Shown here piece by piece: positions 1-64,000 of a stretch of DNA of 64,000 nucleotides; the first letter of the stretch is position 1, and every line of letters begins with the position of its first letter. The notes beneath the pieces were generated by a model that was given only the letters and a program-made list of their open reading frames with translations, was not told where the DNA came from and searched no databases. Source of the stretch: Bacteroidota bacterium (lineage in GTDB: Bacteria > Bacteroidota > Ignavibacteria > UBA10030 > UBA6906); contig JAHBUR010000016.1 in the NCBI GenBank assembly GCA_019637975.1, forward strand, positions 1 to 64,000. The letters are read 5' to 3'. The translations under genes were made by a program, and so were the position numbers.

Positions 1-740
1 CCTCTCAACTGTGCACGATAGCTCAGGTCGAGATCCTCCGTCAGTGTATCGGCCTGCCAGTTGCCCGCATCTTCGATGGCGGATTTGCGCCACACGCCTG
101 CGGTGCCGTTGAAGTTGATGAAGTAGCCGACTTTGTTGCGGACGGATTGTTCGATCACGAAATGCCCGTCGAGCGCCATGGCCTGCGTTCGTGTGAGCAG
201 CGAGTAGTCGAAGTTCAGATGTTCCCAGCGTGTCTGTACCATCCCGATAGCCGGGTCGGTATTGAAGTGTGGGATGGTCTTGAGCAGAAAATCCATTCTC
301 GGCACAAAATCGGCGTCGAAGATGGCAATGAACTCTCCTCGAGCCGATGCCAGTCCTTTCTTCAATGCTCCTGCCTTGAAACCCTCTCTGTTCGTGCGGC
401 GCACATGTCGGATATCGAAGCCAAGCTTGTGATACTTCTCGACATGCGCGGCAACCACATCAACCGTTTCATCCGTCGAATCATCAAGCACCTGAATCTC
501 CAGCTTCTCCTTCGGATAGATCATCGCGCAGGATGCCTCAATCAACCGGCCGACAACGTAGCGTTCGTTGTACACGGGCAACTGCACGGTGACAACAGGA
601 TACTCATCCAGGGATTGTACGGCGGGACGTTTCTGATCCTTGAATTTCAAATAGTAATAGATCATGATGAAGCCGTGCAATCCGAAGATGAACAGGATTG
701 ACAACGAAGTGATGTAGGCAATCAGTACAAATTCAGCCAT
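1..740 (-). CDS. Family 2 (cellulose synthase-like) membrane glycosyltransferase, C-terminus outside window
   Basis: Processive-type GT-A glycosyltransferase that would transfer sugars from a nucleotide sugar at the inner membrane; donor and acceptor cannot be told. Reading from ATG at 738-740, the first 246 codons are present. A membrane helix (LIAYITSLSILFIFGLHG) is followed by the GT2 fold: VQLPVYNE at the start of the nucleotide-binding half, LDDSTDET, the DxD-type FDADF, and TED in LTEDLDLS. The downstream QxxRW motif and C-terminal membrane helices would lie beyond base 1. It follows the lptE-like gene by about 40 bp on the same strand, so it is probably the last visible gene of the miaB operon. 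Family assignment is secure, substrate unknown. Confidence 0.9.
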   Translation of the reverse strand, partial: MAEFVLIAYITSLSILFIFGLHGFIMIYYYLKFKDQKRPAVQSLDEYPVVTVQLPVYNERYVVGRLIEASCAMIYPKEKLEIQVLDDSTDETVDVVAAHVEKYHKLGFDIRHVRRTNREGFKAGALKKGLASARGEFIAIFDADFVPRMDFLLKTIPHFNTDPAIGMVQTRWEHLNFDYSLLTRTQAMALDGHFVIEQSVRNKVGYFINFNGTAGVWRKSAIEDAGNWQADTLTEDLDLSYRAQLR

Positions 741-782
741 GATGACTTCTTTTTACACCTCTGATGTGGATACAATGATGGT

Positions 783-1301
783 TTACCAGCCGGATACTGT
801 TTCAAGCAAAATATCTTCCGAGATCTTCTTCATTGCTTCTTCCAGCCCAAGCTGGCGTTGGGCAAATCCGCCCCCCGAATCGTAGTCGCCGTAATTCGAG
901 AATGTCTTCTCGAACACCTTCTTCCGCATCTTCATATCCTGGAAAATCACCTTCACCGACATGTTGATGCGCCGTTTGTTTACTTGTTCGCTTCCTTGGG
1001 CTCCGGCCCCGACTGAAAGAATCTCATCACGAACGGGAAGAATCACGGTTTCAAGAATTGAATCAGACGCGCCGCGATCTGCCACTTCAAGACTGTTGTC
1101 ACTGATGAACAAATCCGTGAGCGTCGTTGTAAATTTCTCGCGCAAGCCAGCCTCGCCGAAACCCGATTGATCGTCAGCGAGAGGGATGGCAATCGTCTTC
1201 AAATGACTCGGCACAGATGCGCCTGTAAATGAGTAGCAACCCGCCAACGCGAGCATCCCAACGAGACTGACGAGTGTGATATCGGCGGTTCTGAGGTTCA
1301 T
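783..1301 (-). CDS. LptE-like outer-membrane lipoprotein
   Basis: Probable LPS-assembly lipoprotein, the partner that plugs and folds the LptD translocon in the outer membrane. The 172-residue product has an N-terminal hydrophobic signal ending in the lipobox LALAGC (Cys22). It is followed by YSFTGASVPSHLKTIAIP, the opening of LptE proteins in Chlorobi/Ignavibacteria, and then an alpha/beta body with no further membrane segment. Its start overlaps the stop of the sigma-54 activator by 4 bp, so translation is probably coupled. The assignment rests on sequence pattern and size; LptE families are very divergent, so a generic lipoprotein is the alternative. Confidence 0.75.
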   Translation of the reverse strand: MNLRTADITLVSLVGMLALAGCYSFTGASVPSHLKTIAIPLADDQSGFGEAGLREKFTTTLTDLFISDNSLEVADRGASDSILETVILPVRDEILSVGAGAQGSEQVNKRRINMSVKVIFQDMKMRKKVFEKTFSNYGDYDSGGGFAQRQLGLEEAMKKISEDILLETVSGW

Positions 1302-2446
1302 TCGAGATTGTATTCCTTGATTTTCCGATACAGCGTCCGCTCGCTGATGTTCAGCGCACGAGCCGCGGCACGACGGTTTCCTTTCGACCTGTGCAGCGCC
1401 TCAACGATCATTTTGTGTTCCATTTCGGCAAGCGAAAGTGTCACATCAGATTGTATAGCCATCGGGTCGGTGACTTGCTGTGCAACGTTTGCCATTGCCG
1501 CTGAATGCTCTTGCAATGCATTCTTGAGTTCCAGAACATCCGCCTTGATCTCCAGCAACGCCCGGAGAATCAATTCCCGTTCGGCCTGTTCAACGCTTCT
1601 GCCGGTTACGGCAGGAAGGTTCCGTCCTTCGGCTTTGGGCGAATGATATTCTTTGAGATACCTGCGTACGTCGTCGGGTTGAAGGATTTTCCCGCCCTCC
1701 AACACCAGCATGCTTTCCGTTACGTTGCGCAGTTCGCGTACGTTGCCCGGCCAATGATACTGCATCAATTCCCGCATCGCCTCGTCGGAAATGCCGCCGA
1801 ACTTCACATTGTTCTTGGCGGAAAGTTCTTCGACAAATGCTTTGAACAACACTGGCACATCTTCCCTGCGATCGCGCAGGGGTGGGATGGCAATGTTCAC
1901 CGAGCGGAGCCGATAGTACAAATCCGAGCGGAAGCGGTTGTTGCGGACTTCTCCCTCAAGATTCTTGTTCGTTGCGGCAATCACCCGCACGTTGACCCGC
2001 CGTGAAATGGACGAGCCTACACGAAGAAATTCCCCGTTTTCAAGAATACGCAAGAATTTCACCTGCGCTGAAAGCGGCATCTCGCCGATCTCATCCAGAA
2101 AAATCGTTCCGTTATCTGCCAGTTCGAAGTAGCCTTTACGTTCGCCGGCAGCCCCGGTAAACGAGCCGCGTTCATGCCCGAACAACTCGCTTTCGATAAT
2201 TCCTTCGGGAATCGCCCCGCTGTTTACGGTCACCAGCGGCTTTTTGCTTCTCGTGCTGGCGCCGTGAATCGCTTTTGCAATCACTTCCTTCCCGACGCCG
2301 CTTTCTCCCGTAATCATCACGGTGATGTCGGTAGGGGCAACCTGCTGCACTACCTCAACAATTTTCTTCATGGCAACAGATTCGCCGAGAATGCCGTGTT
2401 CTTCCTGAAAACTCGAGGGTGATATCTGTAGTGCCGAACTTTCCAT
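1298..2446 (-). CDS. Sigma-54-dependent transcriptional activator without receiver domain
   Basis: Bacterial enhancer-binding protein that uses ATP hydrolysis to open sigma-54 promoters. The 382 residues begin with only about 20 residues before the AAA+ domain: Walker A TGESGVGKE near residues 46-54, the sigma-54 contact loop as GSFTGA (94-99, a variant of GAFTGA), Walker B TIFLDE near 114-119, and the arginine-finger region YYRLRSVNIAIPPLRDR. A linker of roughly 80 residues leads to a C-terminal Fis-type helix-turn-helix (NRRAAARALNISERTLYRKI). No response-regulator receiver is present, so control must come from elsewhere, perhaps by expression level. It overlaps both neighbours and is thus embedded in an envelope/tRNA-modification operon. 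Target genes are unknown. Confidence 0.93.
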   Translation of the reverse strand: MESSALQISPSSFQEEHGILGESVAMKKIVEVVQQVAPTDITVMITGESGVGKEVIAKAIHGASTRSKKPLVTVNSGAIPEGIIESELFGHERGSFTGAAGERKGYFELADNGTIFLDEIGEMPLSAQVKFLRILENGEFLRVGSSISRRVNVRVIAATNKNLEGEVRNNRFRSDLYYRLRSVNIAIPPLRDRREDVPVLFKAFVEELSAKNNVKFGGISDEAMRELMQYHWPGNVRELRNVTESMLVLEGGKILQPDDVRRYLKEYHSPKAEGRNLPAVTGRSVEQAERELILRALLEIKADVLELKNALQEHSAAMANVAQQVTDPMAIQSDVTLSLAEMEHKMIVEALHRSKGNRRAAARALNISERTLYRKIKEYNLE

Positions 2447-3225
2447 TACCGGATAACAATGATGTAGTTCATGTTGAATTCGCGACGGATTGCGTCACCC
2501 GTTGCCCGGGCATCGGCGTCCGTGCTGTACGAGCCGACATACACAACGAACAGCTCCCGTCCTCCGCTGCTTTTCTGTGCAACTTCCGCCGGGTAATTGT
2601 GATATGTGAAGAATGATTTCTGCTTGTCCGCGTTTTCGTACGTTGAGAACGCGCCGACCTGCAGCGTGAATCTACCCGGCGAGGCGGGGGGCTGCGTGAC
2701 AGGGGGCTTCACCTCTTCGCTTCTCGGGGTCGACTCCGGTTGTGATATTTCGATGCTCGGAGTTGTGGGCGGTTCGGAGACTGTAGCGGAGGCTTGCGCG
2801 GTTGCTGTTTTCTGTTCGGAGATTACCGGCGCGGCAGGAGACAAACCCGCAACGTATTTCGAGTCGGGGTAATCCCGCTTCAACTGTTCGAGCTTCAGGT
2901 CTGCCGTCCGAAACAGCCCGATTGCATAGTAGAACTTGTACACTCTGTGCAGCGCATCGTCGGCCCATTCACTCGTCGGATGATTGTCGACGATATTCTG
3001 ATACAAACGAACCGCCTCTGCTCCGTCCGTTGTCATCAATGCCTGCAGGTACAACACGCCGGGATTCTTCGGATGTTGATTCAGAAGAGACGGAAGCTCG
3101 TTGCGGACAAGATCGGCTTGTCCGTTTTCGATCAGGGCGATATAGGTTTCGATGTTCGGCGATTGCGCAAACGACGCAACGCCGGTCAATGCCACCAATG
3201 TCAAGATCACGATACTCAGCTTCAT
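2446..3225 (-). CDS. Secreted TPR and SPOR domain protein
   Basis: Periplasmic protein likely to bind denuded peptidoglycan at division sites through its SPOR domain. The 259-residue product has a signal peptide (MKLSIVILTLVALTGVASFA), then TPR-like helices (about residues 25-130), a Ser/Thr/Pro-rich linker (about 130-180), and a C-terminal SPOR domain starting FTLQVGAFSTYENADKQ and ending in a beta strand (NYIIVIR). The start ATG (3223-3225) overlaps the stop of miaB and its stop overlaps the start of the sigma-54 activator, so it is translated from the same message. Domain calls are from motifs seen; the role in division is family knowledge. Confidence 0.85.
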   Translation of the reverse strand: MKLSIVILTLVALTGVASFAQSPNIETYIALIENGQADLVRNELPSLLNQHPKNPGVLYLQALMTTDGAEAVRLYQNIVDNHPTSEWADDALHRVYKFYYAIGLFRTADLKLEQLKRDYPDSKYVAGLSPAAPVISEQKTATAQASATVSEPPTTPSIEISQPESTPRSEEVKPPVTQPPASPGRFTLQVGAFSTYENADKQKSFFTYHNYPAEVAQKSSGGRELFVVYVGSYSTDADARATGDAIRREFNMNYIIVIR

Positions 3226-4571
3226 TGTGTCACCATCTCCGTCATGAATCCCGTCTTCAAATCAGAATGAGAACCCGCCCGTTTCCCGAACAGCGTTGCC
3301 GGGTTGCAGCGTTCGATCAAAATATCAACGTACTCGCCCGACGCTTCGCCGTTTTTCGAGAAGATGACGGTTCTGTTGGTGTCCGTTCGTCCCGTCCACT
3401 CTTCATCCGATTTCTTGCTCGGGCCTTCGACGAGAACCTGCTCGACTTTTCCGATCAGTTTCTGATTCAATTCCTGTGAGATTTTCTGCTGAAGCTGGGA
3501 GATTTCAAATACTCGCTGTCCCTTTACATCTTCGGGGATGTCATCCACCAGCTCCCACGCTTTCGTATTCTCGCGTGGAGAGTATTTGAATGTATACGCT
3601 CCGTCGTACCGGACTTCACGCATCAACTCAACCGTCATCCGGTGTTCTTCTTCAGTTTCAGACGGGAACCCGCTAATGATGTCGGTGGTGAGACTTGCAT
3701 CCGGCATCGCCGTTCTAATCTTCTCAACAAGTCCGAGATAATGTTCAATGGTGTAGGTACGGTTCATCAACTCCAAAATCCTGTTCGAGGCAGACTGAAC
3801 CGGCAGATGAATGTACTTGCAGATATTGCTGTTTGCCGCAATCGTCCCGATCAGCTTGTCGCTCATATCCTGCGGGTGGGATGTCGTGAAGCGAATCCGC
3901 ATGGTCCGGTCGACTTCAGCAACACTTCGCATCAGGTCGGCAAAATCGTATTCGCCGTCGCTGTACGAATTGACATTCTGCCCCAACAACGTCACCTCTT
4001 TGAAGCCGCGTTCGGCAAGGTTTCGTACCTCTTCCACAACGCTTGCCAGCGATCGGCTCCGTTCGCGGCCGCGTGTGAACGGAACAACGCAAAACGAGCA
4101 GAACTTGTCGCAGCCCCGCATGACGGAAAGCCACGCGCTGATACCGTCCGTGCGGAGGGGGACGATATCTTCGTAATTCTCGACCCGCGACAGCCGTGTG
4201 GCAATTCCTTTTTCTCCCACGAAGGCGTTTTCGATCAGTTCGGGAAGCTTCCGGTACTCGTCCGGCCCGACAACGAGATCAACCAACTTTTCTTCTTCCA
4301 CCAACTTGAAGCGCAGCCTTTCGGCCATACAGCCGAGGATCCCGATAAGCGTGCCCGGCCGCTGCTTTTTATACGTTCCGAACAGCCCGATCCGGCCGTA
4401 AATGCGCTGCTCGGCATTGTCGCGGATGGCGCACGTATTTACCAAAATCACGTCCGCAGCGGACATATCGTTGGTGAAGCCGTAGCCCTGCCGTGCGAGA
4501 ATGCCGCCGACAACCTCGCTGTCTGCCATGTTCATCTGGCAGCCATACGTTTCAATATAGACGCGCTTCAT
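3222..4571 (-). CDS. miaB: tRNA-2-methylthio-N6-dimethylallyladenosine synthase
   Basis: Radical SAM methylthiotransferase that adds the 2-methylthio group to i6A37 of tRNAs reading UNN codons. With ATG at 4569-4571 the protein is 449 residues, the normal size. An upstream in-frame ATG at 4625 would only add 18 non-conserved residues. Seen in order: MTTase N-domain opening RVYIETYGCQMN with cluster cysteines near 11, 47 and 81; the radical SAM CxxxCxxC in RGCDKFCSFC (154, 158, 161); and a C-terminal TRAM domain (about 370-440). It is the first gene of a five-gene minus-strand operon whose members overlap by 1-4 bp. Confidence 0.96.
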   Translation of the reverse strand: MKRVYIETYGCQMNMADSEVVGGILARQGYGFTNDMSAADVILVNTCAIRDNAEQRIYGRIGLFGTYKKQRPGTLIGILGCMAERLRFKLVEEEKLVDLVVGPDEYRKLPELIENAFVGEKGIATRLSRVENYEDIVPLRTDGISAWLSVMRGCDKFCSFCVVPFTRGRERSRSLASVVEEVRNLAERGFKEVTLLGQNVNSYSDGEYDFADLMRSVAEVDRTMRIRFTTSHPQDMSDKLIGTIAANSNICKYIHLPVQSASNRILELMNRTYTIEHYLGLVEKIRTAMPDASLTTDIISGFPSETEEEHRMTVELMREVRYDGAYTFKYSPRENTKAWELVDDIPEDVKGQRVFEISQLQQKISQELNQKLIGKVEQVLVEGPSKKSDEEWTGRTDTNRTVIFSKNGEASGEYVDILIERCNPATLFGKRAGSHSDLKTGFMTEMVTQ

Positions 4572-4795
4572 TGAGTATGACAAAACTGAATGGGCTTGGG
4601 GGTGAAAAAAATCTATCCAAAGCATGACAGATATACAATCAGGGTGGGTTAAATGAGAGTTAAATGATTTTAATTGCTAAGGATTTTGTGCGAAGTGGAA
4701 CAGGAAATGCCAATTCGTCACGCCTTCGGGTGGAAGGGGTGTGTGACAAAAAGTGAGAGGGAGGGAGAGGCGATTCCTATCGTCCGATGGAGTCG

Positions 4796-4814
4796 GTTTT
4801 CCGATTCGGAAAAC
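4796..4814. repeat. Perfect palindrome of the GTAG...CTAC kind
   Basis: GTTTTCC and GGAAAAC form a 7-bp stem around GATTC. The outer sequence continues CGCCCCTAC to base 4821, so the reverse strand reads GTAGGGGCG then the stem. No T-tract follows, so it is not a typical terminator. It resembles the palindromes at 4851-4877 and 39036-39060. Confidence 0.6.
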
Positions 4815-4850
4815 GCCCCTACGGTTGAAAGCTTCAGGTTTTAAGCTGGA

Positions 4851-4877
4851 GTAGAACGGATCGCCGATCCGTTCTAC
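4851..4877. repeat. Perfect 12-bp-arm palindrome
   Basis: GTAGAACGGATC, 3-base spacer GCC, then GATCCGTTCTAC: all 12 bases pair. It begins with GTAG and ends with CTAC like the other intergenic palindromes of the window. No T-tract follows. Confidence 0.75.
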
Positions 4878-4888
4878 AGAAGCTCGCG

Positions 4889-4945
4889 GTCACGGCGGCC
4901 GTGTCCAATCGGTGGCTGTGATGATTGTTGGGGTGTTGCTGTCAC
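4889..4945. repeat. Left copy of an imperfect direct repeat
   Basis: Shares the 11-mer TGTCCAATCGG and the end TTGCTGTCAC/ATGCTGTCAC, with similar bases between, with 6672-6729. The two copies flank the T9SS gene at 5025-6630. Its last bases overlap the -35 region of the promoter at 4936, so part of the similarity could be functional. Confidence 0.4.
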
Positions 4946-4964
4946 GTCAAGTACTTTGTATCTT
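4936..4964 (+). promoter_or_regulatory. Probable sigma-70 promoter of the T9SS surface protein
   Basis: TTGCTG (4936-4941), 17-bp spacer, TATCTT (4959-4964), with TTTG directly before the -10. This is the layout found before several other genes in the window. It leaves a leader of about 50 nt carrying AAGGAGG before the ATG at 5025. Confidence 0.5.
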
Positions 4965-5024
4965 GGAAACGAAAACTGCTCTCTCACATAATCTCTTCAC
5001 GCATTCATCGCGAAGGAGGCCACC

Positions 5025-6630
5025 ATGAGATATCACCTTGCATTTCTGTTGCTGGTCACTCTGGCGGTTGGGAGTTCTGCCCAACAATTTGAATGGGCAA
5101 ATGTCCACCCCCTCGTCCTTACGTCAAATTACAACACGGTGCGGAACGTCCTCACTCTTGACACCGCGGACAATCCTGTCTCCGGGCGGCTTGTGCGAAC
5201 GGTATCGGGCAACTTCGGCGAATCTGTGATTGAGAAACTCAATACGTCCGGAACCACGATCTTTTCGGACACCCTCTTTGGCAAAGTCTTTCTGCAACAC
5301 CTTACATCCGACAACAACAATAACCTGATTGTCGCCGGCCTGTTCCGGGACACGATTCGCGTCGATACCGCCATGCGAACACTTCCTTCGTCGAACCTGG
5401 TTCATAGCTTCATTATGAAACTCGATCCTGATGGAAGATTGGTATGGTTGAGAGACATGACGCAGACAAATCCGATCGTCAAGGAGATTTTTTCTTTGAA
5501 GTCCGACAGGGATAACAACATCTGGGCGGCGACTTCACCGGGTTTCCCTACTTCGTATGTGATGAAGCTGGATGGAAATGGAAATGAAGTCGCCTCGTTC
5601 CAGCAGATCAATGCCCGTATCATATCAAGCCTGGCAATTGATGCTGAGGGTAATGTTTGGGCTGCCGGTTCCACGTTCGATGGCAGCCACTCGTTCAATG
5701 GATTGCAAGTCACGGCTCCCTACCCGTACAACATCTATGTCGTACGGTATTCACCGAGCGGAGCGGCCCCTTTCGTGCGGTTCGTTCAGGATATCACACT
5801 CCCGTCTCCCCTTCTTGCTGCAACAGGTCGAGATGTGATCATGGGGGGGGAGACTTCTTGCGCCCACATCGTTCGGCGGGCTTCCGGCACACGGCCCGCG
5901 CTGGGTGTATGACTTGTATTCGACAAGGATCGATTCGAGCGGATCATTCGTCTGGCTCACTGAGGTCCCGTTTGAGGTTGGAGGTGACGCCGGTCCTGGT
6001 GAAGGGCCGTTCCTCGCAACGAGTCCCGATGGTTCAGTCATTGCCACTGGGTTCACTCGGGGAACTTTGAACTGGGGAAACGGGGTGGTCACGCAAGCGC
6101 AAAGCACAACGGACATTCTCGTGATCAACCATTCCTTTTCTGATGGGACAGTGCGGTGGGCGAAGACGGCCGGAGGCGTGTACTACAACAGGGGAGATGC
6201 CGTTGCCATTGATCGCCGCGGAGCGATCTACGTTGCCGGCATGGTGGGAGTGAATGCCCGCTTCGACTCACTTCAGTTCACCGGGGAAGAGATTAACACC
6301 TTCATTGCGAGAATCGGTCCCGGCGGAGCTACATCGGTTGGTGATGAGCCACAGCCGTACGAGTTTTCTTTGCATCAGAATTACCCGAATCCGTTCAACC
6401 CCACGACAACAATTACATTCAGCATTCCCGTCGGGATGGGGCAAGCCCCGTCAATACTGAAGGTTTATGATCTGCTCGGAAGGGAAGTGGCAACGTTGGT
6501 GAACGGGCAGCGGAATCCGGGAATGTACAAGGTCACTTGGAATGCGGAAGGCGCCGCCAGCGGTGTGTACATTTGCCGGTTAACTACAGGCGGCTTAACG
6601 GCAACACGGAAGCTTTTGCTGGTTCGCTGA
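5025..6630 (+). pseudogene. Frameshifted secreted protein with T9SS C-terminal sorting domain
   Basis: Two abutting reading frames make one protein of about 534 residues. The first (5025-5912) has a signal peptide (MRYHLAFLLLVTLAVGSSAQ) and repeats of a beta-propeller-like pattern (FIMKLDPDGRLVW, YVMKLDGNGNEV, WAAGSTFDG), as in outer-surface SBBP/beta-propeller proteins. The second continues the same repeats (GPRWVYDLYSTRIDSSGSFVW) and ends with QNYPNPFNPTTTITFSIP and VYDLLGREVATLV, the T9SS sorting domain. Frames switch at a run of eight G (5843-5850): removing one G joins ATG GGG GGG AGA and restores one frame. The upstream frame alone would make a protein without the sorting domain. Either phase-variable, decayed or a sequencing error. 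It has its own promoter and a good ribosome site. Confidence 0.8.
5843..5850 (+). repeat. Homopolymer of eight G at the frameshift
   Basis: G8 inside the coding region, exactly where the reading frame changes. G7 would give the full-length protein. Such tracts are typical slipped-strand mispairing sites. Confidence 0.85.
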
Positions 6631-6671
6631 AGAATATTGCGGGTTTGCGGCGTTCGTTCTTAAACTGGGTC

Positions 6672-6729
6672 GTCATGGCATCGATGTCCAATCGGCAGGC
6701 CGTGACGACTAAAGCGATGATGCTGTCAC
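6672..6729. repeat. Right copy of an imperfect direct repeat
   Basis: Partner of 4889-4945: GTCATGGC, TGTCCAATCGG, GGCCGTGACGA and ATGCTGTCAC correspond in order to the left copy with one gap. It runs into the inverted-repeat element at 6723-6759. Confidence 0.4.
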
Positions 6730-6759
6730 AGATCGCAAGCTGTGCATGTTTGCTGTGAC
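6723..6759. repeat. CTGTCAC-N19-TTTGCTGTGAC element next to a stop codon
   Basis: CTGTCAC, 19 bases, TTTGCTGTGAC; the same two motifs with the same spacing occur at 10597-10633. Here it touches the stop codon (6760-6762) of the minus-strand gene. The arms GTCAC/GTGAC can pair. Confidence 0.5.
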
Positions 6760-7389
6760 TCAAGCCGTCAATTTTTCCTTAATGATCCTCAGGCACAGCA
6801 CAATCTGTTTCTTTGCGATATCGCCCTGCTTAATGACAACGTTGAGTACTTTCTCCTTCCGTTCTGGGCTGCCGACTGAACTCGGATTGCAACAGGCATG
6901 GACATATTTTTCAAATATGAAATGGTATTGTCTTATCGTTGCATAGGTAGTTGAAAGCGAACCCAATAGGTCGGGATCATTTAGCCACTGGAGTTCTCCC
7001 CCATCAGAGAATGCATTCCATGATTCTAGCCGAACTGGAAAGAAGTTGTCAAGAACATCCTTGTGGAATTCGTTGATCGCATTTTGGTTCTCATTAAGTT
7101 CCGCGTCCAGCAAACTTAGGATCTTCTTGACACGCGCATTTGTTTCCCTTTTTCGCTCGCTCTCGCTTCTCAAGCGAGCCATCCGATCAAGCCATAGTGC
7201 AATGGGGAACCCCAAAGCAACGCCAAATATAGTGGAAAGGAGATTGGATAGAAAATCTGCACAGAATGCTTGATCGAACACATCTACCTCGTTTGTGCTA
7301 GCTAACTTTCGGGGGCGTCGTTTTGATGAGCTGGGCGGCCGCCTCATGGACTCAAATTGTATTTTTCTCTCACGGCGCGCAGGGTCCAC
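6760..7389 (-). CDS. Unknown membrane-anchored helical protein
   Basis: Not recognised. The 209-residue product (GTG start at 7389; ATG at 7347 is a possible alternative) has a basic N-terminus, one clear membrane segment (FLSNLLSTIFGVALGFPIALWL, about residues 46-67), then a charged helix likely to form a coiled coil (RLRSESERKRETNARVKKIL) and a soluble helical domain. It lies alone on the minus strand between plus-strand genes. Its upstream promoter (7425-7453) matches that of the other minus-strand insert (12575-12603), and its stop touches a repeat shared with that insert. Likely an acquired accessory gene; function unknown. Confidence 0.65.
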   Translation of the reverse strand: MDPARRERKIQFESMRRPPSSSKRRPRKLASTNEVDVFDQAFCADFLSNLLSTIFGVALGFPIALWLDRMARLRSESERKRETNARVKKILSLLDAELNENQNAINEFHKDVLDNFFPVRLESWNAFSDGGELQWLNDPDLLGSLSTTYATIRQYHFIFEKYVHACCNPSSVGSPERKEKVLNVVIKQGDIAKKQIVLCLRIIKEKLTA

Positions 7390-7424
7390 GTTTGCCCCGA
7401 CAGTCCGAGAAAAACTGCCCCTTC

Positions 7425-7453
7425 ACTCTACCAAATCCCACCTCCAAAGTCAA
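7425..7453 (-). promoter_or_regulatory. Promoter of unknown gene, shared with 12575-12603
   Basis: On the minus strand: TTGACT, 17-bp spacer ending GGTGGGATTTGG, TAGAGT. The last 12 spacer bases and both hexamers are identical to those upstream of the gene at 11880-12485, beyond what a promoter consensus requires. Confidence 0.6.
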
Positions 7454-7533
7454 GACGGAACTGCACATCACCGCCTCCCCTTTAGTTTCACCGAAAATAC
7501 AATTACATTGGCTGCACAAAATCCCCCACAACC

Positions 7534-8625
7534 ATGCAAATGTTTTTCGTTGCCGGCATCGGCATCGCCGTATTCATCGAAATCCTCCTGATCAGCAAGA
7601 AGAACAAATCCGGATCGGACAAGATTCTGACCTTCTGGATGTTCCTGATTCTCGTCCATCTGTTCGTGTTCTATATGTTCTTCACACGAGAGGTGCACAA
7701 CTTCCCCTTTCTTTTGGGTATTGAACACCCGCTTCCGCTTCTTCATGGCGTATTCTTGTATTTCTACGTCGCCTCATTGACGAAACAGTTGCCCGAAAAG
7801 AAGTCGCTATTAGTCCTGCATTTCCTGCCGGCAGCACTGATGTACGCATATCTCGCAACATTCTTTGTTCTTCCCTCTGAACAGAAAATCGAAGTGTACA
7901 AGAATCGCGGCGCAGGGTACGAGATGTTCAATATGCTGAAATCGTATGCCTATTCGCTGTCGGGAATAGTCTATGTAATCTGGTCGGCGATACTCCTTAA
8001 GAGGCACCAACGCAACATCCGTGACCAATTTTCCGCTCTCGAAAAAATCAATCTGCAATGGCTGCAACTCCTGACGTTCGGGCTGGGGGGTATCTGGTTT
8101 CTTGTGATCTTCTTCGGAACGGATGTTCTGATTTTCTCGGGTGTTGTTGTCTTTATCTTCTTGATAGGCTTCTTTGGAATCCGGCAAGCGGATATCTTTG
8201 CCCGAACCGCTGCACCGATCGAGGAGAAGGAGCCGAAGGAGAAATATCAGAAGTCGGGATTGACGGAAGATGTCTCCGAAGAGTTGCATAAGGAACTGAA
8301 ACGGCTGATGGCAGACGGGGCATTGTACAAAAACAGCGAACTGTCGATCAGTGACCTCGCATCCACACTCGGCGTGCACCCGAACTATCTCTCTCAAGTC
8401 ATAAATCAGAAAGAGAAGAAGAACTTCTACGATTTTGTGAATACGTACCGGATTGAAGAATTCAAGCGGCTGATCGGACTGCAAAAAAACCGGCAGTTCA
8501 CCCTTCTTTCATTGGCCCACGAGTGCGGATTCAGCTCAAAAACGGCGTTCAACCGAAGTTTTAAGAAAGCCACCGGTTTGACCCCCTCCCAACACGTCTC
8601 TGCTCAAAACCAACCTGAAACCTGA
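7534..8625 (+). CDS. Membrane-bound AraC-family transcriptional regulator
   Basis: 363 residues. The N-terminal two-thirds is hydrophobic with about six or seven membrane helices (for example VAGIGIAVFIEILLI, ILTFWMFLILVHLFVFYMFF, IWFLVIFFGTDVLIF), followed by a linker and a C-terminal AraC/XylS DNA-binding domain with two helix-turn-helices (SISDLASTLGVHPNYLSQVINQ and FTLLSLAHECGFSSKTAFNR; closing GLTPSQHV). This architecture, a membrane sensor fused to AraC, is common in Bacteroidota. It would sense an envelope or extracellular signal and act on nearby genes, possibly the hydrolase gene that follows. The ligand is unknown. Confidence 0.88.
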   Translation: MQMFFVAGIGIAVFIEILLISKKNKSGSDKILTFWMFLILVHLFVFYMFFTREVHNFPFLLGIEHPLPLLHGVFLYFYVASLTKQLPEKKSLLVLHFLPAALMYAYLATFFVLPSEQKIEVYKNRGAGYEMFNMLKSYAYSLSGIVYVIWSAILLKRHQRNIRDQFSALEKINLQWLQLLTFGLGGIWFLVIFFGTDVLIFSGVVVFIFLIGFFGIRQADIFARTAAPIEEKEPKEKYQKSGLTEDVSEELHKELKRLMADGALYKNSELSISDLASTLGVHPNYLSQVINQKEKKNFYDFVNTYRIEEFKRLIGLQKNRQFTLLSLAHECGFSSKTAFNRSFKKATGLTPSQHVSAQNQPET

Positions 8626-8791
8626 AGTAACAACAGACCCCATTCTTACTTCGTTCTGAGCCCCACCTTGCAGGATGGCACCCGAATACACGTGCCGCCT
8701 TCCAAGGCGAACCGACTTCCCCCCCGAGCAGGCGTATCTTTACACCAGATGTACCAATCAACCATTCATCAATCATAAATCTGGTGTAATT

Positions 8792-9772
8792 ATGAAAACA
8801 CTACTCTTTGCGTTGGTTACGGCAGTACTTGCCGCGGCCACATTCACCTCCTGCGAAACTGTCGAGTGGAGCGAACCCGGCGCTTTGGTTCCTCTCACGG
8901 TGGACCAGGACCCCACGCTGCCCTCTATTTCCGTGAACGGCACACAGCTTCATGCCGAAACATACGGCAATCCGAACGACCAGATGATCATCGTTCTGCA
9001 CGGAGGTCCCGGATCGGACTACCGGAGCCTGCTCAACTGCAGCAGGTTTGCGGCGGACGGTTACTTTGTCGTGTTCTACGATCAACGCGGCTCGGGGCTG
9101 TCGAAGCGGCACGGCAAGGAAGTCTACACAAAGCAGGTATTTGTTGACGATCTTCGGGCTGTTATCAACCACTACAAGCAGCCGGGGCAGAAGGTAATTC
9201 TGATGGGGCTTTCCTGGGGGGCAATGCTGGCAACCGCGTACGTCAACGAACATCCTGCGGAAATAAGCGGAGTTGTTATGATGGAACCGGGAGGTTTCAT
9301 CTGGCGTGATGCCGAGGCGTATATCAAACGATGCAGATCGCTTGAACTGTTCGGCGAGACGAGCAACGATTATCTCTTCATCGATCAAATCGTGACCGGA
9401 CATGATCACAACGTGCTTGATTACAAGGCGGCCGTACAAGCTGCCGCTGATTTTGCAAAAGGCAACAAGGTGGGAAATCAGGGCCCGTCGCCGTTCTGGA
9501 GGATCGGGGCAGTATGCGCGTCGGCGTCGTTCGAATATGTGCATGCGCATCCGTTCGACTACACGACGAATCTGCAGCACTACACAACGCGGGTTCTGTT
9601 CATGTACAGCGAGCTGAACACAGCATACGGCAGAGCATATGCGGAGCATGTCTCCTCGGCATATCCGAATGTGCAGCTTGCCGAAGTGATGGGTACGGGG
9701 CACGAAATTCCGTACTTCGGCTGGGCGGGATTCTATCCCGTTGCCAAAGCGTACCTTGACTCAATCAGATAA
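8792..9772 (+). CDS. Lipoprotein alpha/beta hydrolase (S33 peptidase-like)
   Basis: Exported alpha/beta hydrolase resembling proline iminopeptidases. With ATG at 8792 (326 residues) a lipobox TFTSC puts the lipidated Cys at 21; an upstream in-frame ATG at 8675 would bury this signal and is unlikely. Oxyanion-hole motif HGGPG (70-74), YDQRGSG, nucleophile elbow GLSWGA with Ser141, and a C-terminal GTGHEIPYFGW likely carrying the catalytic His. It follows the AraC-type regulator and precedes a small barrel protein by 23 bp, so hydrolase and barrel are probably co-transcribed. The substrate (peptide or ester) cannot be read from sequence. Confidence 0.85.
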   Translation: MKTLLFALVTAVLAAATFTSCETVEWSEPGALVPLTVDQDPTLPSISVNGTQLHAETYGNPNDQMIIVLHGGPGSDYRSLLNCSRFAADGYFVVFYDQRGSGLSKRHGKEVYTKQVFVDDLRAVINHYKQPGQKVILMGLSWGAMLATAYVNEHPAEISGVVMMEPGGFIWRDAEAYIKRCRSLELFGETSNDYLFIDQIVTGHDHNVLDYKAAVQAAADFAKGNKVGNQGPSPFWRIGAVCASASFEYVHAHPFDYTTNLQHYTTRVLFMYSELNTAYGRAYAEHVSSAYPNVQLAEVMGTGHEIPYFGWAGFYPVAKAYLDSIR

Positions 9773-9795
9773 TCATACTCTAAAGGAATATCACC

Positions 9796-10461
9796 ATGAA
9801 AAAACTTGTTGCAGTAACAATCGTCATGCTCAGCGTTGTTCATTCCGGCTCGTCGCAGACCATCAACTGGAGATCGTTGGGCGAGGATCAACGCAACGTC
9901 ATCCAATTGAATGTTGGATTTGACTACGGCGTGACAGCTCAAGCCGTCTACGGCCGGGCGTTCACGTTCATCAGGCCGGTTATGGTAGGAGTGGATTTTT
10001 CGTTGCCGATGGGAGAGAATCTTGTCGACGACTTCAAAGCAAAACTCGGGGTGCAGATTGAAGTTGTTGAGATGGGAGGATTCTCTGCTACACTGCGAAT
10101 TTTTTCGATCTTCAGGCGATACGAGAATGAGTTGGTGAGAATCGTCAGTTTCGGGTCGGATTTGGGACTTGTGGCGGGATATTACAGTCCGACATGGCAC
10201 GTCGCCGGCGAATTCGGATTCGACAAATCCATCGTGTCGCATCTGAAACACTCCGACGTCATGCGAAGCTACTATCCGCGGATACGGGACGGCTGGTACA
10301 TTCCGTCGGGAGGGCATTTCTATTACGGCATACAGGCGGGCAAGACACTCGGGCAGAATCTCGACCTGACGCTGCGTGTTGGCGCAACCAATGCGCAACA
10401 CAGCGACGAAGAGGCCGCCGTGCCCTACTATCTTCAACTCGGATTGGGAATGAGGTTCTGA
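9796..10461 (+). CDS. Small outer-membrane beta-barrel-like protein
   Basis: Unrecognised 221-residue secreted protein. A signal peptide (MKKLVAVTIVMLSVVHSGSSQ) is followed by alternating hydrophobic/aromatic strands (VIQLNVGFDYGVTAQAVYGR, FYYGIQAGKTLGQNLDLTLR) and a final strand LQLGLGMRF ending in Phe, the usual outer-membrane barrel end. About eight to ten strands would fit the length. Probably co-transcribed with the hydrolase upstream and with the 31-codon frame that starts 14 bp downstream. Confidence 0.65.
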   Translation: MKKLVAVTIVMLSVVHSGSSQTINWRSLGEDQRNVIQLNVGFDYGVTAQAVYGRAFTFIRPVMVGVDFSLPMGENLVDDFKAKLGVQIEVVEMGGFSATLRIFSIFRRYENELVRIVSFGSDLGLVAGYYSPTWHVAGEFGFDKSIVSHLKHSDVMRSYYPRIRDGWYIPSGGHFYYGIQAGKTLGQNLDLTLRVGATNAQHSDEEAAVPYYLQLGLGMRF

Positions 10462-10474
10462 CCGGAACGATCAG

Positions 10475-10570
10475 ATGAGAAAGGTGATAGAGAAGTTGTT
10501 CTGGATAGCACTCGTGGTCATCAGCGTGTCTCTGTGGCTTGCGGCGATATGGCTGATGTTCCACGAGTGA
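10475..10570 (+). CDS. 31-residue single-span membrane peptide
   Basis: ATG at 10475, TGA at 10568-10570. The product is a short basic start (MRKVIEK), one hydrophobic helix (LFWIALVVISVSLWLAAIWLM) and a short FHE tail, the pattern of bacterial small membrane proteins. It begins 14 bp after the barrel gene stop, with GGAACG as a weak ribosome site. It matches no family I know. Positive-inside charge would put the N-terminus in the cytoplasm. Chance coding cannot be excluded. Confidence 0.45.
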   Translation: MRKVIEKLFWIALVVISVSLWLAAIWLMFHE

Positions 10571-10596
10571 GGGGGAAGGGGGGTGTCGCTTGTGTA

Positions 10597-10635
10597 CTGT
10601 CACTGCCCGCTGATTATCTGCATTTGCTGTGACAG
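10597..10635. repeat. CTGTCAC-N19-TTTGCTGTGAC element, second copy
   Basis: CTGTCAC (10597-10603), 19 bases, TTTGCTGTGAC (10623-10633). CTGTCAC/GTGACAG form a perfect 7-bp inverted repeat. It sits 19 bp beyond the stop of the minus-strand gene at 10655, as the first copy (6723-6759) sits next to the stop of the other minus-strand insert. There is no T-tract, so it is not a standard terminator. Confidence 0.5.
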
Positions 10636-10654
10636 CCGCGAAAACAGATTTACA

Positions 10655-11875
10655 TTAACTCGATCCCTTTGCCGCCTCTGCCTTTTTCCCAAAGATCATC
10701 GCAACGCCCCAGAAGATCACTCCAGCACCTGCAACGATCAAGGCAATCCTCGCGGGAATTGCAGCTATAGTCTCACCCCCTAAGACGCCCAAAGTGCTTG
10801 CAAGAATCCAATATCCAAACAGAGCGAAAGCAAAGAACTTCAGAGGCGGGGTCTGTTGCGCCCGGAATCGCCGCAAACCAAAATAGAATGGAACTGCAGC
10901 AATTGTAAATAGGACCGCAGATGGGATGGCACGTGATCCGTAATACACGACCCGATTAGATTCCGAAGAACTTGCGTAGGAGGATGGGCTGTGAGTACGT
11001 TCAGGAGGCATTGTCTCGTGAGCGGCAATCGATTGCTCGCCAGCATCACCATACGTCTTCAAGAAAGCTTTGCGCCATACATCAGGCTCAACTTTAGGGG
11101 CCGTACTTTGCGGGTTAGCTTCAAAAATCTTCCGAGTGGTTTCAAGAATCTCTTCGTCGGTAGAAGAGCTATGTTCCGGATGCATTGATCTAAATCGCTT
11201 TAACTTGCTCATAGCATACAAGGACTTCTCTCCAGTTTGCGCTGGCATTTCAACTTCAAACCCCGGAAGTAATTTAACACTACCGAGAACCTTGTTGGTA
11301 TTATTCCACCACCATTTATGGGCATCATATGAATCGACCGCAGAATTCTCGCCGACGATTCCTCCAGAAAAGAAGGAAGAGAACAAAACGAATCCGTCGC
11401 GCGAGAAAACTATCTCATGTCGTGCAATTCTAGAGGAGAAGGCTTTAGAGTTACCAATTTGATCTTTCACTAAAAAAAGGAGAGTAATCACATTACCATC
11501 CATTGAAGCCACTGTCGCGTCTTTTCTATTTATTTCCTTTAGCACTCTGAAGAACTCGACAGCATCGTCATGGGTGAAGGCATGGCCCGAGAATGCCTCC
11601 ACAAACAGAAGTGAATGCTCAGACTCCGAGACTGGAAATCTGTAGCTTAGAACCCCAACTGACCAAATTGTTGAGGTGATACCGGGAAGTTTAATCGGCC
11701 TCCACCCAGAAGGGATAGTAGATTGCCTATACCCGCCCCCCTTGATTTCATACCCCAATGGAAGCGTGAAAGACAAGTGACCTTCTTCAAAACGAACTTC
11801 GCGAGATAACTGAGCAACTGAATTCTGGCAGAATAAAAGGGTCATTAGTGTGAGCACAAAGAATGTAGATTTCAT
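10655..11875 (-). CDS. Unknown secreted/membrane protein with C-terminal helices
   Basis: Unrecognised, 406 residues from ATG at 11873-11875; an ATG at 11914 would overlap the preceding gene and hide the signal peptide. Signal peptide (MKSTFFVLTLMTLLFCQNSVAQ), a soluble region of about 290 residues with no familiar motif, then three likely membrane helices near the end (SAVLFTIAAVPFYFGL, FFAFALFGYWILASTLG, ARIALIVAGAGVIFWGVAM) and a basic tail. Transcribed with 11880-12485, whose stop lies 4 bp before this start. Base composition is visibly more A+T-rich than in the flanking plus-strand genes, suggesting recent acquisition. Confidence 0.6.
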   Translation of the reverse strand: MKSTFFVLTLMTLLFCQNSVAQLSREVRFEEGHLSFTLPLGYEIKGGGYRQSTIPSGWRPIKLPGITSTIWSVGVLSYRFPVSESEHSLLFVEAFSGHAFTHDDAVEFFRVLKEINRKDATVASMDGNVITLLFLVKDQIGNSKAFSSRIARHEIVFSRDGFVLFSSFFSGGIVGENSAVDSYDAHKWWWNNTNKVLGSVKLLPGFEVEMPAQTGEKSLYAMSKLKRFRSMHPEHSSSTDEEILETTRKIFEANPQSTAPKVEPDVWRKAFLKTYGDAGEQSIAAHETMPPERTHSPSSYASSSESNRVVYYGSRAIPSAVLFTIAAVPFYFGLRRFRAQQTPPLKFFAFALFGYWILASTLGVLGGETIAAIPARIALIVAGAGVIFWGVAMIFGKKAEAAKGSS

Positions 11876-11879
11876 GGAA

Positions 11880-12485
11880 TTAATGCTTTCTGAAAATGCG
11901 ATGAATGAGTGCATTGATGTTTAGACCGATTCCGAAAAAATTTGGCTTCAGTTCGATCAATTGATTGATTCCTAAACGTGAATTCTCAGTTTGCATCTTC
12001 TTGCCGATGAAATTCTCAAGTCTTGTAGCGAGGTTTTTCAAATCGAGCATTCCTGCGGCCATGTCTCGTGACTCGCAATACAATTTTTCGACTTTTCTAA
12101 AATCCGAGTTTTCATAATCCATCAAGTGTTGTGGATATTCACGATGCCACATTTGTCCCAGTTCTTGATTGATTCCCCTCGCCGTATCTCCGATGGACCT
12201 AAGCCGAGCAACATGATGACTTTGAATTTCCTGGGTAAGTTCTGAAACGACCTCCTGTATTTCGTTGGCTGCGCGATCATAAATACTCATACAATGCACT
12301 ATCAGATCCTTAAATCCAGCATACACATTGTCCCAGTAACCGCTTTGCTGTAATTCGTCACGTACGCCTTTCAATGTTTTGCAGGTTTCACGAAGAGAGT
12401 GAATCCACTGCTTCAGATCGCCAGACATTTCACTAAGTGTTTGGGAAGAGTAATCGGTATCCCCTGCCATCAATGACCTTACCAT
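11880..12485 (-). CDS. Unknown cytoplasmic helical protein
   Basis: Unrecognised, 201 residues from ATG at 12483-12485, chosen because AGAGG lies 6 bp upstream; an earlier in-frame start at 12584 would run over the promoter. No signal peptide. The sequence is almost wholly helical with heptad-like stretches (LKQWIHSLRETCKTLKGVRD; AANEIQEVVSELTQEIQ) and an amphipathic end. First gene of a two-gene minus-strand unit with the membrane protein 4 bp downstream; a soluble plus membrane pair of this sort may be a sensor/effector or defence pair, but nothing in the sequence proves it. Confidence 0.55.
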   Translation of the reverse strand: MVRSLMAGDTDYSSQTLSEMSGDLKQWIHSLRETCKTLKGVRDELQQSGYWDNVYAGFKDLIVHCMSIYDRAANEIQEVVSELTQEIQSHHVARLRSIGDTARGINQELGQMWHREYPQHLMDYENSDFRKVEKLYCESRDMAAGMLDLKNLATRLENFIGKKMQTENSRLGINQLIELKPNFFGIGLNINALIHRIFRKH

Positions 12486-12574
12486 ATTGATTCCTCTGAG
12501 TAAGCATTTGCGAAACCTAACGGACTGCGGTATGGTATGAATATGCAGGATCCCGCCGCACTTGAACTCCCCCA

Positions 12575-12603
12575 ACTCTACCAAATCCCACCAAAAAAGT
12601 CAA
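12575..12603 (-). promoter_or_regulatory. Promoter of the two-gene insert, shared with 7425-7453
   Basis: On the minus strand: TTGACT, 17-bp spacer ending GGTGGGATTTGG, TAGAGT. It matches the promoter of the unknown gene at 6760-7389 in both hexamers and the 12 adjoining bases. Leader of about 80 nt to the ATG at 12485. Confidence 0.6.
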
Positions 12604-12709
12604 TGCTGGAGGCCACGTCGGCATGCCCGAAAAAGCTACTCTCCCCCAACTTTCTTATCTTTAGACAACGGTTTTTCATCTCCAATTCATAGCTGAAAGA
12701 AATACGTCC

Positions 12710-13696
12710 ATGATGCCCTCGGAATTAATGAACAGCATACATCTCAAAGCAAAATCCCTCAAGAAATCCATCGTTCTGCCCGATGCAACGGATGAACGCG
12801 CCATTCAGGCGGCGCGGATTCTTCTCGATAAGGGGCTCGTTGCCCCCATTCTCATCGGTGATGCGGGCGCTATCGAAGAGCAGGCGAAGAAGGCGAATAC
12901 GCAGCTCGGCGGCATTCGCGTGATTGATCCGAAAAAGTCGGAAAAGCTGAGCGACTTCTCCCACATCTTCTTCAATATCCGCAAGGAGAAGGGAATCACG
13001 TTTGAAGAAGCGCAGAAGGCAATGACCAACCCGCTCTACTTCGGCGCCATGATGGTGCGTGAAGGCATGGCCGATGGCAGCGTTGCCGGTTCGCTTTCCA
13101 CCACGGGCGACGTGTTGCGTGCCGCCATTCAGGTGATCGGGCTGGCGGATGGAATCACGATCGTCTCCAGCTTTTTCCTGATGGTATTTCCGCATCAGGT
13201 GTTCTCGTTTGCCGATTGCGCCGTTGTGCCCGACCCGACCCCCGAGCAACTTGCTGACATCGCTGCCTCGACTGCCGATAATCACAAGAAACTCACCGGC
13301 GAGGAGCCGCGTGTTGCCATGCTTTCGTTCTCCACAAAAGGGAGTGCGAGCCACCCGCTCGTCGAGAAAGTACAGCAGGCAACGGCGATTCTCAAGAAGA
13401 AGCGCGCCGATTTAGTGGTTGATGGAGAGTTGCAACTCGATACGGCAATTGTTCCGAAGGTGGCACAAAGCAAAGCGCCCGGCTCGCCCATCGGCGGGCG
13501 CGCAAATGTGCTGGTCTTCCCGGACCTGAATGCTGGGAACATCGGCTACAAGTTGGCGCAGCGGTTAGGCGGAGCGGAGGCAATCGGCCCGGTGGTGCAG
13601 GGATTGCGCAAGCCCGCATTCGATCTCTCCCGCGGCTGCAGCGTTGACGACATTGTGAATGTCGCGGCGATCAACGCGGTGGTGGGGACTGTCTGA
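12710..13696 (+). CDS. pta: Phosphate acetyltransferase
   Basis: Interconverts acetyl-CoA and acetyl phosphate. The 328 residues match the short, single-domain Pta form (no N-terminal DRTGG domain). Typical stretches are [77 protein letters not shown] and [20 protein letters not shown], ending [18 protein letters not shown] phosphate butyryltransferase relative is possible, but the DGELQLD and FPDLNAGNI motifs favour Pta. No acetate kinase gene is adjacent; the gene stands alone between an accessory region and the expansin pair. The ATG at 12728 is an alternative start. Confidence 0.92.
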
Positions 13697-13715
13697 AATT
13701 GATTTAACTTGGAGA

Positions 13716-13744
13716 TTGTCACTGCGGTTTTTACTTTGTAGCGT
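13716..13744 (+). promoter_or_regulatory. Probable promoter of the expansin genes
   Basis: TTGTCA (13716-13721), 17-bp spacer ending TTTG, TAGCGT (13739-13744). An ACCGGAGGGGAG ribosome site follows before ATG 13772. The -10 is weak but the spacing and the TTTG match other promoters in the window. Confidence 0.45.
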
Positions 13745-13771
13745 CGATTTATCACTTACCGGAGGGGAGAT

Positions 13772-14491
13772 ATGAAGGGAATTCAGTTATTGCTCGTGTT
13801 GCTGATTGTTCTTTCGCAATTTCATTGCACCGACAAAGCCGTCACATCGAAAGATCCTGAACAGATTCTGCATGATTGTTCCGACCCGCCCGTGGTACGT
13901 ACCGGTGAAGCGACCTACTACACGTGGGCAAACGGCGGGGGCAACTGCATGTTCGACCCGACGCCGAACGATCTGATGGTTGCGGCGATGAATGCCGCGG
14001 ACTATGCAGGTTCGGCGGTATGCGGCTCGAGCGTTACGATTACGGGCCCGAGCGGACAAGTCACGGTGCGCATCGTTGACCAGTGCGGCGATTGTCCGCC
14101 AGGAAACATTGATCTGAGTCCGGCGGCATTTTCGCGTATCGCCGACATTTCACTCGGGCGTGTGCCGATTACGTGGCGGTACGTCCCGACAGCGGTGTTG
14201 GGAAACATCATCTACCATTTCAAAGATGGCAGCAACCAATGGTGGACTGCGGTACAAATCCGCAACCACCGCTATCCGATTGCGCGGGTTGAGTACAAGA
14301 CGCAGGGGGGGACATTCAAATCTGTAAACCGGACTGACTACAACTATTTCGTCGAGTCAAGCGGAATGGGACCCGGGCCCTTTACATTTCGCGTAACCGA
14401 TATTTACGGTCACGTGTTGGTGGATAGCGCGATTGTTCATCGCGAGAATCAGGATGTGCCGGGGAGCGGACAGTTTCCACCGTGTAATTAG
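13772..14491 (+). CDS. Bacterial expansin (EXLX1-like), first of a tandem pair
   Basis: Non-hydrolytic wall-loosening protein that binds cellulose/peptidoglycan. The 239 residues open with a signal peptide and a Cys (SQFHC) that may be lipidated. Domain 1 is a six-stranded double-psi barrel: GEATYYTWANGGGNCMFDP, the Asp-bearing VRIVDQC, and NIDLSPAAFSRIA holding the second conserved Asp. Domain 2 (CBM63-like) has the paired surface tryptophans in GSNQWWTAVQIRNHRYPIA and YNYFVESSG. Layout and key residues agree with Bacillus subtilis EXLX1. Four extra cysteines (NC, VCG, CGDC) suggest disulfides. A paralogue follows 63 bp downstream. Expansins are rare outside plant-associated bacteria and fungi. 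Confidence 0.9.
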   Translation: MKGIQLLLVLLIVLSQFHCTDKAVTSKDPEQILHDCSDPPVVRTGEATYYTWANGGGNCMFDPTPNDLMVAAMNAADYAGSAVCGSSVTITGPSGQVTVRIVDQCGDCPPGNIDLSPAAFSRIADISLGRVPITWRYVPTAVLGNIIYHFKDGSNQWWTAVQIRNHRYPIARVEYKTQGGTFKSVNRTDYNYFVESSGMGPGPFTFRVTDIYGHVLVDSAIVHRENQDVPGSGQFPPCN

Positions 14492-14554
14492 AACGGGAAT
14501 CGCTCAGCGAAGCAAGTTGTAATGAAAACTGATGAATGAATTGAGGAGGGGATT

Positions 14555-15340
14555 ATGAAATCGCGTATTTGTGTGGTTCTTTTCTTATTTGTGATTGTTG
14601 GCTGCTCCGATTTGACCGACGCCGTGAAGCCTCAAGCGGTTGGTGAGCATGTTGTGAAGCAAGAGAGCTTCGGCGAGCTGGAAGATTCCTTGGCTCTGAT
14701 TGATGCGTTGGGAATACGATGCGACACGCCCTTGCGCACCGGCTATGCCACATACTATATCGAGGCAAACGGGGGAGGCAATTGTCTCTTCGACCCGACG
14801 CCGAACGATTTGCTGGTCGGCGCGATGAATTCCATTGACTACGCCAACTCCGATATTTGCGGCGCGACGGTGATGGTGTGGGGCCCGAAGGGCAGTGTTG
14901 TTGTCCGCATCGTTGACCAATGCAGCGGTTGCTCGGAAGGCTCCATAGACTTGAGTCCGTTGGCGTTTTCCCGCATTGCCGATCTTCCGTTGGGGATTGT
15001 GCCCATCAAATGGAAACTCATTGCTGCGCGGGTGCAAGGAAACATCAGCTACCGGTTCAAGGACGGCAGCAATCAATGGTGGACTGCGGTGCAGATACGG
15101 AATCACCGCTATCCGATTGCGCGGCTGGAATACCTCTCCGGCGGAAATTGGATAAACGTGCAGCGTCTCAGCTACAACTATTTTGTCGAATCAAGCGGAA
15201 TGGGCCCCGGCCCGTACACATTTCGTGTGACCGATCTGTTCGGCCATGTCCTGGTGGACAATGGAATCGCGCATATCGAGAACGGAAGCGCGCCGGGAGC
15301 GCGGCAATTTCCGTTGTGTACTGTTGTGAAGGAGTTCTGA
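14555..15340 (+). CDS. Bacterial expansin (EXLX1-like), second of a tandem pair
   Basis: Paralogue of the gene just upstream, 261 residues, with a clearer lipobox (FVIVGC, Cys17) and a longer linker before domain 1. Domain 1: GYATYYIEANGGGNCLFDP, VVRIVDQCSGC, SIDLSPLAFSRIA. Domain 2: GSNQWWTAVQIRNHRYPIAR with the two binding tryptophans, then YNYFVESSGMGPGPYTFRVTD. Closely similar to copy one throughout both domains, so a local duplication followed by divergence of the signal and linker. Ribosome site GAGGAGGGG before the ATG. Probably anchored to the outer membrane as a lipoprotein, with copy one either anchored or secreted. Confidence 0.9.
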   Translation: MKSRICVVLFLFVIVGCSDLTDAVKPQAVGEHVVKQESFGELEDSLALIDALGIRCDTPLRTGYATYYIEANGGGNCLFDPTPNDLLVGAMNSIDYANSDICGATVMVWGPKGSVVVRIVDQCSGCSEGSIDLSPLAFSRIADLPLGIVPIKWKLIAARVQGNISYRFKDGSNQWWTAVQIRNHRYPIARLEYLSGGNWINVQRLSYNYFVESSGMGPGPYTFRVTDLFGHVLVDNGIAHIENGSAPGARQFPLCTVVKEF

Positions 15341-15388
15341 GAAATACAATTCTTGCGAAAAACAATCACGCGAAAATCCGGATACCCT

Positions 15389-16321
15389 ATGCGATCAGAA
15401 AACTTCTGGGTTCTGCTTTGTGCTTGCACAGCAGCCATTCTGCTTACTTCATGCGCCTCACAATCGGTGTACATGCAAAATCTTACCTCCGACGGCACGA
15501 TGGTAAAGCCGCCGCTCTTCATGACGGATAATCCGCAAGAGGGAGATGTACGCGTTGTTCCGAAAGTGGCAGTTGCCGCACGGCAGACTCTCGTCGGAAG
15601 GGCGCACGAACACTCCAACGTGAACGACAGCGGCGTGTTTCAGGTGGATACGGTAACGCAAAACGGCACAACGCAATACTTCGAGAGGGCGGGCGTGAAC
15701 AAGAATTCTTTTCAGGGAAGGAGTTTCCGCTGGGAGCCGCCGAGGGTAACGGCATCGGTGGATTTCGAGTACTTCGTGACGAAGACATTCTCCGTTGTTG
15801 CGGGGGCGAACTATTCGTCAGGGTCTACGCGAAGTTTTCTCGGCGCGGCCGGCGGAGTCGGGTTTTCGTTCGAGAGCCGAAACCTCGGACTGCGTATCGA
15901 TCTCGGCGCGCATTGGAGTTCGGTTGCGTACACCGTTGACTACGTCGTTGCAACGAAGCTGTTTGGAGAATCGGATCAGCGGGTTGAGTTCTTCCGCGAG
16001 TCGGGGAAATCATCCTACCTGAATTCGTACGGCGCATTCACGCTCAACACAAAATACAAGTCGTCGCCTGTTCAGGGCTTTCTGCAACTCGGTATTAACC
16101 GGCAGACATTGGTTGAGATCGAGCGGCGGACATCGTTCGTCGGCAGCTCCGTGGTGTTGCAGTCTGCATCGTTCTTCATTGTAACACCGGGGGTATTCTT
16201 TCATGTTGCCCGCGGGACAAGAGTTGTTGCAGGGATACACTTGGCCGATGAGACGGAGTTGCTTGAAGCCGATCCCGGAGTGTTGCTCTCGCCGTTTCTG
16301 CAGATAGAAATCGGGCTTTGA
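15389..16321 (+). CDS. Outer-membrane lipoprotein, barrel-like
   Basis: Not assigned to a family. From ATG 15389 the product has 310 residues with lipobox ILLTSC (Cys22); a TTG at 15353 would displace the signal. The body has alternating strands (VTASVDFEYFVTKTFSVVAG, LGLRIDLGAHWSSVAYTVDY, GFLQLGINRQTLVEIERRTS) and ends in LQIEIGL, resembling an outer-membrane barrel of about 12 strands, odd for a lipoprotein. It starts 48 bp after the second expansin on the same strand, so may be co-expressed with the pair. Confidence 0.65.
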   Translation: MRSENFWVLLCACTAAILLTSCASQSVYMQNLTSDGTMVKPPLFMTDNPQEGDVRVVPKVAVAARQTLVGRAHEHSNVNDSGVFQVDTVTQNGTTQYFERAGVNKNSFQGRSFRWEPPRVTASVDFEYFVTKTFSVVAGANYSSGSTRSFLGAAGGVGFSFESRNLGLRIDLGAHWSSVAYTVDYVVATKLFGESDQRVEFFRESGKSSYLNSYGAFTLNTKYKSSPVQGFLQLGINRQTLVEIERRTSFVGSSVVLQSASFFIVTPGVFFHVARGTRVVAGIHLADETELLEADPGVLLSPFLQIEIGL

Positions 16322-16384
16322 TGTATAGAAAGCGGCAGTTCTTTGCTTTCCGTGCAGATGTTTATCCGAATTCCCCGAAAAAGC

Positions 16385-16414
16385 TTGACAGAATACGGGA
16401 AAAAATCGTATGTT
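16385..16414 (+). promoter_or_regulatory. Probable promoter of the first TonB/metal locus
   Basis: TTGACA (16385-16390), 18-bp spacer, TATGTT (16409-16414). Transcription would begin near 16421, downstream of the candidate start codons at 16318 and 16417, which supports ATG 16435 as the real start of the next gene. Confidence 0.55.
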
Positions 16415-16434
16415 CAATGCGTACGAAACAGATC

Positions 16435-16770
16435 ATGAACAAAACCACTCGACATAGAGTCGCCATACTTCTGCTGCTCGTGTATGTGCCGGTTCTCCTC
16501 ACTATGGACCTGTGGCACAACCACGTGATTGTGCTTCCCGGCGTAACGGCAGAAGTTGCCGCTTCAACGGTGGCGAAGGGTGTGACTCTCTCACATGACG
16601 GTTTTTGCGCGTCGTGTCTCTTTGCGACGGGGCATTTGTTTGAGAATGTCTCGCCGGTGCTGGCACTCAGTTGTCAGTTCAGCGTCGTACTCTCTTCCCA
16701 ACAGCCGCCACTTTCTCCTTCAAACAGGCTCGAATCCGCACGGGCTCCTCCATCCTGTCTCCATTCCTAA
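16435..16770 (+). CDS. Small Cys/His membrane protein (DUF2946-like)
   Basis: 111 residues from ATG 16435, placed after the promoter at 16385-16414. One N-terminal membrane/signal helix (VAILLLLVYVPVLLTMDL), then DLWHNHVIVLPG and GFCASCLFATGH: two His and a CxxC-x5-H cluster suited to metal binding, followed by a Ser/Pro-rich tail. Size, topology and the HxH/CxxC pattern resemble DUF2946-type proteins that accompany copper and other metal genes. It precedes a TonB receptor and a lipoprotein on the same strand, probably as one unit. The family call is tentative. Confidence 0.55.
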   Translation: MNKTTRHRVAILLLLVYVPVLLTMDLWHNHVIVLPGVTAEVAASTVAKGVTLSHDGFCASCLFATGHLFENVSPVLALSCQFSVVLSSQQPPLSPSNRLESARAPPSCLHS

Positions 16771-16867
16771 TCTCACGTTTGTAAAAGCAAATCCTTTTTG
16801 TTTTGCAGACGGCATGTCGTAGCGTGCCGATCTGCATTGCAAGCTGTTTTTAACCAACTTGAATGTG

Positions 16868-19228
16868 ATGGCGATTTCAATGCAGAGTTTCCATTGGAAA
16901 TATGCGGCGTTGTTTCTTGCTGCGGCTGTAGTCCAGGCTGCAACGGGGGAACTGCGTGCGCAGCACAATGTTCAGATCGACGGCCGTGTTGTGGATGCCG
17001 TGACACGCCTGTCCTTGCCTGGTGCGTCTGTTATCCTACTGGAACTGATGCAGGGCCAGAGCACAAAAAACGACGGAACGTTCTCATTGGAAGTGCCGCC
17101 GGGAACCTACCATCTGCTTACCCGGTATGTCGGCTATGCGGATGACACGCTGGCGGTTTCGCTTGCAACCAATACTTCCTTGACGATTCGTCTGATGCCT
17201 GTTGACGTCAGGCTGTCCGAAGTTCAGTCAACGGCGGAAAGGGACAAAGAGTATTTGCAAAGGTCAAGCCGGGCAATCGCCGTTCTTACCAAAAAGGAGT
17301 TGGACAAACATCGGGGCCAGACGCTGGGAAAAACGTTAGAGAATATTCCCGGTGTCACTCTGTTGCAAACCGGGCCATCCATTGCAAAACCGGTTGTGCG
17401 CGGCCTGCATAGCCAGCGCGTCTTGGTTTTGAACGCGGGCATTCCGCAGGAAGGCCAGCAATGGGGAGGCGAACATGCGCCCGAGATTGATCCGTTTTCG
17501 CCATCGCGCATCGAGGTTTTGAAAGGGGCCGCTGGCGTGGAATACGGTGCTGGTGCAATAGGCGGCGTCATTCGCGTGGAACCGAGAACCTTCCGCGAGC
17601 TTCCCGGTATGCACGGGGAGGTTTCCCTCAATGCGTTTTCGAACAACCTGCAAGGCTCCGGTGCCGTTTTTCTGGAAGGCGCACACGAAGCCCTTCCCGG
17701 GTTTGCATGGCGTGTGCAAGGCAGCCTCCGGAAGGCCGGTGATACCCGGACGAGTGCCTACGTTATGAACAATTCGGGATTTTCCGAGGTGGATGCTTCG
17801 GGAGGAATACGATACGCGACAGGCCGCTGGAGTAGCGAAGTATACTACAGTCATTTCGGAACAATACTTGGCATTTTTCGCGGCTCGCATATAGGCAATA
17901 TCACTGACCTGATGCAAGCCATTACCGACGGCCGACCGCAAGTTGTGACACCGTTCAGCTATGCTATCAACCGGCCGAAGCAGGAAATCCGGCACGATCT
18001 CTTCTCGCTTCGTTCGTCATTGATGTTTCCGGGAGTTGGTGAATTGACGACGCAATTCGGATACCAGCAGAACAACCGGCTGGAGTATGATGCACATCGG
18101 GCATATAATGACTCCCTGGCGGCTTTGAATGCGCCGTCGTTCGACCTGACGCTGACCACGTATACTGCTGATGTGAAGTTCAAACATGTTCCAGTCAACG
18201 GATTGTTCGGTAGCATCGGCGTCAGCGGAATGCGGCAAGGCAATGTCAGGGCAGGCAGCGTGTTTCTCGTTCCGAATTTCAGGGCATACTCGGCAGGCGT
18301 GTACGCACTCGAAAGCTGGGCGCGTGACCGGCTGACACTCACTGCGGGCGTGCGCTACGACTTCCGGCAGGTGGAAGTCTATCCCTTTAACTTCAGGGGA
18401 TTGCAGCAGCGAATGCACACCTACGGAGGGTTGTCGGTCGCGTTCAGTGCATTGTATCTTCTTTCTGATTCGTGGTCCGTCGGGTCAAGCATCGGGTCGG
18501 CATGGCGTCCGCCAAGTATCAATGAGATGTACAGCAACGATATCCATCACGGCACGGCACAGTTTGAGATTGGCGACCTGAATCTCGATACCGAGCGGAG
18601 CCTCAGTCTGGATGTTACAGTGAAACACGCCGGCGAACGAACGAACGCCGAATTCAGCCTGTACAGCAATGTCATGAACCGTTTCATCTTCCTGTTTCCC
18701 GATCCGCAACCGACATTGACGATCCGCGGCGCGTTTCCGACGTTCCGGTATATGCAGGCGGACGCCGTTCTGAGCGGGTTTGAAGGGTCATTCGAAATCC
18801 GTGCAAGCGAGCTGCTGAAGTTGGGCATTACCGGCTCACTTGTTCGCGGCGACAACCGGAGTACCCGTGAGCCGCTGATAGGTATGCCGGCGGATCGTGT
18901 GAGGCTGTTGACGCACTTTGACATCGGTGATTTTTCGACCTTCAGCAATACGTACGTGGAAATTGTGTCCAATTTTGTCCGCAAGCAGGACCGGGTTCCC
19001 GCGAATGCTGACTACGCCGCCTCGCCGGCGGGATACGCTTTGCTGGATTTCGGAATGGGGGGAGAGTTGAGTTTTGGAACACAGGCGATTGCGATCGATC
19101 TTACAGTACAGAATCTGCTCAACAGATCGTATCGCGATTATCTCAGCAGGTTCCGGTATTTCACTGATGACCCCGGTGTCAACGCCGTTCTTCGGGTGAG
19201 AATTCCCATTGGCGAATCGGCGGAGTGA
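16868..19228 (+). CDS. TonB-dependent outer-membrane receptor (first)
   Basis: Imports a ligand across the outer membrane with TonB energy. About 786 residues from ATG 16868 (ATG 16880 is also possible). A signal peptide ending TGELRAQ, then a carboxypeptidase-regulatory-like domain (VQIDGRVVDAVTRLSLPGAS to TSLTIRLMPVDVRLSEV), a plug domain (GQTLGKTLENIPGVTLLQTG; KPVVRGLHSQRVLVLNAGIP; IEVLKGAAGVEYGAGAIGGV) and a barrel of about 22 strands, ending NAVLRVRIPIG. A small Cys/His protein lies before it and a lipoprotein of a receptor-associated kind behind it, which suggests a metal ion or metal chelate as ligand. No TonB, ExbB or ExbD is in the window. Confidence 0.9.
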   Translation: MAISMQSFHWKYAALFLAAAVVQAATGELRAQHNVQIDGRVVDAVTRLSLPGASVILLELMQGQSTKNDGTFSLEVPPGTYHLLTRYVGYADDTLAVSLATNTSLTIRLMPVDVRLSEVQSTAERDKEYLQRSSRAIAVLTKKELDKHRGQTLGKTLENIPGVTLLQTGPSIAKPVVRGLHSQRVLVLNAGIPQEGQQWGGEHAPEIDPFSPSRIEVLKGAAGVEYGAGAIGGVIRVEPRTFRELPGMHGEVSLNAFSNNLQGSGAVFLEGAHEALPGFAWRVQGSLRKAGDTRTSAYVMNNSGFSEVDASGGIRYATGRWSSEVYYSHFGTILGIFRGSHIGNITDLMQAITDGRPQVVTPFSYAINRPKQEIRHDLFSLRSSLMFPGVGELTTQFGYQQNNRLEYDAHRAYNDSLAALNAPSFDLTLTTYTADVKFKHVPVNGLFGSIGVSGMRQGNVRAGSVFLVPNFRAYSAGVYALESWARDRLTLTAGVRYDFRQVEVYPFNFRGLQQRMHTYGGLSVAFSALYLLSDSWSVGSSIGSAWRPPSINEMYSNDIHHGTAQFEIGDLNLDTERSLSLDVTVKHAGERTNAEFSLYSNVMNRFIFLFPDPQPTLTIRGAFPTFRYMQADAVLSGFEGSFEIRASELLKLGITGSLVRGDNRSTREPLIGMPADRVRLLTHFDIGDFSTFSNTYVEIVSNFVRKQDRVPANADYAASPAGYALLDFGMGGELSFGTQAIAIDLTVQNLLNRSYRDYLSRFRYFTDDPGVNAVLRVRIPIGESAE

Positions 19229-19286
19229 GGTTTGAGTTCAAAAATTGAAACTATTCTATAACAATCAATATATACGAGGATGTACG

Positions 19287-19883
19287 ATGAAGAATCTACG
19301 GGCAATACACGTTCTTGCGGCATTTCTTTTGTCAGCCGCGGTTCTGGTTACAGGATGCAAGAAAGATGATCCCGTTTCACCGCCTGAGGAGCAGAATCCG
19401 CAGGAACTTATCACCACGCTGATCTTGTCACTCACGGACACGGCAGGTGTAGCCCCTGGCGCGGAAGCTATCTTTAGAGATCTTGACGGCCCCGGCGGGA
19501 ATGCGCCCACCATCGATACAATGAAAGTGCAGTCAGGCGTTGTCTATCAGGCCACGATACTTCTTCTCGACCAGACCAAAACCCCGGCGGATACGATCTC
19601 TCATGAAGTAGAGGAGGAAGGACTTTCACATCGCTTCTGGTTTACGGTCGGAGGTGGAGCCGCCGGGAGAATCACGGTGACGTATCTGGACGAGGATGAA
19701 GGAAACCCACCGCTTCCTATCGGCCTTGAGACACAGATTGCCGTCTCTGCAGGCGGAACAACAACCGGAACATATCAGGTTGTGTTGAAACATTATGAAC
19801 CCGCATCTCTCAAACGGTCCGATACGAACGGCACGCTCGGCGAGACGGATATTGACGTGACGTTTCCTGTACAGATTCAGTAA
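19287..19883 (+). CDS. Lipoprotein associated with the TonB receptor
   Basis: 198 residues from ATG 19287. The lipobox LVTGC gives Cys24, followed by an acidic, Pro-rich linker (KKDDPVSPPEEQNPQELITT). Three beta-rich stretches follow (ITTLILSLTDTAGVAPGAEA; FRDLDGPGGNAPTID; VYQATILLLDQTKTPADTIS). Proteins of this pattern occur beside TonB receptors in Bacteroidota and are sometimes auto-labelled type 1 periplasmic binding fold; nothing here proves that fold. It starts about 60 bp after the receptor and ends before a strong bidirectional terminator. A surface ligand-binding partner of the receptor is a reasonable inference. Confidence 0.65.
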   Translation: MKNLRAIHVLAAFLLSAAVLVTGCKKDDPVSPPEEQNPQELITTLILSLTDTAGVAPGAEAIFRDLDGPGGNAPTIDTMKVQSGVVYQATILLLDQTKTPADTISHEVEEEGLSHRFWFTVGGGAAGRITVTYLDEDEGNPPLPIGLETQIAVSAGGTTTGTYQVVLKHYEPASLKRSDTNGTLGETDIDVTFPVQIQ

Positions 19884-19898
19884 GCCTGGATGTGGAAA

Positions 19899-19926
19899 GG
19901 GGGATGCGAAAGCATCCCTCTTTTTG
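19899..19926. terminator. Bidirectional intrinsic terminator
   Basis: GGGATGC - GAAA - GCATCCC stem (19901-19918) followed by TCTTTTT on the plus strand and preceded by AAAGG. It lies between the convergent lipoprotein gene and the second TonB receptor gene. Confidence 0.85.
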
Positions 19927-22089
19927 TTATAGACGCAGCTTTATCCCGCCATTCATCACAAATCCATCCACGGGGGCAAAGAGATCGTTGAATATCGGAT
20001 TCGTGATTGTGCCCGTGTAAATGCTGCCGAACCTCGTTTGCCTCGTGTCAAGAAAATTCTCGAAGTTGATGTAGAGGGAGAATTTCTCCCATGTTTTCTC
20101 CGCCATCAGTCCGCATATCCAATACGACTGACCTTTCGTTCCGTCCGGCAATAGTTGTGTGTCGAAGTAGTATGCCTCGGCTCCCAGACGCCACTCATCG
20201 TGAACATACATCAGAACGGTATTCACGCGATGCTTCGGCGTAAGAGGCATGGGCGAGAGCATCCCCGAAAAATGCCGTTTCGTATCGGTAAGTGTATAGC
20301 CCAGATACAGCTTGAGATCGTCAATCGTCAGTTTGATGTTTGTTTCGATTCCGCGGGTATCGATATGTCCGTCGGCATTCGTGAACATCATTGCTCCTGC
20401 TACCGACGGTGTCAGGACGAGTGGCTTGTCCAGCTGTGTATAGAAAACCATCTGGTTGATGTTCAGAGAAACAACATCCAAGATTGTCGTCCGGTAATTG
20501 ATATCAACGTTGCCGCCCAACGAACGCTCGGCGGATTGTGCCCCTATCGGGAGTATCCCGCGGAACTGCAGTGCCTCTGCATCTTCCGTGAAGATCGTCG
20601 GCAGCTTGTACCCCAAGCCGCCGCCGATGCGGGAGGTCAGGTTCGGGGCAAGCTTCATGAGTATGGAAATGCGCGGGAGGGCAAATGATCCGTACTCGCT
20701 GGCGTAGTCCAGCCTCATCCCTCCCTCGACCGCCAGAAGATCGCTTGCGTCCCATGTGCTTTGAAGAAATCTGCCAATGATTGTCTGTGAAAAATCTTTG
20801 GGAATAACTGCATCCTGTTTGCTCTCTTCGAACCTCTCGGTTGTAAGACTCAGACCTGCAATCCACTCAATATCTCCATTCCCATAGAATAGCGTCACCT
20901 CGGTAAATGTGGAGAGTTGATTCCCTTCGAACCTGTATTGCGGAACTTCCAGTAACCGGTTGAAGGAGCTGACACTGTTTCTGAGCGTGAGGCGACCGTT
21001 CTCCTGAAACGAGTGTTCGAAGGACAATTGTGTTGAGATGCGCGTTGATTTGTTCCGCTCGAAATAGCTGTGAGTACTGTCCCCGCCGTTCTTGATGTAG
21101 TGCATATCGCCGCCGAGACGGTTCTCGAACATCGCATTGATTCCACCAATCAGCATCGACTGTTCGCCGAGTCTGGAAAACAGCCGGGGGTTGACCGTAA
21201 ACCGCTCGAACTTCGGAATGGCGGTCAGATCGATGTCGGCCGGATCGTACGGCGCGTTGCTGTTGTGGGCGGCAAAAACCGTAAGCCCGAGTTCGTCAAA
21301 CCGGTTGCTGTAGAAGGCGTTGATGTCGAGTCCGCCCGCAGTCGTTCCATTGATGTGGAAATTCAGATCTTCTTCTTCAGTCGGACTTTTCGAAATAAGG
21401 TTGATGAGGCCCGCGATTGCTCCTCCGCCGTACAGCGTCGATGCGCTTCCCTTGATGACTTCCACCTGGTGCAAGTCAAGAGGCGGAATCTGCATGATAC
21501 TCAATCCGCCTGCGAAGCCCGTGTACAGCGGAAACCCGTCTTTCAATATCTGCGTGTATCGCCCGTCGAGCCCTTGGATACGGATACCGGCATTTGCCGT
21601 TGTTGCCGAAGTTTGCTGGATGTGAATACCCGTGCTTTCACTCAACAACATGCGGATATCTCCAGGCTTCATATTCGATTTTTCCTCCAACTCTTCCGTA
21701 GTAATTGCCTCGATGCGTGTCGGCTCGTCTGCAATTGTACGGCTGGTGCGCGTGGTCGTAACGACCACCTCTCCCAGTTCGCTTTCCGTGGGTGAGAGAT
21801 AAACAATCACAGGCTCATTTGAAGGCAACGGAAAGTCGAATGGACGTTCAACCCGCTTATAGCCGATAAGGCTGAAAACAATGTGAATTGTTCCGTTCCT
21901 GATATTCGTGATTTCAACATATCCGGCACTGTCGCTGCTCGCGCCGGAAGCGGTCTTTTCAAGAACAACAGTAGCGCCCCATAAAGGCTCACCGGATTTG
22001 GCGTCCTTGATATACGACTTAAATGTATTCTGACTTGCAGCGCCGGATGTGCATAGCGTGGCAAGCAGGAAAAGCAAAATCGTTCTCAT
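19927..22089 (-). CDS. TonB-dependent outer-membrane receptor (second)
   Basis: 720 residues: signal peptide (MRTILLFLLATLCTSGAASQ), carboxypeptidase-regulatory-like domain (KSYIKDAKSGEPLWGATVVL to VIVYLSPTESELGEVVV), TonB-box-like region, plug domain (PGDIRMLLSESTGIHIQQTS; GIRIQGLDGRYTQILKDGFP; VEVIKGSASTLYGGGAIAGL) and a barrel ending in MNGGIKLRL. The QTSATTANAGIRIQGLDGRYTQ plug resembles receptors of the copper/vitamin B12 type (BtuB-like). The Cys-rich protein at 22161-22469 lies directly upstream on the same strand, as in Bacteroidota metal loci. The ligand is an inference. Confidence 0.9.
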   Translation of the reverse strand: MRTILLFLLATLCTSGAASQNTFKSYIKDAKSGEPLWGATVVLEKTASGASSDSAGYVEITNIRNGTIHIVFSLIGYKRVERPFDFPLPSNEPVIVYLSPTESELGEVVVTTTRTSRTIADEPTRIEAITTEELEEKSNMKPGDIRMLLSESTGIHIQQTSATTANAGIRIQGLDGRYTQILKDGFPLYTGFAGGLSIMQIPPLDLHQVEVIKGSASTLYGGGAIAGLINLISKSPTEEEDLNFHINGTTAGGLDINAFYSNRFDELGLTVFAAHNSNAPYDPADIDLTAIPKFERFTVNPRLFSRLGEQSMLIGGINAMFENRLGGDMHYIKNGGDSTHSYFERNKSTRISTQLSFEHSFQENGRLTLRNSVSSFNRLLEVPQYRFEGNQLSTFTEVTLFYGNGDIEWIAGLSLTTERFEESKQDAVIPKDFSQTIIGRFLQSTWDASDLLAVEGGMRLDYASEYGSFALPRISILMKLAPNLTSRIGGGLGYKLPTIFTEDAEALQFRGILPIGAQSAERSLGGNVDINYRTTILDVVSLNINQMVFYTQLDKPLVLTPSVAGAMMFTNADGHIDTRGIETNIKLTIDDLKLYLGYTLTDTKRHFSGMLSPMPLTPKHRVNTVLMYVHDEWRLGAEAYYFDTQLLPDGTKGQSYWICGLMAEKTWEKFSLYINFENFLDTRQTRFGSIYTGTITNPIFNDLFAPVDGFVMNGGIKLRL

Positions 22090-22160
22090 GACATATCCTG
22101 TTATAATGATAGGTCGGAGTTTGCTGGTTGCAGCAAGAATCCTTGATCAAGAAAGATAAA

Positions 22161-22469
22161 TCAGGAGAACGGCTTGGGGGGGTGCCAAATGTTCCGGCAG
22201 ATGAGGGAAAAATCCGGTTCGGCGAAATCCGGGCACATCTCAGAAGGCGGTGTGGTTGGAGGCAGGGTAGACGTGAATTGAGCGGTAAAGCCGGAGACGG
22301 GGCACGTTGAACATCCGAAAAACGGAGAGCAGGGCTCCTTACACACATCGTTCTTCTGTTCGCATGTCTCAGTCTCGCTTTCATCCGCAACAGAGTTGTC
22401 AAATGCGCAGCAAGGGACGATTGAAACGGCGAAGACGTGCAGCGTGAGTATGATTGCGATGATTCTCAT
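22161..22469 (-). CDS. Small secreted Cys-rich protein (DUF6660-like)
   Basis: 102 residues: a signal helix (MRIIAIILTLHVFAVSIVPC), an acidic middle, and a cysteine cluster with the signature CSPFFGCSTCPVSGF, resembling the HCSPFCxC motif of DUF6660-like proteins next to TonB receptors and cation efflux pumps in Bacteroidota. About ten Cys in total; a periplasmic metal-binding role is plausible. The start is ATG 22467-22469, preceded only 5 nt upstream by the -10-like TATCTT, so its message may be leaderless. Probably co-transcribed with the receptor 71 bp downstream. Confidence 0.6.
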   Translation of the reverse strand: MRIIAIILTLHVFAVSIVPCCAFDNSVADESETETCEQKNDVCKEPCSPFFGCSTCPVSGFTAQFTSTLPPTTPPSEMCPDFAEPDFSLICRNIWHPPKPFS

Positions 22470-22607
22470 GCCTCAAGATACAAAGAGACGGTATGAGATG
22501 AAACAGATGGAATTCTTTCCTACCATCATTCACAGAAAATCGCGTCATTACTGTAGCTTCCGTTCGGGAGCCCCGTCTATACCGACTTATCTCAATAGGA
22601 GAATGTG

Positions 22608-24731
22608 ATGTACGCTCCGCGTGTGCGGTTTGTTCTGTTGTGCTTCTTCATGTTCTCGGGAGTTTATGCGGCTGGAAATGACATGAATGCCCGGCAGCCC
22701 CCGATGGCGGAAATCAAGCCTCATACGTTGGAGAAGCACGGCAGCATCCGCACAGACAACTACTACTGGTTGCGCGAACGCGACAACCCGCAGGTACTCG
22801 AATATCTCAACGCAGAAAACCGCTACACGGATGCTGTCATGGCTCCGGCGAAACAACTTGAGCAAAAGCTGTTTGAGGAAATGAAGGGACGCATCAAACA
22901 AACAGACCTTTCCGTGCCGTACAAACTGGACGATTACTTCTACTACACGAAATACGAGAGCGGCAAAGAATATCCCATCTACTGCCGTAAACAGGGCTCA
23001 CTTGATGCACGGGAAGAAGTGATGCTCGACGGAAACGAGATGGCGAGAGGCCACGGCTTTTTCACCATCGGAAGCACGGCAGTAAGCTCTGAGCAGGATG
23101 TTCTTGCTTTCACGCTGGACACAGTTGGACGCCGCTTCTATACAATACGTTTCAGGAATCTCAGAACCGGTGAATTGCTACCGGACGAGATACGCTCATC
23201 TACCGCAAATATCGCATGGGCAAATGACAACAAGACACTCTTTTATACGAAGCAGGATCCGGCAACCCTGCGTGCGCACAGAGTATACCGGCATAGGTTG
23301 GGCACGGACGCATCGCAGGATACGCTTGTGTATGAGGAGGAGGACAGTACGTTCAGTTGCAGCGTCTTCCGGACGAAATCCAAACAATACATAATGATTG
23401 CTTCACGGCAGACTCTGAGCACGGAGTATCGTTACTGTGATGCCAACACCCCCGACGGCCAGTTCAGAATCATTATGTCGAGAATGGACAACCACGAATA
23501 CTCCGTTGAACATTTCGAGAGCAACTTCTACATCAGGACAAACTATAAGGCAAAGAATTTCCGTCTGATGCGAACACCGGTTCTGGACACACGCATGCTT
23601 TCCTGGAGAGATGTGATTATTCACAGGCGGGGTACGCTGCTGGAAGGGTTTGCGATCTTCAAGGACTTTCTGGTTGTCATAGAGCGCAAGAACGGTTTGC
23701 GCCAGATACGCGTTCTTCCGTGGAGCGGCGGCGAGCACTACATCCAGTTCGACGAAACCGTTTATGCCGTGAGTGTCGGCATCAATCCTGATTTTGAGAC
23801 GCATCTGCTTCGGTACAATTACCAGTCGTTGGTCACCCCCAACTCTGTTGTTGAGTATGACATGGCGAGGCGGACGAGGACGGTGTTGAAGCAGGATGAA
23901 GTGTTGGGGGGGTACAATCCCGACAGGTACCAAACGGAACGGGTGTTTGCAAAAGCGCCAGATGGACTGCTTGTTCCGATCTCGCTTGTCTATAGAAAGG
24001 GGATGAGAAGAAACGCGGACAACCCGTTGTTGCTGTACGGCTACGGATCGTACGGCATAAGCACAGAAGCAACGTTCGCATCCAACCGGTTGAGTCTGCT
24101 CGACCGCGGGTTCATCTATGCCATCGCGCATGTTCGCGGGGGGCAGGAACTTGGGCGAGAGTGGTATGAAGACGGAAAGATGCTGAAGAAAAAGAACACC
24201 TTCACCGACTTCATTGCGTGTGCCGAGTTTCTCATTCAGGAACGCTATACAACTCCCCGGAAACTCTTCGCACAGGGAGGAAGTGCAGGCGGCCTGTTGA
24301 TGGGAGCAGTGATGAATATGGCTCCCAACTTCTTCAAGGGCATTGTTGCAACAGTTCCCTTCGTTGACGTTGTCACAACGATGCTTGACGAGACAATTCC
24401 GCTGACAACATCGGAATACGACGAATGGGGGAATCCGAACGAGAAAGAATACTACGACTACATGCTTTCTTACTCTCCCTACGACAACGTTGAACCAAAG
24501 AACTATCCCAACCTGTTGGTGATGACGGGATTGCATGATTCGCAGGTACAATACTGGGAGCCGGCCAAATGGGTGGCAAAACTGCGGGCGCTGAAAACCG
24601 ACGACAATCTGCTCCTCCTCAAAACCAACATGGAAGCAGGGCACGGCGGCTCCTCCGGCAGGTTTCGCAGGTTGCGCGAAACTGCGCTGCAATACGCGTT
24701 CATGTTGCACATCCTGGAGAAGACGAAATAG
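22608..24731 (+). CDS. Oligopeptidase B (S9A serine peptidase)
   Basis: Cleaves peptides after basic residues. 707 residues from ATG 22608, chosen over GTG 22605 because AGGAG lies 5 bp upstream. A signal-like N-terminus (VRFVLLCFFMFSGVYAAG) suggests a periplasmic location, unlike cytosolic E. coli PtrB. A seven-bladed propeller (about 70-430) is followed by the alpha/beta catalytic domain with the nucleophile in GGSAGGLLMG, Asp in LHDSQVQYWEPAKW and His in EAGHGGSSGR, the usual triad. The LVPISLVY and RGGQELGREWYEDGK stretches are typical of oligopeptidase B. One base separates it from the DUF454 gene. Confidence 0.93.
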   Translation: MYAPRVRFVLLCFFMFSGVYAAGNDMNARQPPMAEIKPHTLEKHGSIRTDNYYWLRERDNPQVLEYLNAENRYTDAVMAPAKQLEQKLFEEMKGRIKQTDLSVPYKLDDYFYYTKYESGKEYPIYCRKQGSLDAREEVMLDGNEMARGHGFFTIGSTAVSSEQDVLAFTLDTVGRRFYTIRFRNLRTGELLPDEIRSSTANIAWANDNKTLFYTKQDPATLRAHRVYRHRLGTDASQDTLVYEEEDSTFSCSVFRTKSKQYIMIASRQTLSTEYRYCDANTPDGQFRIIMSRMDNHEYSVEHFESNFYIRTNYKAKNFRLMRTPVLDTRMLSWRDVIIHRRGTLLEGFAIFKDFLVVIERKNGLRQIRVLPWSGGEHYIQFDETVYAVSVGINPDFETHLLRYNYQSLVTPNSVVEYDMARRTRTVLKQDEVLGGYNPDRYQTERVFAKAPDGLLVPISLVYRKGMRRNADNPLLLYGYGSYGISTEATFASNRLSLLDRGFIYAIAHVRGGQELGREWYEDGKMLKKKNTFTDFIACAEFLIQERYTTPRKLFAQGGSAGGLLMGAVMNMAPNFFKGIVATVPFVDVVTTMLDETIPLTTSEYDEWGNPNEKEYYDYMLSYSPYDNVEPKNYPNLLVMTGLHDSQVQYWEPAKWVAKLRALKTDDNLLLLKTNMEAGHGGSSGRFRRLRETALQYAFMLHILEKTK

Positions 24732-24732
24732 C

Positions 24733-25197
24733 ATGAACCGACCTCGACAACACAATCCGGCCGGTTTCACACCGCTGTCATTGTTCACAAGAATCCTTCT
24801 TGTTGTGGCGGGAACGATCTCGCTCGGAGTCGGCATCGTGGGGGCGTTTCTTCCCGTGCTGCCGACAACGCCGTTTGTGCTGCTTGCCGCACTCTGCTAC
24901 GTTCGCAGTTCGCAACGCCTGTACGAGCGACTGATGCAAAGCCGGTTCGCAAGCAAGCATGTCCGTAATGTGCTGGCGGGGAACGGCATTCCGCTTTCTG
25001 TCAAGATCATCTCGCTTTCCATCTCCGCAGTCATGATCGGCTATGTGAGCATCTTCGTGACGGAAAGTTTCGTCGTGAGGATGTTGCTCGGCATGTTGTA
25101 TCTCGTGCAACTCGGGTTTATGGTGAAGATGAAGACCCTGAAACATCATCATGATGAAGGCCGGATTTCTGAACATCGATTGCTTGACGAGGCATGA
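24733..25197 (+). CDS. DUF454 (YbaN-like) inner-membrane protein
   Basis: 154 residues with a hydrophobic helix pair (FTRILLVVAGTISLGVGIVG; LPTTPFVLLAALCYVRSSQR) and a second pair further on (IISLSISAVMIGYVSIF; VVRMLLGMLYLVQLGFMV). The motif GAFLPVLPTTPFVLLAA and the sequence following it are the signature of DUF454/YbaN, conserved inner-membrane proteins of unknown function. It starts one base after the stop of the oligopeptidase B gene, so it is translated from the same message. A His-rich tail (KHHHDEG) follows. Confidence 0.85.
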   Translation: MNRPRQHNPAGFTPLSLFTRILLVVAGTISLGVGIVGAFLPVLPTTPFVLLAALCYVRSSQRLYERLMQSRFASKHVRNVLAGNGIPLSVKIISLSISAVMIGYVSIFVTESFVVRMLLGMLYLVQLGFMVKMKTLKHHHDEGRISEHRLLDEA

Positions 25198-25287
25198 GTC
25201 GACTTCCGACAAGCAGATGAATGCGGAGAAGTCTGACGATTTTTTGTATCTTCTTGATGGTGTTCCAATAAACTGAAAGAGACGATC

Positions 25288-26373
25288 ATGCAAATCGGAA
25301 TTGTCGGACTTCCGTTTTCCGGAAAATCCACCCTGTTCCAAACCATCACAAAATCCCACTTTGATCCCGCGGCTTTGGCAAAGGTGGAAGCGCATCATGC
25401 CGTTGTGAAAGTTCCCGATGCCCGGCTGGATGAATGTTCCCGGATCTTTTCCCCGAAACGGACAGTCAACGCTACCATTGAATTTGTCGATGTTGCCGGA
25501 TTGAAGAAGGGCGAAACCGGCTCGACGCAGTTCACCACGAACTTTCTCTCCAACATCAAAACGAACGACGCGCTTGTTCAGGTTGTGCGCCTCTTCGCGA
25601 ATGATGCCGTGCCGCATCCCGATGGAACGATTGATGCGCAGCGGGACATCGATTCGTTTGAAACGGAGTTCATTCTTTCGGATCTCGCCGTTGTGGAGAG
25701 CCGGGTCGAGCGCCTGAAGAAGCAGGTGATGAAGTCGGGAGATGAGTTGGGCAAACGCGAGTTGCCCGTTCTTGAGAAATGCAAACAGATTCTTGATTCG
25801 GCAAAACCGCTGCGTGAGCATGACTTCACGAAAGAGGAACTTCAATTGCTGAAGACATATCAGCTTCTTTCCATCAAACCGATGCTGATTGCCTTGAATC
25901 TTGATGAATCGCAACGCGACCAGGCCGATTCTCTTCGCAGGAAGGTCGCCGAACAGAAAGAGGGGAGCCATACAAAAGTCGTCTCTTTCTTCGGCAAGAT
26001 CGAAATGGAGATGTCGGAACTTGCGGATGAAGAAGCCTCCGTGTTCATGCAGGAATATGGCATCACCGAGTCGGCGCTGGACACACTGATTCGCGAATCA
26101 TACGCTATGCTGGGTCTGCAATCGTTCTTTACGGTCGGCGAGGACGAGTGCCGGGCATGGACGATCAGACGCGGAATGACGGCGCAAGAATCAGCAGGGG
26201 TTATTCACTCGGATTTTTTCTCGAAGTTCATCCGTGCAGAAGTGGTGCACTACGACGACTTTGTTGCGCATGGCGGTTCGTTTGCCAAAGCAAAAGAGGC
26301 AGGTGTGTGGAGGCTTGAAGGGAAAGAGTACATTGTGAAGGACGGGGATATCATTTCGATTCGGCACAGTTAA
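25288..26373 (+). CDS. ychF: Redox-regulated ATPase YchF (Obg-like)
   Basis: Ribosome-associated P-loop NTPase of the OLA1/YchF family, which prefers ATP to GTP. 361 residues, close to the usual 363. G1 GLPFSGKST (normally GLPNVGKST), the switch region FVDVAGLKKGE, NLDE at the nucleotide-specificity site, a coiled-coil insertion (SDLAVVESRVERLKKQVM), and the C-terminal TGS domain (FFTVGEDECRAWTIRRG; IHSDFFSKFIRAEVV; GKEYIVKDGDIISIR). Preceded by a TTTTTTGTATCTT stretch that may hold its -10. The gene is convergent with the rplS operon. Confidence 0.95.
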   Translation: MQIGIVGLPFSGKSTLFQTITKSHFDPAALAKVEAHHAVVKVPDARLDECSRIFSPKRTVNATIEFVDVAGLKKGETGSTQFTTNFLSNIKTNDALVQVVRLFANDAVPHPDGTIDAQRDIDSFETEFILSDLAVVESRVERLKKQVMKSGDELGKRELPVLEKCKQILDSAKPLREHDFTKEELQLLKTYQLLSIKPMLIALNLDESQRDQADSLRRKVAEQKEGSHTKVVSFFGKIEMEMSELADEEASVFMQEYGITESALDTLIRESYAMLGLQSFFTVGEDECRAWTIRRGMTAQESAGVIHSDFFSKFIRAEVVHYDDFVAHGGSFAKAKEAGVWRLEGKEYIVKDGDIISIRHS

Positions 26374-26441
26374 GCAAGACGGCGGCAAAAACCGTGAACC
26401 ATCCACCAAGTGAGTGATGTGCGGAATGCCGATGCAATGAA

Positions 26442-26480
26442 AACGCCATCTCCTCCCATTGAATAGGCAGAGATGGCGTT
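26442..26480. terminator. Hairpin between convergent ychF and rplS
   Basis: AACGCCATCTC and GAGATGGCGTT form a perfect 11-bp stem around 17 bases. On the minus strand it is followed by TTCATTGC, a poor T-tract. Most likely the terminator of the rplS operon and perhaps of ychF. Confidence 0.55.
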
Positions 26481-26504
26481 GCCGTTACGGAACGGAAGAA
26501 CAAC

Positions 26505-26843
26505 CTACGAAGTCTTTTGCCGGATCTGCTTTGCCGCGAGGTGGCGCACGTAGTACATTTTTGCGCGACGCACAGACCCTTCTTTCACCCTCTCGATTTT
26601 TGCAATGCGGGGGGAGTGAAGGGGAAAAATACGCTCAACGCCCACTCCATCCGAAACCTTCCTGACCGTAAACGTTGCGCTCATGCCCGAACCGTGGCGT
26701 CCTATTACGACACCCTGAAACTGCTGGATTCGTTCCTTGTCGCCCTCGATGACCCGCACATGTACGTTGATGGTGTCGCCCGCGGAAAACCCCGGAAGAT
26801 CGCTCTTCATTTGCGTCGCGTCCACTAACTTTAGCTTATCCAT
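26505..26843 (-). CDS. rplS: 50S ribosomal protein L19
   Basis: 112 residues, normal size. Typical stretches: [76 protein letters not shown] and the end [15 protein letters not shown]19 sits at the 30S-50S interface of the large subunit. It is the last gene of ffh-rpsP-khpA-rimM-trmD-rplS, 15 bp after trmD, and its stop is followed by the hairpin at 26442-26480. Confidence 0.98.
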
Positions 26844-26858
26844 GACTGCTTCTCCAAA

Positions 26859-27548
26859 CTACGTGTGTTGTGATTGTTCAAGTAAGTCTTTCCGGCGTTC
26901 CGCGGTTCGTTTCATCTGCTGTTCCGCACGCCAGGCTTCAATTTCTTTATGATTGCCTGAGAGAAGAACCCCGGGCACTTTCATTCCATCAAACTCTTCC
27001 GGACGGGTGTACTGGGGTCCATCAAGTACACCGTGCTGGAAGGAATCTGTCAATAACGATTCGCCGTCGCCAATCACGCCGGGAATCAACCGCACGACCG
27101 CGTCGATAAGAACCAGTGCCGGGAGTTCTCCCCCGGTCAACACATAGTCGCCGATGGAAATTTCCCTCGTGATCAGCGCTTGTCGAATGCGTTCGTCGAT
27201 TCCCTTATAGTGTCCGCACAGCAGCAGAAGATTCCCTTTCAGCGAAAGCTCGTTGGCACTCCTCTGTGTCAGCGGTTCGCCATCGGCACTGAGATAGATC
27301 ACTTCGTCGTAGTGTCGCTTCTTCTGCAGGGATTCGATACATGCAAACACCGGCTCTGCTTTCAGAATCATCCCCGCTCCGCCGCCGTACGGTGTATCGT
27401 CGATCGTCTTGTGTTTGTCGGTTGCAAAGTCCCGCAGGTCGTGCAACTCGATCTCGACGATACCCTTTGCCCTCGCCCGCTTAATGATGCTTTCGTTCAG
27501 CGGACTGTGCATCAGCCTGGGAAATCCTGTTACCACGTCAATCCGCAT
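26859..27548 (-). CDS. trmD: tRNA (guanine37-N1)-methyltransferase
   Basis: SPOUT-class enzyme that methylates G37 next to the anticodon to prevent frameshifts. 229 residues. The trefoil-knot SAM site is visible in LLLLCGHYKGIDERIRQ and SIGDYVLTGGELPALVLIDA; RIDVVTGFPRL opens the protein; DDTPYGGGAGMILKAEP and SFQHGVLDGPQYTRPEEFDG are further hallmarks. The start overlaps the end of rimM by 11 bp. Its fixed position between rimM and rplS is the standard bacterial arrangement. Confidence 0.98.
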   Translation of the reverse strand: MRIDVVTGFPRLMHSPLNESIIKRARAKGIVEIELHDLRDFATDKHKTIDDTPYGGGAGMILKAEPVFACIESLQKKRHYDEVIYLSADGEPLTQRSANELSLKGNLLLLCGHYKGIDERIRQALITREISIGDYVLTGGELPALVLIDAVVRLIPGVIGDGESLLTDSFQHGVLDGPQYTRPEEFDGMKVPGVLLSGNHKEIEAWRAEQQMKRTAERRKDLLEQSQHT

Positions 27549-28089
27549 CGTGTTCCTCCGTCTCTCCTGCAGACTCGTCGAGCATCCCTTCGATGAGTCG
27601 TACCTTCATGGTTCGGGATTCCATGTCGATCCTCTTGATGAACTCTTTTACCGCCGGGAGCAGAACCTCGTTGCCGTTCCGCTCCACGACGTACACATCG
27701 TTTGCAGGATATTTGAGAACATCCTTCACGACACCGATTGTCTCGTTATTCTCGCCAATGACGCGCAAGCCGATGATGTCGTGAACGAAGTGGGTTCCTT
27801 TCGGAAGCCGGACTGCGTCCTTTTCATCTACAAAAAGAAAGGAGCCGACGAGCTGTTCTGCGTCGTTTCGATCCGCGATGCCCTGGATGGAAATACGGAC
27901 GCCCCGCGGCTCGACACGAGCCGACAGGATGCCATATTCGGCCACCTGAGCGTCGGTCGGGCCGATCAGCACCTGTTTCAGTTTTCTAAACCGCGCCGGA
28001 TTGCTCGTCATGGGAAGTACAACAAGTTCGCCCCTGATGCCGAACGGCTTGACGATTTTTCCTACTGCCAACAGTGTTCGACTGCTCAA
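27538..28089 (-). CDS. rimM: Ribosome maturation factor RimM
   Basis: Binds S19 and helps 30S head assembly. 183 residues: an N-terminal RimM barrel (VGKIVKPFGIRGELVVLPMT) and a C-terminal PRC-barrel (FVHDIIGLRVIGENNETIGV, NDVYVVERNGNEVLLPAVKE, FIKRIDMESRTMKVRLIEGM). An acidic tail rich in Glu, Asp and His (DESAGETEEHDAD) is longer than in E. coli. The start lies 16 bp after the khpA stop; the end overlaps trmD. Confidence 0.95.
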   Translation of the reverse strand: MSSRTLLAVGKIVKPFGIRGELVVLPMTSNPARFRKLKQVLIGPTDAQVAEYGILSARVEPRGVRISIQGIADRNDAEQLVGSFLFVDEKDAVRLPKGTHFVHDIIGLRVIGENNETIGVVKDVLKYPANDVYVVERNGNEVLLPAVKEFIKRIDMESRTMKVRLIEGMLDESAGETEEHDAD

Positions 28090-28104
28090 TTCCTTCGTAC
28101 AGGC

Positions 28105-28335
28105 TTAGTCTGCAATCTCCAGAATTGCCCGTTTACCTTCCTTGGCTGCAACCGCCGCAAGCAATGTACGCATTGCCTGTGCAGTTCTTCCCTTTCGTCC
28201 GATCACTTTGCCGACATCCGCCTGCCCTACTTGAAGTTTGAATATCACCTTGCCGTCCTTCTCTTCCTGGTCGAGAATGACCTGCTCGGGATTATCCACG
28301 AGATGTTTGGCGATGAACGTTACAAATTCACGCAT
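28105..28335 (-). CDS. khpA: KH-domain RNA-binding protein KhpA
   Basis: Small single-KH protein (YlqC family) that binds RNA, often with KhpB, and in other bacteria affects division and translation. 76 residues from ATG 28333-28335, which is preceded by AAGAGG; a longer in-frame start at 28440 would add 35 unconserved residues. MREFVTFIAKHLVDNPEQV and the KH loop VGKVIGRKGRTAQAMRTLL are diagnostic. It lies in its usual place between rpsP and rimM, but a long stem-loop and a broken rpsP extension lie in the gap upstream. Confidence 0.95.
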   Translation of the reverse strand: MREFVTFIAKHLVDNPEQVILDQEEKDGKVIFKLQVGQADVGKVIGRKGRTAQAMRTLLAAVAAKEGKRAILEIAD

Positions 28336-28356
28336 AGCGCGCCTCTTGAGTTGGTT

Positions 28357-28418
28357 GTTAGATCTTACCTGTCCTAAGACCGCTGTGCACTCCTTGCGCA
28401 TGGTCTTTAAGATCTGAC
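28357..28418 (-). ncRNA. Long stem-loop in the rpsP-khpA gap
   Basis: Arms 28357-28367 and 28408-28418 (GTTAGATCTTA against TAAGATCTGAC, 10 of 11 plus a G-T pair) and 28376-28381 with 28402-28407 (AAGACC/GGTCTT) make a stem of 17 pairs with one 8-base bulge and a 20-base head. Read on the minus strand it sits just before the khpA ribosome site. Could be an mRNA processing or control structure; no known family matched. Confidence 0.4.
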
Positions 28419-28433
28419 GTCTGTACGACAACG

Positions 28434-28451
28434 CCCGCACACTTGTGCGGG
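28434..28451. repeat. Short perfect palindrome in the rpsP-khpA gap
   Basis: CCCGCACA - CT - TGTGCGGG, an 8-bp perfect inverted repeat next to the longer stem-loop. No T-tract follows on either strand. Confidence 0.45.
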
Positions 28452-28493
28452 ATGTTGCCAGCGAGAAGCCTGCTCGCCTCCGTGCGAGTTAGG

Positions 28494-28684
28494 TCAGGCC
28501 GCGGCAGTTCCTGGTTCTGCCGGTGCCGGCTCGCCGCCGGCACTTTTTCGAGCCTTACGTTTTGCAGCAAGACGACGTGCTTTGCGCGCTTATCAAAGAA
28601 AGAGCTTTTCAGCCTGTGCCATTTGCCACCTTCTCCATAGTGCTGCAATCGTGGTTTGTCCGTTCCTTTTGAGCAGGCTCCACT
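28494..28684 (-). pseudogene. Broken C-terminal extension of rpsP
   Basis: Directly after the rpsP stop, but one base out of frame, the minus strand reads TWLKWSLLKRNG and then WRRWQMAQAEKLFL, the conserved extension of S16 in Bacteroidota/Chlorobi. Two stops (TGA TAA near 28590) follow, and then in the same frame ARKARRLAAKRKARKSAGG and EPAPAEPGTAAA up to TGA at 28494-28496, the Lys/Ala-rich tail. A single base missing after GG in AACGGACATGG accounts for the shift. Kept as a remnant, since conserved codons are still clear. Alternatively a sequencing error. Confidence 0.7.
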
Positions 28685-28927
28685 TCAGCCATGTCCGTTC
28701 CGTTGCAGCAAACTGCGCAAGGTATCCGTGGGTCGCGCTCCGGCCTTCAGCCAATACATCAACCGCTGTTCTTTTGTTTCAATGAGCATCGGATTACGCA
28801 GGGGCTCGTAGCGGCCGATTATTTCCAGAAACTTGCCGTTACGGGCTGCACGCGAATCCGCCGCGACGATGTGGTACTGCGGCATCTTCTTTTTGCCGAC
28901 TCGTCGCAATCTGATACGTACTGCCAA
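28685..28927 (-). CDS. rpsP: 30S ribosomal protein S16 (core only)
   Basis: 80 residues: VRIRLRRVGKKKMPQYHIVA, DSRAARNGKFLEIIGRYEPL, the core of S16, ending early at RNGHG. That is the length of E. coli S16 (82), so the core fold is complete, but relatives in this phylum carry a further 50-100 residues. The extension survives out of frame downstream (28494-28684). The gene is in its usual place after ffh. Whether the short form is the real product depends on whether the indel near 28690 is genuine. Confidence 0.9.
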   Translation of the reverse strand: MAVRIRLRRVGKKKMPQYHIVAADSRAARNGKFLEIIGRYEPLRNPMLIETKEQRLMYWLKAGARPTDTLRSLLQRNGHG

Positions 28928-29013
28928 TTGTTCCTCCTCTATGTTTTAACATTCTGTAGAGTAGTCATGTCTCCGCTCCTCGCCGGACGAGCGGATTCAC
29001 TTTCGGATATGCC

Positions 29014-30342
29014 TCAAAACGCCGCTTTCATGCGTTGGGACATCTTGAACTTGCCGCCCCCTTTTCCAAAGCTTTTCATCATCTTCTGCATTTGCTCGAA
29101 CTGCTTGATGAGTTTATTGACTTCCTGAACGGAGGTTCCGCTTCCCGTCGCAATCCGCTTGCGCCTGCTGCCGTTCAGCACGTCGGGATTGTCGCGCTCT
29201 TTTTTCGTCATGGATTGAATGATGGCTTCGATGCGGACAATTTCCTTGTCATCAACATTCACGTCCTTCGGCATCTTGTTCATGCCGGGCAGCATTCCCA
29301 TCACCTGGCTGAGCGGCCCCATCTTCTTTATTTCCTGAAGCTGATCGAGAAAATCCTCGAATGTAAACTGCGATTTTCGGAGCTTTTGTTCAAGCTTGAC
29401 CGCCTTTGCCTGATCGAACGTTTGTTGTGCCTTTTCGACAAGCGTGACAATGTCACCTTTGCCGAGGATTCTGCCTGCAAGACGTTCAGGATGAAACTTC
29501 TCCAGCGCATCGAGCTTCTCCCCCACACTAATAAACTTGATCGGCTTGCCAACAGTTGCGCGTAACGAGAGTGCCGCCCCGCCCCGTGCGTCGCCATCCA
29601 TTTTTGTCAGCACCGCGCCGTCGAAATTCAGGCGGTCGTTAAACGCTTTTGCCGTGTTGACGGCATCCTGCCCCGTCATCGCATCGACGACGAAGAGGAT
29701 TTCATTAGGCTTGGTTGAGGTCTTGATCTCCTCAACTTCCTTCATCATCTCTTCATCAACGTGCAGGCGCCCCGCAGTGTCGATGATGACAACATCGCGG
29801 GCATTTTTTCGGGCGTGTTCGATGGATTGCCTGGCAATCTTCACGGCACCGGAATCCCGTTCGGAATACACCGGAACGGAAATCTGTTTCCCGAGTGTAA
29901 TCAATTGGTCGATTGCGGCAGGCCGGTACACATCTGCGGCAACGAGCAGCGGGCTTCGACCCTGACTCTTCAGGTGGTTGGCCAACTTTCCTGCGAACGT
30001 CGTTTTGCCCGATCCCTGCAATCCCGCCACCAGAATAACAGATGGCGGCATTGATGAGAACGAAAGCTCAGCCTTCTTTTCGCCCAGTAACCGTACCAAC
30101 TCGTCGTAGATGATCTTGACAATGAGTTGTCCCGGGGTAATACTGGAAAGAACTTCTGCGCCTACTGCCCTTTTCTGGACGTCATCTATGAACTGTTTTG
30201 CGACTTTATAGTTGACATCGGCATCAAGCAACACGCGCCGGACTTCACGGAGAGTTTCAGCGACGTTTGCCTCTGAAATCTTTCCCTGGCCTCTTAGCTT
30301 CTTCAGCACCCCATCTAATTTCTGACTCAGATCTTCAAACAT
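29014..30342 (-). CDS. ffh: Signal recognition particle protein Ffh
   Basis: GTPase that binds signal peptides and 4.5S RNA to target membrane proteins to SecYEG. 442 residues: N domain (LSQKLDGVLKKLRGQGKISE), G domain with G1 GLQGSGKTT (about 106-114), DTAGR, TKMDGDARGG, and a Met-rich M domain (about 320-430) with GSGTSVQEVNKLIKQFEQMQ and KFKMSQRMKAAF at the end. First gene of the ffh-to-rplS operon. Its upstream gap holds a short hairpin (ACCCATC/GATGGGT at 30381-30396) and no obvious gene. The 4.5S RNA was not found in this window. Confidence 0.97.
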   Translation of the reverse strand: MFEDLSQKLDGVLKKLRGQGKISEANVAETLREVRRVLLDADVNYKVAKQFIDDVQKRAVGAEVLSSITPGQLIVKIIYDELVRLLGEKKAELSFSSMPPSVILVAGLQGSGKTTFAGKLANHLKSQGRSPLLVAADVYRPAAIDQLITLGKQISVPVYSERDSGAVKIARQSIEHARKNARDVVIIDTAGRLHVDEEMMKEVEEIKTSTKPNEILFVVDAMTGQDAVNTAKAFNDRLNFDGAVLTKMDGDARGGAALSLRATVGKPIKFISVGEKLDALEKFHPERLAGRILGKGDIVTLVEKAQQTFDQAKAVKLEQKLRKSQFTFEDFLDQLQEIKKMGPLSQVMGMLPGMNKMPKDVNVDDKEIVRIEAIIQSMTKKERDNPDVLNGSRRKRIATGSGTSVQEVNKLIKQFEQMQKMMKSFGKGGGKFKMSQRMKAAF

Positions 30343-30510
30343 CGGCTAAACAGGAGAAGTAGCACAAGAAACAGAATCGTACCCATCAAGATGGGTGATT
30401 AAAGTACGGAAAAACAAGAAGTTAAGCAAGGCAGTCAGATTAAGAATTGTTAGCATGCCGGGGATTTTCCGCGCTTCTTTGCCTTGAAACTCACGTACCA
30501 ATTGGGTAGA

Positions 30511-33500
30511 ATGAATTACGCATTTTCTGTCAAAACTGCATGTAGGGACTTGATTGTGACAAGACTTCAGACGCTCATCCTAACACTTGCTGTCTTTTTC
30601 TGCGGAGTTGTTGCTTTTGCCTCATCATCGAACGATTTGGTTGAGAAGGGGTGGAAGTCGCTTGAGCCGGCCCCGGCCCCGGGAGGCGGACAATCCGAAG
30701 CTGAGAAATACTTCAAGGAGGCAATCGATGCGGACAAATCCAACACCCGGGCACATCTCGGACTTTCTTTACTGTACGAGATGCAAGAACGAAAACTCGA
30801 AGCGTGGAATGCGTTCCGCAACGTCCTGACAACGGAGCAGAACTATTACCCCTACCTCTCGGCGCAATGGCTCTATACGTGGGACGACAAGTTGCGCAAT
30901 TCGCCTGCTTCCGGCATGATCGGACTGCTGAATCAACTCACGGAAAAAGCCAACCCGGACGGAATGATGAAAGCGCAGGCAGCCGAGCAATTAGGCACAC
31001 ATTTCATGAACCGGGGCGACTTGCCGCAGGCACGGGGCTGGTTCAACACAATGAACGCCATTACGCAGTGGATGGTGATCGGGCCGTTCGACAATATTTC
31101 GGCTTCGGGATTTGACAAGGCGTTTCCGCCGGAATATGAATTTGATCAATCGAAAACGTATGAGGGAAAAAACGGGATTCCGGCAACGTGGTTCGAACCG
31201 AAGGCGATACGATTTGACCGATGGGTCGATTTCACGCGTTACTTTGCTTTCTCACAAGCGGTGTACTATGCCAACGCTTTCATCTTCTCCCCGAAGAAGC
31301 AGTCCGCATGGATACGCATCGGAACGTCGGGATCGCTGAAGGCATTTCTGAATGATGAGGAGATCATCCGGTACTTTGATGAAAACAACAACGATCTCGA
31401 CACCTATATCATCGAAACCGAATTGCAGGAAGGCTGGAACCGGCTCCTCGTCAAATGCGGCTATTCCGAGATCACGCGCTGTAATTTCATGGTACGCGTC
31501 ACAGGCTCATCCGGTGATCCCATCGACGGATTGAACATCTCTCTTTCTGCACAACCCTACACGGTAAAGCCGGGCGCCCAGAGCAGGCATGTCGAGAATT
31601 TTGCCGAGGCGTTCTTCAAGGAAGAAATCAAGAATCATCCCGGGCGGCTGGAGAATTACGTTCTCCTTGCCCAAGTCTACCTTATGAATGACAAAGCTGT
31701 TGAGGCCGAACTGCAGTTGCGGCAAGCGCTGAAACGTTCTCCCAACAACATTCTTCTTGTCAACAAGATACTTGAAGCGTACATCCGGGGACAGAAGTTT
31801 GACGAGATGACACAAACTCTCGAGAAGCTGCTTACGATTGAGCCCCATGCTCCGAATGCCATCACGTATCGCATTCAACAGGCTATTGACAATGAGGATT
31901 ATGAGACGGCGGAACGTTCGTTGCAACAATTGAAATCGCTTCTTCCCGATTCCGAGCAAGCATACCGCCAGGAGATTGCCCTCTATAGAAAGAAGAAGCA
32001 GAACGAGAAGGTGCTTGAGCTGAACAAGGAGGCGTATACCAAACATCCCGATGTGTGGGAGTTTGCATATCTCGAAGCGACTCTTGCCCAAACACGGCAG
32101 CGCAATACCGATCGCGCAAAGCAGATCGTCGCGCACTATCTGAAGAACAACTACAACGCCAACGCATTGAGCACGCTTGCGGAATACAGCCTCACATCGA
32201 GCCTCTCCGAATGGGAAGCATACTATGCGAAGATGATCGAGCTGGAACCGGCGGCACCGGGATACCACTACAAAATGGCGAAAGTCTATTCCTCTCTTGA
32301 GTTGTACGACAAAGCTGTACAAGCTATGCGCCGGGCAATAGACATGTGCCCGAACAGCGATTCATACTGGTCGGAATTGGGTGAATTGCATCGCATCATG
32401 AATGACATTCCACAGGCAATGGGGGCTTATCAATCGGCGTTGAAATTCAACCCCGCCAACTACGATGCGCGTGAAAAGCTCCGCGAACTGCAGGGGAAGA
32501 AATCGATCTTCTCACATTTCCAATCTGCAGGCATAGACAGCGCGGTCAAGGCCTCGCCCAAATCGGCCGACTATCCGAACGATAACGGCGCCATCCTGCT
32601 GGACGATACGAAGCGGGTTGTGTTCGACAAGGGAACGTCAATGTCGCAACACGAGTTGCTTGTGAAATTGTTCAATAAAACCGGGATTGACCAGTACAAG
32701 GAGTTCGGCGTTCCGTACAATCCCTACACGGAAACGCTTATCATCGAAAAGGCTGTTGTGATCAAAAAGGACGGGTCGGAGGTGAAAGCCGACGTTTCGA
32801 GAAATGCGATGGTATTCAAGCAGCTTGAGGAGAATGATTGCGTTTACATCAAGTGGAAAACAAAGAACCACTACAATGGCCGGCTATCCAATCAATTCTG
32901 GGACGAGAACTATTTCAACGGCGGATACCCCGTTGTGCTTGCCCGGTTCAGCCTGCTTGTTCCCGAACAACTCGTGTTCAACCACCGGACGCAACACATG
33001 CCCGACAATCCGGTGAAACGAACAACCGAAGATGGCTTGCTGTATGAATGGTCGCTCGGCAACGAGCCGGCAATCGTGTACGAGGCGGGGATGCCTCCGC
33101 TTACCGACGTTGCGAAGGTGCTGTATATTTCCAGCATCCAATCGTGGGATTACTTGGTGGATTGGTATACAGACCTCGCGAGAACGAAAACACGCAGCAC
33201 GTTCGAAATCCGTGAGCAGGTCGAGGAATTGTTCGAAGGAAAGAAGAATCTGACAGAAGAGGAGAAAATCAGAATCGTCTACGACTTCATCACCGAAAAC
33301 ATCCGGTACAGCAGCGTGCCGTTCAGGCAGTCGCCGCTTGTGCCGCAAAAGGCGCGTGACGTTCTCGTGAACCGCATCGGTGATTGTAAGGACGTTGCCA
33401 CACTGTGCATAGCTATGTTGCGTGAAGTCGGCATCACGGCGCATCATGTTCTCGTCAACACGGCGGATCAGGGGTCGAATGCAAACATCCTGCCGACCAT

Positions 33501-34317
33501 CGCGTTCAATCATGCAATTGCGGCGGTGGAAACCGAGCAAGGAATCCGCTATCTCGATTTGACGGCAAACAATTTTCCGTACGGCTCTGCTCCGTCTCCC
33601 GATATCAATGCGTTCTCTCTTCTCATTGCCCCGAACAACACAAAGCCGGGGTATCTCGGCAAAAAGGAATTCAGCCCCAGCAACGTGCATCGAAAGACAA
33701 CAGTAACGATTGCCGTCGACAACAGCATCAGCGTCCGGCATGAATCGAAGAGAACGGGCGTCGAGACGGCAAGCGTACGGTTTTTCTATCGCGATAGAAG
33801 CCCATCGGATAGGGAGAAACTCTATGTGCAGGGGCTGACATCGGACTTCCCCAACGTACGGTTGACTTCGCTGAGTTTCACCGGCCTTGATACCGTTACG
33901 GATGTTGTGACCGTGAGTTCGGGATTCGAAGTGCCTGACTATGTGTCCGAATCGGGAAGGTTCAGGTTTCTCAAGCTGCCGTGGGCGGATAAGCTCGGCC
34001 CGAACTCCGCTCTTGTACACGATACGCGGATGTATCCCATCGTGGACTACTCGCACGAAGATACATTGCGGGAGCAACTTACCGTCAAGCTTCCGAAAGG
34101 ATACGTCGTGGAAGGCCTCCCCCCGAAAGCGAAGCTCACCTCCGAAGCAGCGGAGTATTCGGTTTCATACAAACTGTCGGGAGGGGCGTTATTGGCGACG
34201 CGTGAGTTTATCAGAAAGAAGAACACCGTTCTGCCGGAAGAATACGCCGCGTACAGGAAGTTTTACAACGACGCGTTGAAGGAAGACACAAGGCAGATTG
34301 TCTTGAGGAAGAAATGA
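30511..34317 (+). CDS. Giant TPR / DUF3857 / transglutaminase-like secreted protein
   Basis: 1268 residues from ATG 30511 (a TTG at 30484 is less likely). Signal-like helix (TLILTLAVFFCGVVAFASSS), about 650 residues with many TPR motifs (TRAHLGLSLLYEMQERKLEA; YHYKMAKVYSSLELYDKAVQ), then DUF3857 and a transglutaminase-like domain with an apparently complete triad: Cys in RIGDCKDVATLC (about residue 957), His in AFNHAIAAVET, Asp in YLDLTANNFPYG. The C-terminal beta domain fits DUF3858. DUF3857/transglutaminase proteins are common in Bacteroidota and probably act in the periplasm as peptidase or cross-linking enzymes; the substrate is unknown. A toxin-antitoxin pair follows 22 bp downstream. Confidence 0.88.
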   Translation: MNYAFSVKTACRDLIVTRLQTLILTLAVFFCGVVAFASSSNDLVEKGWKSLEPAPAPGGGQSEAEKYFKEAIDADKSNTRAHLGLSLLYEMQERKLEAWNAFRNVLTTEQNYYPYLSAQWLYTWDDKLRNSPASGMIGLLNQLTEKANPDGMMKAQAAEQLGTHFMNRGDLPQARGWFNTMNAITQWMVIGPFDNISASGFDKAFPPEYEFDQSKTYEGKNGIPATWFEPKAIRFDRWVDFTRYFAFSQAVYYANAFIFSPKKQSAWIRIGTSGSLKAFLNDEEIIRYFDENNNDLDTYIIETELQEGWNRLLVKCGYSEITRCNFMVRVTGSSGDPIDGLNISLSAQPYTVKPGAQSRHVENFAEAFFKEEIKNHPGRLENYVLLAQVYLMNDKAVEAELQLRQALKRSPNNILLVNKILEAYIRGQKFDEMTQTLEKLLTIEPHAPNAITYRIQQAIDNEDYETAERSLQQLKSLLPDSEQAYRQEIALYRKKKQNEKVLELNKEAYTKHPDVWEFAYLEATLAQTRQRNTDRAKQIVAHYLKNNYNANALSTLAEYSLTSSLSEWEAYYAKMIELEPAAPGYHYKMAKVYSSLELYDKAVQAMRRAIDMCPNSDSYWSELGELHRIMNDIPQAMGAYQSALKFNPANYDAREKLRELQGKKSIFSHFQSAGIDSAVKASPKSADYPNDNGAILLDDTKRVVFDKGTSMSQHELLVKLFNKTGIDQYKEFGVPYNPYTETLIIEKAVVIKKDGSEVKADVSRNAMVFKQLEENDCVYIKWKTKNHYNGRLSNQFWDENYFNGGYPVVLARFSLLVPEQLVFNHRTQHMPDNPVKRTTEDGLLYEWSLGNEPAIVYEAGMPPLTDVAKVLYISSIQSWDYLVDWYTDLARTKTRSTFEIREQVEELFEGKKNLTEEEKIRIVYDFITENIRYSSVPFRQSPLVPQKARDVLVNRIGDCKDVATLCIAMLREVGITAHHVLVNTADQGSNANILPTIAFNHAIAAVETEQGIRYLDLTANNFPYGSAPSPDINAFSLLIAPNNTKPGYLGKKEFSPSNVHRKTTVTIAVDNSISVRHESKRTGVETASVRFFYRDRSPSDREKLYVQGLTSDFPNVRLTSLSFTGLDTVTDVVTVSSGFEVPDYVSESGRFRFLKLPWADKLGPNSALVHDTRMYPIVDYSHEDTLREQLTVKLPKGYVVEGLPPKAKLTSEAAEYSVSYKLSGGALLATREFIRKKNTVLPEEYAAYRKFYNDALKEDTRQIVLRKK

Positions 34318-34339
34318 AATACACTTGGAGGACGCTGTT

Positions 34340-34570
34340 ATGGAATTAACTCTTGAAGAGATGGCCATGAGACTGCTTGGTCTCCCGGCGTCTTCGCGTG
34401 CGATGCTTGCCGAAAGACTCATTGAAAGTCTTGACGAGACAGAAGACGACGAAGTCGAACGTCTATGGATTCAAGAAGCGGAGGTTCGTCTTCAATCTAT
34501 TCTTGAGGGCAAAGCAAAAACCCGGCCCGCTGATCAAGTTTTTCGGGAAGCACGAGAGAAGCTTGGATGA
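34340..34570 (+). CDS. Antitoxin of a RelE/ParE-type module
   Basis: 76 residues from ATG 34340, preceded by GGAGG at about 9 bp. The sequence is short and acidic, with EEMAMRLLGLPASSRAMLAERLIESL and the tail ADQVFREAREKLG, the pattern of the putative addiction-module component (TIGR02574) family whose partner is a RelE/ParE toxin. Its stop TGA overlaps the toxin ATG as ATGA. Such antitoxins bind both the toxin and their own promoter. The partner is frameshifted here, so the antitoxin may stand alone. Confidence 0.85.
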   Translation: MELTLEEMAMRLLGLPASSRAMLAERLIESLDETEDDEVERLWIQEAEVRLQSILEGKAKTRPADQVFREAREKLG

Positions 34571-34862
34571 AGCTTCTCGAATTCGATTCAAATGCCGAGC
34601 AGGAAATGCTGGAAGCGGCTTTTTCTATGAAGAACGTCAGGTGAAGCTTGGCGTTGCATTTCTGAAAGAGATAGAGAGGGCGGTCCGACGATTGATTCGG
34701 TTTCCTGAATCGGGGGTTATCGTTAGCCAGAGGATTCGCCGTTCAATGGTGAAGAAATTTCCATACGCTGTTCTGTACTCGAATCAACCGGAGAAAATCG
34801 TTATTGTTGCCGTAATGCACTGTCGAAGAAAACCGGGCTATTGGAAGAAGAGATTGCGATGA
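34567..34862 (+). pseudogene. RelE/ParE-family toxin, frameshifted
   Basis: From ATG 34567 the frame reads MKLLEFDSNAEQEMLEAA, the usual ParE/RelE start, then meets a stop 25 codons in. One base out of frame the family continues at once: FYEERQVKLGVAFLKEIERA, RLIRFPESG, FPYAVLYSNQPEKIVIVAVM, HCRRKPGYWKKR. The shift lies at a run of five T (34620-34624); six T would restore about 99 residues. The antitoxin upstream is intact, so the toxin may have been inactivated, or the T-run miscounted in sequencing. Its end overlaps the DUF4159 gene start. Confidence 0.8.
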
Positions 34863-35536
34863 TGAACAAACTCACTCTTGTTTGTATTGTCGTGTCGCTT
34901 GGCGTGTCTGAATTCGTTCATACGCAGCCGGCAAAGATTTCCAGTGCCCTCAAAATTGCGCGGCTAAAATACTCCGGCGGCGGCGATTGGTACAATGATC
35001 AGTCGGCGGAAGTCAACCTGCTGAGGTTTGTCCGGGAGAATACCAACATCCACGTCGAGCCGACGTATGAATTTGTGGATCTGAACAGCGAGCAGTTGTT
35101 TACATACCCGATGCTGTTCATGACGGGGCATGGCAACATTTCCTTCAACGAGCAAGAGGTACGGCGTCTGCGAACATATTTGGAGAACGGCGGCTTTCTC
35201 TATGCCGATGACGACTATGGAATGGATAAGGCGTTCCGCCGCGAAATGAAGAAGATCTTTCCGGGACAAGAGCTTGTTGAACTACCGTTCAGCCACGACA
35301 TCTATCGCAATCAGTTCGAATTCCCGGGCGGTCCGCCGAAAACACACGAGCATGACGGGAAGCCGGCACAGGGCTTCGGATTGTTTCATAACGGGCGGCT
35401 TGTTGTGTACTACACATTCGAATCCAACCCGAGCGATGGCTGGGCCGATCCCGAAGTTCATAACAACACTCCCCAAAAACGGGAAGAGGCCCTGAGGTTC
35501 GGAACAAACATCATTGTATGGGCGTTGACGAATTGA
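34859..35536 (+). CDS. DUF4159-domain protein
   Basis: 225 residues from ATG 34859 (ATG 34862 equally possible). Signal peptide (LTLVCIVVSLGVSEFVHTQP), then the DUF4159 fold, a class I glutamine-amidotransferase-like domain seen in LKYSGGGDWYNDQSAEVNLL, YPMLFMTGHGNISFNEQEVR, LRTYLENGGFLYADDDYGMD and IYRNQFEFPGG. DUF4159 proteins usually sit beside DUF4175, MoxR and BatA/VWA genes; here only DUF4175 follows, 21 bp downstream. They are thought to belong to an envelope chaperone or stress assembly system; no enzymatic activity is established. Confidence 0.85.
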   Translation: MMNKLTLVCIVVSLGVSEFVHTQPAKISSALKIARLKYSGGGDWYNDQSAEVNLLRFVRENTNIHVEPTYEFVDLNSEQLFTYPMLFMTGHGNISFNEQEVRRLRTYLENGGFLYADDDYGMDKAFRREMKKIFPGQELVELPFSHDIYRNQFEFPGGPPKTHEHDGKPAQGFGLFHNGRLVVYYTFESNPSDGWADPEVHNNTPQKREEALRFGTNIIVWALTN

Positions 35537-35557
35537 GAGCTATGTCGTGAGAGGCAA

Positions 35558-38500
35558 ATGAGCGAAAATACCCCAAAAATACTCAGCGAGTTGACGGACA
35601 GACTTTCCGCCGTACGAAGGAAGGAGAATTCTTCTTCTCTTCTTTACGGCATCTTATTTTCTGCTTCCGTGATGGTCGTTGCTGCGGGATCGATGATTCT
35701 TATTGAACAGATATTCTATCTGCCGGCTCCGGCCAGAACGATCATTTTTTGGGTCGTCACCGCTGCCGCAATCGGCTTGCTTGGATGGTTTGTTTTTCGT
35801 CCGTTGCTGACGCGGTTCGGTTTGCTGCCCGCAGAAAGCGATTCGCAAACGGCGGAAAAAGTCGGCAAGGCATTCCCGGGCATCAACGATCATCTCGTCA
35901 ACATCCTTCAACTATACAAAGAGAAAGACAGCACACAATATTATTCTCCCGATCTCATTGATGCCTCGTTTGAAGATGTCAGGAAAGAAATCGAACCCGT
36001 TGATTTCACTTCTGCAGTAAGCTATGCGCCTGCCCGGAAGTGGGGAAGGATTTTCGGATTGGTATGTGGAGTTACGGTGCTTCTCTTTGCGGTCTTTCCT
36101 TCCGGCTTTCTTGGGGCTGCAAACCGGCTTTTGCATTACAGCGAATCGTTTGAAACTCCGCAGCCGTTCCGGTTCATCGTCGAACCGGGCAACAAGGAAG
36201 TCGTAAAGGGTGCCCCGGTGCCGATTGTAGTGAAGGTGGAAGGCGTGCCTCAAAAGCAGATCACGCTTTCATCAAAGCCGTCGGGTCAAATTCAGTTTGA
36301 AGAAAGGACTCTTGTCGCCAACGCAGACGGTACGTTCAACTACGAAATGCCCGCATTGAAATCCACGACAATATATCGGGCAAGCGCAGGCGATGTTTCC
36401 AGCGACGAGTACACGCTGACGGTCATCGACAGGCCGATGGCAAAGATGCTGCGCGTGAACCTCAGCTTCCCATCGTATGCAAAACTCCCGCCGCGTCAGC
36501 TTGATGATAATGTCGGGGATGTGACGGCGCTGAGGGGAACACGTATCACGCTTTCTCTCGAAGCAAACAAATCCCTTGCTGAAGCGAAGCTCGTTTTCAC
36601 ACAACCGGCAAATGAACCGAATAGAAAACCGATCACACACCCCCTCACCGTTTCGGGAAACAAAGCATCCGGTTCGCTGATGTTGCTCAGAGAGCAGACG
36701 TACTACATTCATCTCGTCGACGAAGAGAATATCACAAGCGCCGAGCCGATTGAATACTCACTCAAGATTGTGCCCGACGCATTCCCGACCGCACAAATAC
36801 TCTTCCCCGGAACCAATATTGATATTGCCGAGAACAGCCGGCTCAATATGCTGTACAAAATCACCGATGACTTCGGCTTCTCATCGTTGCGACTCGCGTA
36901 CCGGCTCATTCAGTCGCGCTACGAGCAGCCGTGGGAAGATTTCCGGTATCTCGCCGTTACGATTCCTACCGCAATCACAAACGAGGGAGACATTGCCCAT
37001 CTCTGGCCGCTTTCCGAACTCAATCTTGTTCCGGAAGATGTTGTGAGTTATTATCTCGAAGTGTTCGATAACGACAACATCTCCGGTCCGAAATCAGGAC
37101 GAAGCGAAATCTACACGTTACGTCTTCCCTCACTCGAAGAAGTGTTTGCCGATCTCAACCAGTCTCACGATGTGAGTCTTGAGGCGATGAAGGAATCGTT
37201 GAAACAAGCGGAAGAAGCAAAGAAAGAGCTTGAACAACTTCAGCAGGAAATGCGGAAGAACCAGCAGAAGATGGACTGGCAGCAGCAAAAGAAAGCCGAG
37301 GAGATGCTGAAGAAATATGAAGAGATTCAAAAGAAGATGGAGGAAGTGAACAAGACCATCAATGAGATGGTGCAGAAGATGGAGAAGAACGAAGTTCTCT
37401 CGCAGGAGACGCTGGAGAAATACCAGGAACTGCAAGAGCTGATGGAACAAATGAACTCGCCGGAGTTTGCCGACGCAATGAAGAAAATGCAGCAGGCCAT
37501 GCAGCAGATGAATCCCGAGCAGATGCGGCAGGCGATGCAGAATTTCCAGTTCAACGAGGAGAATTTCCGCAAGAGCATCGAGCGGACGATGAACCTTCTG
37601 AAGCGTATTCAAATCGAACAGAAGATGGACGAAGCGATCAAGCGGGCGGAAGAAATGATGAAGAAGCAGGAAGACCTGCAGAAGCAAACCGAGCAAACGA
37701 ATCCCTCGGACAAGAACAAGCTCGACGATCTTGCCCAGCAGCAGAAGGACTTGAAGGAAATGCTCGAGCAACTGCAAAAGGAACTTGCCGAGTTGCAGAA
37801 GAAGATGCAGGAATTTCCCGCCGAGATGCCTCTCGACGAAATGCAGAAGGCGCAGGAACAACTCTATCAGAGTCAACTCGACGAGATGATGGAACAGATT
37901 GCCCAACAGATGCAGCAGCAACAACTCTCGCAGGCAATGCAGAACCAGCAAAGCGCCCGGCAGAAGATGCAGCAATTCATGCAACAGATGCAGCAGATGC
38001 AGCAAGCGATGCGGCAAAACCAGCAGCGGCAGATCGTGAACGAAATGCGGCGGGCGCTGCAGGATTTGCTGAATCTCTCGAAACGGCAGGAACAACTCAA
38101 AAACCAGTCGCAACGGATGGAGCCGAACTCGCAGCAGTACCGCGATAACGCCCAGCAACAAATGGATGTTCTGCGCGACCTCGCAAACGTCACGCAGGGA
38201 CTGTCACGCCTTTCACAGAAAACATTCGCCATCACGCCCGAGCTCGGCAAATCCATCGGCGATGCGATGCGGCAAATGAACCAGGCGATGCAATCGCTGG
38301 ACCAACGAAGCGGCAATCAGGCGGGGGCACAGCAGCAGGGGGCAATGGGTTCATTGAACGAAGCAGCAGACCAATTGCAGAGCGGCATCAACGGCATGAT
38401 GCAGGGCGGACAAGGGATGGGCATGGGCATGGCGGGATTCATGCAGCGACTGCAACAGATGAGCGGGCAGCAACAAGGGATCAATCAAGGAACGCAGAGC

Positions 38501-38974
38501 CTGCAGGGAATGTCGCAACAGCAGATGGCGGAGATGGGACGACTTGCCGCCGAACAGGGAATGGTAAGAAAGTCGCTTGAGCAACTCGCGAAAGAGGCGG
38601 CGCAAAGCGGCGAGTTGAGCAAGATGTTAGGCGACCTCAACCGCGTTGCACAAGACATGCGCGAAGTACAGACGGATCTCGCCCAGGGTAATGTCAACCC
38701 CGAAACGATGAAGAAGCAGGAACGGATTCTCTCGCGCCTGCTCGACTCACAACGCTCGGCGCGTGAACGTGACTTCGAGAAGAAACGCCGCGCAGAATCA
38801 GGCACGAATGTAGCGCGCCGCAGTCCCGGCGAGATTGACCTGACGACGCAGGAAGGCCGCAACCGCCTCCGGCAAGACTTGCAGAAAGCCATTGACGAAG
38901 GCTACGCAAGAGACTATCAGGAGTTGATCAAGAAGTATTATGAGGCGTTGGAGAAGATGGAGAGGGAGAACTAA
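35558..38974 (+). CDS. DUF4175-family membrane protein with long Gln/Met-rich coiled coil
   Basis: 1138 residues. Two N-terminal membrane helices (LLYGILFSASVMVVAAGSMI; TIIFWVVTAAAIGLLGWFVF) and a third (IFGLVCGVTVLLFAVF) are followed by a periplasmic beta-rich region (about 200-520), then about 500 residues dominated by Gln, Glu, Met and Lys with heptad-like spacing (QEEMQMQQ-type low complexity around 37180-38560) and a basic tail. The layout matches DUF4175, a family beside DUF4159 and BatA-type genes. The coiled-coil half could span the envelope or multimerise. Its antisense strand shows a false leucine-rich ORF because of the CAG/CTG codons. Confidence 0.85.
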   Translation: MSENTPKILSELTDRLSAVRRKENSSSLLYGILFSASVMVVAAGSMILIEQIFYLPAPARTIIFWVVTAAAIGLLGWFVFRPLLTRFGLLPAESDSQTAEKVGKAFPGINDHLVNILQLYKEKDSTQYYSPDLIDASFEDVRKEIEPVDFTSAVSYAPARKWGRIFGLVCGVTVLLFAVFPSGFLGAANRLLHYSESFETPQPFRFIVEPGNKEVVKGAPVPIVVKVEGVPQKQITLSSKPSGQIQFEERTLVANADGTFNYEMPALKSTTIYRASAGDVSSDEYTLTVIDRPMAKMLRVNLSFPSYAKLPPRQLDDNVGDVTALRGTRITLSLEANKSLAEAKLVFTQPANEPNRKPITHPLTVSGNKASGSLMLLREQTYYIHLVDEENITSAEPIEYSLKIVPDAFPTAQILFPGTNIDIAENSRLNMLYKITDDFGFSSLRLAYRLIQSRYEQPWEDFRYLAVTIPTAITNEGDIAHLWPLSELNLVPEDVVSYYLEVFDNDNISGPKSGRSEIYTLRLPSLEEVFADLNQSHDVSLEAMKESLKQAEEAKKELEQLQQEMRKNQQKMDWQQQKKAEEMLKKYEEIQKKMEEVNKTINEMVQKMEKNEVLSQETLEKYQELQELMEQMNSPEFADAMKKMQQAMQQMNPEQMRQAMQNFQFNEENFRKSIERTMNLLKRIQIEQKMDEAIKRAEEMMKKQEDLQKQTEQTNPSDKNKLDDLAQQQKDLKEMLEQLQKELAELQKKMQEFPAEMPLDEMQKAQEQLYQSQLDEMMEQIAQQMQQQQLSQAMQNQQSARQKMQQFMQQMQQMQQAMRQNQQRQIVNEMRRALQDLLNLSKRQEQLKNQSQRMEPNSQQYRDNAQQQMDVLRDLANVTQGLSRLSQKTFAITPELGKSIGDAMRQMNQAMQSLDQRSGNQAGAQQQGAMGSLNEAADQLQSGINGMMQGGQGMGMGMAGFMQRLQQMSGQQQGINQGTQSLQGMSQQQMAEMGRLAAEQGMVRKSLEQLAKEAAQSGELSKMLGDLNRVAQDMREVQTDLAQGNVNPETMKKQERILSRLLDSQRSARERDFEKKRRAESGTNVARRSPGEIDLTTQEGRNRLRQDLQKAIDEGYARDYQELIKKYYEALEKMEREN

Positions 38975-38988
38975 TTACGGCATGTTGT

Positions 38989-39013
38989 AAGGACACGACC
39001 CCGTCGTGTCCTT
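38989..39013. repeat. Perfect 11-bp-arm palindrome
   Basis: AAGGACACGAC - CCC - GTCGTGTCCTT, all 11 pairs, just after the DUF4175 gene. A CTT-rich end (TTCGCTTAA) is a weak T-tract, so it could also terminate that gene. Confidence 0.65.
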
Positions 39014-39035
39014 CGCTTAACTGTGAACACGAAGA

Positions 39036-39060
39036 GGGCATGACTGAGTCATGTCCCTAC
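39036..39060. repeat. Palindrome ending CCCTAC
   Basis: GGGCATGACT - G - AGTCATGTCCCTAC: CATGACT/AGTCATG pair perfectly and GGG/CCC pair after one unpaired T. It lies 22 bp after the previous palindrome and shares the CCCTAC end with 4796-4821. Confidence 0.6.
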
Positions 39061-39162
39061 AAAGAGAATATGCAATATCCCGATTTTCATGATTGGTGCA
39101 AGTTGTAAATCCTGTTCGGAATAAGTAGATTGAGCGTCACATATTCCGCTCAGGATTAATTC

Positions 39163-40386
39163 ATGGCTTTTACGAGATTACTCAAGGGGAAAGACCCCGC
39201 CCGGACCCCCAATACATTAGCCCGCCATCTTTTCTCCGTGTATGAACACTACCGCGTTGACCATCTCGGCCCGCACAACTGCAATCACACGAACATCCGG
39301 GAGGCTGTAGCGGCTTGTGTTTCGAACAGCAAGGGGTTGTTGAGGGTTGAACAGATAGGCTCATCGCTTGAGGGAAGAAGCATCAACCTCATCACCTGCG
39401 GAAAAGGAAGCAAGCGAGTTCTTCTCTGGTCACAAATGCATGGCGACGAGTATACGGCGACTCTTGCGTTGATGGATATCTTGAACTTACTCGTCCGAAG
39501 ATCTTCAGAAGAGAAGTGGATTCATGAGATGCTGGAAGAGTCGACGCTGTATGTTCTTCCAATGCTGAATCCCGACGGTGCTGAGCGGAGGCAGCGGCGT
39601 ACCGCGCAGAATATCGACATGAACCGTGATGCGCGGGCGTTGATTACGCCAGAGGCTCAACTGCTTCGCACTCTGCAGCACAGGCTCAAGCCGCAGTTCG
39701 GATTCAATCTGCACGATCAGGAGTTGTGGGCCGTCGGCGATTCCAAGGAAGTCTCCGCGATTGCTTTGCTTGCTCCGGCGCTTGACAGGAAGCGCTCAAC
39801 GCCGATGGTACGCGTGCGTGCCATGCGCGTTGCCGCGCTGCTTACCCGCGTGCTGGCACAATTCATCCCGAAGAACCTTGCGACGTACGATGATGCGTTT
39901 GAGCCGCGGGCGTTCGGTGACAACATGCAGTTGTGGGGAACCAGCACCGTGCTTGTCGAGTCAGGTCACTGGCCCGGGGACAGGGAGAAAAAGTTCATTC
40001 GCAAACTGAACTTTGTCGGCATACTCACGGCTTTGCGATGTATCGCCAACGGCTCGTATCAGGATGCGGAACTTGATCTCTATAAAGATCTTCCTCAAAA
40101 CGGCAAGGCAATCTATGATATCATTGTCCGCGATGTGGTTCTCAAACATTCTCTCAACGGAATGCCCGATTGGACGCAGAGTGTTGACATTGGCCTGAGC
40201 ATTCCCGCCAATACCAATCCCAACCCTGTTGTTGCTACTGTCAAAGATATTGGCGACCTGAGTACGTACGCAACACTTGAAACGATCAACGGCACCAAGC
40301 GATCAATCTCATCTTCCATATTGAAGTTGGAGCAGGAAATTCCTCTTTCAAGGCTGCTCGACGCGCTGCAACTCTACTACAGGTAA
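39163..40386 (+). CDS. M14-family zinc carboxypeptidase
   Basis: 407 residues, no clear signal peptide. Zinc ligands H93 and E96 in QMHGDEYTA (HxxE), a third His in GFNLHDQ, the substrate-binding stretch IDMNRDARA (Asn-Arg pair), and the catalytic Glu in TVLVESGHW all fit the M14 metallocarboxypeptidase fold. The family trims peptides or peptidoglycan peptides from the C-terminus; the specificity is not evident. It has a separate start after the palindromes at 38989 and 39036 and is followed by the sigma factor gene about 100 bp on. Confidence 0.88.
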   Translation: MAFTRLLKGKDPARTPNTLARHLFSVYEHYRVDHLGPHNCNHTNIREAVAACVSNSKGLLRVEQIGSSLEGRSINLITCGKGSKRVLLWSQMHGDEYTATLALMDILNLLVRRSSEEKWIHEMLEESTLYVLPMLNPDGAERRQRRTAQNIDMNRDARALITPEAQLLRTLQHRLKPQFGFNLHDQELWAVGDSKEVSAIALLAPALDRKRSTPMVRVRAMRVAALLTRVLAQFIPKNLATYDDAFEPRAFGDNMQLWGTSTVLVESGHWPGDREKKFIRKLNFVGILTALRCIANGSYQDAELDLYKDLPQNGKAIYDIIVRDVVLKHSLNGMPDWTQSVDIGLSIPANTNPNPVVATVKDIGDLSTYATLETINGTKRSISSSILKLEQEIPLSRLLDALQLYYR

Positions 40387-40412
40387 TAGGCGATATTGCT
40401 TACGAAGACGGC

Positions 40413-40441
40413 TTGAATGTCGGGGGCTAATGTCGTAACTT
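40413..40441 (+). promoter_or_regulatory. Possible promoter of the ECF sigma gene
   Basis: TTGAAT (40413-40418), 17-bp spacer, TAACTT (40436-40441), about 45 bp before the sigma factor ATG. The match is weaker than the best ones in the window, and an ECF-type autoregulated promoter could instead be used. Confidence 0.35.
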
Positions 40442-40484
40442 GGCTCGTGAGTTAACTTCGTTCGTTCATTCTATCCGGAGCTGC

Positions 40485-41060
40485 ATGGCACGGGCTGCCG
40501 TTACGCAAAAACAACGTGAATTTCAGGGTGAAGCCCTTCCGCATATGGACTTTCTGTACAACTATGCCTTGCGGATGACGTTTAATGCGGCCGATGCGGA
40601 AGACCTTGTTCAGGAGACGTTTTTGAAGGCGTTCCGGTTCTGGGACTCGTACGAGAAGGGAACGAATATCCGCGCGTGGTTGTTCAGAATCATGAAGAAT
40701 GCGTTCATCAACCGCTACCGGAAAGAGAAGAAAGAGCCGGAGACGGTTGAGTACCAGGAAGTCGAGAACTTCTACAACAGCGTCCGCGAAAGCGCGGTTG
40801 AAACCAGCGACCTGCAGGAATCTGTTTTCAAGAACCTGCTGGAGGATGAAGTGGCTGTTGCGATTGCAGAGTTGCCGGAAGATTTTCGTACTGTGGTTAT
40901 CCTCTGCGACATCGAAGAGTTGACCTACGAAGAGGTTGCAGAGTTCATCGATTGTCCCATCGGAACCGTTCGTTCACGGCTTCATCGGGGAAGAAAACTG
41001 TTGCGGGCCCGGCTCACGGAGTATGCCCGAAAGCGCGGGTACGTTGAAGAAAAGAAATAG
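40485..41060 (+). CDS. ECF-family RNA polymerase sigma factor
   Basis: 191 residues from ATG 40485 (TTG 40440 is an unlikely alternative). Region 2 is clear: FLYNYALRMTFNAADAEDLVQETFLKAFRFWD and IRAWLFRIMKNAFINRYRK, and region 4 has LPEDFRTVVILCDIEELTYE and EVAEFIDCPIGTVRSRLHRG. No region 1.1 or 3. Group assignment is not possible by eye. An anti-sigma gene with a zinc-binding HxxxCxxC motif lies 44 bp downstream, so this sigma is probably held inactive until that anti-sigma factor senses oxidants or another signal. Confidence 0.94.
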   Translation: MARAAVTQKQREFQGEALPHMDFLYNYALRMTFNAADAEDLVQETFLKAFRFWDSYEKGTNIRAWLFRIMKNAFINRYRKEKKEPETVEYQEVENFYNSVRESAVETSDLQESVFKNLLEDEVAVAIAELPEDFRTVVILCDIEELTYEEVAEFIDCPIGTVRSRLHRGRKLLRARLTEYARKRGYVEEKK

Positions 41061-41104
41061 AAAGATCCTTATCGCATTATTGCTAACAGTCTGGTCAGGT
41101 CAAC

Positions 41105-41941
41105 GTGGAGTGTAGGAAATATCAGGAGCATATCACCGCGGCGGTTGACAATGCTCTGGAAAAGACGGAGAGGGATGCGCTGGAACTGCATCTCGCTGAT
41201 TGCCCCTCGTGCAGAAACGAATTTGAAGTGGAGAAGCTGACACGCAATCTTGTCAGAACGCGTTGTCAGCGCAAGCGGGCTCCGGGCCATGTGCTGCAGC
41301 ATATATCTCAACAGCTTGAACAGGAAGCAAGCCACGGGAAGCCTGTTGCATGGTGGGGCTCCCTTGTTGAATCAACGTACTTTAAACCCGCAGTTGCCTT
41401 CGCTGCTGCTTGTGTCGCCATCATCTTCCTTGTAAACAATCCATCATTGAACAGTCCGAGAGTGATCGAAGCATCACTTCTTCCCCAGAATGACATCATC
41501 AAACAATCGCTTGCCAACTATGGTGCGGTGGTCGCGGGAGAAATAACCCCGCAAGTGGTTTCCAGTCAGGCCGAATATGTTCAGGGATTCTTTGCGGGAA
41601 AGACGAAATTCCCTGTGTTGTTGCCAAAGATGACGGATTGTACATTGGTGGGCGGTGTACTCAACGATTTCGGCGGCGAAGCGCTGGCTCACGTCGTGTA
41701 CAGCTACAACAGTTCGGACATCATTTATGTATATGAGGCCTGTTGGAAGACCGTCCTGAATGGTTCGCCATTCCATCTCGGCCGGGATGTTGTTGATGAA
41801 CTGCAGCGCACACAACGGTACAGTACAACCACTCCCGATGGACGCTCGCTTGTATTATGGACTGACGGCAGAACTCTTTGTGCTGCTGTCTCCAGCATTG
41901 ATGTTGCCGCACTCATTGCGTGCCTCGACGCGGCCCGATAG
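41105..41941 (+). CDS. Zinc anti-sigma factor (zf-HC2), membrane-anchored
   Basis: 278 residues from GTG 41105. An N-terminal zf-HC2 domain has the ligand set in C3 and LHLADCPSC (HxxxCxxC), which binds zinc and holds the sigma factor. A membrane helix (PAVAFAAACVAIIFLVNN, about residues 98-115) anchors it, followed by an outer domain of about 165 residues with no known motif. Directly downstream of the ECF sigma gene. In the related RsrA/ChrR systems oxidation of the Cys ligands frees the sigma factor; the large periplasmic domain suggests a different input here. Confidence 0.9.
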   Translation: MECRKYQEHITAAVDNALEKTERDALELHLADCPSCRNEFEVEKLTRNLVRTRCQRKRAPGHVLQHISQQLEQEASHGKPVAWWGSLVESTYFKPAVAFAAACVAIIFLVNNPSLNSPRVIEASLLPQNDIIKQSLANYGAVVAGEITPQVVSSQAEYVQGFFAGKTKFPVLLPKMTDCTLVGGVLNDFGGEALAHVVYSYNSSDIIYVYEACWKTVLNGSPFHLGRDVVDELQRTQRYSTTTPDGRSLVLWTDGRTLCAAVSSIDVAALIACLDAAR

Positions 41942-41992
41942 CTCTGCATTCCGCCGCTGCGGAATTCCTTTTAAATCTGAAAGGCAGCTTGC

Positions 41993-42418
41993 ATGTACTC
42001 GCGCATACTCGTCCCTACCGATTTTTCCAAATCATCCTTCGTTGCATTCAAACCTGCTCTCGAAGTAGCAAAACGGTTCAAGGCTAAAATCTATCTGTTG
42101 CATGTTACGGAGGAAGTGCCTGTCTATGCATATCGCATCGGCATTTCCCAGAGTGAATTCAGTGAACGCTTTCTTGAACACGCGGCAAATGAAATGCGCA
42201 AAGCAGCGAAACGTCTCGGCGACCCCGGGGCCGAGTTGCTGATTCGACGGGGTGTGGTGCTGAACGAGATTCTGAGCATCGTGAAAGATAAGAAGATCGA
42301 CTTGATAGTCATGAGCACACATGGCCGGACGGGACTTGCGCACGCCGTTGTCGGAAGTATTGCAGAAAAAGTCGTGCGCCGAGCACCATGCCAGGTGCTG
42401 ACCGTCAAGCCGAAGTAG
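41993..42418 (+). CDS. Universal stress protein (UspA family)
   Basis: 141 residues, the usual single-domain size. MYSRILVPTDFSKSSFVAFKP opens the nucleotide-binding fold; VMSTHGRTGLAHAVVGSIAEKVVRRAPC contains the ATP-binding G-2x-G-9x-G(S/T) motif, and LTVKPK ends the protein. Cytoplasmic, helps survival under stress. It stands between the sigma/anti-sigma pair and lon and is probably a separate unit. Confidence 0.93.
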   Translation: MYSRILVPTDFSKSSFVAFKPALEVAKRFKAKIYLLHVTEEVPVYAYRIGISQSEFSERFLEHAANEMRKAAKRLGDPGAELLIRRGVVLNEILSIVKDKKIDLIVMSTHGRTGLAHAVVGSIAEKVVRRAPCQVLTVKPK

Positions 42419-42470
42419 CCCCCGGCGTCTATTCAGGAGAGTATGTGTTGTACTGTCCGCTCCGCATTTC

Positions 42471-42499
42471 TTGACATCCCTTCTTTATCTTGGTATATT
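42471..42499 (+). promoter_or_regulatory. Strong sigma-70 promoter of lon
   Basis: TTGACA (42471-42476), 17-bp spacer ending TTGG, TATATT (42494-42499): consensus -35, ideal spacing, extended -10. Transcription would begin near 42506, just before the hairpin at 42514-42540. Confidence 0.75.
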
Positions 42500-42513
42500 T
42501 TTTTGGTGAACAT

Positions 42514-42540
42514 AAAAGGTGTCGAGCCGACACCTTTTTC
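42514..42540 (+). terminator. Terminator-like hairpin in the lon leader
   Basis: GGTGTCG (42518-42524), loop AGC, CGACACC (42528-42534), extended by AAAA/TTTT and followed by T5C. It has the full look of an intrinsic terminator, yet lies between the lon promoter and the lon ATG (42573). Either the uspA terminator or a leader attenuator of lon. Confidence 0.7.
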
Positions 42541-42572
42541 TTTCTTTGATTTCGACAGGGGTCAGTTACTTC

Positions 42573-44954
42573 ATGCAATCAGATTCGCTACCAGGAGGCG
42601 GGCCGCTGTACAGCGATCAGCTCGACGCGATTCCCAATCAATTACCGGTTTTGCCGCTTCGCGATGTTGTGGTCTTCCCGTATATGATTTTCCCCGTGCT
42701 TGTGGGGCGTGAGTCGTCACTCAAGGCCGTAAACGAAGCTCTTGAGCGCGACAAGTTCATTTTTCTCGCTGCGCAGCGCAACTCTGTGACGGAAGAACCC
42801 GGCATCGAGGATATCTATCACGAAGGCACGATAGCGAAGATCATTCAGATCCTCAAACTTCCCAATGGTTTAATGAAGATTCTGGTTGATGGTGTTGTCC
42901 AAGCCTCAGTCAAACGATTCATCTCCAACGGCAAATTTCTCGAAGCTGAACTCCAGATCAATTTCGACCACGTGGTAATGGACTCGGAACTCGATGCGCT
43001 ATTGCGTCATACGTCGAGCTTGTTTGCGGAGTATGTTCATCTCAACCGCAATGTGCCGAGCGAAGTATTGCTTGCGTTCGAGAACACGAAAGACGTACAG
43101 CGAAAGGTGTTCTACATCGCGTCGAACATCCTGCAGAATGTGGATGTCAAGCAGAAAGTCCTGCAAATCACCGCGACGCGCGAGCAACTGCACGAGTTGA
43201 TACGGATTCTGAATTCCGAAAACGATGTTCTCAAAATTGAGAAGGAGATTGATTCGAAGGTTCATGACAACATTGCCAAGTCGCAGCGGAAGTTCTTCAT
43301 CCAGGAACAGATCAGGATCCTTCAGGATGAATTGGGAGATGAAGACTCCTCTCCCGAGCTCCTGAAGCTTCGCGACGATATCAGGAAAGCAAAGATGCCG
43401 AAACCGGTGGAGGAAAAGGCCGCCGAAGAGTTCGGAAAATTGAAGAAAACACCGCCCCTCTCACCTGAATCGACCGTCATCCGGAGCTATCTCGACTGGA
43501 TGGTAAATGTTCCGTGGCACAAGCGAACCAAGGACAACCTGAATGTTGAACACGTCAAAGCAATTCTGGATGAAGATCATTTCGGACTCGACAAGCCGAA
43601 AGAGAGAATCCTGGAACACATCGCCGTACTGAATCTTGTACGCGAAATGAAGGGGCAGATCCTGTGCTTTGTCGGCCCGCCCGGTGTCGGCAAAACGTCC
43701 CTTGCGAAATCAATCGCCCGAGCGCTTGGGCGCAAGCTTGTGCGCATTTCACTCGGTGGCGTACGCGACGAGGCGGAAATTCGAGGGCATCGCAGAACGT
43801 ACATCGGATCCATGCCCGGCAAAATCATCCAATCAATGAAACGGGCCGGTGTCATCAATCCTGTGATTCTGCTGGATGAAGTTGACAAGATGAGCATGGA
43901 TTTCCGCGGTGATCCTTCATCCGCACTGCTTGAGGTTCTTGATCCCGAACAAAACTCAACGTTCAACGATCACTATCTCGATGTTGACTACGATCTCTCG
44001 CATGTCATGTTCATTACAACGGCAAACGTCCGGTATCAAATACCGCTGCCATTGCAGGATCGGATGGAGATTATCGAGCTTGCGGGGTACCTGCAGCACG
44101 ACAAGCGCGAAATTGCGAAGCGACATATTCTTCCGAAGCAGTTGGAAGAGCATGGCCTCACAAAGAACAACATCGAATTTCAGGACACTGCGATAGATCG
44201 AGTCATCGCAGCGTACACGCGAGAGGCGGGCGTGCGCAATCTCGAACGTGAACTGGCATCGGTTTGCCGGAAAATCGCGAAGGAAATCGTTGTGGGAAAC
44301 CAGAAGAACGGGAAGAAAGAAAGGCAGAGTACGGTTCCTGCGGTAACTCCCGAAAAGGTGGAAGAGTATCTTGGCGTTCCCAAGTTCCGCAGCCGGTTGC
44401 GAGCCGAGACGAACCGCGTCGGTTCGGTAACAGGGCTGGCATGGACGAGTGTCGGCGGCGACATTCTGCATGTTGATGTGACTATCATGAACGGGAAGGA
44501 CAAGCTGACGCTGACCGGGCAATTGGGCGACGTGATGAAAGAGTCGGCGCAAGCGGCCCTCAGTTATCTTCGGTCCAATGCCGAGTCGCTTGGACTTGGG
44601 GCCGACTTCTACAGAGACAAAGAGATTCACATTCACTTACCTGAAGGTGCAATACCGAAAGACGGGCCGTCGGCAGGCATAACAATGGTTATGGCGATGT
44701 ACTCCGCTGTGAGCGGCAAACCTGCACGGGCTGAAGTGGCGATGACGGGTGAAATTACGTTGCGCGGCGAAGTTCTGGCCATCGGCGGGTTGAATGAAAA
44801 GCTTATTGCTGCACAGCGAAGCGGCATTACCACGGTTCTGATTCCTCAGGAGAATGTGAAGGACCTGACGGAAATTCAGGCGAAGGTGAAGGAAGGATTG
44901 TCGATCATTCCGATCAACAAAATCGAGGAAGCGCTTCAATACGTCTTCCCGTGA
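42573..44954 (+). CDS. lon: ATP-dependent protease Lon
   Basis: Degrades misfolded and regulatory proteins. 793 residues from ATG 42573; an earlier GTG at 42519 would fall inside the hairpin at 42514-42540. The N-terminal substrate-binding domain opens QLPVLPLRDVVVFPYMIFPV. Walker A GPPGVGKT and Walker B VILLDEVDKM fall in the AAA+ domain, and the serine-lysine dyad in KDGPSAGITMVMAMYS and LNEKLIAAQRSG. Ends VFP. Size and motifs are those of standard LonA. dnaX follows 33 bp downstream. Confidence 0.97.
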   Translation: MQSDSLPGGGPLYSDQLDAIPNQLPVLPLRDVVVFPYMIFPVLVGRESSLKAVNEALERDKFIFLAAQRNSVTEEPGIEDIYHEGTIAKIIQILKLPNGLMKILVDGVVQASVKRFISNGKFLEAELQINFDHVVMDSELDALLRHTSSLFAEYVHLNRNVPSEVLLAFENTKDVQRKVFYIASNILQNVDVKQKVLQITATREQLHELIRILNSENDVLKIEKEIDSKVHDNIAKSQRKFFIQEQIRILQDELGDEDSSPELLKLRDDIRKAKMPKPVEEKAAEEFGKLKKTPPLSPESTVIRSYLDWMVNVPWHKRTKDNLNVEHVKAILDEDHFGLDKPKERILEHIAVLNLVREMKGQILCFVGPPGVGKTSLAKSIARALGRKLVRISLGGVRDEAEIRGHRRTYIGSMPGKIIQSMKRAGVINPVILLDEVDKMSMDFRGDPSSALLEVLDPEQNSTFNDHYLDVDYDLSHVMFITTANVRYQIPLPLQDRMEIIELAGYLQHDKREIAKRHILPKQLEEHGLTKNNIEFQDTAIDRVIAAYTREAGVRNLERELASVCRKIAKEIVVGNQKNGKKERQSTVPAVTPEKVEEYLGVPKFRSRLRAETNRVGSVTGLAWTSVGGDILHVDVTIMNGKDKLTLTGQLGDVMKESAQAALSYLRSNAESLGLGADFYRDKEIHIHLPEGAIPKDGPSAGITMVMAMYSAVSGKPARAEVAMTGEITLRGEVLAIGGLNEKLIAAQRSGITTVLIPQENVKDLTEIQAKVKEGLSIIPINKIEEALQYVFP

Positions 44955-44987
44955 TAGAGTTTTCATTTTTCTTTTTTTTTTTGATCT

Positions 44988-46721
44988 ATGAGTGATTACA
45001 TCGTTACCGCCCGCAAGTATCGTCCGATGAAGTTCGACGATGTTGAAGCGCAGGGCCATGTGACGCAAACGCTGAAGAATGCCATCAAGCAGAAACGTCT
45101 TGCACACGCATATCTGTTTGCCGGGCCGCGCGGTGTCGGAAAGACTACTACCGCCCGTTTACTTGCGAAGCTTGTCAACTGTCGGAATCCGACCGCCGAT
45201 CTCGAGCCTGATAATACGTGCGATCTCTGCCGTGAGATTACGGAGGGAAGAAGCTTTGATGTTCTTGAAATCGATGGCGCCTCGAATCGCGGAGTCGAGG
45301 AAATTCGGAATCTTCGCGAGTCGGTCCGGTACGCCCCCGCCAAGGGAGCATACAAAGTGTACATCATCGACGAAGTACACATGTTGACAAAGGAGGCATT
45401 CAATGCGCTTCTCAAAACGTTGGAAGAGCCGCCTCAGCATGTGATGTTCATCTTTGCGACAACTGAAATCCACAAACTTCCCGCTACCATCATTTCACGT
45501 TGCCAGCGATTCGATTTCCGCCGTATTTCAATTGAGGAGATTATGGCAAACCTCGGCAGCATTGCGAAGAAGGAGGGACTGGAGATTGACAATGACGCGC
45601 TGCTGTTGATTGCAAAGAAAGGCGACGGCTCGATGCGCGACTCGCAGAGCATCTTCGATCAGATTGTGGCGCTGTGCGGTTCAACGATTTCGAAGGACCA
45701 GATTCTGCAAGCGCTCAACATCGTCGATCAGGATTTCTATTTCCGTGTCACCGATCTCATCAAGGTGAAAAACACAAAAGGCGGGCTTGATCTCGTTCAG
45801 GATATCATGAACCGCGGCTACGATATCAAGGAATTTCTCGGTGGGTTGACGGAACATCTCCGCAATATCCTCACCACAGTAACAACGGGATCAACTGCAT
45901 TTATTGAAGAGTCCGATTTCTACAAACAGAAGTATGTCGAGGTGGCGAAACAGTTTACCGTTGCCGATGTGCTGCGGTTGCTGAAGTTTGTGAACAGTAC
46001 CGAGGCAGCCATCAAATGGAGTGCACAACCCCGCTTCAAGCTTGAGGCGGATATCGTTCAGTTGATTGCCCTGAACAGTGCCGCTGAAGTTGGAGAGGTT
46101 CTCAAGAAGATTGACGACTTGTCAAAAGGTATTCCGCAGGAGAAAAAAAAACTCCGTGAAGACAACCAGTTCCCGATAGCTAAAGCCTCCACGCCTTCCA
46201 TTGATGAACGGCAATCGGAAGCAGGTTGTTCCTCTCCTCAAACATCAACCACAACTTCACGATTTGCTGTACGCCAGACCTTTGTGCGTCCACCGGCGCA
46301 ACCGAAAAGCGAAAACTCCCCAGCCCTTGAAACCGCCGTACTGGCATCACTCTCGGAGGGGGAAGTTACTTCGCGATGGGATGAGTTCCTTGCCGAAGTT
46401 CGCCGCCAGCGTATTGCGGTGGGAACCGCGCTTGAGTCGGCAGACCTGCTGGGTGTCAGCGGCTCGACGATCCGTGTGCGTGCAAGCGATTTCACCGCCT
46501 CGTCGATAACCCGTAACAGGGAGCTTCTGGCGACCATTATTCAAAGAGTGTTCAATACGCGGGGTAGAATAGAAGTTGAGATCGGCCAGGAAAAGAAGGC
46601 ATCAATATCTCTCGATCCGCATTCCGCCTCCACAACTGAACTTCCGCCGCCGGACCAGTTGGAGAAGGAGCATCCTGTTATTAAAGCAATGATCCGTGAA
46701 CTTGGCGCCGAACCTTTTTGA
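44988..46721 (+). CDS. dnaX: DNA polymerase III subunit gamma/tau
   Basis: Clamp-loader ATPase. 577 residues: SDYIVTARKYRPMKFDDVEA, Walker A GPRGVGKTT, YIIDEVHML, SRCQRFDF, and a long variable C-terminal region. The zinc-binding loop is unusual: instead of the normal four cysteines it reads C...PDNTCDLC, with Asp where the first Cys of the CxxCxxC run should be (GAT codon), leaving three Cys. No programmed frameshift site was noticed. The start has no Shine-Dalgarno but a run of ten T upstream. Follows lon closely, so the two may be co-transcribed. Confidence 0.95.
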   Translation: MSDYIVTARKYRPMKFDDVEAQGHVTQTLKNAIKQKRLAHAYLFAGPRGVGKTTTARLLAKLVNCRNPTADLEPDNTCDLCREITEGRSFDVLEIDGASNRGVEEIRNLRESVRYAPAKGAYKVYIIDEVHMLTKEAFNALLKTLEEPPQHVMFIFATTEIHKLPATIISRCQRFDFRRISIEEIMANLGSIAKKEGLEIDNDALLLIAKKGDGSMRDSQSIFDQIVALCGSTISKDQILQALNIVDQDFYFRVTDLIKVKNTKGGLDLVQDIMNRGYDIKEFLGGLTEHLRNILTTVTTGSTAFIEESDFYKQKYVEVAKQFTVADVLRLLKFVNSTEAAIKWSAQPRFKLEADIVQLIALNSAAEVGEVLKKIDDLSKGIPQEKKKLREDNQFPIAKASTPSIDERQSEAGCSSPQTSTTTSRFAVRQTFVRPPAQPKSENSPALETAVLASLSEGEVTSRWDEFLAEVRRQRIAVGTALESADLLGVSGSTIRVRASDFTASSITRNRELLATIIQRVFNTRGRIEVEIGQEKKASISLDPHSASTTELPPPDQLEKEHPVIKAMIRELGAEPF

Positions 46722-46969
46722 CTGAAACGAATGTGAGGAAGGCCAAATGAGGACACCCGATTCTGAAATCAGCCTAATTCCGCTGTATTGTCGAGGTTCG
46801 GTGCCTGCGAATGTGATCTCGAACCTTGATTTTCAAGCCTCATTTTCTGATTATGAACCCACAAACTCAGGAGAGCCGTTACTGCAAGCATGATACAGTG
46901 CTGTATGTAGTTCACTGTAAACTCAATCCGTCCGGCTGACAGGCCGGTGTATTTTTCGAGAGGTGAAAG

Positions 46970-48028
46970 ATGAAAGCTCGTTGGTGTGCAATCGTGTTGT
47001 TGATGTGTGCCGCCTCTTCCGGGGCAATGGCCGGAGGCACGAGTGTGGCAAAGTATGCCGGGGAATTTACCTCGATCGGAGTCGGTGGAAGGGCTCTCGG
47101 TATGGGCGGCGCATTTGTGGCGCTTGCCAATGATGTGACTGCAGGATATTGGAATCCGGCCGGGCTCTCCCACATCATGTATCCGCAAGCGGCGTTGATG
47201 CACGAGGAACGCTTCGGGAGTGCCGTCAATTACGATTACGGCGCAATTGCATTTCCGCATGGAACGAACACGAGTTGGGGATTCAGCGTCATCCGCATTG
47301 GTGTTGATGATATTCAGGATACCCGCAATGCTGCAATTGATGCAAGCGGACGCTTGGTTGATTACCAGACGTACATTCAGAATCCGGAAAACTACCGGAT
47401 TGACCCGAGCCGCGTTACGTACTTCAATGCGGCCGATTGGGCATTCTTCTTCACCTACTCAAAGAAGCAGTCGGAAGATTTCTCGTACGGCGCAAGCCTC
47501 AAGGTGATCCGCCGTGAGTTAGGTGATGCGTCGGCAACAGGCTTGGGGCTCGACATCGGCGTGTGGTACATGCCGATGGATAACGTCATGTTGGGGGTAA
47601 ATCTTCAGGATATTACCACGACGTTTCTAGCGTGGAATACCGGCACGAACGAGTTGATTTCCCCGACGATGAAAATCGGCTCGGCATACTTCATCGAAGC
47701 ATTCGGCGGGCGGTTTGCACCGGCAATTGATTTTGATATCCGTTTTGAAAATCGCAAGTCGGCATCAACCTTTGCGCTCGGCCCGGTGAGCTTTGACGCG
47801 CATATCGGGACGGAGTTCATGTTCAAGAATGTTGTTGCATTCCGTGTCGGATACAACGATGTGAAGCAGGTCTCGTTTGGAGCGGGGCTGCATCTCCCGA
47901 AACTCAGCATCGACTATTCCTTTGCGCGGTTTGCACAATCCGCCGGAGATCGTCTTGATGATACCCACCGCATTTCGTTGATGTTCACACTCGAAGCCGA
48001 ACAGTTCAGGAGAGTGGACGGATACTGA
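46970..48028 (+). CDS. PorV/PorQ-family outer-membrane barrel
   Basis: 352 residues: signal peptide (RWCAIVLLMCAASSGAMAGG), then GVGGRALGMGGAFVALANDV and YWNPAGLSHIMYPQAALMHE, the signature of PorV/PorQ (UPF0164-like) barrels. PorV shuttles cargo in the type IX secretion system; PorQ-like paralogues are common. Two T9SS cargo proteins lie in this window. The last residues (LMFTLEAEQFRRVDGY) do not end in the usual Phe, so a tail may follow the last strand. Ribosome site GAGAGGTG. A weak hairpin (46932-46947) followed by TTTTT lies in the leader. Confidence 0.85.
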   Translation: MKARWCAIVLLMCAASSGAMAGGTSVAKYAGEFTSIGVGGRALGMGGAFVALANDVTAGYWNPAGLSHIMYPQAALMHEERFGSAVNYDYGAIAFPHGTNTSWGFSVIRIGVDDIQDTRNAAIDASGRLVDYQTYIQNPENYRIDPSRVTYFNAADWAFFFTYSKKQSEDFSYGASLKVIRRELGDASATGLGLDIGVWYMPMDNVMLGVNLQDITTTFLAWNTGTNELISPTMKIGSAYFIEAFGGRFAPAIDFDIRFENRKSASTFALGPVSFDAHIGTEFMFKNVVAFRVGYNDVKQVSFGAGLHLPKLSIDYSFARFAQSAGDRLDDTHRISLMFTLEAEQFRRVDGY

Positions 48029-48052
48029 AGTTGACTTGGTTGCGATAACGAG

Positions 48053-48079
48053 GGGTGTGTTCAGGCGTTGAGCACACCC
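48053..48079. terminator. Weak hairpin between convergent genes
   Basis: GGGTGTG and CACACCC form a 7-bp stem around 13 bases, between the PorV-like gene and the cyclase gene. No good T-tract, so the call is weak. Confidence 0.4.
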
Positions 48080-48101
48080 TTACTGTTTCAGGGGGGAAGT
48101 G

Positions 48102-50291
48102 CTACTTTGTTGTTAGTTCGAATACACCGCTCCAGTCGGCGGGAGGCGGATTTCGCTTGAAGAAACCTGCGCGTTCGGTGTATAGATGTGAAGGGTAGTC
48201 CTCTTTCCGAAGCATTGCCGCTTCACTGAATCTTCGTTCCGCTTCTTCCCATTTTCTCGATCGGTACAACATCAATCCTTCCGTGAACAACTGAACAAAT
48301 TGTTCCAGCGCAGGATCAAGATTCGCATCCCGTTGCTGAATCAACTCGAATGTTCGAACGGGTTCCGTGCGTCCTTTCACCGATAGCAAGTCGAGTTCAC
48401 GTCCGAGTATGTTGTGTTTCACAGCCTCATACGTTGTCTCGCTGACGATGATTTCCGTCCGATACACCTTGTTGGCTCCCTCGAGGCGAGAGGCGATATT
48501 CACACTATCCCCGATAACAGTATAATCGAATTTCTCCGCGCCGCCCATATTGCCGACAACCATTTCGCCCGTGTTAATGCCGATGCGCGTGTAAATCGGC
48601 GGTCTGCCATCCAGCTTCCAGCGATCACGGATTTGCCCGAGTTTGTGCTGCATTTCCAGAGCTGCGACACATGCACGCAAAGCGTGATCTTCTTGCGATA
48701 GCGGCGCTCCCCAGAATGCGATCACCGCATCGCCGAAAAACTTGTCAAGTGTGCCGTTGTTGCGGAGAATAATGCTCGACATTTCCCCGAAATATTCGTT
48801 CAACAATGCAACCAATGCATCGGATTCCATTTTCTCGGAAATCGATGTAAAGCCTTCAATATCACTGAACATTACAGTAAGCTGCTTGCGTTCTCCCCCC
48901 AACTTCAACTTCTCCGGGTTGGCTATCAGCTCATCAACAACAGTCGGATTGACGTACGTGCTGAACATTGTCTTGATCATGAGGCGCTGCTTGCGCTCGG
49001 TGACGAAGTGGTACCCCGTGCTTGCGACGTAGCCGCCAAGCACGGCCACGATGGGGCTGATCGCTGCCATAACAAACTGAGAGTGGATAAACAGCCACAG
49101 CGTTGCCGCTGCAATCACTGCAAGTTCGAGCATCACAAACAGAAAACCGAACAACTCAAAGACAAAATGCCGCTTGCTTCGCCCGCTTCTCAGAGCGGAG
49201 GTGACATAAAATGTGAAGAGGGAAAAGAACAGGACAAGGAGAATTTCCGACCGGGTTGATTGTTTGTACAGGAACCTGTTCTGGAGGATGCTCTCGACGA
49301 CGTTCGCGTGTATCTCCACACCATACATGAGATTGTCGCCGCGCTGCAACCCCTGTGCTATGGAGACGGGAAAGAGATCATGATCTTCTGGCAGCGTCGA
49401 GCCGACAAGAACAATTTTATCCGTAAACGTACCGTCATACCGGTACCCGTAATCGGGGTCGCTGAACGTGTTGATCGATTCGCCCGTTTCCGTTTCTTCA
49501 TTGGTGATGATGTCTTCGTCATCGATAACATCCGCGAACTTGACACGCCGGAATGTTCCGCTGGGGCCGAAGAAATTGATAAGCAGGGAAGAGGGATCGT
49601 ATTGCGGAATCATTCGCCCGGCATACGCGAAACGCTTCTCTTCAATTGTTGCAACATGTTGCGGCGGAAGTCCCAGGTATTTATTGAGAACGGCAAAGCC
49701 GAATGTCGGCACGCGAACAGTATTGTGCCGCCTGATATGTGTTGCCTCCCAGAACGGACTGTAGCGTCTGTGCACGCCATCCGGGTCGTTCCGGATATTG
49801 ACGAGCCCGAGCGAACTATCCACTGTGAAGAAGATGTTGCCAAAGTGTTCATCGGCTTCAACCAGTGCATAATCCTGCGGCTTCGTTTCCAGCTTGCCTG
49901 CCAGCACAACAATTCCCGCTTCGCGAATTGCCGCCCGGAGATCGTCGTCGTTTTCCGGGGACTGGACTTCCGCTTCACTCAGGATAATATCGATCCCGAC
50001 AGTCTTCGCACCTGCTGCTTTCAGATTTCGGACAAGACGGGCATAGTATGAGCGGGGCCACGGCCACCGATCGGGCAGCGACCTGTACGATTCATCGTTG
50101 ACTTCTACAAGTACGACATGGCTTGATTCACGCAAGGCGGGATATGTGCCGCGTACCTGAAAGCGGTAGTCCAGCGTTGCCATCTCGAGCCGTTGCACAA
50201 CTCCCAGCTGGAGGATATCATCATGCGTGAGAATGATGGTGAGCACGCCGACAACGATTGCAACCAGGAGTTTTCTGAGGTGCGGGTTCAT
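48102..50291 (-). CDS. CHASE2-domain adenylate/guanylate cyclase
   Basis: Membrane class III nucleotide cyclase. 729 residues: an N-terminal helix, an extracytoplasmic CHASE2 sensor domain (about 40-330; LLVEVNDESYRSLPD-like region), three further membrane helices (ILLVLFFSLFTFYVTSAL; FLFVMLELAVIAAATLWLF; VMAAISPIVAVLGGYVAS), then the cyclase domain. Metal Asp are seen in FSDIEGFT and KFFGDAVIAFWG, purine-binding Lys and Asp in EKFDYTVIGDSVN, and the Asn/Arg pair in VNIASRLEG. The K/D pair favours ATP as substrate. Seven bp separate it from the barrel gene upstream; FecR lies two genes up. Confidence 0.92.
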   Translation of the reverse strand: MNPHLRKLLVAIVVGVLTIILTHDDILQLGVVQRLEMATLDYRFQVRGTYPALRESSHVVLVEVNDESYRSLPDRWPWPRSYYARLVRNLKAAGAKTVGIDIILSEAEVQSPENDDDLRAAIREAGIVVLAGKLETKPQDYALVEADEHFGNIFFTVDSSLGLVNIRNDPDGVHRRYSPFWEATHIRRHNTVRVPTFGFAVLNKYLGLPPQHVATIEEKRFAYAGRMIPQYDPSSLLINFFGPSGTFRRVKFADVIDDEDIITNEETETGESINTFSDPDYGYRYDGTFTDKIVLVGSTLPEDHDLFPVSIAQGLQRGDNLMYGVEIHANVVESILQNRFLYKQSTRSEILLVLFFSLFTFYVTSALRSGRSKRHFVFELFGFLFVMLELAVIAAATLWLFIHSQFVMAAISPIVAVLGGYVASTGYHFVTERKQRLMIKTMFSTYVNPTVVDELIANPEKLKLGGERKQLTVMFSDIEGFTSISEKMESDALVALLNEYFGEMSSIILRNNGTLDKFFGDAVIAFWGAPLSQEDHALRACVAALEMQHKLGQIRDRWKLDGRPPIYTRIGINTGEMVVGNMGGAEKFDYTVIGDSVNIASRLEGANKVYRTEIIVSETTYEAVKHNILGRELDLLSVKGRTEPVRTFELIQQRDANLDPALEQFVQLFTEGLMLYRSRKWEEAERRFSEAAMLRKEDYPSHLYTERAGFFKRNPPPADWSGVFELTTK

Positions 50292-50297
50292 TGCACG

Positions 50298-52736
50298 TCA
50301 GAAATCGAAGCGATATTTGACGCTCCAGAAATCATCGTTCGGGAGGCCGATGTTCCCGAAGAGGCTGTACTGAAGGATGATGTTCATTGCTCGCGTCACA
50401 GCCCATTGCGTCGAAAGATCGACTGTGACCCGCTTGAAATCGCCGAACGTAGGACTGACGGTGCAGGAAACCGACGCAACATCATCGGGAAGAGTGTACA
50501 CGCCGTTGGCAAACACATTCGTGTACCGCAACCGCATGCGCGCCCCGAACGGCCCCGGGTAAGTATTGTAGTTGTGCGTGAACCCCATTGTGGTTTGCAG
50601 CGGTATCCGGTATCGCGAGTTGAGATTCAAAGCGACGGAGGTGTTGCGGACATCGAGGTTTTGCGGCGTGTAATCATTCCGTTGTGAACCCGAAAGGCTG
50701 ATTGATGCGGTATGCGACGCATGGAAGTTGAACCGCTGAGCAAGAAGAACAAAAATCCTGTTCGTCTGATCGTCCACCGCACCAATCACAAATCGCGGAG
50801 AAAGGTTGTTGATGTTTCGATAATGTGTGAACCCCACAGCGATGCTCGGTACGTTTGAACGCGGATCGTAGTTAACGGCAACATTGTACGTTGTGAAATG
50901 AGTTGTCACCGCTTTTGATTTGCTGGTATTGTCCGAAAGGCGCTCGTATCCGAGAGTGATGAAGAGATTCTGGGCCGGAAGCTTGATCCGATCGGTGATG
51001 TTAAATCCCGCAATGTCCGTTCTGAGGAACGTTTGCCCGAATGAATTGTAGTCGCTTCCCCGAAACTGATAGCTGATTCTGAATGCGTTATCGAAGTAAT
51101 TCAGAGCAAGGCCTACGTCGTAGGCAACTGTTGAGAGTTTCTTGAACGAAAGAGGCCGGAGATTGTCGTTGACCGTAATGAAGCTCTTCAGGATGTCCCG
51201 TGCGTTCTTGATGGCAGCAGCATCCTTCGTGTACACCGAGTCGATATACGCATCGGTGAAGTTGCCGCTTGAAATATCGTTATTGTATGCACTGAAGGCA
51301 AACTGTCCGGTCAGCTCGATTCTGCTGTTATCGAAGCGCGATAACAAATCTGCTCCCAGTACAAGATTCTCTTTGGGCCTCGTCCCGTACCGGATTGAAT
51401 TCATGTCATCTTTCGACTTCAACCAGGTGAAGCCGATTTGATATGTCTCGCCAGATCCGAAACTCGGTCGCACGGCAAAAAGGCTGCGCGAGTAGGTTCC
51501 GTAATTGTACTTTCCCCAGAGAACCGAATCGATTTTTGCGTATGCCGCGAGAGAGTCGAGCTGTTGTTCGTACGCCAGGTTTTCAATCGGAATGACCTTC
51601 AGGAGAGTTCCCTCAATATCACGGACTGTCTTTCCGGCAGCAACCTCAACGTTGAATTTGCCGAGCCTGATTGCAGAGTTCAGCCCGCGAACACGTTTTC
51701 CGTTCAGGATCAGACTCGGGAAGTAGGGGTAACTGTCGCCGTATCCCACAAGGAGCCATTTTGATTCCAATCCGGCGTAATATCTGTTTTGCGGCTGCCG
51801 ATTCAAGCGTTCATCCGACGTGACGAACGCATTGGCATTGAAACGCCACGCACCCTGGCTGCCGTTGAAGCGGAAGTTACCCCGATTGTACCATGTTTCT
51901 TCGCGGTTTACTTTCTCGCGCCTGAGCTCAAGATCAACGGATCCCGTTGATACAAATGCGGCACCCCCCCGCTCGGGGGGCTGTCCTTCAGCCAGCACGT
52001 TGAATGACGTTGTCACCTGTCGGTGCAATAATCCCTGGCGGTTGTACAACAAAACGGAAGCTGTGTAACGCCCCGGCTTGAGAGTGACTCCGTGATTGGT
52101 CGGAACATACACGAGAATGTCATCACTGATAACAATATGGCGCGTGACATTTGTATTATTCAGAAAGAGTTGAGTCGCCCGCTTGACAACCATCGTGTCT
52201 GCTCTGAACATCGACACGGAAATCAGCACATCGTTTGCCTCATAGGAGGCGTTTGGTTCAGGACTGAGGAATACCGCTTGTACATCATCCTCCTTCTTCA
52301 TAACAGGAAGCTGGAGGGTTTTCCCGGGTGCATTGGTAAGCGGGTCCGGGCTTTCGCTTACAGGGTATGACTCGAGTTGACCCGAACGATTGACGAGCAC
52401 GATATAATATTCAAGGAACGGCGGTGATACATGCCTGGGAGGAATTCGTGCGATTGCCGTGTTTCCTAACAGCTCCATCTCCACCCTGGTCCAGCCCGAT
52501 TCGGTAAATGAGCGGTAGAGAAAGTATACGCGTTCTATGGTTTCTCCATGGCGCAGCTCGGCACGGACTACCAACGGTGATCCGCTAACAGCTTCAGATG
52601 GTGAGAACGAGGAGATGCTCGTTGAAACCTGGGCCTGTAGAGTTGATATACTGATGAGAAGAGAACAGAGCAGAACAAGAGTATGCAGAACACGGCAACG
52701 GCACCTCGATAGGGTCGGCGAAAAGCCAATTGTCAT
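50298..52736 (-). CDS. Large outer-membrane protein of unknown family
   Basis: 812 residues: signal peptide (VLHTLVLLCSLLISISTLQAQ), two immunoglobulin-like beta domains in the first 280 residues (for example FSPSEAVSGSPLVVRAELRH), then about 500 residues of amphipathic strands (FNVEVAAGKTVRDIEG; AFRISYQFRGSDYNSFGQ; VALNLNSRYRIPLQTTMGFT) ending in WSVKYRFDF. This looks like a barrel of more than 20 strands with an exposed N-terminal part. Not recognised as a known family. It lies between FecR and cyclase genes, which suggests a shared sensor/effector role. Confidence 0.7.
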   Translation of the reverse strand: MTIGFSPTLSRCRCRVLHTLVLLCSLLISISTLQAQVSTSISSFSPSEAVSGSPLVVRAELRHGETIERVYFLYRSFTESGWTRVEMELLGNTAIARIPPRHVSPPFLEYYIVLVNRSGQLESYPVSESPDPLTNAPGKTLQLPVMKKEDDVQAVFLSPEPNASYEANDVLISVSMFRADTMVVKRATQLFLNNTNVTRHIVISDDILVYVPTNHGVTLKPGRYTASVLLYNRQGLLHRQVTTSFNVLAEGQPPERGGAAFVSTGSVDLELRREKVNREETWYNRGNFRFNGSQGAWRFNANAFVTSDERLNRQPQNRYYAGLESKWLLVGYGDSYPYFPSLILNGKRVRGLNSAIRLGKFNVEVAAGKTVRDIEGTLLKVIPIENLAYEQQLDSLAAYAKIDSVLWGKYNYGTYSRSLFAVRPSFGSGETYQIGFTWLKSKDDMNSIRYGTRPKENLVLGADLLSRFDNSRIELTGQFAFSAYNNDISSGNFTDAYIDSVYTKDAAAIKNARDILKSFITVNDNLRPLSFKKLSTVAYDVGLALNYFDNAFRISYQFRGSDYNSFGQTFLRTDIAGFNITDRIKLPAQNLFITLGYERLSDNTSKSKAVTTHFTTYNVAVNYDPRSNVPSIAVGFTHYRNINNLSPRFVIGAVDDQTNRIFVLLAQRFNFHASHTASISLSGSQRNDYTPQNLDVRNTSVALNLNSRYRIPLQTTMGFTHNYNTYPGPFGARMRLRYTNVFANGVYTLPDDVASVSCTVSPTFGDFKRVTVDLSTQWAVTRAMNIILQYSLFGNIGLPNDDFWSVKYRFDF

Positions 52737-52758
52737 TGTATCTAAGAGGAGAATGATT

Positions 52759-52796
52759 CAAAAAAAAGCCCTGCAGAACATCACATCCACAGGGCT
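52759..52796 (-). terminator. Intrinsic terminator after the FecR gene
   Basis: AGCCCTG and CAGGGCT arms with a 16-base loop; on the minus strand the second arm is followed by seven T. Placed between the FecR gene (52816) and the barrel gene (52736), so the two may be partly uncoupled. Confidence 0.75.
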
Positions 52797-52815
52797 ACTC
52801 GCGTGTGAACGTCAC

Positions 52816-53511
52816 TTATCTGAACTTGATTTCGATGTTCTTCTTGTTGCCCCCGCCGTCCTTCAACTCGATATCAAGCCTGCCGTCCTGCTCTCCTGTA
52901 CGCGAGGAAAGCTCGGCGGCTACCTTTTCTTCGGGCGTTGACGGGCGTACTTGGAGAGTACCGTCGGGAAATGAAAGTCCGGTAAACCCGCCGCCCACAT
53001 CGACAACCCGCGACGAAACCTTGCTTGAGAGCGTAACCAGTCCGTCAAGAACAATCAGCTTATCCGAAGAGTCTGATGCGCTGAACTGTCCGCTTGTTCC
53101 CCGCACCGATGCAACAGAAGTCGGCGACGAAAAACGAAAGCCCTCACCCTGTTGTTGCTTCTTGATACTGAAGCCGATGACACCCCGCTCGAACTCGGTC
53201 GACTTCAATGTTGACGTTGCATCCTTTGCGCCACTGAGCAGCACCTCGGTCTTTTCACGTACGCGCAACATGCTGTTGTCTTTGAACTTGATCACCGCGA
53301 TGGATTTCTCTCCGGTTTTCAAACGCTCGCCGGACGAGAGCATTTCGCCCCGCTTGGCAGCCTGCCAGGCTTTGTCGGGTTGTTTGCGCGTAACATCCAG
53401 AATAACTCTGCTGATAAGTGCAATAGTAGTATTCTGCATCGGGGGAGGAACTGCGCCCGGGAGGACGCATATCATCACCACTATTAGGCCTGCTAAACCT
53501 GTTGTTTTCAT
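52816..53511 (-). CDS. FecR-domain protein
   Basis: 231 residues from ATG 53509-53511, preceded by GGGGAG; an ATG at 53538 is less likely. Signal peptide (AGLIVVMICVLPGAVPP), then the FecR domain: GEMLSSGERLKTGEKSIAVI, KFKDNSMLRVREKTEVLLSG, FSSPTSVASVRGTSG and the end of the domain near VVDVGGGFTGLSF. There is no anti-sigma segment or membrane helix, so this is the free periplasmic FecR type that often co-occurs with CHASE2 cyclases. Transcribed from the 53528-54598 side. Confidence 0.88.
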   Translation of the reverse strand: MKTTGLAGLIVVMICVLPGAVPPPMQNTTIALISRVILDVTRKQPDKAWQAAKRGEMLSSGERLKTGEKSIAVIKFKDNSMLRVREKTEVLLSGAKDATSTLKSTEFERGVIGFSIKKQQQGEGFRFSSPTSVASVRGTSGQFSASDSSDKLIVLDGLVTLSSKVSSRVVDVGGGFTGLSFPDGTLQVRPSTPEEKVAAELSSRTGEQDGRLDIELKDGGGNKKNIEIKFR

Positions 53512-53527
53512 TGTCAGACTCCCCTGA

Positions 53528-54598
53528 TTATTCAACAATTACCGAACTGACTGATTCCGGGCTTGACCGGATATCATTCAATGCGTTTAACAAGTCGGCC
53601 AGAGAAATAGGGGAACCATTGAACCGGAATGTCCCGGACGGGCTGAGATCCTGGGCGCGAATTTGATCGAACACGGGTTTGTATGAAGGAGGCAGAGCAT
53701 CCTCCAATTCCTGAAGTAGCCAATCGAGGGAGCTTCTTCGCTGTGTCGAAACGGAGAATGACCGCAAAGCGCTGCGAAGCTCGAGATCTGTTCCGCCCGC
53801 TGTGCCAACCAATCCCTTCACGTGCCACACGTATGTCCGGCCAGGCATCAGTGGTCGCGCACCAGTTACGGGATAGCGGAATGATCGCGTTGCAACAGTT
53901 GCGGTTGTCTGGGGAGTACCGGAAGCCACTTCTTCCAGGCTTCGCTGACCGGGAAGCATCTCATAGATACTGATTGTTGCGCGCGGCCCGTCGTATTGCC
54001 ACTCAAACAACGGCAGTTCTTCCACAACTGTCTCACCCGCGGCCGGTGCAAGCAACACCGGGGATGACGGATTGGTCAAATTGAATTCGAACATTCCCTG
54101 ACCCGTCGCATTGCTGGCGCTGACATCAACCGTAAACCTGTACGTGCCTGCAGGCATCGACCCGCTCGGAAGAGCAATCTCCTGAAATGCTGCTTTCGCC
54201 TGTTGGTTGAAGATGTAGCCGTCAACATCGCGCTGCGGAATGCCTCTTCCTCTTCCAAGTTCGAGGTTGGTAACAGTTCTGGTGCCTTCCAACAGGAAGG
54301 GTTTCGAGATGAACTTCGCGGCATTGACGTAGGTTTCACCGGCAGCCAAATAGACATCAAGGTTGATCGTGAGAACCACTTCGACCGATTGTGGTGACGA
54401 CATGGTGATTGTAAAAAGCCACTTCGGCGTTGTGGCATTGAGAAAATCAAGGTCGCTAATACTCAGAGTATTAACGGGTGCACGAAGGGTGGTAACGGTG
54501 ATTTGGCTCTGTGAGGTGGCCGGCCACAGAAGAACCGCCAAGCAGAAAAGAACCGAAAGGACTCCCCAAGTCCTTTTCCCATCAAACACATTCTTCAT
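53528..54598 (-). CDS. Secreted protein of unknown family
   Basis: Unrecognised, 356 residues. Signal peptide (VLSVLFCLAVLLWPATSQSQ), then a beta-rich body: a C2-like or Ig-like stretch (TPKWLFTITMSSPQSVEVVL; GTYRFTVDVSASNATGQGMF), a fibronectin type III-like segment (PVLLAPAAGETVVEELPLFE; GRTYVWHVKGLVGTAGGTDL) and a helical end (SLDWLLQELEDALPPSYKPV) with DILNALNDIRSS. It is 17 bp upstream of the FecR gene on the same strand. Likely an exported accessory of the FecR/barrel/cyclase cluster; function unknown. Confidence 0.7.
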   Translation of the reverse strand: MKNVFDGKRTWGVLSVLFCLAVLLWPATSQSQITVTTLRAPVNTLSISDLDFLNATTPKWLFTITMSSPQSVEVVLTINLDVYLAAGETYVNAAKFISKPFLLEGTRTVTNLELGRGRGIPQRDVDGYIFNQQAKAAFQEIALPSGSMPAGTYRFTVDVSASNATGQGMFEFNLTNPSSPVLLAPAAGETVVEELPLFEWQYDGPRATISIYEMLPGQRSLEEVASGTPQTTATVATRSFRYPVTGARPLMPGRTYVWHVKGLVGTAGGTDLELRSALRSFSVSTQRRSSLDWLLQELEDALPPSYKPVFDQIRAQDLSPSGTFRFNGSPISLADLLNALNDIRSSPESVSSVIVE

Positions 54599-54702
54599 AA
54601 TTGTTCCCCTTCAGATTATGAATAGACAACATTCCCCTTGAAATGATAAGAAAAACCCCATTGGATAGCAAACCCGATGATCTTTGCGACTGTTCAACGC
54701 AC

Positions 54703-54734
54703 AAAAAAGGGAGGGCGCTTCAAAAGGCCCTCCC
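54703..54734 (-). terminator. Intrinsic terminator, dxr-rseP unit
   Basis: GGGAGGGC and GCCCTCCC arms with a 10-base loop; on the minus strand the stem is followed by TTTTTTG. It is 30 bp beyond the rseP stop. Confidence 0.85.
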
Positions 54735-54763
54735 ATGACCGGATCTTTCTATGGCAATGGTAA

Positions 54764-56080
54764 TCAGAAATTTCTGATATCGTTGAACACGACAAAAGCC
54801 ATGAATGCGAGGAGGAGAAAGAACCCCGCCCGCTGAACCACAAGCTTGATTTTCGTCGGGATTTCCCGCCCCATTATTCCCTCAATGCCGAGAAACACAA
54901 GGTGTCCGCCGTCAAGGGCCGGGATTGGCAGGATATTCAGGATGGCGAGACTGATGCTGAGAAACGCCATAAACGTCAGGTATGTGATGATGCCCAGTTC
55001 AGCAGTCTGCGAGGCGAGCTGCGCAATTTTGATTGGCCCAGCGACGGATTCGCGGAAGGGGGTTTTGCCGCTGACAATACTCCCGATCCCCTTGATCGTC
55101 AGCCCCACCACATTGCTGATGCTGACAACGCCCTCATTCAGGGCTTCGAGCAGTGAATAGTCTGTATGTTTGACCGGCCCGTTGTAACGCAACCCGAACG
55201 AGATACCTATCAACCCCTTGTCGCTTGGCACAACCGTGCCCGACATCAGCGAGTCGTTGCGTCGCCATTCAACATGCAACGGCTTACCCGCATGTGCACG
55301 TACGATCTCATTCACTCTGCGGTCGTACCTGATCGGTTGATTGTCGAGCGAGAGGAGAACGTCGCCCGCCTTGAGTCCTAACTCCGCGGCAGGCCTGCCC
55401 GGATCAACGGTGTTGATAACGAGTTCCGTGTGGTTAGGCGTAATACCGAATGAGCCTTCGTTGAGGGATTGCAGAGTCTGTTCAGGGGCGTTGACAATCA
55501 CTTCATTCCCATCCCGCAGGACAACGAAGTGAAGTTCCTTCCCGATATTTTGGAGATAGACATGATTCCTGACGTCATCCCAATGCTCAATCTTCTTGTC
55601 GTTTATTGTCAAAATCTTGTCGCCGCTTCGGAGTCCGGCTGCCTCGGCGGGGCTTGCTTCAAGCACGTAGCCGATTTCTGTGGTGTCGGAAACACTTTTG
55701 CCTTGCGAATAGTGAATCCCCCAAAAAATTCCAACGGCGAGAAGGATGTTCATAATCACGCCGGCAGAAATGACAATCATTCTCTGCCAGATCGGTTTCG
55801 AACGGTATTCCCACGGTTGAGGTTCCTGTTGCAAGTATTCGGTATCAAAGCTTTCATCGATCATCCCGGCGATCTTGACATACCCGCCGATCGGAATCCA
55901 GGAGATACAGTAATCCGTTTCACCGATTTTCTTCCCGAATGCGCGGGGAGGAAAGCCTAGAGAGAACACATCAACCCGCATACCGAACATTTTTGCTGCA
56001 AGAAAATGCCCCAACTCATGAATGAATACCAGAATACCTAACGTGACAACAAAATAAAATATCGTGTTGATGACTTCCAT
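54764..56080 (-). CDS. rseP: Site-2 zinc metalloprotease RseP
   Basis: Inner-membrane intramembrane protease that cuts anti-sigma factors and signal peptides. 438 residues: membrane helix with the zinc motif HELGHF (H21, E22, H25), two PDZ domains (about 110-190 and 200-280; SPAEAAGLRSGDKILTINDK; AAELGLKAGDVLLSLDNQPI) and the C-terminal NILPIPALDGGHL with the third zinc ligand, followed by two helices. Twelve bp after dxr, the standard dxr-rseP pair. The anti-sigma factor at 41105 has a membrane helix and is a possible substrate. Confidence 0.95.
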   Translation of the reverse strand: MEVINTIFYFVVTLGILVFIHELGHFLAAKMFGMRVDVFSLGFPPRAFGKKIGETDYCISWIPIGGYVKIAGMIDESFDTEYLQQEPQPWEYRSKPIWQRMIVISAGVIMNILLAVGIFWGIHYSQGKSVSDTTEIGYVLEASPAEAAGLRSGDKILTINDKKIEHWDDVRNHVYLQNIGKELHFVVLRDGNEVIVNAPEQTLQSLNEGSFGITPNHTELVINTVDPGRPAAELGLKAGDVLLSLDNQPIRYDRRVNEIVRAHAGKPLHVEWRRNDSLMSGTVVPSDKGLIGISFGLRYNGPVKHTDYSLLEALNEGVVSISNVVGLTIKGIGSIVSGKTPFRESVAGPIKIAQLASQTAELGIITYLTFMAFLSISLAILNILPIPALDGGHLVFLGIEGIMGREIPTKIKLVVQRAGFFLLLAFMAFVVFNDIRNF

Positions 56081-56092
56081 GCGATTCCTTCG

Positions 56093-57253
56093 TTACTGTA
56101 CCGTTGTTGAGAATTCGTGAGCATGCTGACGCGTCTCGGCATCAATACGCACAATTTGTTCGTACGTTGCATTGTGAACCACTGTGTGTGAAAGCAGCGC
56201 TTCCTCGATGACTTCGGGAATTGATGAAAAAGGGATTTCCTGATTCAGGAACTTCTGCACGGCAACTTCATTGGCGGCGTTCAGAACGGTGGTTGCCGTT
56301 CCCCCTTTCTCCAATGCCGTGAACGCGAGATCAAGACATTTGAACTTCTCGTAGTCCGGCTCGTCAAACGTCATTTCTTTCAGCGTAGAAAAATCCAACC
56401 GCTTGTGCGGAGCTTCCGGTCTGTCGGGATACATCAACGCGTATTGAATCGGCACCTTCATATCGGGCATGCCAAGCTGCGCCTTCGTCGAGCCGTCCTT
56501 GAATTCCACCATCGAGTGGATGATGGATTGCGGGTGAATCACGACATCAATGCGTGCGGGCGGCAATCCGAACAACCAGTGTGCTTCTATCACCTCAAGT
56601 CCTTTATTCATCAGCGTTGCCGAATCGATCGTGATTTTGTTCCCCATGCTCCACGTCGGATGATTTAACGCATCGGCAACCGTGATACCGGAGAAGCGTT
56701 CTTTTTCCAGTCGCCGGAACGGACCGCCGGAGGCCGTAAGAATCAGCCTCTCAACATTGCCGATCTCTTCGCCTTGCAGACATTGGAGGATGGCACTATG
56801 CTCGCTGTCAACAGGAATCATCCGTACGCCATGTGTCTTCACGGCTTTCATCATGATTTCGCCGGCAACGACAAGCGTTTCCTTATTTGCCAGAGCTATG
56901 TCCTTTCCGGCTTGAATGGCATGCAGCGTCGGCTTCAGTCCGGCAAACCCGACCAGGGAACTCACAACAACGTCAACATCTTCGCGCTGAACGATCTCGC
57001 ACAAGGCATCTTCGCCGGAAAGTACTTCAGTTGTTCCATTGACGAATTTTCTCAGGACTGACGCGTTGCACTCGTCAAGTACCACAACCGCACGCGGGTT
57101 GAATTGCAGGATCTGCTTCTGCAACAAGTCGATATTCTTGTGTCCCGTCAGATAGGTAACGCGGAAACGGTCGGGAAACAGGGAAATGACATCCAGTGTG
57201 CTGCGCCCGATGGAACCCGTGGAACCGAGGATGGCTATGTTCTTCTTTCTCAC
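56093..57253 (-). CDS. dxr: 1-deoxy-D-xylulose 5-phosphate reductoisomerase
   Basis: Second step of the MEP pathway to isoprenoids; uses NADPH and a divalent metal. 386 residues. NADPH site GSTGSIGRSTLDVI; SLVGFAGLKPTLHAI; the metal and substrate site VDSEHSAILQCLQG; SGGPFRRL; HPTWSMGNKITIDSATLMNK; IEAHWLFG; and the C-terminal helix NEVAVQKFLNQEIPF. All as in the family. The gene begins next to a 229-bp gap that holds the putative promoter of the plus-strand TPR gene. The pair dxr-rseP is a common order. Confidence 0.97.
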   Translation of the reverse strand: MRKKNIAILGSTGSIGRSTLDVISLFPDRFRVTYLTGHKNIDLLQKQILQFNPRAVVVLDECNASVLRKFVNGTTEVLSGEDALCEIVQREDVDVVVSSLVGFAGLKPTLHAIQAGKDIALANKETLVVAGEIMMKAVKTHGVRMIPVDSEHSAILQCLQGEEIGNVERLILTASGGPFRRLEKERFSGITVADALNHPTWSMGNKITIDSATLMNKGLEVIEAHWLFGLPPARIDVVIHPQSIIHSMVEFKDGSTKAQLGMPDMKVPIQYALMYPDRPEAPHKRLDFSTLKEMTFDEPDYEKFKCLDLAFTALEKGGTATTVLNAANEVAVQKFLNQEIPFSSIPEVIEEALLSHTVVHNATYEQIVRIDAETRQHAHEFSTTVQ

Positions 57254-57447
57254 TATCGAAAAATCATTCTCTCACACAGAAACAAAATCACCAAGAGATT
57301 CGTTCTTGAATCAAAGCTTGGTGATGAAAATAGTCGTTTCAAATCAGCAAAAAGGTACGTAAATCGCATTTCGTTAGCAAGGAATGCGCTGCGATCCAAT
57401 ATGGGAACCAGCCTCCTTGAGGACAGTTTATGCTTATTGCACTCATA

Positions 57448-57475
57448 TTGTATAGTTATGTGAATTTGGTATATT
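57448..57475 (+). promoter_or_regulatory. Probable promoter giving a leaderless TPR message
   Basis: TTGTAT (57448-57453), 16-bp spacer ending ATTTGG, TATATT (57470-57475). Transcription would start at about 57482, next to the ATG at 57483, with no room for a ribosome-binding site. The -10 and the TTGG before it equal those of the lon promoter. Confidence 0.5.
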
Positions 57476-57482
57476 ATTTCAC

Positions 57483-59372
57483 ATGAATCGAAATGCCCGG
57501 GAAAAAACCACTCTGCTTGCTGCAATATTCTGCGCGATTGCCTTATGGCTTTGTGCCTCTACGTTTCGTGCCGCTGGCCAGACTTCTGATACGAACAATC
57601 GTTACCGGTTGGCGCAGAGCTACGAACAAGGCGGCGATTTCGAGAACGCGGCAAAATTGTACCGTGAGCTTCTTCTTGCCGATCCGGCCAACTACGTGTT
57701 CTTCGACGGACTCCGGCGGTCGTACTTTCAGCTTAAGAGATATGATGATGCGATTATTCTGATTCGCCAGCGTTTGGTTTCGAACCCGCGCGACCTGAAT
57801 CTGCTGTGTTATCTCGGCAGCGCCCAATACCAGTCCGGCCAGGAACGCGAAGCGAGTGCTTCCTGGGAACAGGCGATAAACGTCGATCCGAAGAATGCCA
57901 ATGTGTATCGTGTTGTGGCAAACACGCTGATCGAGAACCGTTTGCTTGAGAAGACTGCCGAATTGTACCGCCGGGCACGTGTCGCATGCAACGATCCGAA
58001 TCTGTTCACTCTTGAGCTTGCCCAGCTTCTCTCGGCAACCATGGATTACGCCGGAGCGACAACGGAATTCCTCCGGTACTTGCAGCAGATTCCCACACAA
58101 CTCGGCTATGTACAGAGCCGGATGTCGCAATACACCGGGAAGGAAGATGCGCGCAATGCGGCAATTGATGTCGTTCGCTCGGCCCAGCGGAACTCCGATG
58201 ACTTGAATCTTCATCGCCTTCTTGCGTGGCTAATGATGGAAGCGAAGAACTTCGGCGAGGCGTTCAATGTGTATAAAAGAATCGACGCGTTGACGAATGC
58301 ACAAGGAGTTGAATTGTATTCATTTGCCGAGCGGGCTTACAAAGAAGGCGCGTTCGGCATTGCCGCGGAAGCGTACAGGACTGCAATTGCTGCACCGCTT
58401 GTACCGCAGCGGCTCCCGCATGCACAGTTCGGGCTTGCACTTGCCGTCAAAGAGTTGAGTCTTCTTGAAGACTCCGTCAAAAGAACCTTGCACACCGCGG
58501 GCCCTGTGCCTGAGTCCCAATCAAGGTTTGTTGCAGCGATTGATCATTTCAGAACATTGATAACGGAGTATCCCAACAGCGAGTTTGCCGCGCGTTCATA
58601 TCATCAAATCGGGCTGCTGCAATTTGAAAAGTACTTCGATCTCGACGGCGCGTTGGCGTCGTTTCAGAAAGTTGAACAGGGGTTGCCCCGGACGAATCCC
58701 GTCAGATTCGATGCACTGATCAAGTTGGGAGAGGTGTTGACGGCGAAAGGCGACACAGCAGCGGCGGCCATTCGGTTTCGTTCCGTGATGGCCGCGCCCA
58801 ACGCGACGCCCGATCAACAAGATGAAGCAACGTACAGGCTTGCCGAGCTCGAGTATTTTGCAGGGAACTTCAACGAAGCAATCCGGAACCTCGACGCTAT
58901 CAGCACAAACCTGAAAGCCGACTATACAAACGATGCGCTGCTACTCCGCTCTTTTTTGCAGGAAAATTCACAAGGTGCCGAAATCCCCCTCAAAGAATTT
59001 GCAAGGGCAGACTACCTTGCCCGCCAGAAGAAATACACCGAGGCAATATCAGCATTTCAAGGTGTTATTGACAGGAACCCCCAGGCGCTGTTTGTGGATG
59101 ATGGTATGATGAAGATTGCAACGCTGCAAACCAAAGCCACGCGGTATACCGATGCGCTCGCAACATATCAGGCGCTGGTGTTGCAATTCAAGGAGAGTAG
59201 CATAGCGCTTGACAAGGCACAGTTCAGCATCGCCGAATTGTACGATTACAGCCTGAACAGCAAAGCACAGGCCATTGCTGAGTACGAAAAACTGCTGGCC
59301 GACTACCCGCAATCGCTGCTGAACGAAAAGGCACGCCGGCGGATCAGAGAGTTGAGAGGGGATTCGTTATGA
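57483..59372 (+). CDS. TPR-repeat secreted protein
   Basis: 629 residues: signal peptide (TTLLAAIFCAIALWLCASTF, cut near RAAGQ), then tandem TPR units over nearly the whole length (RYRLAQSYEQGGDFENAAKL; AASWEQAINVDPKNANVYRV; ASYHQIGLLQFEKYFDLDGA). The ending YEKLLADYPQSLLNEKARRR is a further TPR. The start has no Shine-Dalgarno and lies about 7 bases after a -10 box. The stop overlaps the start of the next gene as ATGA. Probably periplasmic scaffold; no enzymatic motif. Confidence 0.85.
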   Translation: MNRNAREKTTLLAAIFCAIALWLCASTFRAAGQTSDTNNRYRLAQSYEQGGDFENAAKLYRELLLADPANYVFFDGLRRSYFQLKRYDDAIILIRQRLVSNPRDLNLLCYLGSAQYQSGQEREASASWEQAINVDPKNANVYRVVANTLIENRLLEKTAELYRRARVACNDPNLFTLELAQLLSATMDYAGATTEFLRYLQQIPTQLGYVQSRMSQYTGKEDARNAAIDVVRSAQRNSDDLNLHRLLAWLMMEAKNFGEAFNVYKRIDALTNAQGVELYSFAERAYKEGAFGIAAEAYRTAIAAPLVPQRLPHAQFGLALAVKELSLLEDSVKRTLHTAGPVPESQSRFVAAIDHFRTLITEYPNSEFAARSYHQIGLLQFEKYFDLDGALASFQKVEQGLPRTNPVRFDALIKLGEVLTAKGDTAAAAIRFRSVMAAPNATPDQQDEATYRLAELEYFAGNFNEAIRNLDAISTNLKADYTNDALLLRSFLQENSQGAEIPLKEFARADYLARQKKYTEAISAFQGVIDRNPQALFVDDGMMKIATLQTKATRYTDALATYQALVLQFKESSIALDKAQFSIAELYDYSLNSKAQAIAEYEKLLADYPQSLLNEKARRRIRELRGDSL

Positions 59373-60655
59373 GAAGTCTGTGTACCCGGACCGCAATACG
59401 GCTTCTGCTTTTCGTCCTGCTTGCTTACAATGTCGCAGCGGCCCAATCCAAGGTTCTGATCCCGATGGATTTGTCACAGACGGATCATCTGAAGGCGTAC
59501 GGCCTCGCGTACTGGGCCTTGACAAAGGGAATTGAAATTGACTGGCTGCTGAACTATCGCGGCGGTTCATTCATGATAGATGATCACAGCGTGGTTTCGG
59601 CGGAATGCCGTATACGCGGTGTCGCTTTCACCTTTGTCAGCGCTTCCGAGGCTTCGCAGATTTACTCTGAAGTCCAGCAGGAAGATAACAACATGGATGT
59701 CATCCGTCTGGAAAAAGCACCGAAAGTTGCCGTATACGTACCGCCTGGCTTCCAGCCCTGGGATGATGCGGTAACGCTCGCGCTTGAGTACGCCGAGATC
59801 AAGTACGATAAGCTGTGGGATACTGAGGTCATAGCCGGCAAACTGAACGAGTACGACTGGCTTCATCTGCATCACGAAGATTTTACCGGCCAGTACGGCA
59901 AGTTCTACGCATCCTTCGCCCAGGCAACATGGTACATTGAACAACAGGTGACGTTGGAGAGGGAGGCAAAGAAGCTCGGATTCAAGAAAGTGTCAGAATT
60001 GAAAAAGGCCGTGGCGCGGAAAATCAAAGAGTATGTCGGCAGCGGCGGATTCATGTTTGCCATGTGTTCGGCAACGGACACGTACGATATTGCACTCGCT
60101 GCCGAGAATACCGATATTTGTGATGTAATGTACGACGGCGATCCGCCAGACCCGAACGCACAGCAAAAACTCGATTTCAGCAAAACGCTGGCATTTACAA
60201 ACTTCACGCTCGAAAAGAACCCTCTGCGCTACGAGTACTCCGATATCGATCAGCCGCCGAGTGATTTGTTAGGATTGCAGAATCCGGAAACCGATTACTT
60301 CACATTGTTTGAGTTCTCCGCCAAGTTCGATCCCGTGCCGACTATGCTTACGCAGAACCACGTCAACGTGCTGAAGGCATTTCTCGGACAAACCACGAAC
60401 TTCAAAAAAAGCTTGATCAAAAACACCGTGACAATACTTGCAGAGAAAGAAGGAATTGACCAGGTTCGCTACCTGCACGGGAATTTTGGCCGGGGAACGT
60501 TTACGTTTTATGGCGGCCACGATCCTGAAGATTACCAACACGCAGTCGGTGATCCGCCGACGGATTTGTCGTTGCACAAGAATTCTCCCGGATACAGGCT
60601 CATTCTCAATAACATTCTCTTCCCGGCGGCAAAAAAGAAACAACAAAAGACATAG
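59369..60655 (+). CDS. Conserved secreted protein, sometimes mis-named asparagine synthetase B
   Basis: 428 residues: signal peptide (IRLLLFVLLAYNVAAAQS), then KVLIPMDLSQTDHLKAYGLA, an Asp/His-rich WLHLHHEDFTGQYG, SGGFMFAMCSATDTYDIALA, and a C-terminal GRGTFTFYGGHDPEDYQHAVG, the look of a class I glutamine-amidotransferase-like or DUF4159-type fold. Automated annotation in relatives calls it asparagine synthetase B, but no N-terminal Cys, no PPi-loop SGGxDS and no ATP-pyrophosphatase domain are visible, so that name is not supported. It overlaps the TPR gene by 4 bp, and the small barrel gene follows 61 bp on. Function unknown. Confidence 0.8.
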   Translation: MRSLCTRTAIRLLLFVLLAYNVAAAQSKVLIPMDLSQTDHLKAYGLAYWALTKGIEIDWLLNYRGGSFMIDDHSVVSAECRIRGVAFTFVSASEASQIYSEVQQEDNNMDVIRLEKAPKVAVYVPPGFQPWDDAVTLALEYAEIKYDKLWDTEVIAGKLNEYDWLHLHHEDFTGQYGKFYASFAQATWYIEQQVTLEREAKKLGFKKVSELKKAVARKIKEYVGSGGFMFAMCSATDTYDIALAAENTDICDVMYDGDPPDPNAQQKLDFSKTLAFTNFTLEKNPLRYEYSDIDQPPSDLLGLQNPETDYFTLFEFSAKFDPVPTMLTQNHVNVLKAFLGQTTNFKKSLIKNTVTILAEKEGIDQVRYLHGNFGRGTFTFYGGHDPEDYQHAVGDPPTDLSLHKNSPGYRLILNNILFPAAKKKQQKT

Positions 60656-60716
60656 TAGATTCGAATTCATCAACATTGTAGTATCTATCATTTCAAGAAC
60701 AAGACAAGGAGACACC

Positions 60717-61343
60717 ATGAAAAGAGGCGTGCTGATACTCGCAACACTGACAATTCTCTGTGCCACCTCGCTGACGGCCGGGCCGATCAGTTTCGGGTTG
60801 CAGGCAACAGGGGCGAACATCAATATTGACGGGCCATTGAAAGAGGTGTACGGCTTTGGTTTTGGCGGCGGGGCACATCTCGATATCAACTTGCCCGTAT
60901 TGTTTGCCATTCGGATTCAGGCGGATTACGTCACCTTCTCCCCCGACAACGGAAAGTATCAAGCGCTGATCGCCGGTCTGATTCCCGGGTCAGCTTCAGC
61001 AGATTTTTCTATTGATGGGGGGAGAATTAACATCTTTTCGGCCAATGCCAATGGCAAATTGAGCCCGTTGCCTCTTCCCATTATTTCCCCTTATATTACC
61101 GGAGGAATTGGATTGGCGAACGTCGGTGCAAGCGATGCAACGGTGAAGTTCCAGGGTAATCCTGTTCAGGGAGGGACAATACCCGGATCAAAATCAGAAA
61201 CGAATACCTCGGCAAACCTCGGTGTCGGTGTCGATTTAGATCTCCTTGTGCTCAAGCTCTATCTCGAAGCCCGCTATACGTGGATTTTTGCATCGGGGGC
61301 AACAAGCACCTACATCCCTGTATCGCTAGGAGTCACATTCTAG
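60717..61343 (+). CDS. Small outer-membrane barrel protein
   Basis: 208 residues from ATG 60717, where AAGGAG stands 7 bp upstream; an earlier in-frame ATG at 60438 would overlap the previous gene. Signal peptide (GVLILATLTILCATSLTAGP), then eight or so strands (GFGFGGGAHLDINLPVLFAI; FAIRIQADYVTFSPD; SANLGVGVDLDLLVLKLYLE) ending YIPVSLGVTF with a C-terminal Phe. Pattern of an OmpA-like or OmpW-like eight-stranded barrel. Last gene of the 57483-61343 unit before the bidirectional terminator. Confidence 0.75.
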   Translation: MKRGVLILATLTILCATSLTAGPISFGLQATGANINIDGPLKEVYGFGFGGGAHLDINLPVLFAIRIQADYVTFSPDNGKYQALIAGLIPGSASADFSIDGGRINIFSANANGKLSPLPLPIISPYITGGIGLANVGASDATVKFQGNPVQGGTIPGSKSETNTSANLGVGVDLDLLVLKLYLEARYTWIFASGATSTYIPVSLGVTF

Positions 61344-61365
61344 TCACGCAAAGTCTTTATGAGAA

Positions 61366-61399
61366 AAACAAAGGGCGAGCCTTTCGACTCGCCCTTTTT
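61366..61399. terminator. Bidirectional intrinsic terminator
   Basis: GGGCGAG (61373-61379) and CTCGCCC (61388-61394) with flanking AAA and TTTTTC, between the barrel gene and the T9SS cargo gene, which converge. Confidence 0.88.
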
Positions 61400-61427
61400 C
61401 TTGATGGAGATTTCGATTGCTCGAACT

Positions 61428-64000
61428 CTATTTGAGGAGTATCATCTTCTTCAAACTTGTGAAGTTCTGATTGTCTCCTGTTGATGTAGCTTCCATCCGG
61501 TAGAAGTAGATGCCGCTGCTCACCTTGCTGCCGGACTTGTTCGTTCCATCCCATGTTGCGAGGAAGTAACCGGCATTCCTGACCTCGTCGGCAATCGTAA
61601 TGATTTCCTGACCGAGCAGGTTGTAAACAGTCAACTTCACCCTGCTTTCCGTCGGTAATCCGAACTTGATGGTGGTTGCCGGATTGAAGGGATTGGGATA
61701 GTTCTGCGACAGCTCAAATGACTCGGGAATCTGATTTCCTGCAGAAGAAACGCCCGTGAGAATGTCAACCGCAACAGGTACGTTTACAATCGGAGCAAGA
61801 GGATCATTCGTGTTTACAACAAGCGCTGCTTGCGATCGTCCACCTCCGAGTTCGCCCGTTCTGACCCTGAATCCAAGCAAAGCGCTGTCGCCCGAAGCTA
61901 CCGTACCGCTCGCGCCCGACATGATGTTCACCCATTGTCCGCTGCTGGTCACCAGTTGCGTGTAGTAGAGCGTGCTTGTTTGTGTGTTCGTGATGGTAGC
62001 CGGCGGCGGGAACGCTGACGAGGTTGCGAGACCGCTCGTGATTGTCCCGAATGGAATTGGAACAGGAACAGGGGAACTCAGTTGGTAATAGTACGTCAGG
62101 CCGGCTGCTCCCGGCCAATGGGCGCCAATGGCGTAAATCTTGCCGGCCTGCAATGTGACAGAGATTGGACCTGACGAATACCACAGCGGACCGCCAGTGC
62201 CCGACGTGATGGAGGTTTCAAATATCTTCGTGTAATTTGTCCCGGTAGTGTTCTCATACACCACGAAGCGGATTTCGCGCGGGCTTGTCAGCGTCAGCCA
62301 TGTTTTAATTTCGCTGAGCACGACTGTGGTGGCGACATTCACCACGCCCCCGCGCATGAGCGTTGAGCTGGATGCAAGTGAAGTGGTTGCCGTACCGACA
62401 TTGACAGAATCTCTGCCAATGTGGCCCCCGCTCACGTTGCTGGTGTACGTCAACTCTCCCAGCCCGGTGTTACGAATAGTGACCGTTCCGTTGACGCTGT
62501 CACCCTGCGAAAGAGCAAACACGAATGAATCGGGACTGACAACCACGTGAGCAATTCCTATACTCCGTCCCCGCAATGCTATAGAGGGAGCGAGCGCGTC
62601 GTTCGATACGAACTGCATCGTTCCGGTGTATGTTGCTCCTGGAGCCGGAGCCGTAAACCGTACGGTAACACGCTGCGTATCCAGCGATGCCAATGAGAAG
62701 CTCGTCGGATTGGCAGAGAAGTTCGGATTGCTCATTGTAATGTTCGTGACGTTGAGTGCTGCCGCTCCGATGTTGCGGACAAGAACCGACAGGGCCTTGC
62801 TCGAATCGATCTCTACATCGCCAAAATCCAACGAGTCGCGATCTACCGAGGCTCTCGGTCCCGGAGGTGGTACAACAAACAATCGCGATGGTACGCGCAA
62901 CGTATCTGCAAGTGCCGAGTTCGTTGCAATGACTTCAACGCGTCCGAGGTAATTCCCGGGATTGTTGAATATATCGGGATCCGTCGCGTCGAATCTTGCA
63001 GTCATGAGCACAGAGTCGCCCATTGCGACGGATCCTGAAGTCGGGCCTACCGAGAACCAATTGCCGCCTCCCTGTGTCAAAGCGAGTATTCCGAAATTTC
63101 CTCCGGAACCCGAAGTGCCTGTGTAACTCCCGGTCCAACATGCGCTGAACGCGGTGCCATAACCCGCCGCTGAGTTGGTTGTTGCGATACCATCAACACT
63201 GCTTGATGTTCCCGTGAAGCCGGGGTGGCGGAACTCCACGAGCAAGTGGCCGCCTGTGTATTGCCATGGTGTATCGAACGTAATTTCCGGTCCGAATTGG
63301 TTCGGGTTGCCTCCTGAAGGGTATGAGCCCGCGGGAATAAGAAGGCTGCCCGAGCGCACCTGAGTCTGCGGTCCGACAATATTCTGCGCAAAAGTCAGGC
63401 TTCGATTCGCCGGTGCAACGCTTCCGCTCAGGTAGATGTCATAGTTGGTGATTGTCACATCCGAAGCAGGCCACGGCGCCGATGCAGATACAGGAATCCT
63501 GTGGCGGATGGCTGTAATTCGCTGCCCAACCAAGCCGGTAAGTAAACTGTCATGAATCAGGTACTGATAGGTTCGAGCCGCGTTTGCAAGTTGTCCGTTG
63601 AATGTGGAACCCCCGGACTGATTCTCGTAGTTCGGTGGAACCACATAATCCAACTGTGCCGCTGAGTTGGCTGCTGCCGGATTCGAAAGCTGCTCGAGCG
63701 TCAGCGGAATGACCTTTGCGGCACCGGGATTTGTTCTCGGATATACGATTGCCCTTGCGGAGAAGTCTCCCGCCGTGGTTCCGACGTTTCTCATACGGAA
63801 GGTGACGGAATCACGCGTACCGCCTTCGAGCGTTCTGGTCAACGAATCGACGCTGGCCGTGAAGTGCGGAACACCGATGGCTGTACCGTCAAGCAGAACA
63901 TCTTTGCGTGGTGTGTAGATGGAACTGCTCAGCACAATGACACGTCCAGTATCCGTACCTCCCAAGGTCGGTGTGTAGGTAACGTAAATCTTCACCGAGT
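61428..64000 (-). CDS. Large T9SS cargo surface protein, N-terminus outside window
   Basis: The frame is open to the window edge: the apparent first residue at 63995 is an internal Val codon. At least 857 residues are visible. The visible part has repeated beta-sandwich units of the HYDIN/ASPM (choice-of-anchor D) type, each with the pattern SLDFGDVEIDSSKALSVLVR and ITMSNPNFSANPTSFSLA, and two lectin-like or jelly-roll regions with ITNYDIYLSGSVAPANRSLT and YYYQLSSPVPVPIPFGTITS. The C-terminus is the T9SS sorting domain: ELSQNYPNPFNPATTIKFGL, TVYNLLGQEIITI and SSGIYFYRME. Predicted to be exported and anchored to the cell surface. Convergent with the barrel gene across a terminator. Confidence 0.92.
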   Translation of the reverse strand, partial: SVKIYVTYTPTLGGTDTGRVIVLSSSIYTPRKDVLLDGTAIGVPHFTASVDSLTRTLEGGTRDSVTFRMRNVGTTAGDFSARAIVYPRTNPGAAKVIPLTLEQLSNPAAANSAAQLDYVVPPNYENQSGGSTFNGQLANAARTYQYLIHDSLLTGLVGQRITAIRHRIPVSASAPWPASDVTITNYDIYLSGSVAPANRSLTFAQNIVGPQTQVRSGSLLIPAGSYPSGGNPNQFGPEITFDTPWQYTGGHLLVEFRHPGFTGTSSSVDGIATTNSAAGYGTAFSACWTGSYTGTSGSGGNFGILALTQGGGNWFSVGPTSGSVAMGDSVLMTARFDATDPDIFNNPGNYLGRVEVIATNSALADTLRVPSRLFVVPPPGPRASVDRDSLDFGDVEIDSSKALSVLVRNIGAAALNVTNITMSNPNFSANPTSFSLASLDTQRVTVRFTAPAPGATYTGTMQFVSNDALAPSIALRGRSIGIAHVVVSPDSFVFALSQGDSVNGTVTIRNTGLGELTYTSNVSGGHIGRDSVNVGTATTSLASSSTLMRGGVVNVATTVVLSEIKTWLTLTSPREIRFVVYENTTGTNYTKIFETSITSGTGGPLWYSSGPISVTLQAGKIYAIGAHWPGAAGLTYYYQLSSPVPVPIPFGTITSGLATSSAFPPPATITNTQTSTLYYTQLVTSSGQWVNIMSGASGTVASGDSALLGFRVRTGELGGGRSQAALVVNTNDPLAPIVNVPVAVDILTGVSSAGNQIPESFELSQNYPNPFNPATTIKFGLPTESRVKLTVYNLLGQEIITIADEVRNAGYFLATWDGTNKSGSKVSSGIYFYRMEATSTGDNQNFTSLKKMILLK

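Follow-up and report, generated by a model that had tools for sequence, protein, structure and literature searches.

An eight-guanine run at the frame switch of a split, predicted T9SS cargo gene in a Bacteroidota genome

Two adjacent open reading frames in a 64,000-nucleotide stretch of a Bacteroidota contig (hereafter the window) raise the question of whether a signal-peptide-like start and a type IX secretion (T9SS) sorting domain that stand in different frames belong to one protein, and of what put one out of frame with the other at a run of eight guanines. A sequence-only reading of the window had proposed a phase-variable, adhesin-like surface protein, caught in its OFF state. The TGA codons that bound the two frames require the frame change to fall in 5839-5909: the sorting-domain frame opens at 5839, after TGA 5836-5838, and closes with TGA 6628-6630, and frame 0 ends at TGA 5910-5912, 295 codons from ATG 5025. 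The C-terminal half contains a GTG at 5905; no start codon in it shows signs of being used. Codon bias, scored in 120-base bins, is strong in both halves and follows frame 0 in every bin through 5745 and, from bin 5865 onward, the other frame, except in the last bin (6585), which places the change between bins 5745 and 5865. Among 395 genomes of the phylum, the N-terminal half had one match besides itself, a single open frame in genome G418 (31% identical), and, at E 1e-6, none in the 99 further genomes of the 100 searched as relatives; three weak contig matches (L041-L043) reach 27-36% over parts. The G418 protein comprises 522 residues in one frame and extends, as judged by eye, from a signal-like start to a sorting-type tail. 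When it was aligned to the window by tblastn, residues 7-281 matched frame 0 (5037-5840) and residues 287-486 the frame after it (5854-6489), and these two collinear pieces (joint E 6e-48) confine the switch to 5841-5853, that is, to the G8 run. The odds that a random 13-base interval would hold the only G8 of 64 kb are about 1e-4 by our own arithmetic, made after the fact; the coincidence of frame switch and run is not due to chance. As read from the sequence, the two frames together make up one protein, interrupted at the run, as had been suggested earlier and as the tblastn alignment, a propeller-blade profile and codon bias all indicate (Table 1). The earlier figure for the restored protein was also right, since one G fewer gives an uninterrupted protein of about 534 residues.

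Table 1. Positions of the split gene, its surroundings and two further split T9SS genes of the genus (window coordinates unless another sequence is named)
Feature	Position	Strand	Basis or remark
Segment present here but lacking from the collinear position in G001 (same genus)	4767-7480		Contains the complete split gene plus a minus-strand ORF of 209 aa
Shine-Dalgarno-like AAGGAGG	5013-5019	+	5 bases upstream of ATG 5025; read directly
N-terminal half: signal-peptide-like start and propeller blades, 295 aa, TGA 5910-5912	5025-5912	+	ORF, PF07494, blade profile, G418 homologue
G8 run at the frame switch; encodes the blade's glycine pair	5843-5850	+	Run count, blade profile, homologue tblastn
C-terminal half, next frame: remainder of the split blade, two further blades, T9SS sorting domain	5839-6630	+	TIGR04183, PF18962, blade profile, homologue
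T9SS type A sorting domain	6382-6618	+	Profile 45.1 bits vs cut-off 23
G9 run of the split T9SS gene of G002	C176:7984-7992		L149, stretch G002:C176:5500-13233
Split T9SS propeller gene of this genome, L086 (G000:C23:34500-40000)	2097-2169 of L086	-	Between-frame split, no long homopolymer

The sorting domain of the C-terminal half lies above the curated cut-offs of both models (TIGR04183, 4.5e-11; PF18962, 2.1e-7), and a hydrophobic start resembling a signal peptide (by eye) lies on the N-terminal half, which is the arrangement of a T9SS type A protein except that here the two signals stand in different frames. At least 150 sorting-domain frames in the genome (150 scored of 231 candidates) imply that the host probably possesses a T9SS. 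The N-terminal half matches the propeller family PF07494, and a blade profile derived from 31 blades matched outside the split gene places, weaker pieces aside, two clear blades in the first half (residues 96-142 and 203-248) and two in the second. A partial blade starts exactly at the run (5848) with model position 13, positions 1-12 being supplied, by eye, from frame 0; because this blade is split at G8, the run encodes glycines of a propeller blade. Propeller blades and the sorting domain were the only domains found, and the label adhesin-like thus finds no support. The loss of the sorting domain foreseen for the present copy follows from its position in the other frame: the product would be left without its sorting tail and roughly half of its blades, and is probably an exported, untethered and non-functional truncated propeller of 295 residues.

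In the split gene the repeat lies inside the frame and its length sets the frame, as in a simple-repeat phase-variable gene, and the copy is interrupted where the G418 homologue is intact, as in a frameshift pseudogene. There is no second stop or shift in the split gene and its codon bias is kept, suggesting that the break is recent at most; strong codon bias on both sides of a frame change located at the G8 leaves either a recent break or an artefact. Homopolymers are classic error sites, the assembly consists of 68 contigs, and normal codon bias without a second lesion would also be seen if the organism's gene were intact and the run length a sequencing, assembly or consensus error. This is the main rival to our preferred reading, and we regard it as a serious but rather unlikely one, because no other homopolymer frameshift was found in the real genes of the window when these were compared with G001, the nearest species of the genus. 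In that comparison, made with 67 mapped G001 frames no shorter than 150 codons, 62 keep a single frame across more than 70% of their length and three fall short of that share without a split; the two that are split overlap at 28.3-29.0 kb on opposite strands, in a stretch of low or mixed codon bias. Conversely, of 74 window frames 67 keep a single frame and six are split in G001, three of them (24.8-26.1, 46.8-47.5 and 15.2-15.6 kb) mostly antisense to a real gene as judged by codon bias. The 13 other runs of at least eight G or C that lie in intact frames of the genome also argue against error. A mixed population might likewise lie behind the assembled run length. Additionally, the present sequence could yield some full-length protein by programmed frameshifting or transcriptional slippage, given that the run could slip in transcription or translation and that codon bias is kept in both frames; the run is not conserved, however, and the G418 homologue is one open frame without it, so we consider recoding very improbable.

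Phase variation would make the G8 a contingency locus that switches attachment through the sorting tail on and off. The tract lies in a surface-protein gene whose frame switches exactly at the run, and with eight Gs it passes the cut-off of 7 or more given in a Campylobacter study, although it falls below the cut-off of 9 in a Neisseria survey of tracts (PMC6321876, PMC5953494). The run is the only one of at least eight G or C in the window, where dinucleotide shuffles average 1.2, and is therefore unremarkable in itself; the G/C runs of the window fall smoothly in number from 53 of length 5 to 14 of 6, 5 of 7 and 1 of 8. Across the 4.25-Mb genome there are 27 runs of at least eight, 17 of eight and 10 of nine with none longer, against 98 of exactly seven (derived from 162 matches and the listing of longer runs). 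This total shows no excess of long tracts and is smaller than expected from the shuffles (about 1.2 per 64 kb), and the steep fall-off in run length has no peak at 9-10, where Campylobacter tracts are reported to peak, being in excess there (PMC6321876). The step from 17 G8 to 10 G9 is nevertheless a slower fall-off than that from G7 to G8 and counts against an ordinary frameshift.

Sorting of the 27 runs by codon bias and translation placed 13 in intact frames, one in a broken frame (the split gene) and 13 in intergenic, leader or undecided positions, so that 13 of 14 coding tracts are intact. The intact frames include at least three T9SS proteins, along with genes that, from their translations, we take to be MotA-, NadB-, CcmF-, MnhG- and YbgF-like. 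MutS1 is present at full length, and the tract lies some 272 codons into the gene, far from its start; both, like the absence of a tract from the G418 homologue, weigh against switching. Rarity of runs, the missing 9-10 peak, the 13 intact frames, a length below nine and MutS1 speak against a contingency system and not against rare slippage. The codon-bias scan flagged three further runs as splits, which we rejected: one is in frame within a CcmF-like protein by its translation (L048), one falls where two different genes overlap (L117) and one lies near the start of an RsmB-like gene (L063). In a separate observation, two paralogous ORFs, presumably AraC-like (L054 and L055; G000:C7, 47447-47455 and 50593-50601), each carry a G9 close to the C-terminal end in a shared sequence context, and run length there decides the presence of a tail of about 26 residues.

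One result in favor of switching comes from G002, another species of the genus, in which an unrelated T9SS gene is split into a 472-codon N half and a 186-codon C half that carries the sorting domain (PF18962, 1.1e-10). On the reversed L149 stretch, comparison with an intact tandem paralogue puts the switch within 5239-5254, around a G9 that occupies 5241-5249, and the homologues of this gene listed from other genomes have no stops inside the match, most of them with an open frame that would accommodate the full protein. Across the three genomes, two genes are thus split at a long G-run, both of them T9SS cargo; no further one was found among the 31 runs of G001 and the other seven of G002, some intergenic and one-sided cases apart. 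A G16 in G002 (C301:11077-11092, L099) lies 24 bases from a contig end and was treated as a probable assembly artefact. A second T9SS gene split exactly at a G9 is more than expected if the two events were unrelated and counts against an ordinary frameshift. Even so, we judge it unlikely that the present G8 is a contingency locus caught OFF, and less likely still that long G-runs in T9SS cargo genes of the genus act as slow surface-attachment switches. In that reading, a run ahead of the sorting domain would determine whether the protein is anchored or lost, and the split genes of this genome (G8) and of G002 (G9) would be two cargo proteins caught OFF.

T9SS genes of the genus also break without long runs. 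At least 13 sorting-domain frames of this genome (150 scored of 231 candidates) sit in open frames of 376 codons or fewer, in a survey that would miss splits with a longer C half; of the 12 besides the split gene itself, one, at G000:C23:36006, is the C half of a T9SS propeller gene whose two frames part within a 73-base overlap that has no G-run longer than five, and the other 11 begin, as judged by eye, with a signal-like or plausible N terminus of their own. In G001, a T9SS gene at C24:2890 likewise appears broken, with no long run. The breaks at G000:C23 and G001:C24 indicate that T9SS genes in this genus are disrupted by ordinary frameshifts.

The surroundings of the split gene suggest that its loss is likely tolerated, since the gene is accessory and absent from G001. 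In that species the flanks are collinear (87% and 83% DNA identity beside the junction) and a 2.7-kb block is missing; no target-site duplication was seen at 4767-7480, and no second copy of the gene exists in its own genome. With the segment absent from G001, there is no near-relative allele to show a change in run length, and the genome collections searched yielded no near relatives with different tract lengths. Relatives lacking a G-tract at this site had been named as evidence against phase variation: the one full-length homologue, in G418, has no run at the corresponding site, a weak indication from a sequence that is AT-rich and distant (about 28-31% identical), and G001 has no gene to compare. 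The proposal of phase variation gains from the G002 gene and loses from the homologue, the lack of enrichment or a length peak, the 13 of 14 intact tracts and MutS1. An imperfect palindromic repeat pair, each copy hairpin-capable, flanks the split gene at 4889-4945 and 6672-6729, 1783-1784 bases apart. As the boundary of a mobile cassette the pair was rejected, the third match in the genome lying in unrelated sequence and none occurring in G001 or G002.

We consider the likeliest single cause, at close to an even chance, to be an ordinary frameshift, caused by slippage at a mutational hot spot of an accessory and dispensable surface-protein gene. The G8 would have arisen from the glycine codons of a propeller blade and become a hot spot for replication slippage, where a net change of one base, or its modulo-3 equivalent, would have put the sorting-domain half out of frame. 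Such a lesion could, in principle, revert.

Comparison to known systems shows both likeness and difference. Like the phase-variable genes of Campylobacter and Neisseria, the split gene is of surface type and has an in-frame poly-G whose frame decides the product (PMC6321876, PMC5953494); unlike them, it has G8 only, without enrichment or a 9-10 peak, in a run away from the start and with a length known from one genome. In the C-terminal switching of Helicobacter canadensis, a run deep in the frame likewise changes only the C-terminal part (PMC2823697), but there all tracts varied in reads, whereas the present run is read from an assembly and its shift removes the whole sorting domain. Listeria inlA offers a parallel in which a frameshift at a run inactivates a surface-protein gene, reversibly in principle, although that run is a poly-A at the 5′-end and the change occurs in a number of strains rather than in one genome (PMC2831843).

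Should a simple frameshift or an error underlie the break, the finding concerns annotation only, with two ORFs to be recorded as one gene. Literature titles and abstract openings yielded no case of homopolymer phase variation of T9SS cargo. If the run does vary in length in real populations, the locus would represent homopolymer switching of a T9SS cargo protein.
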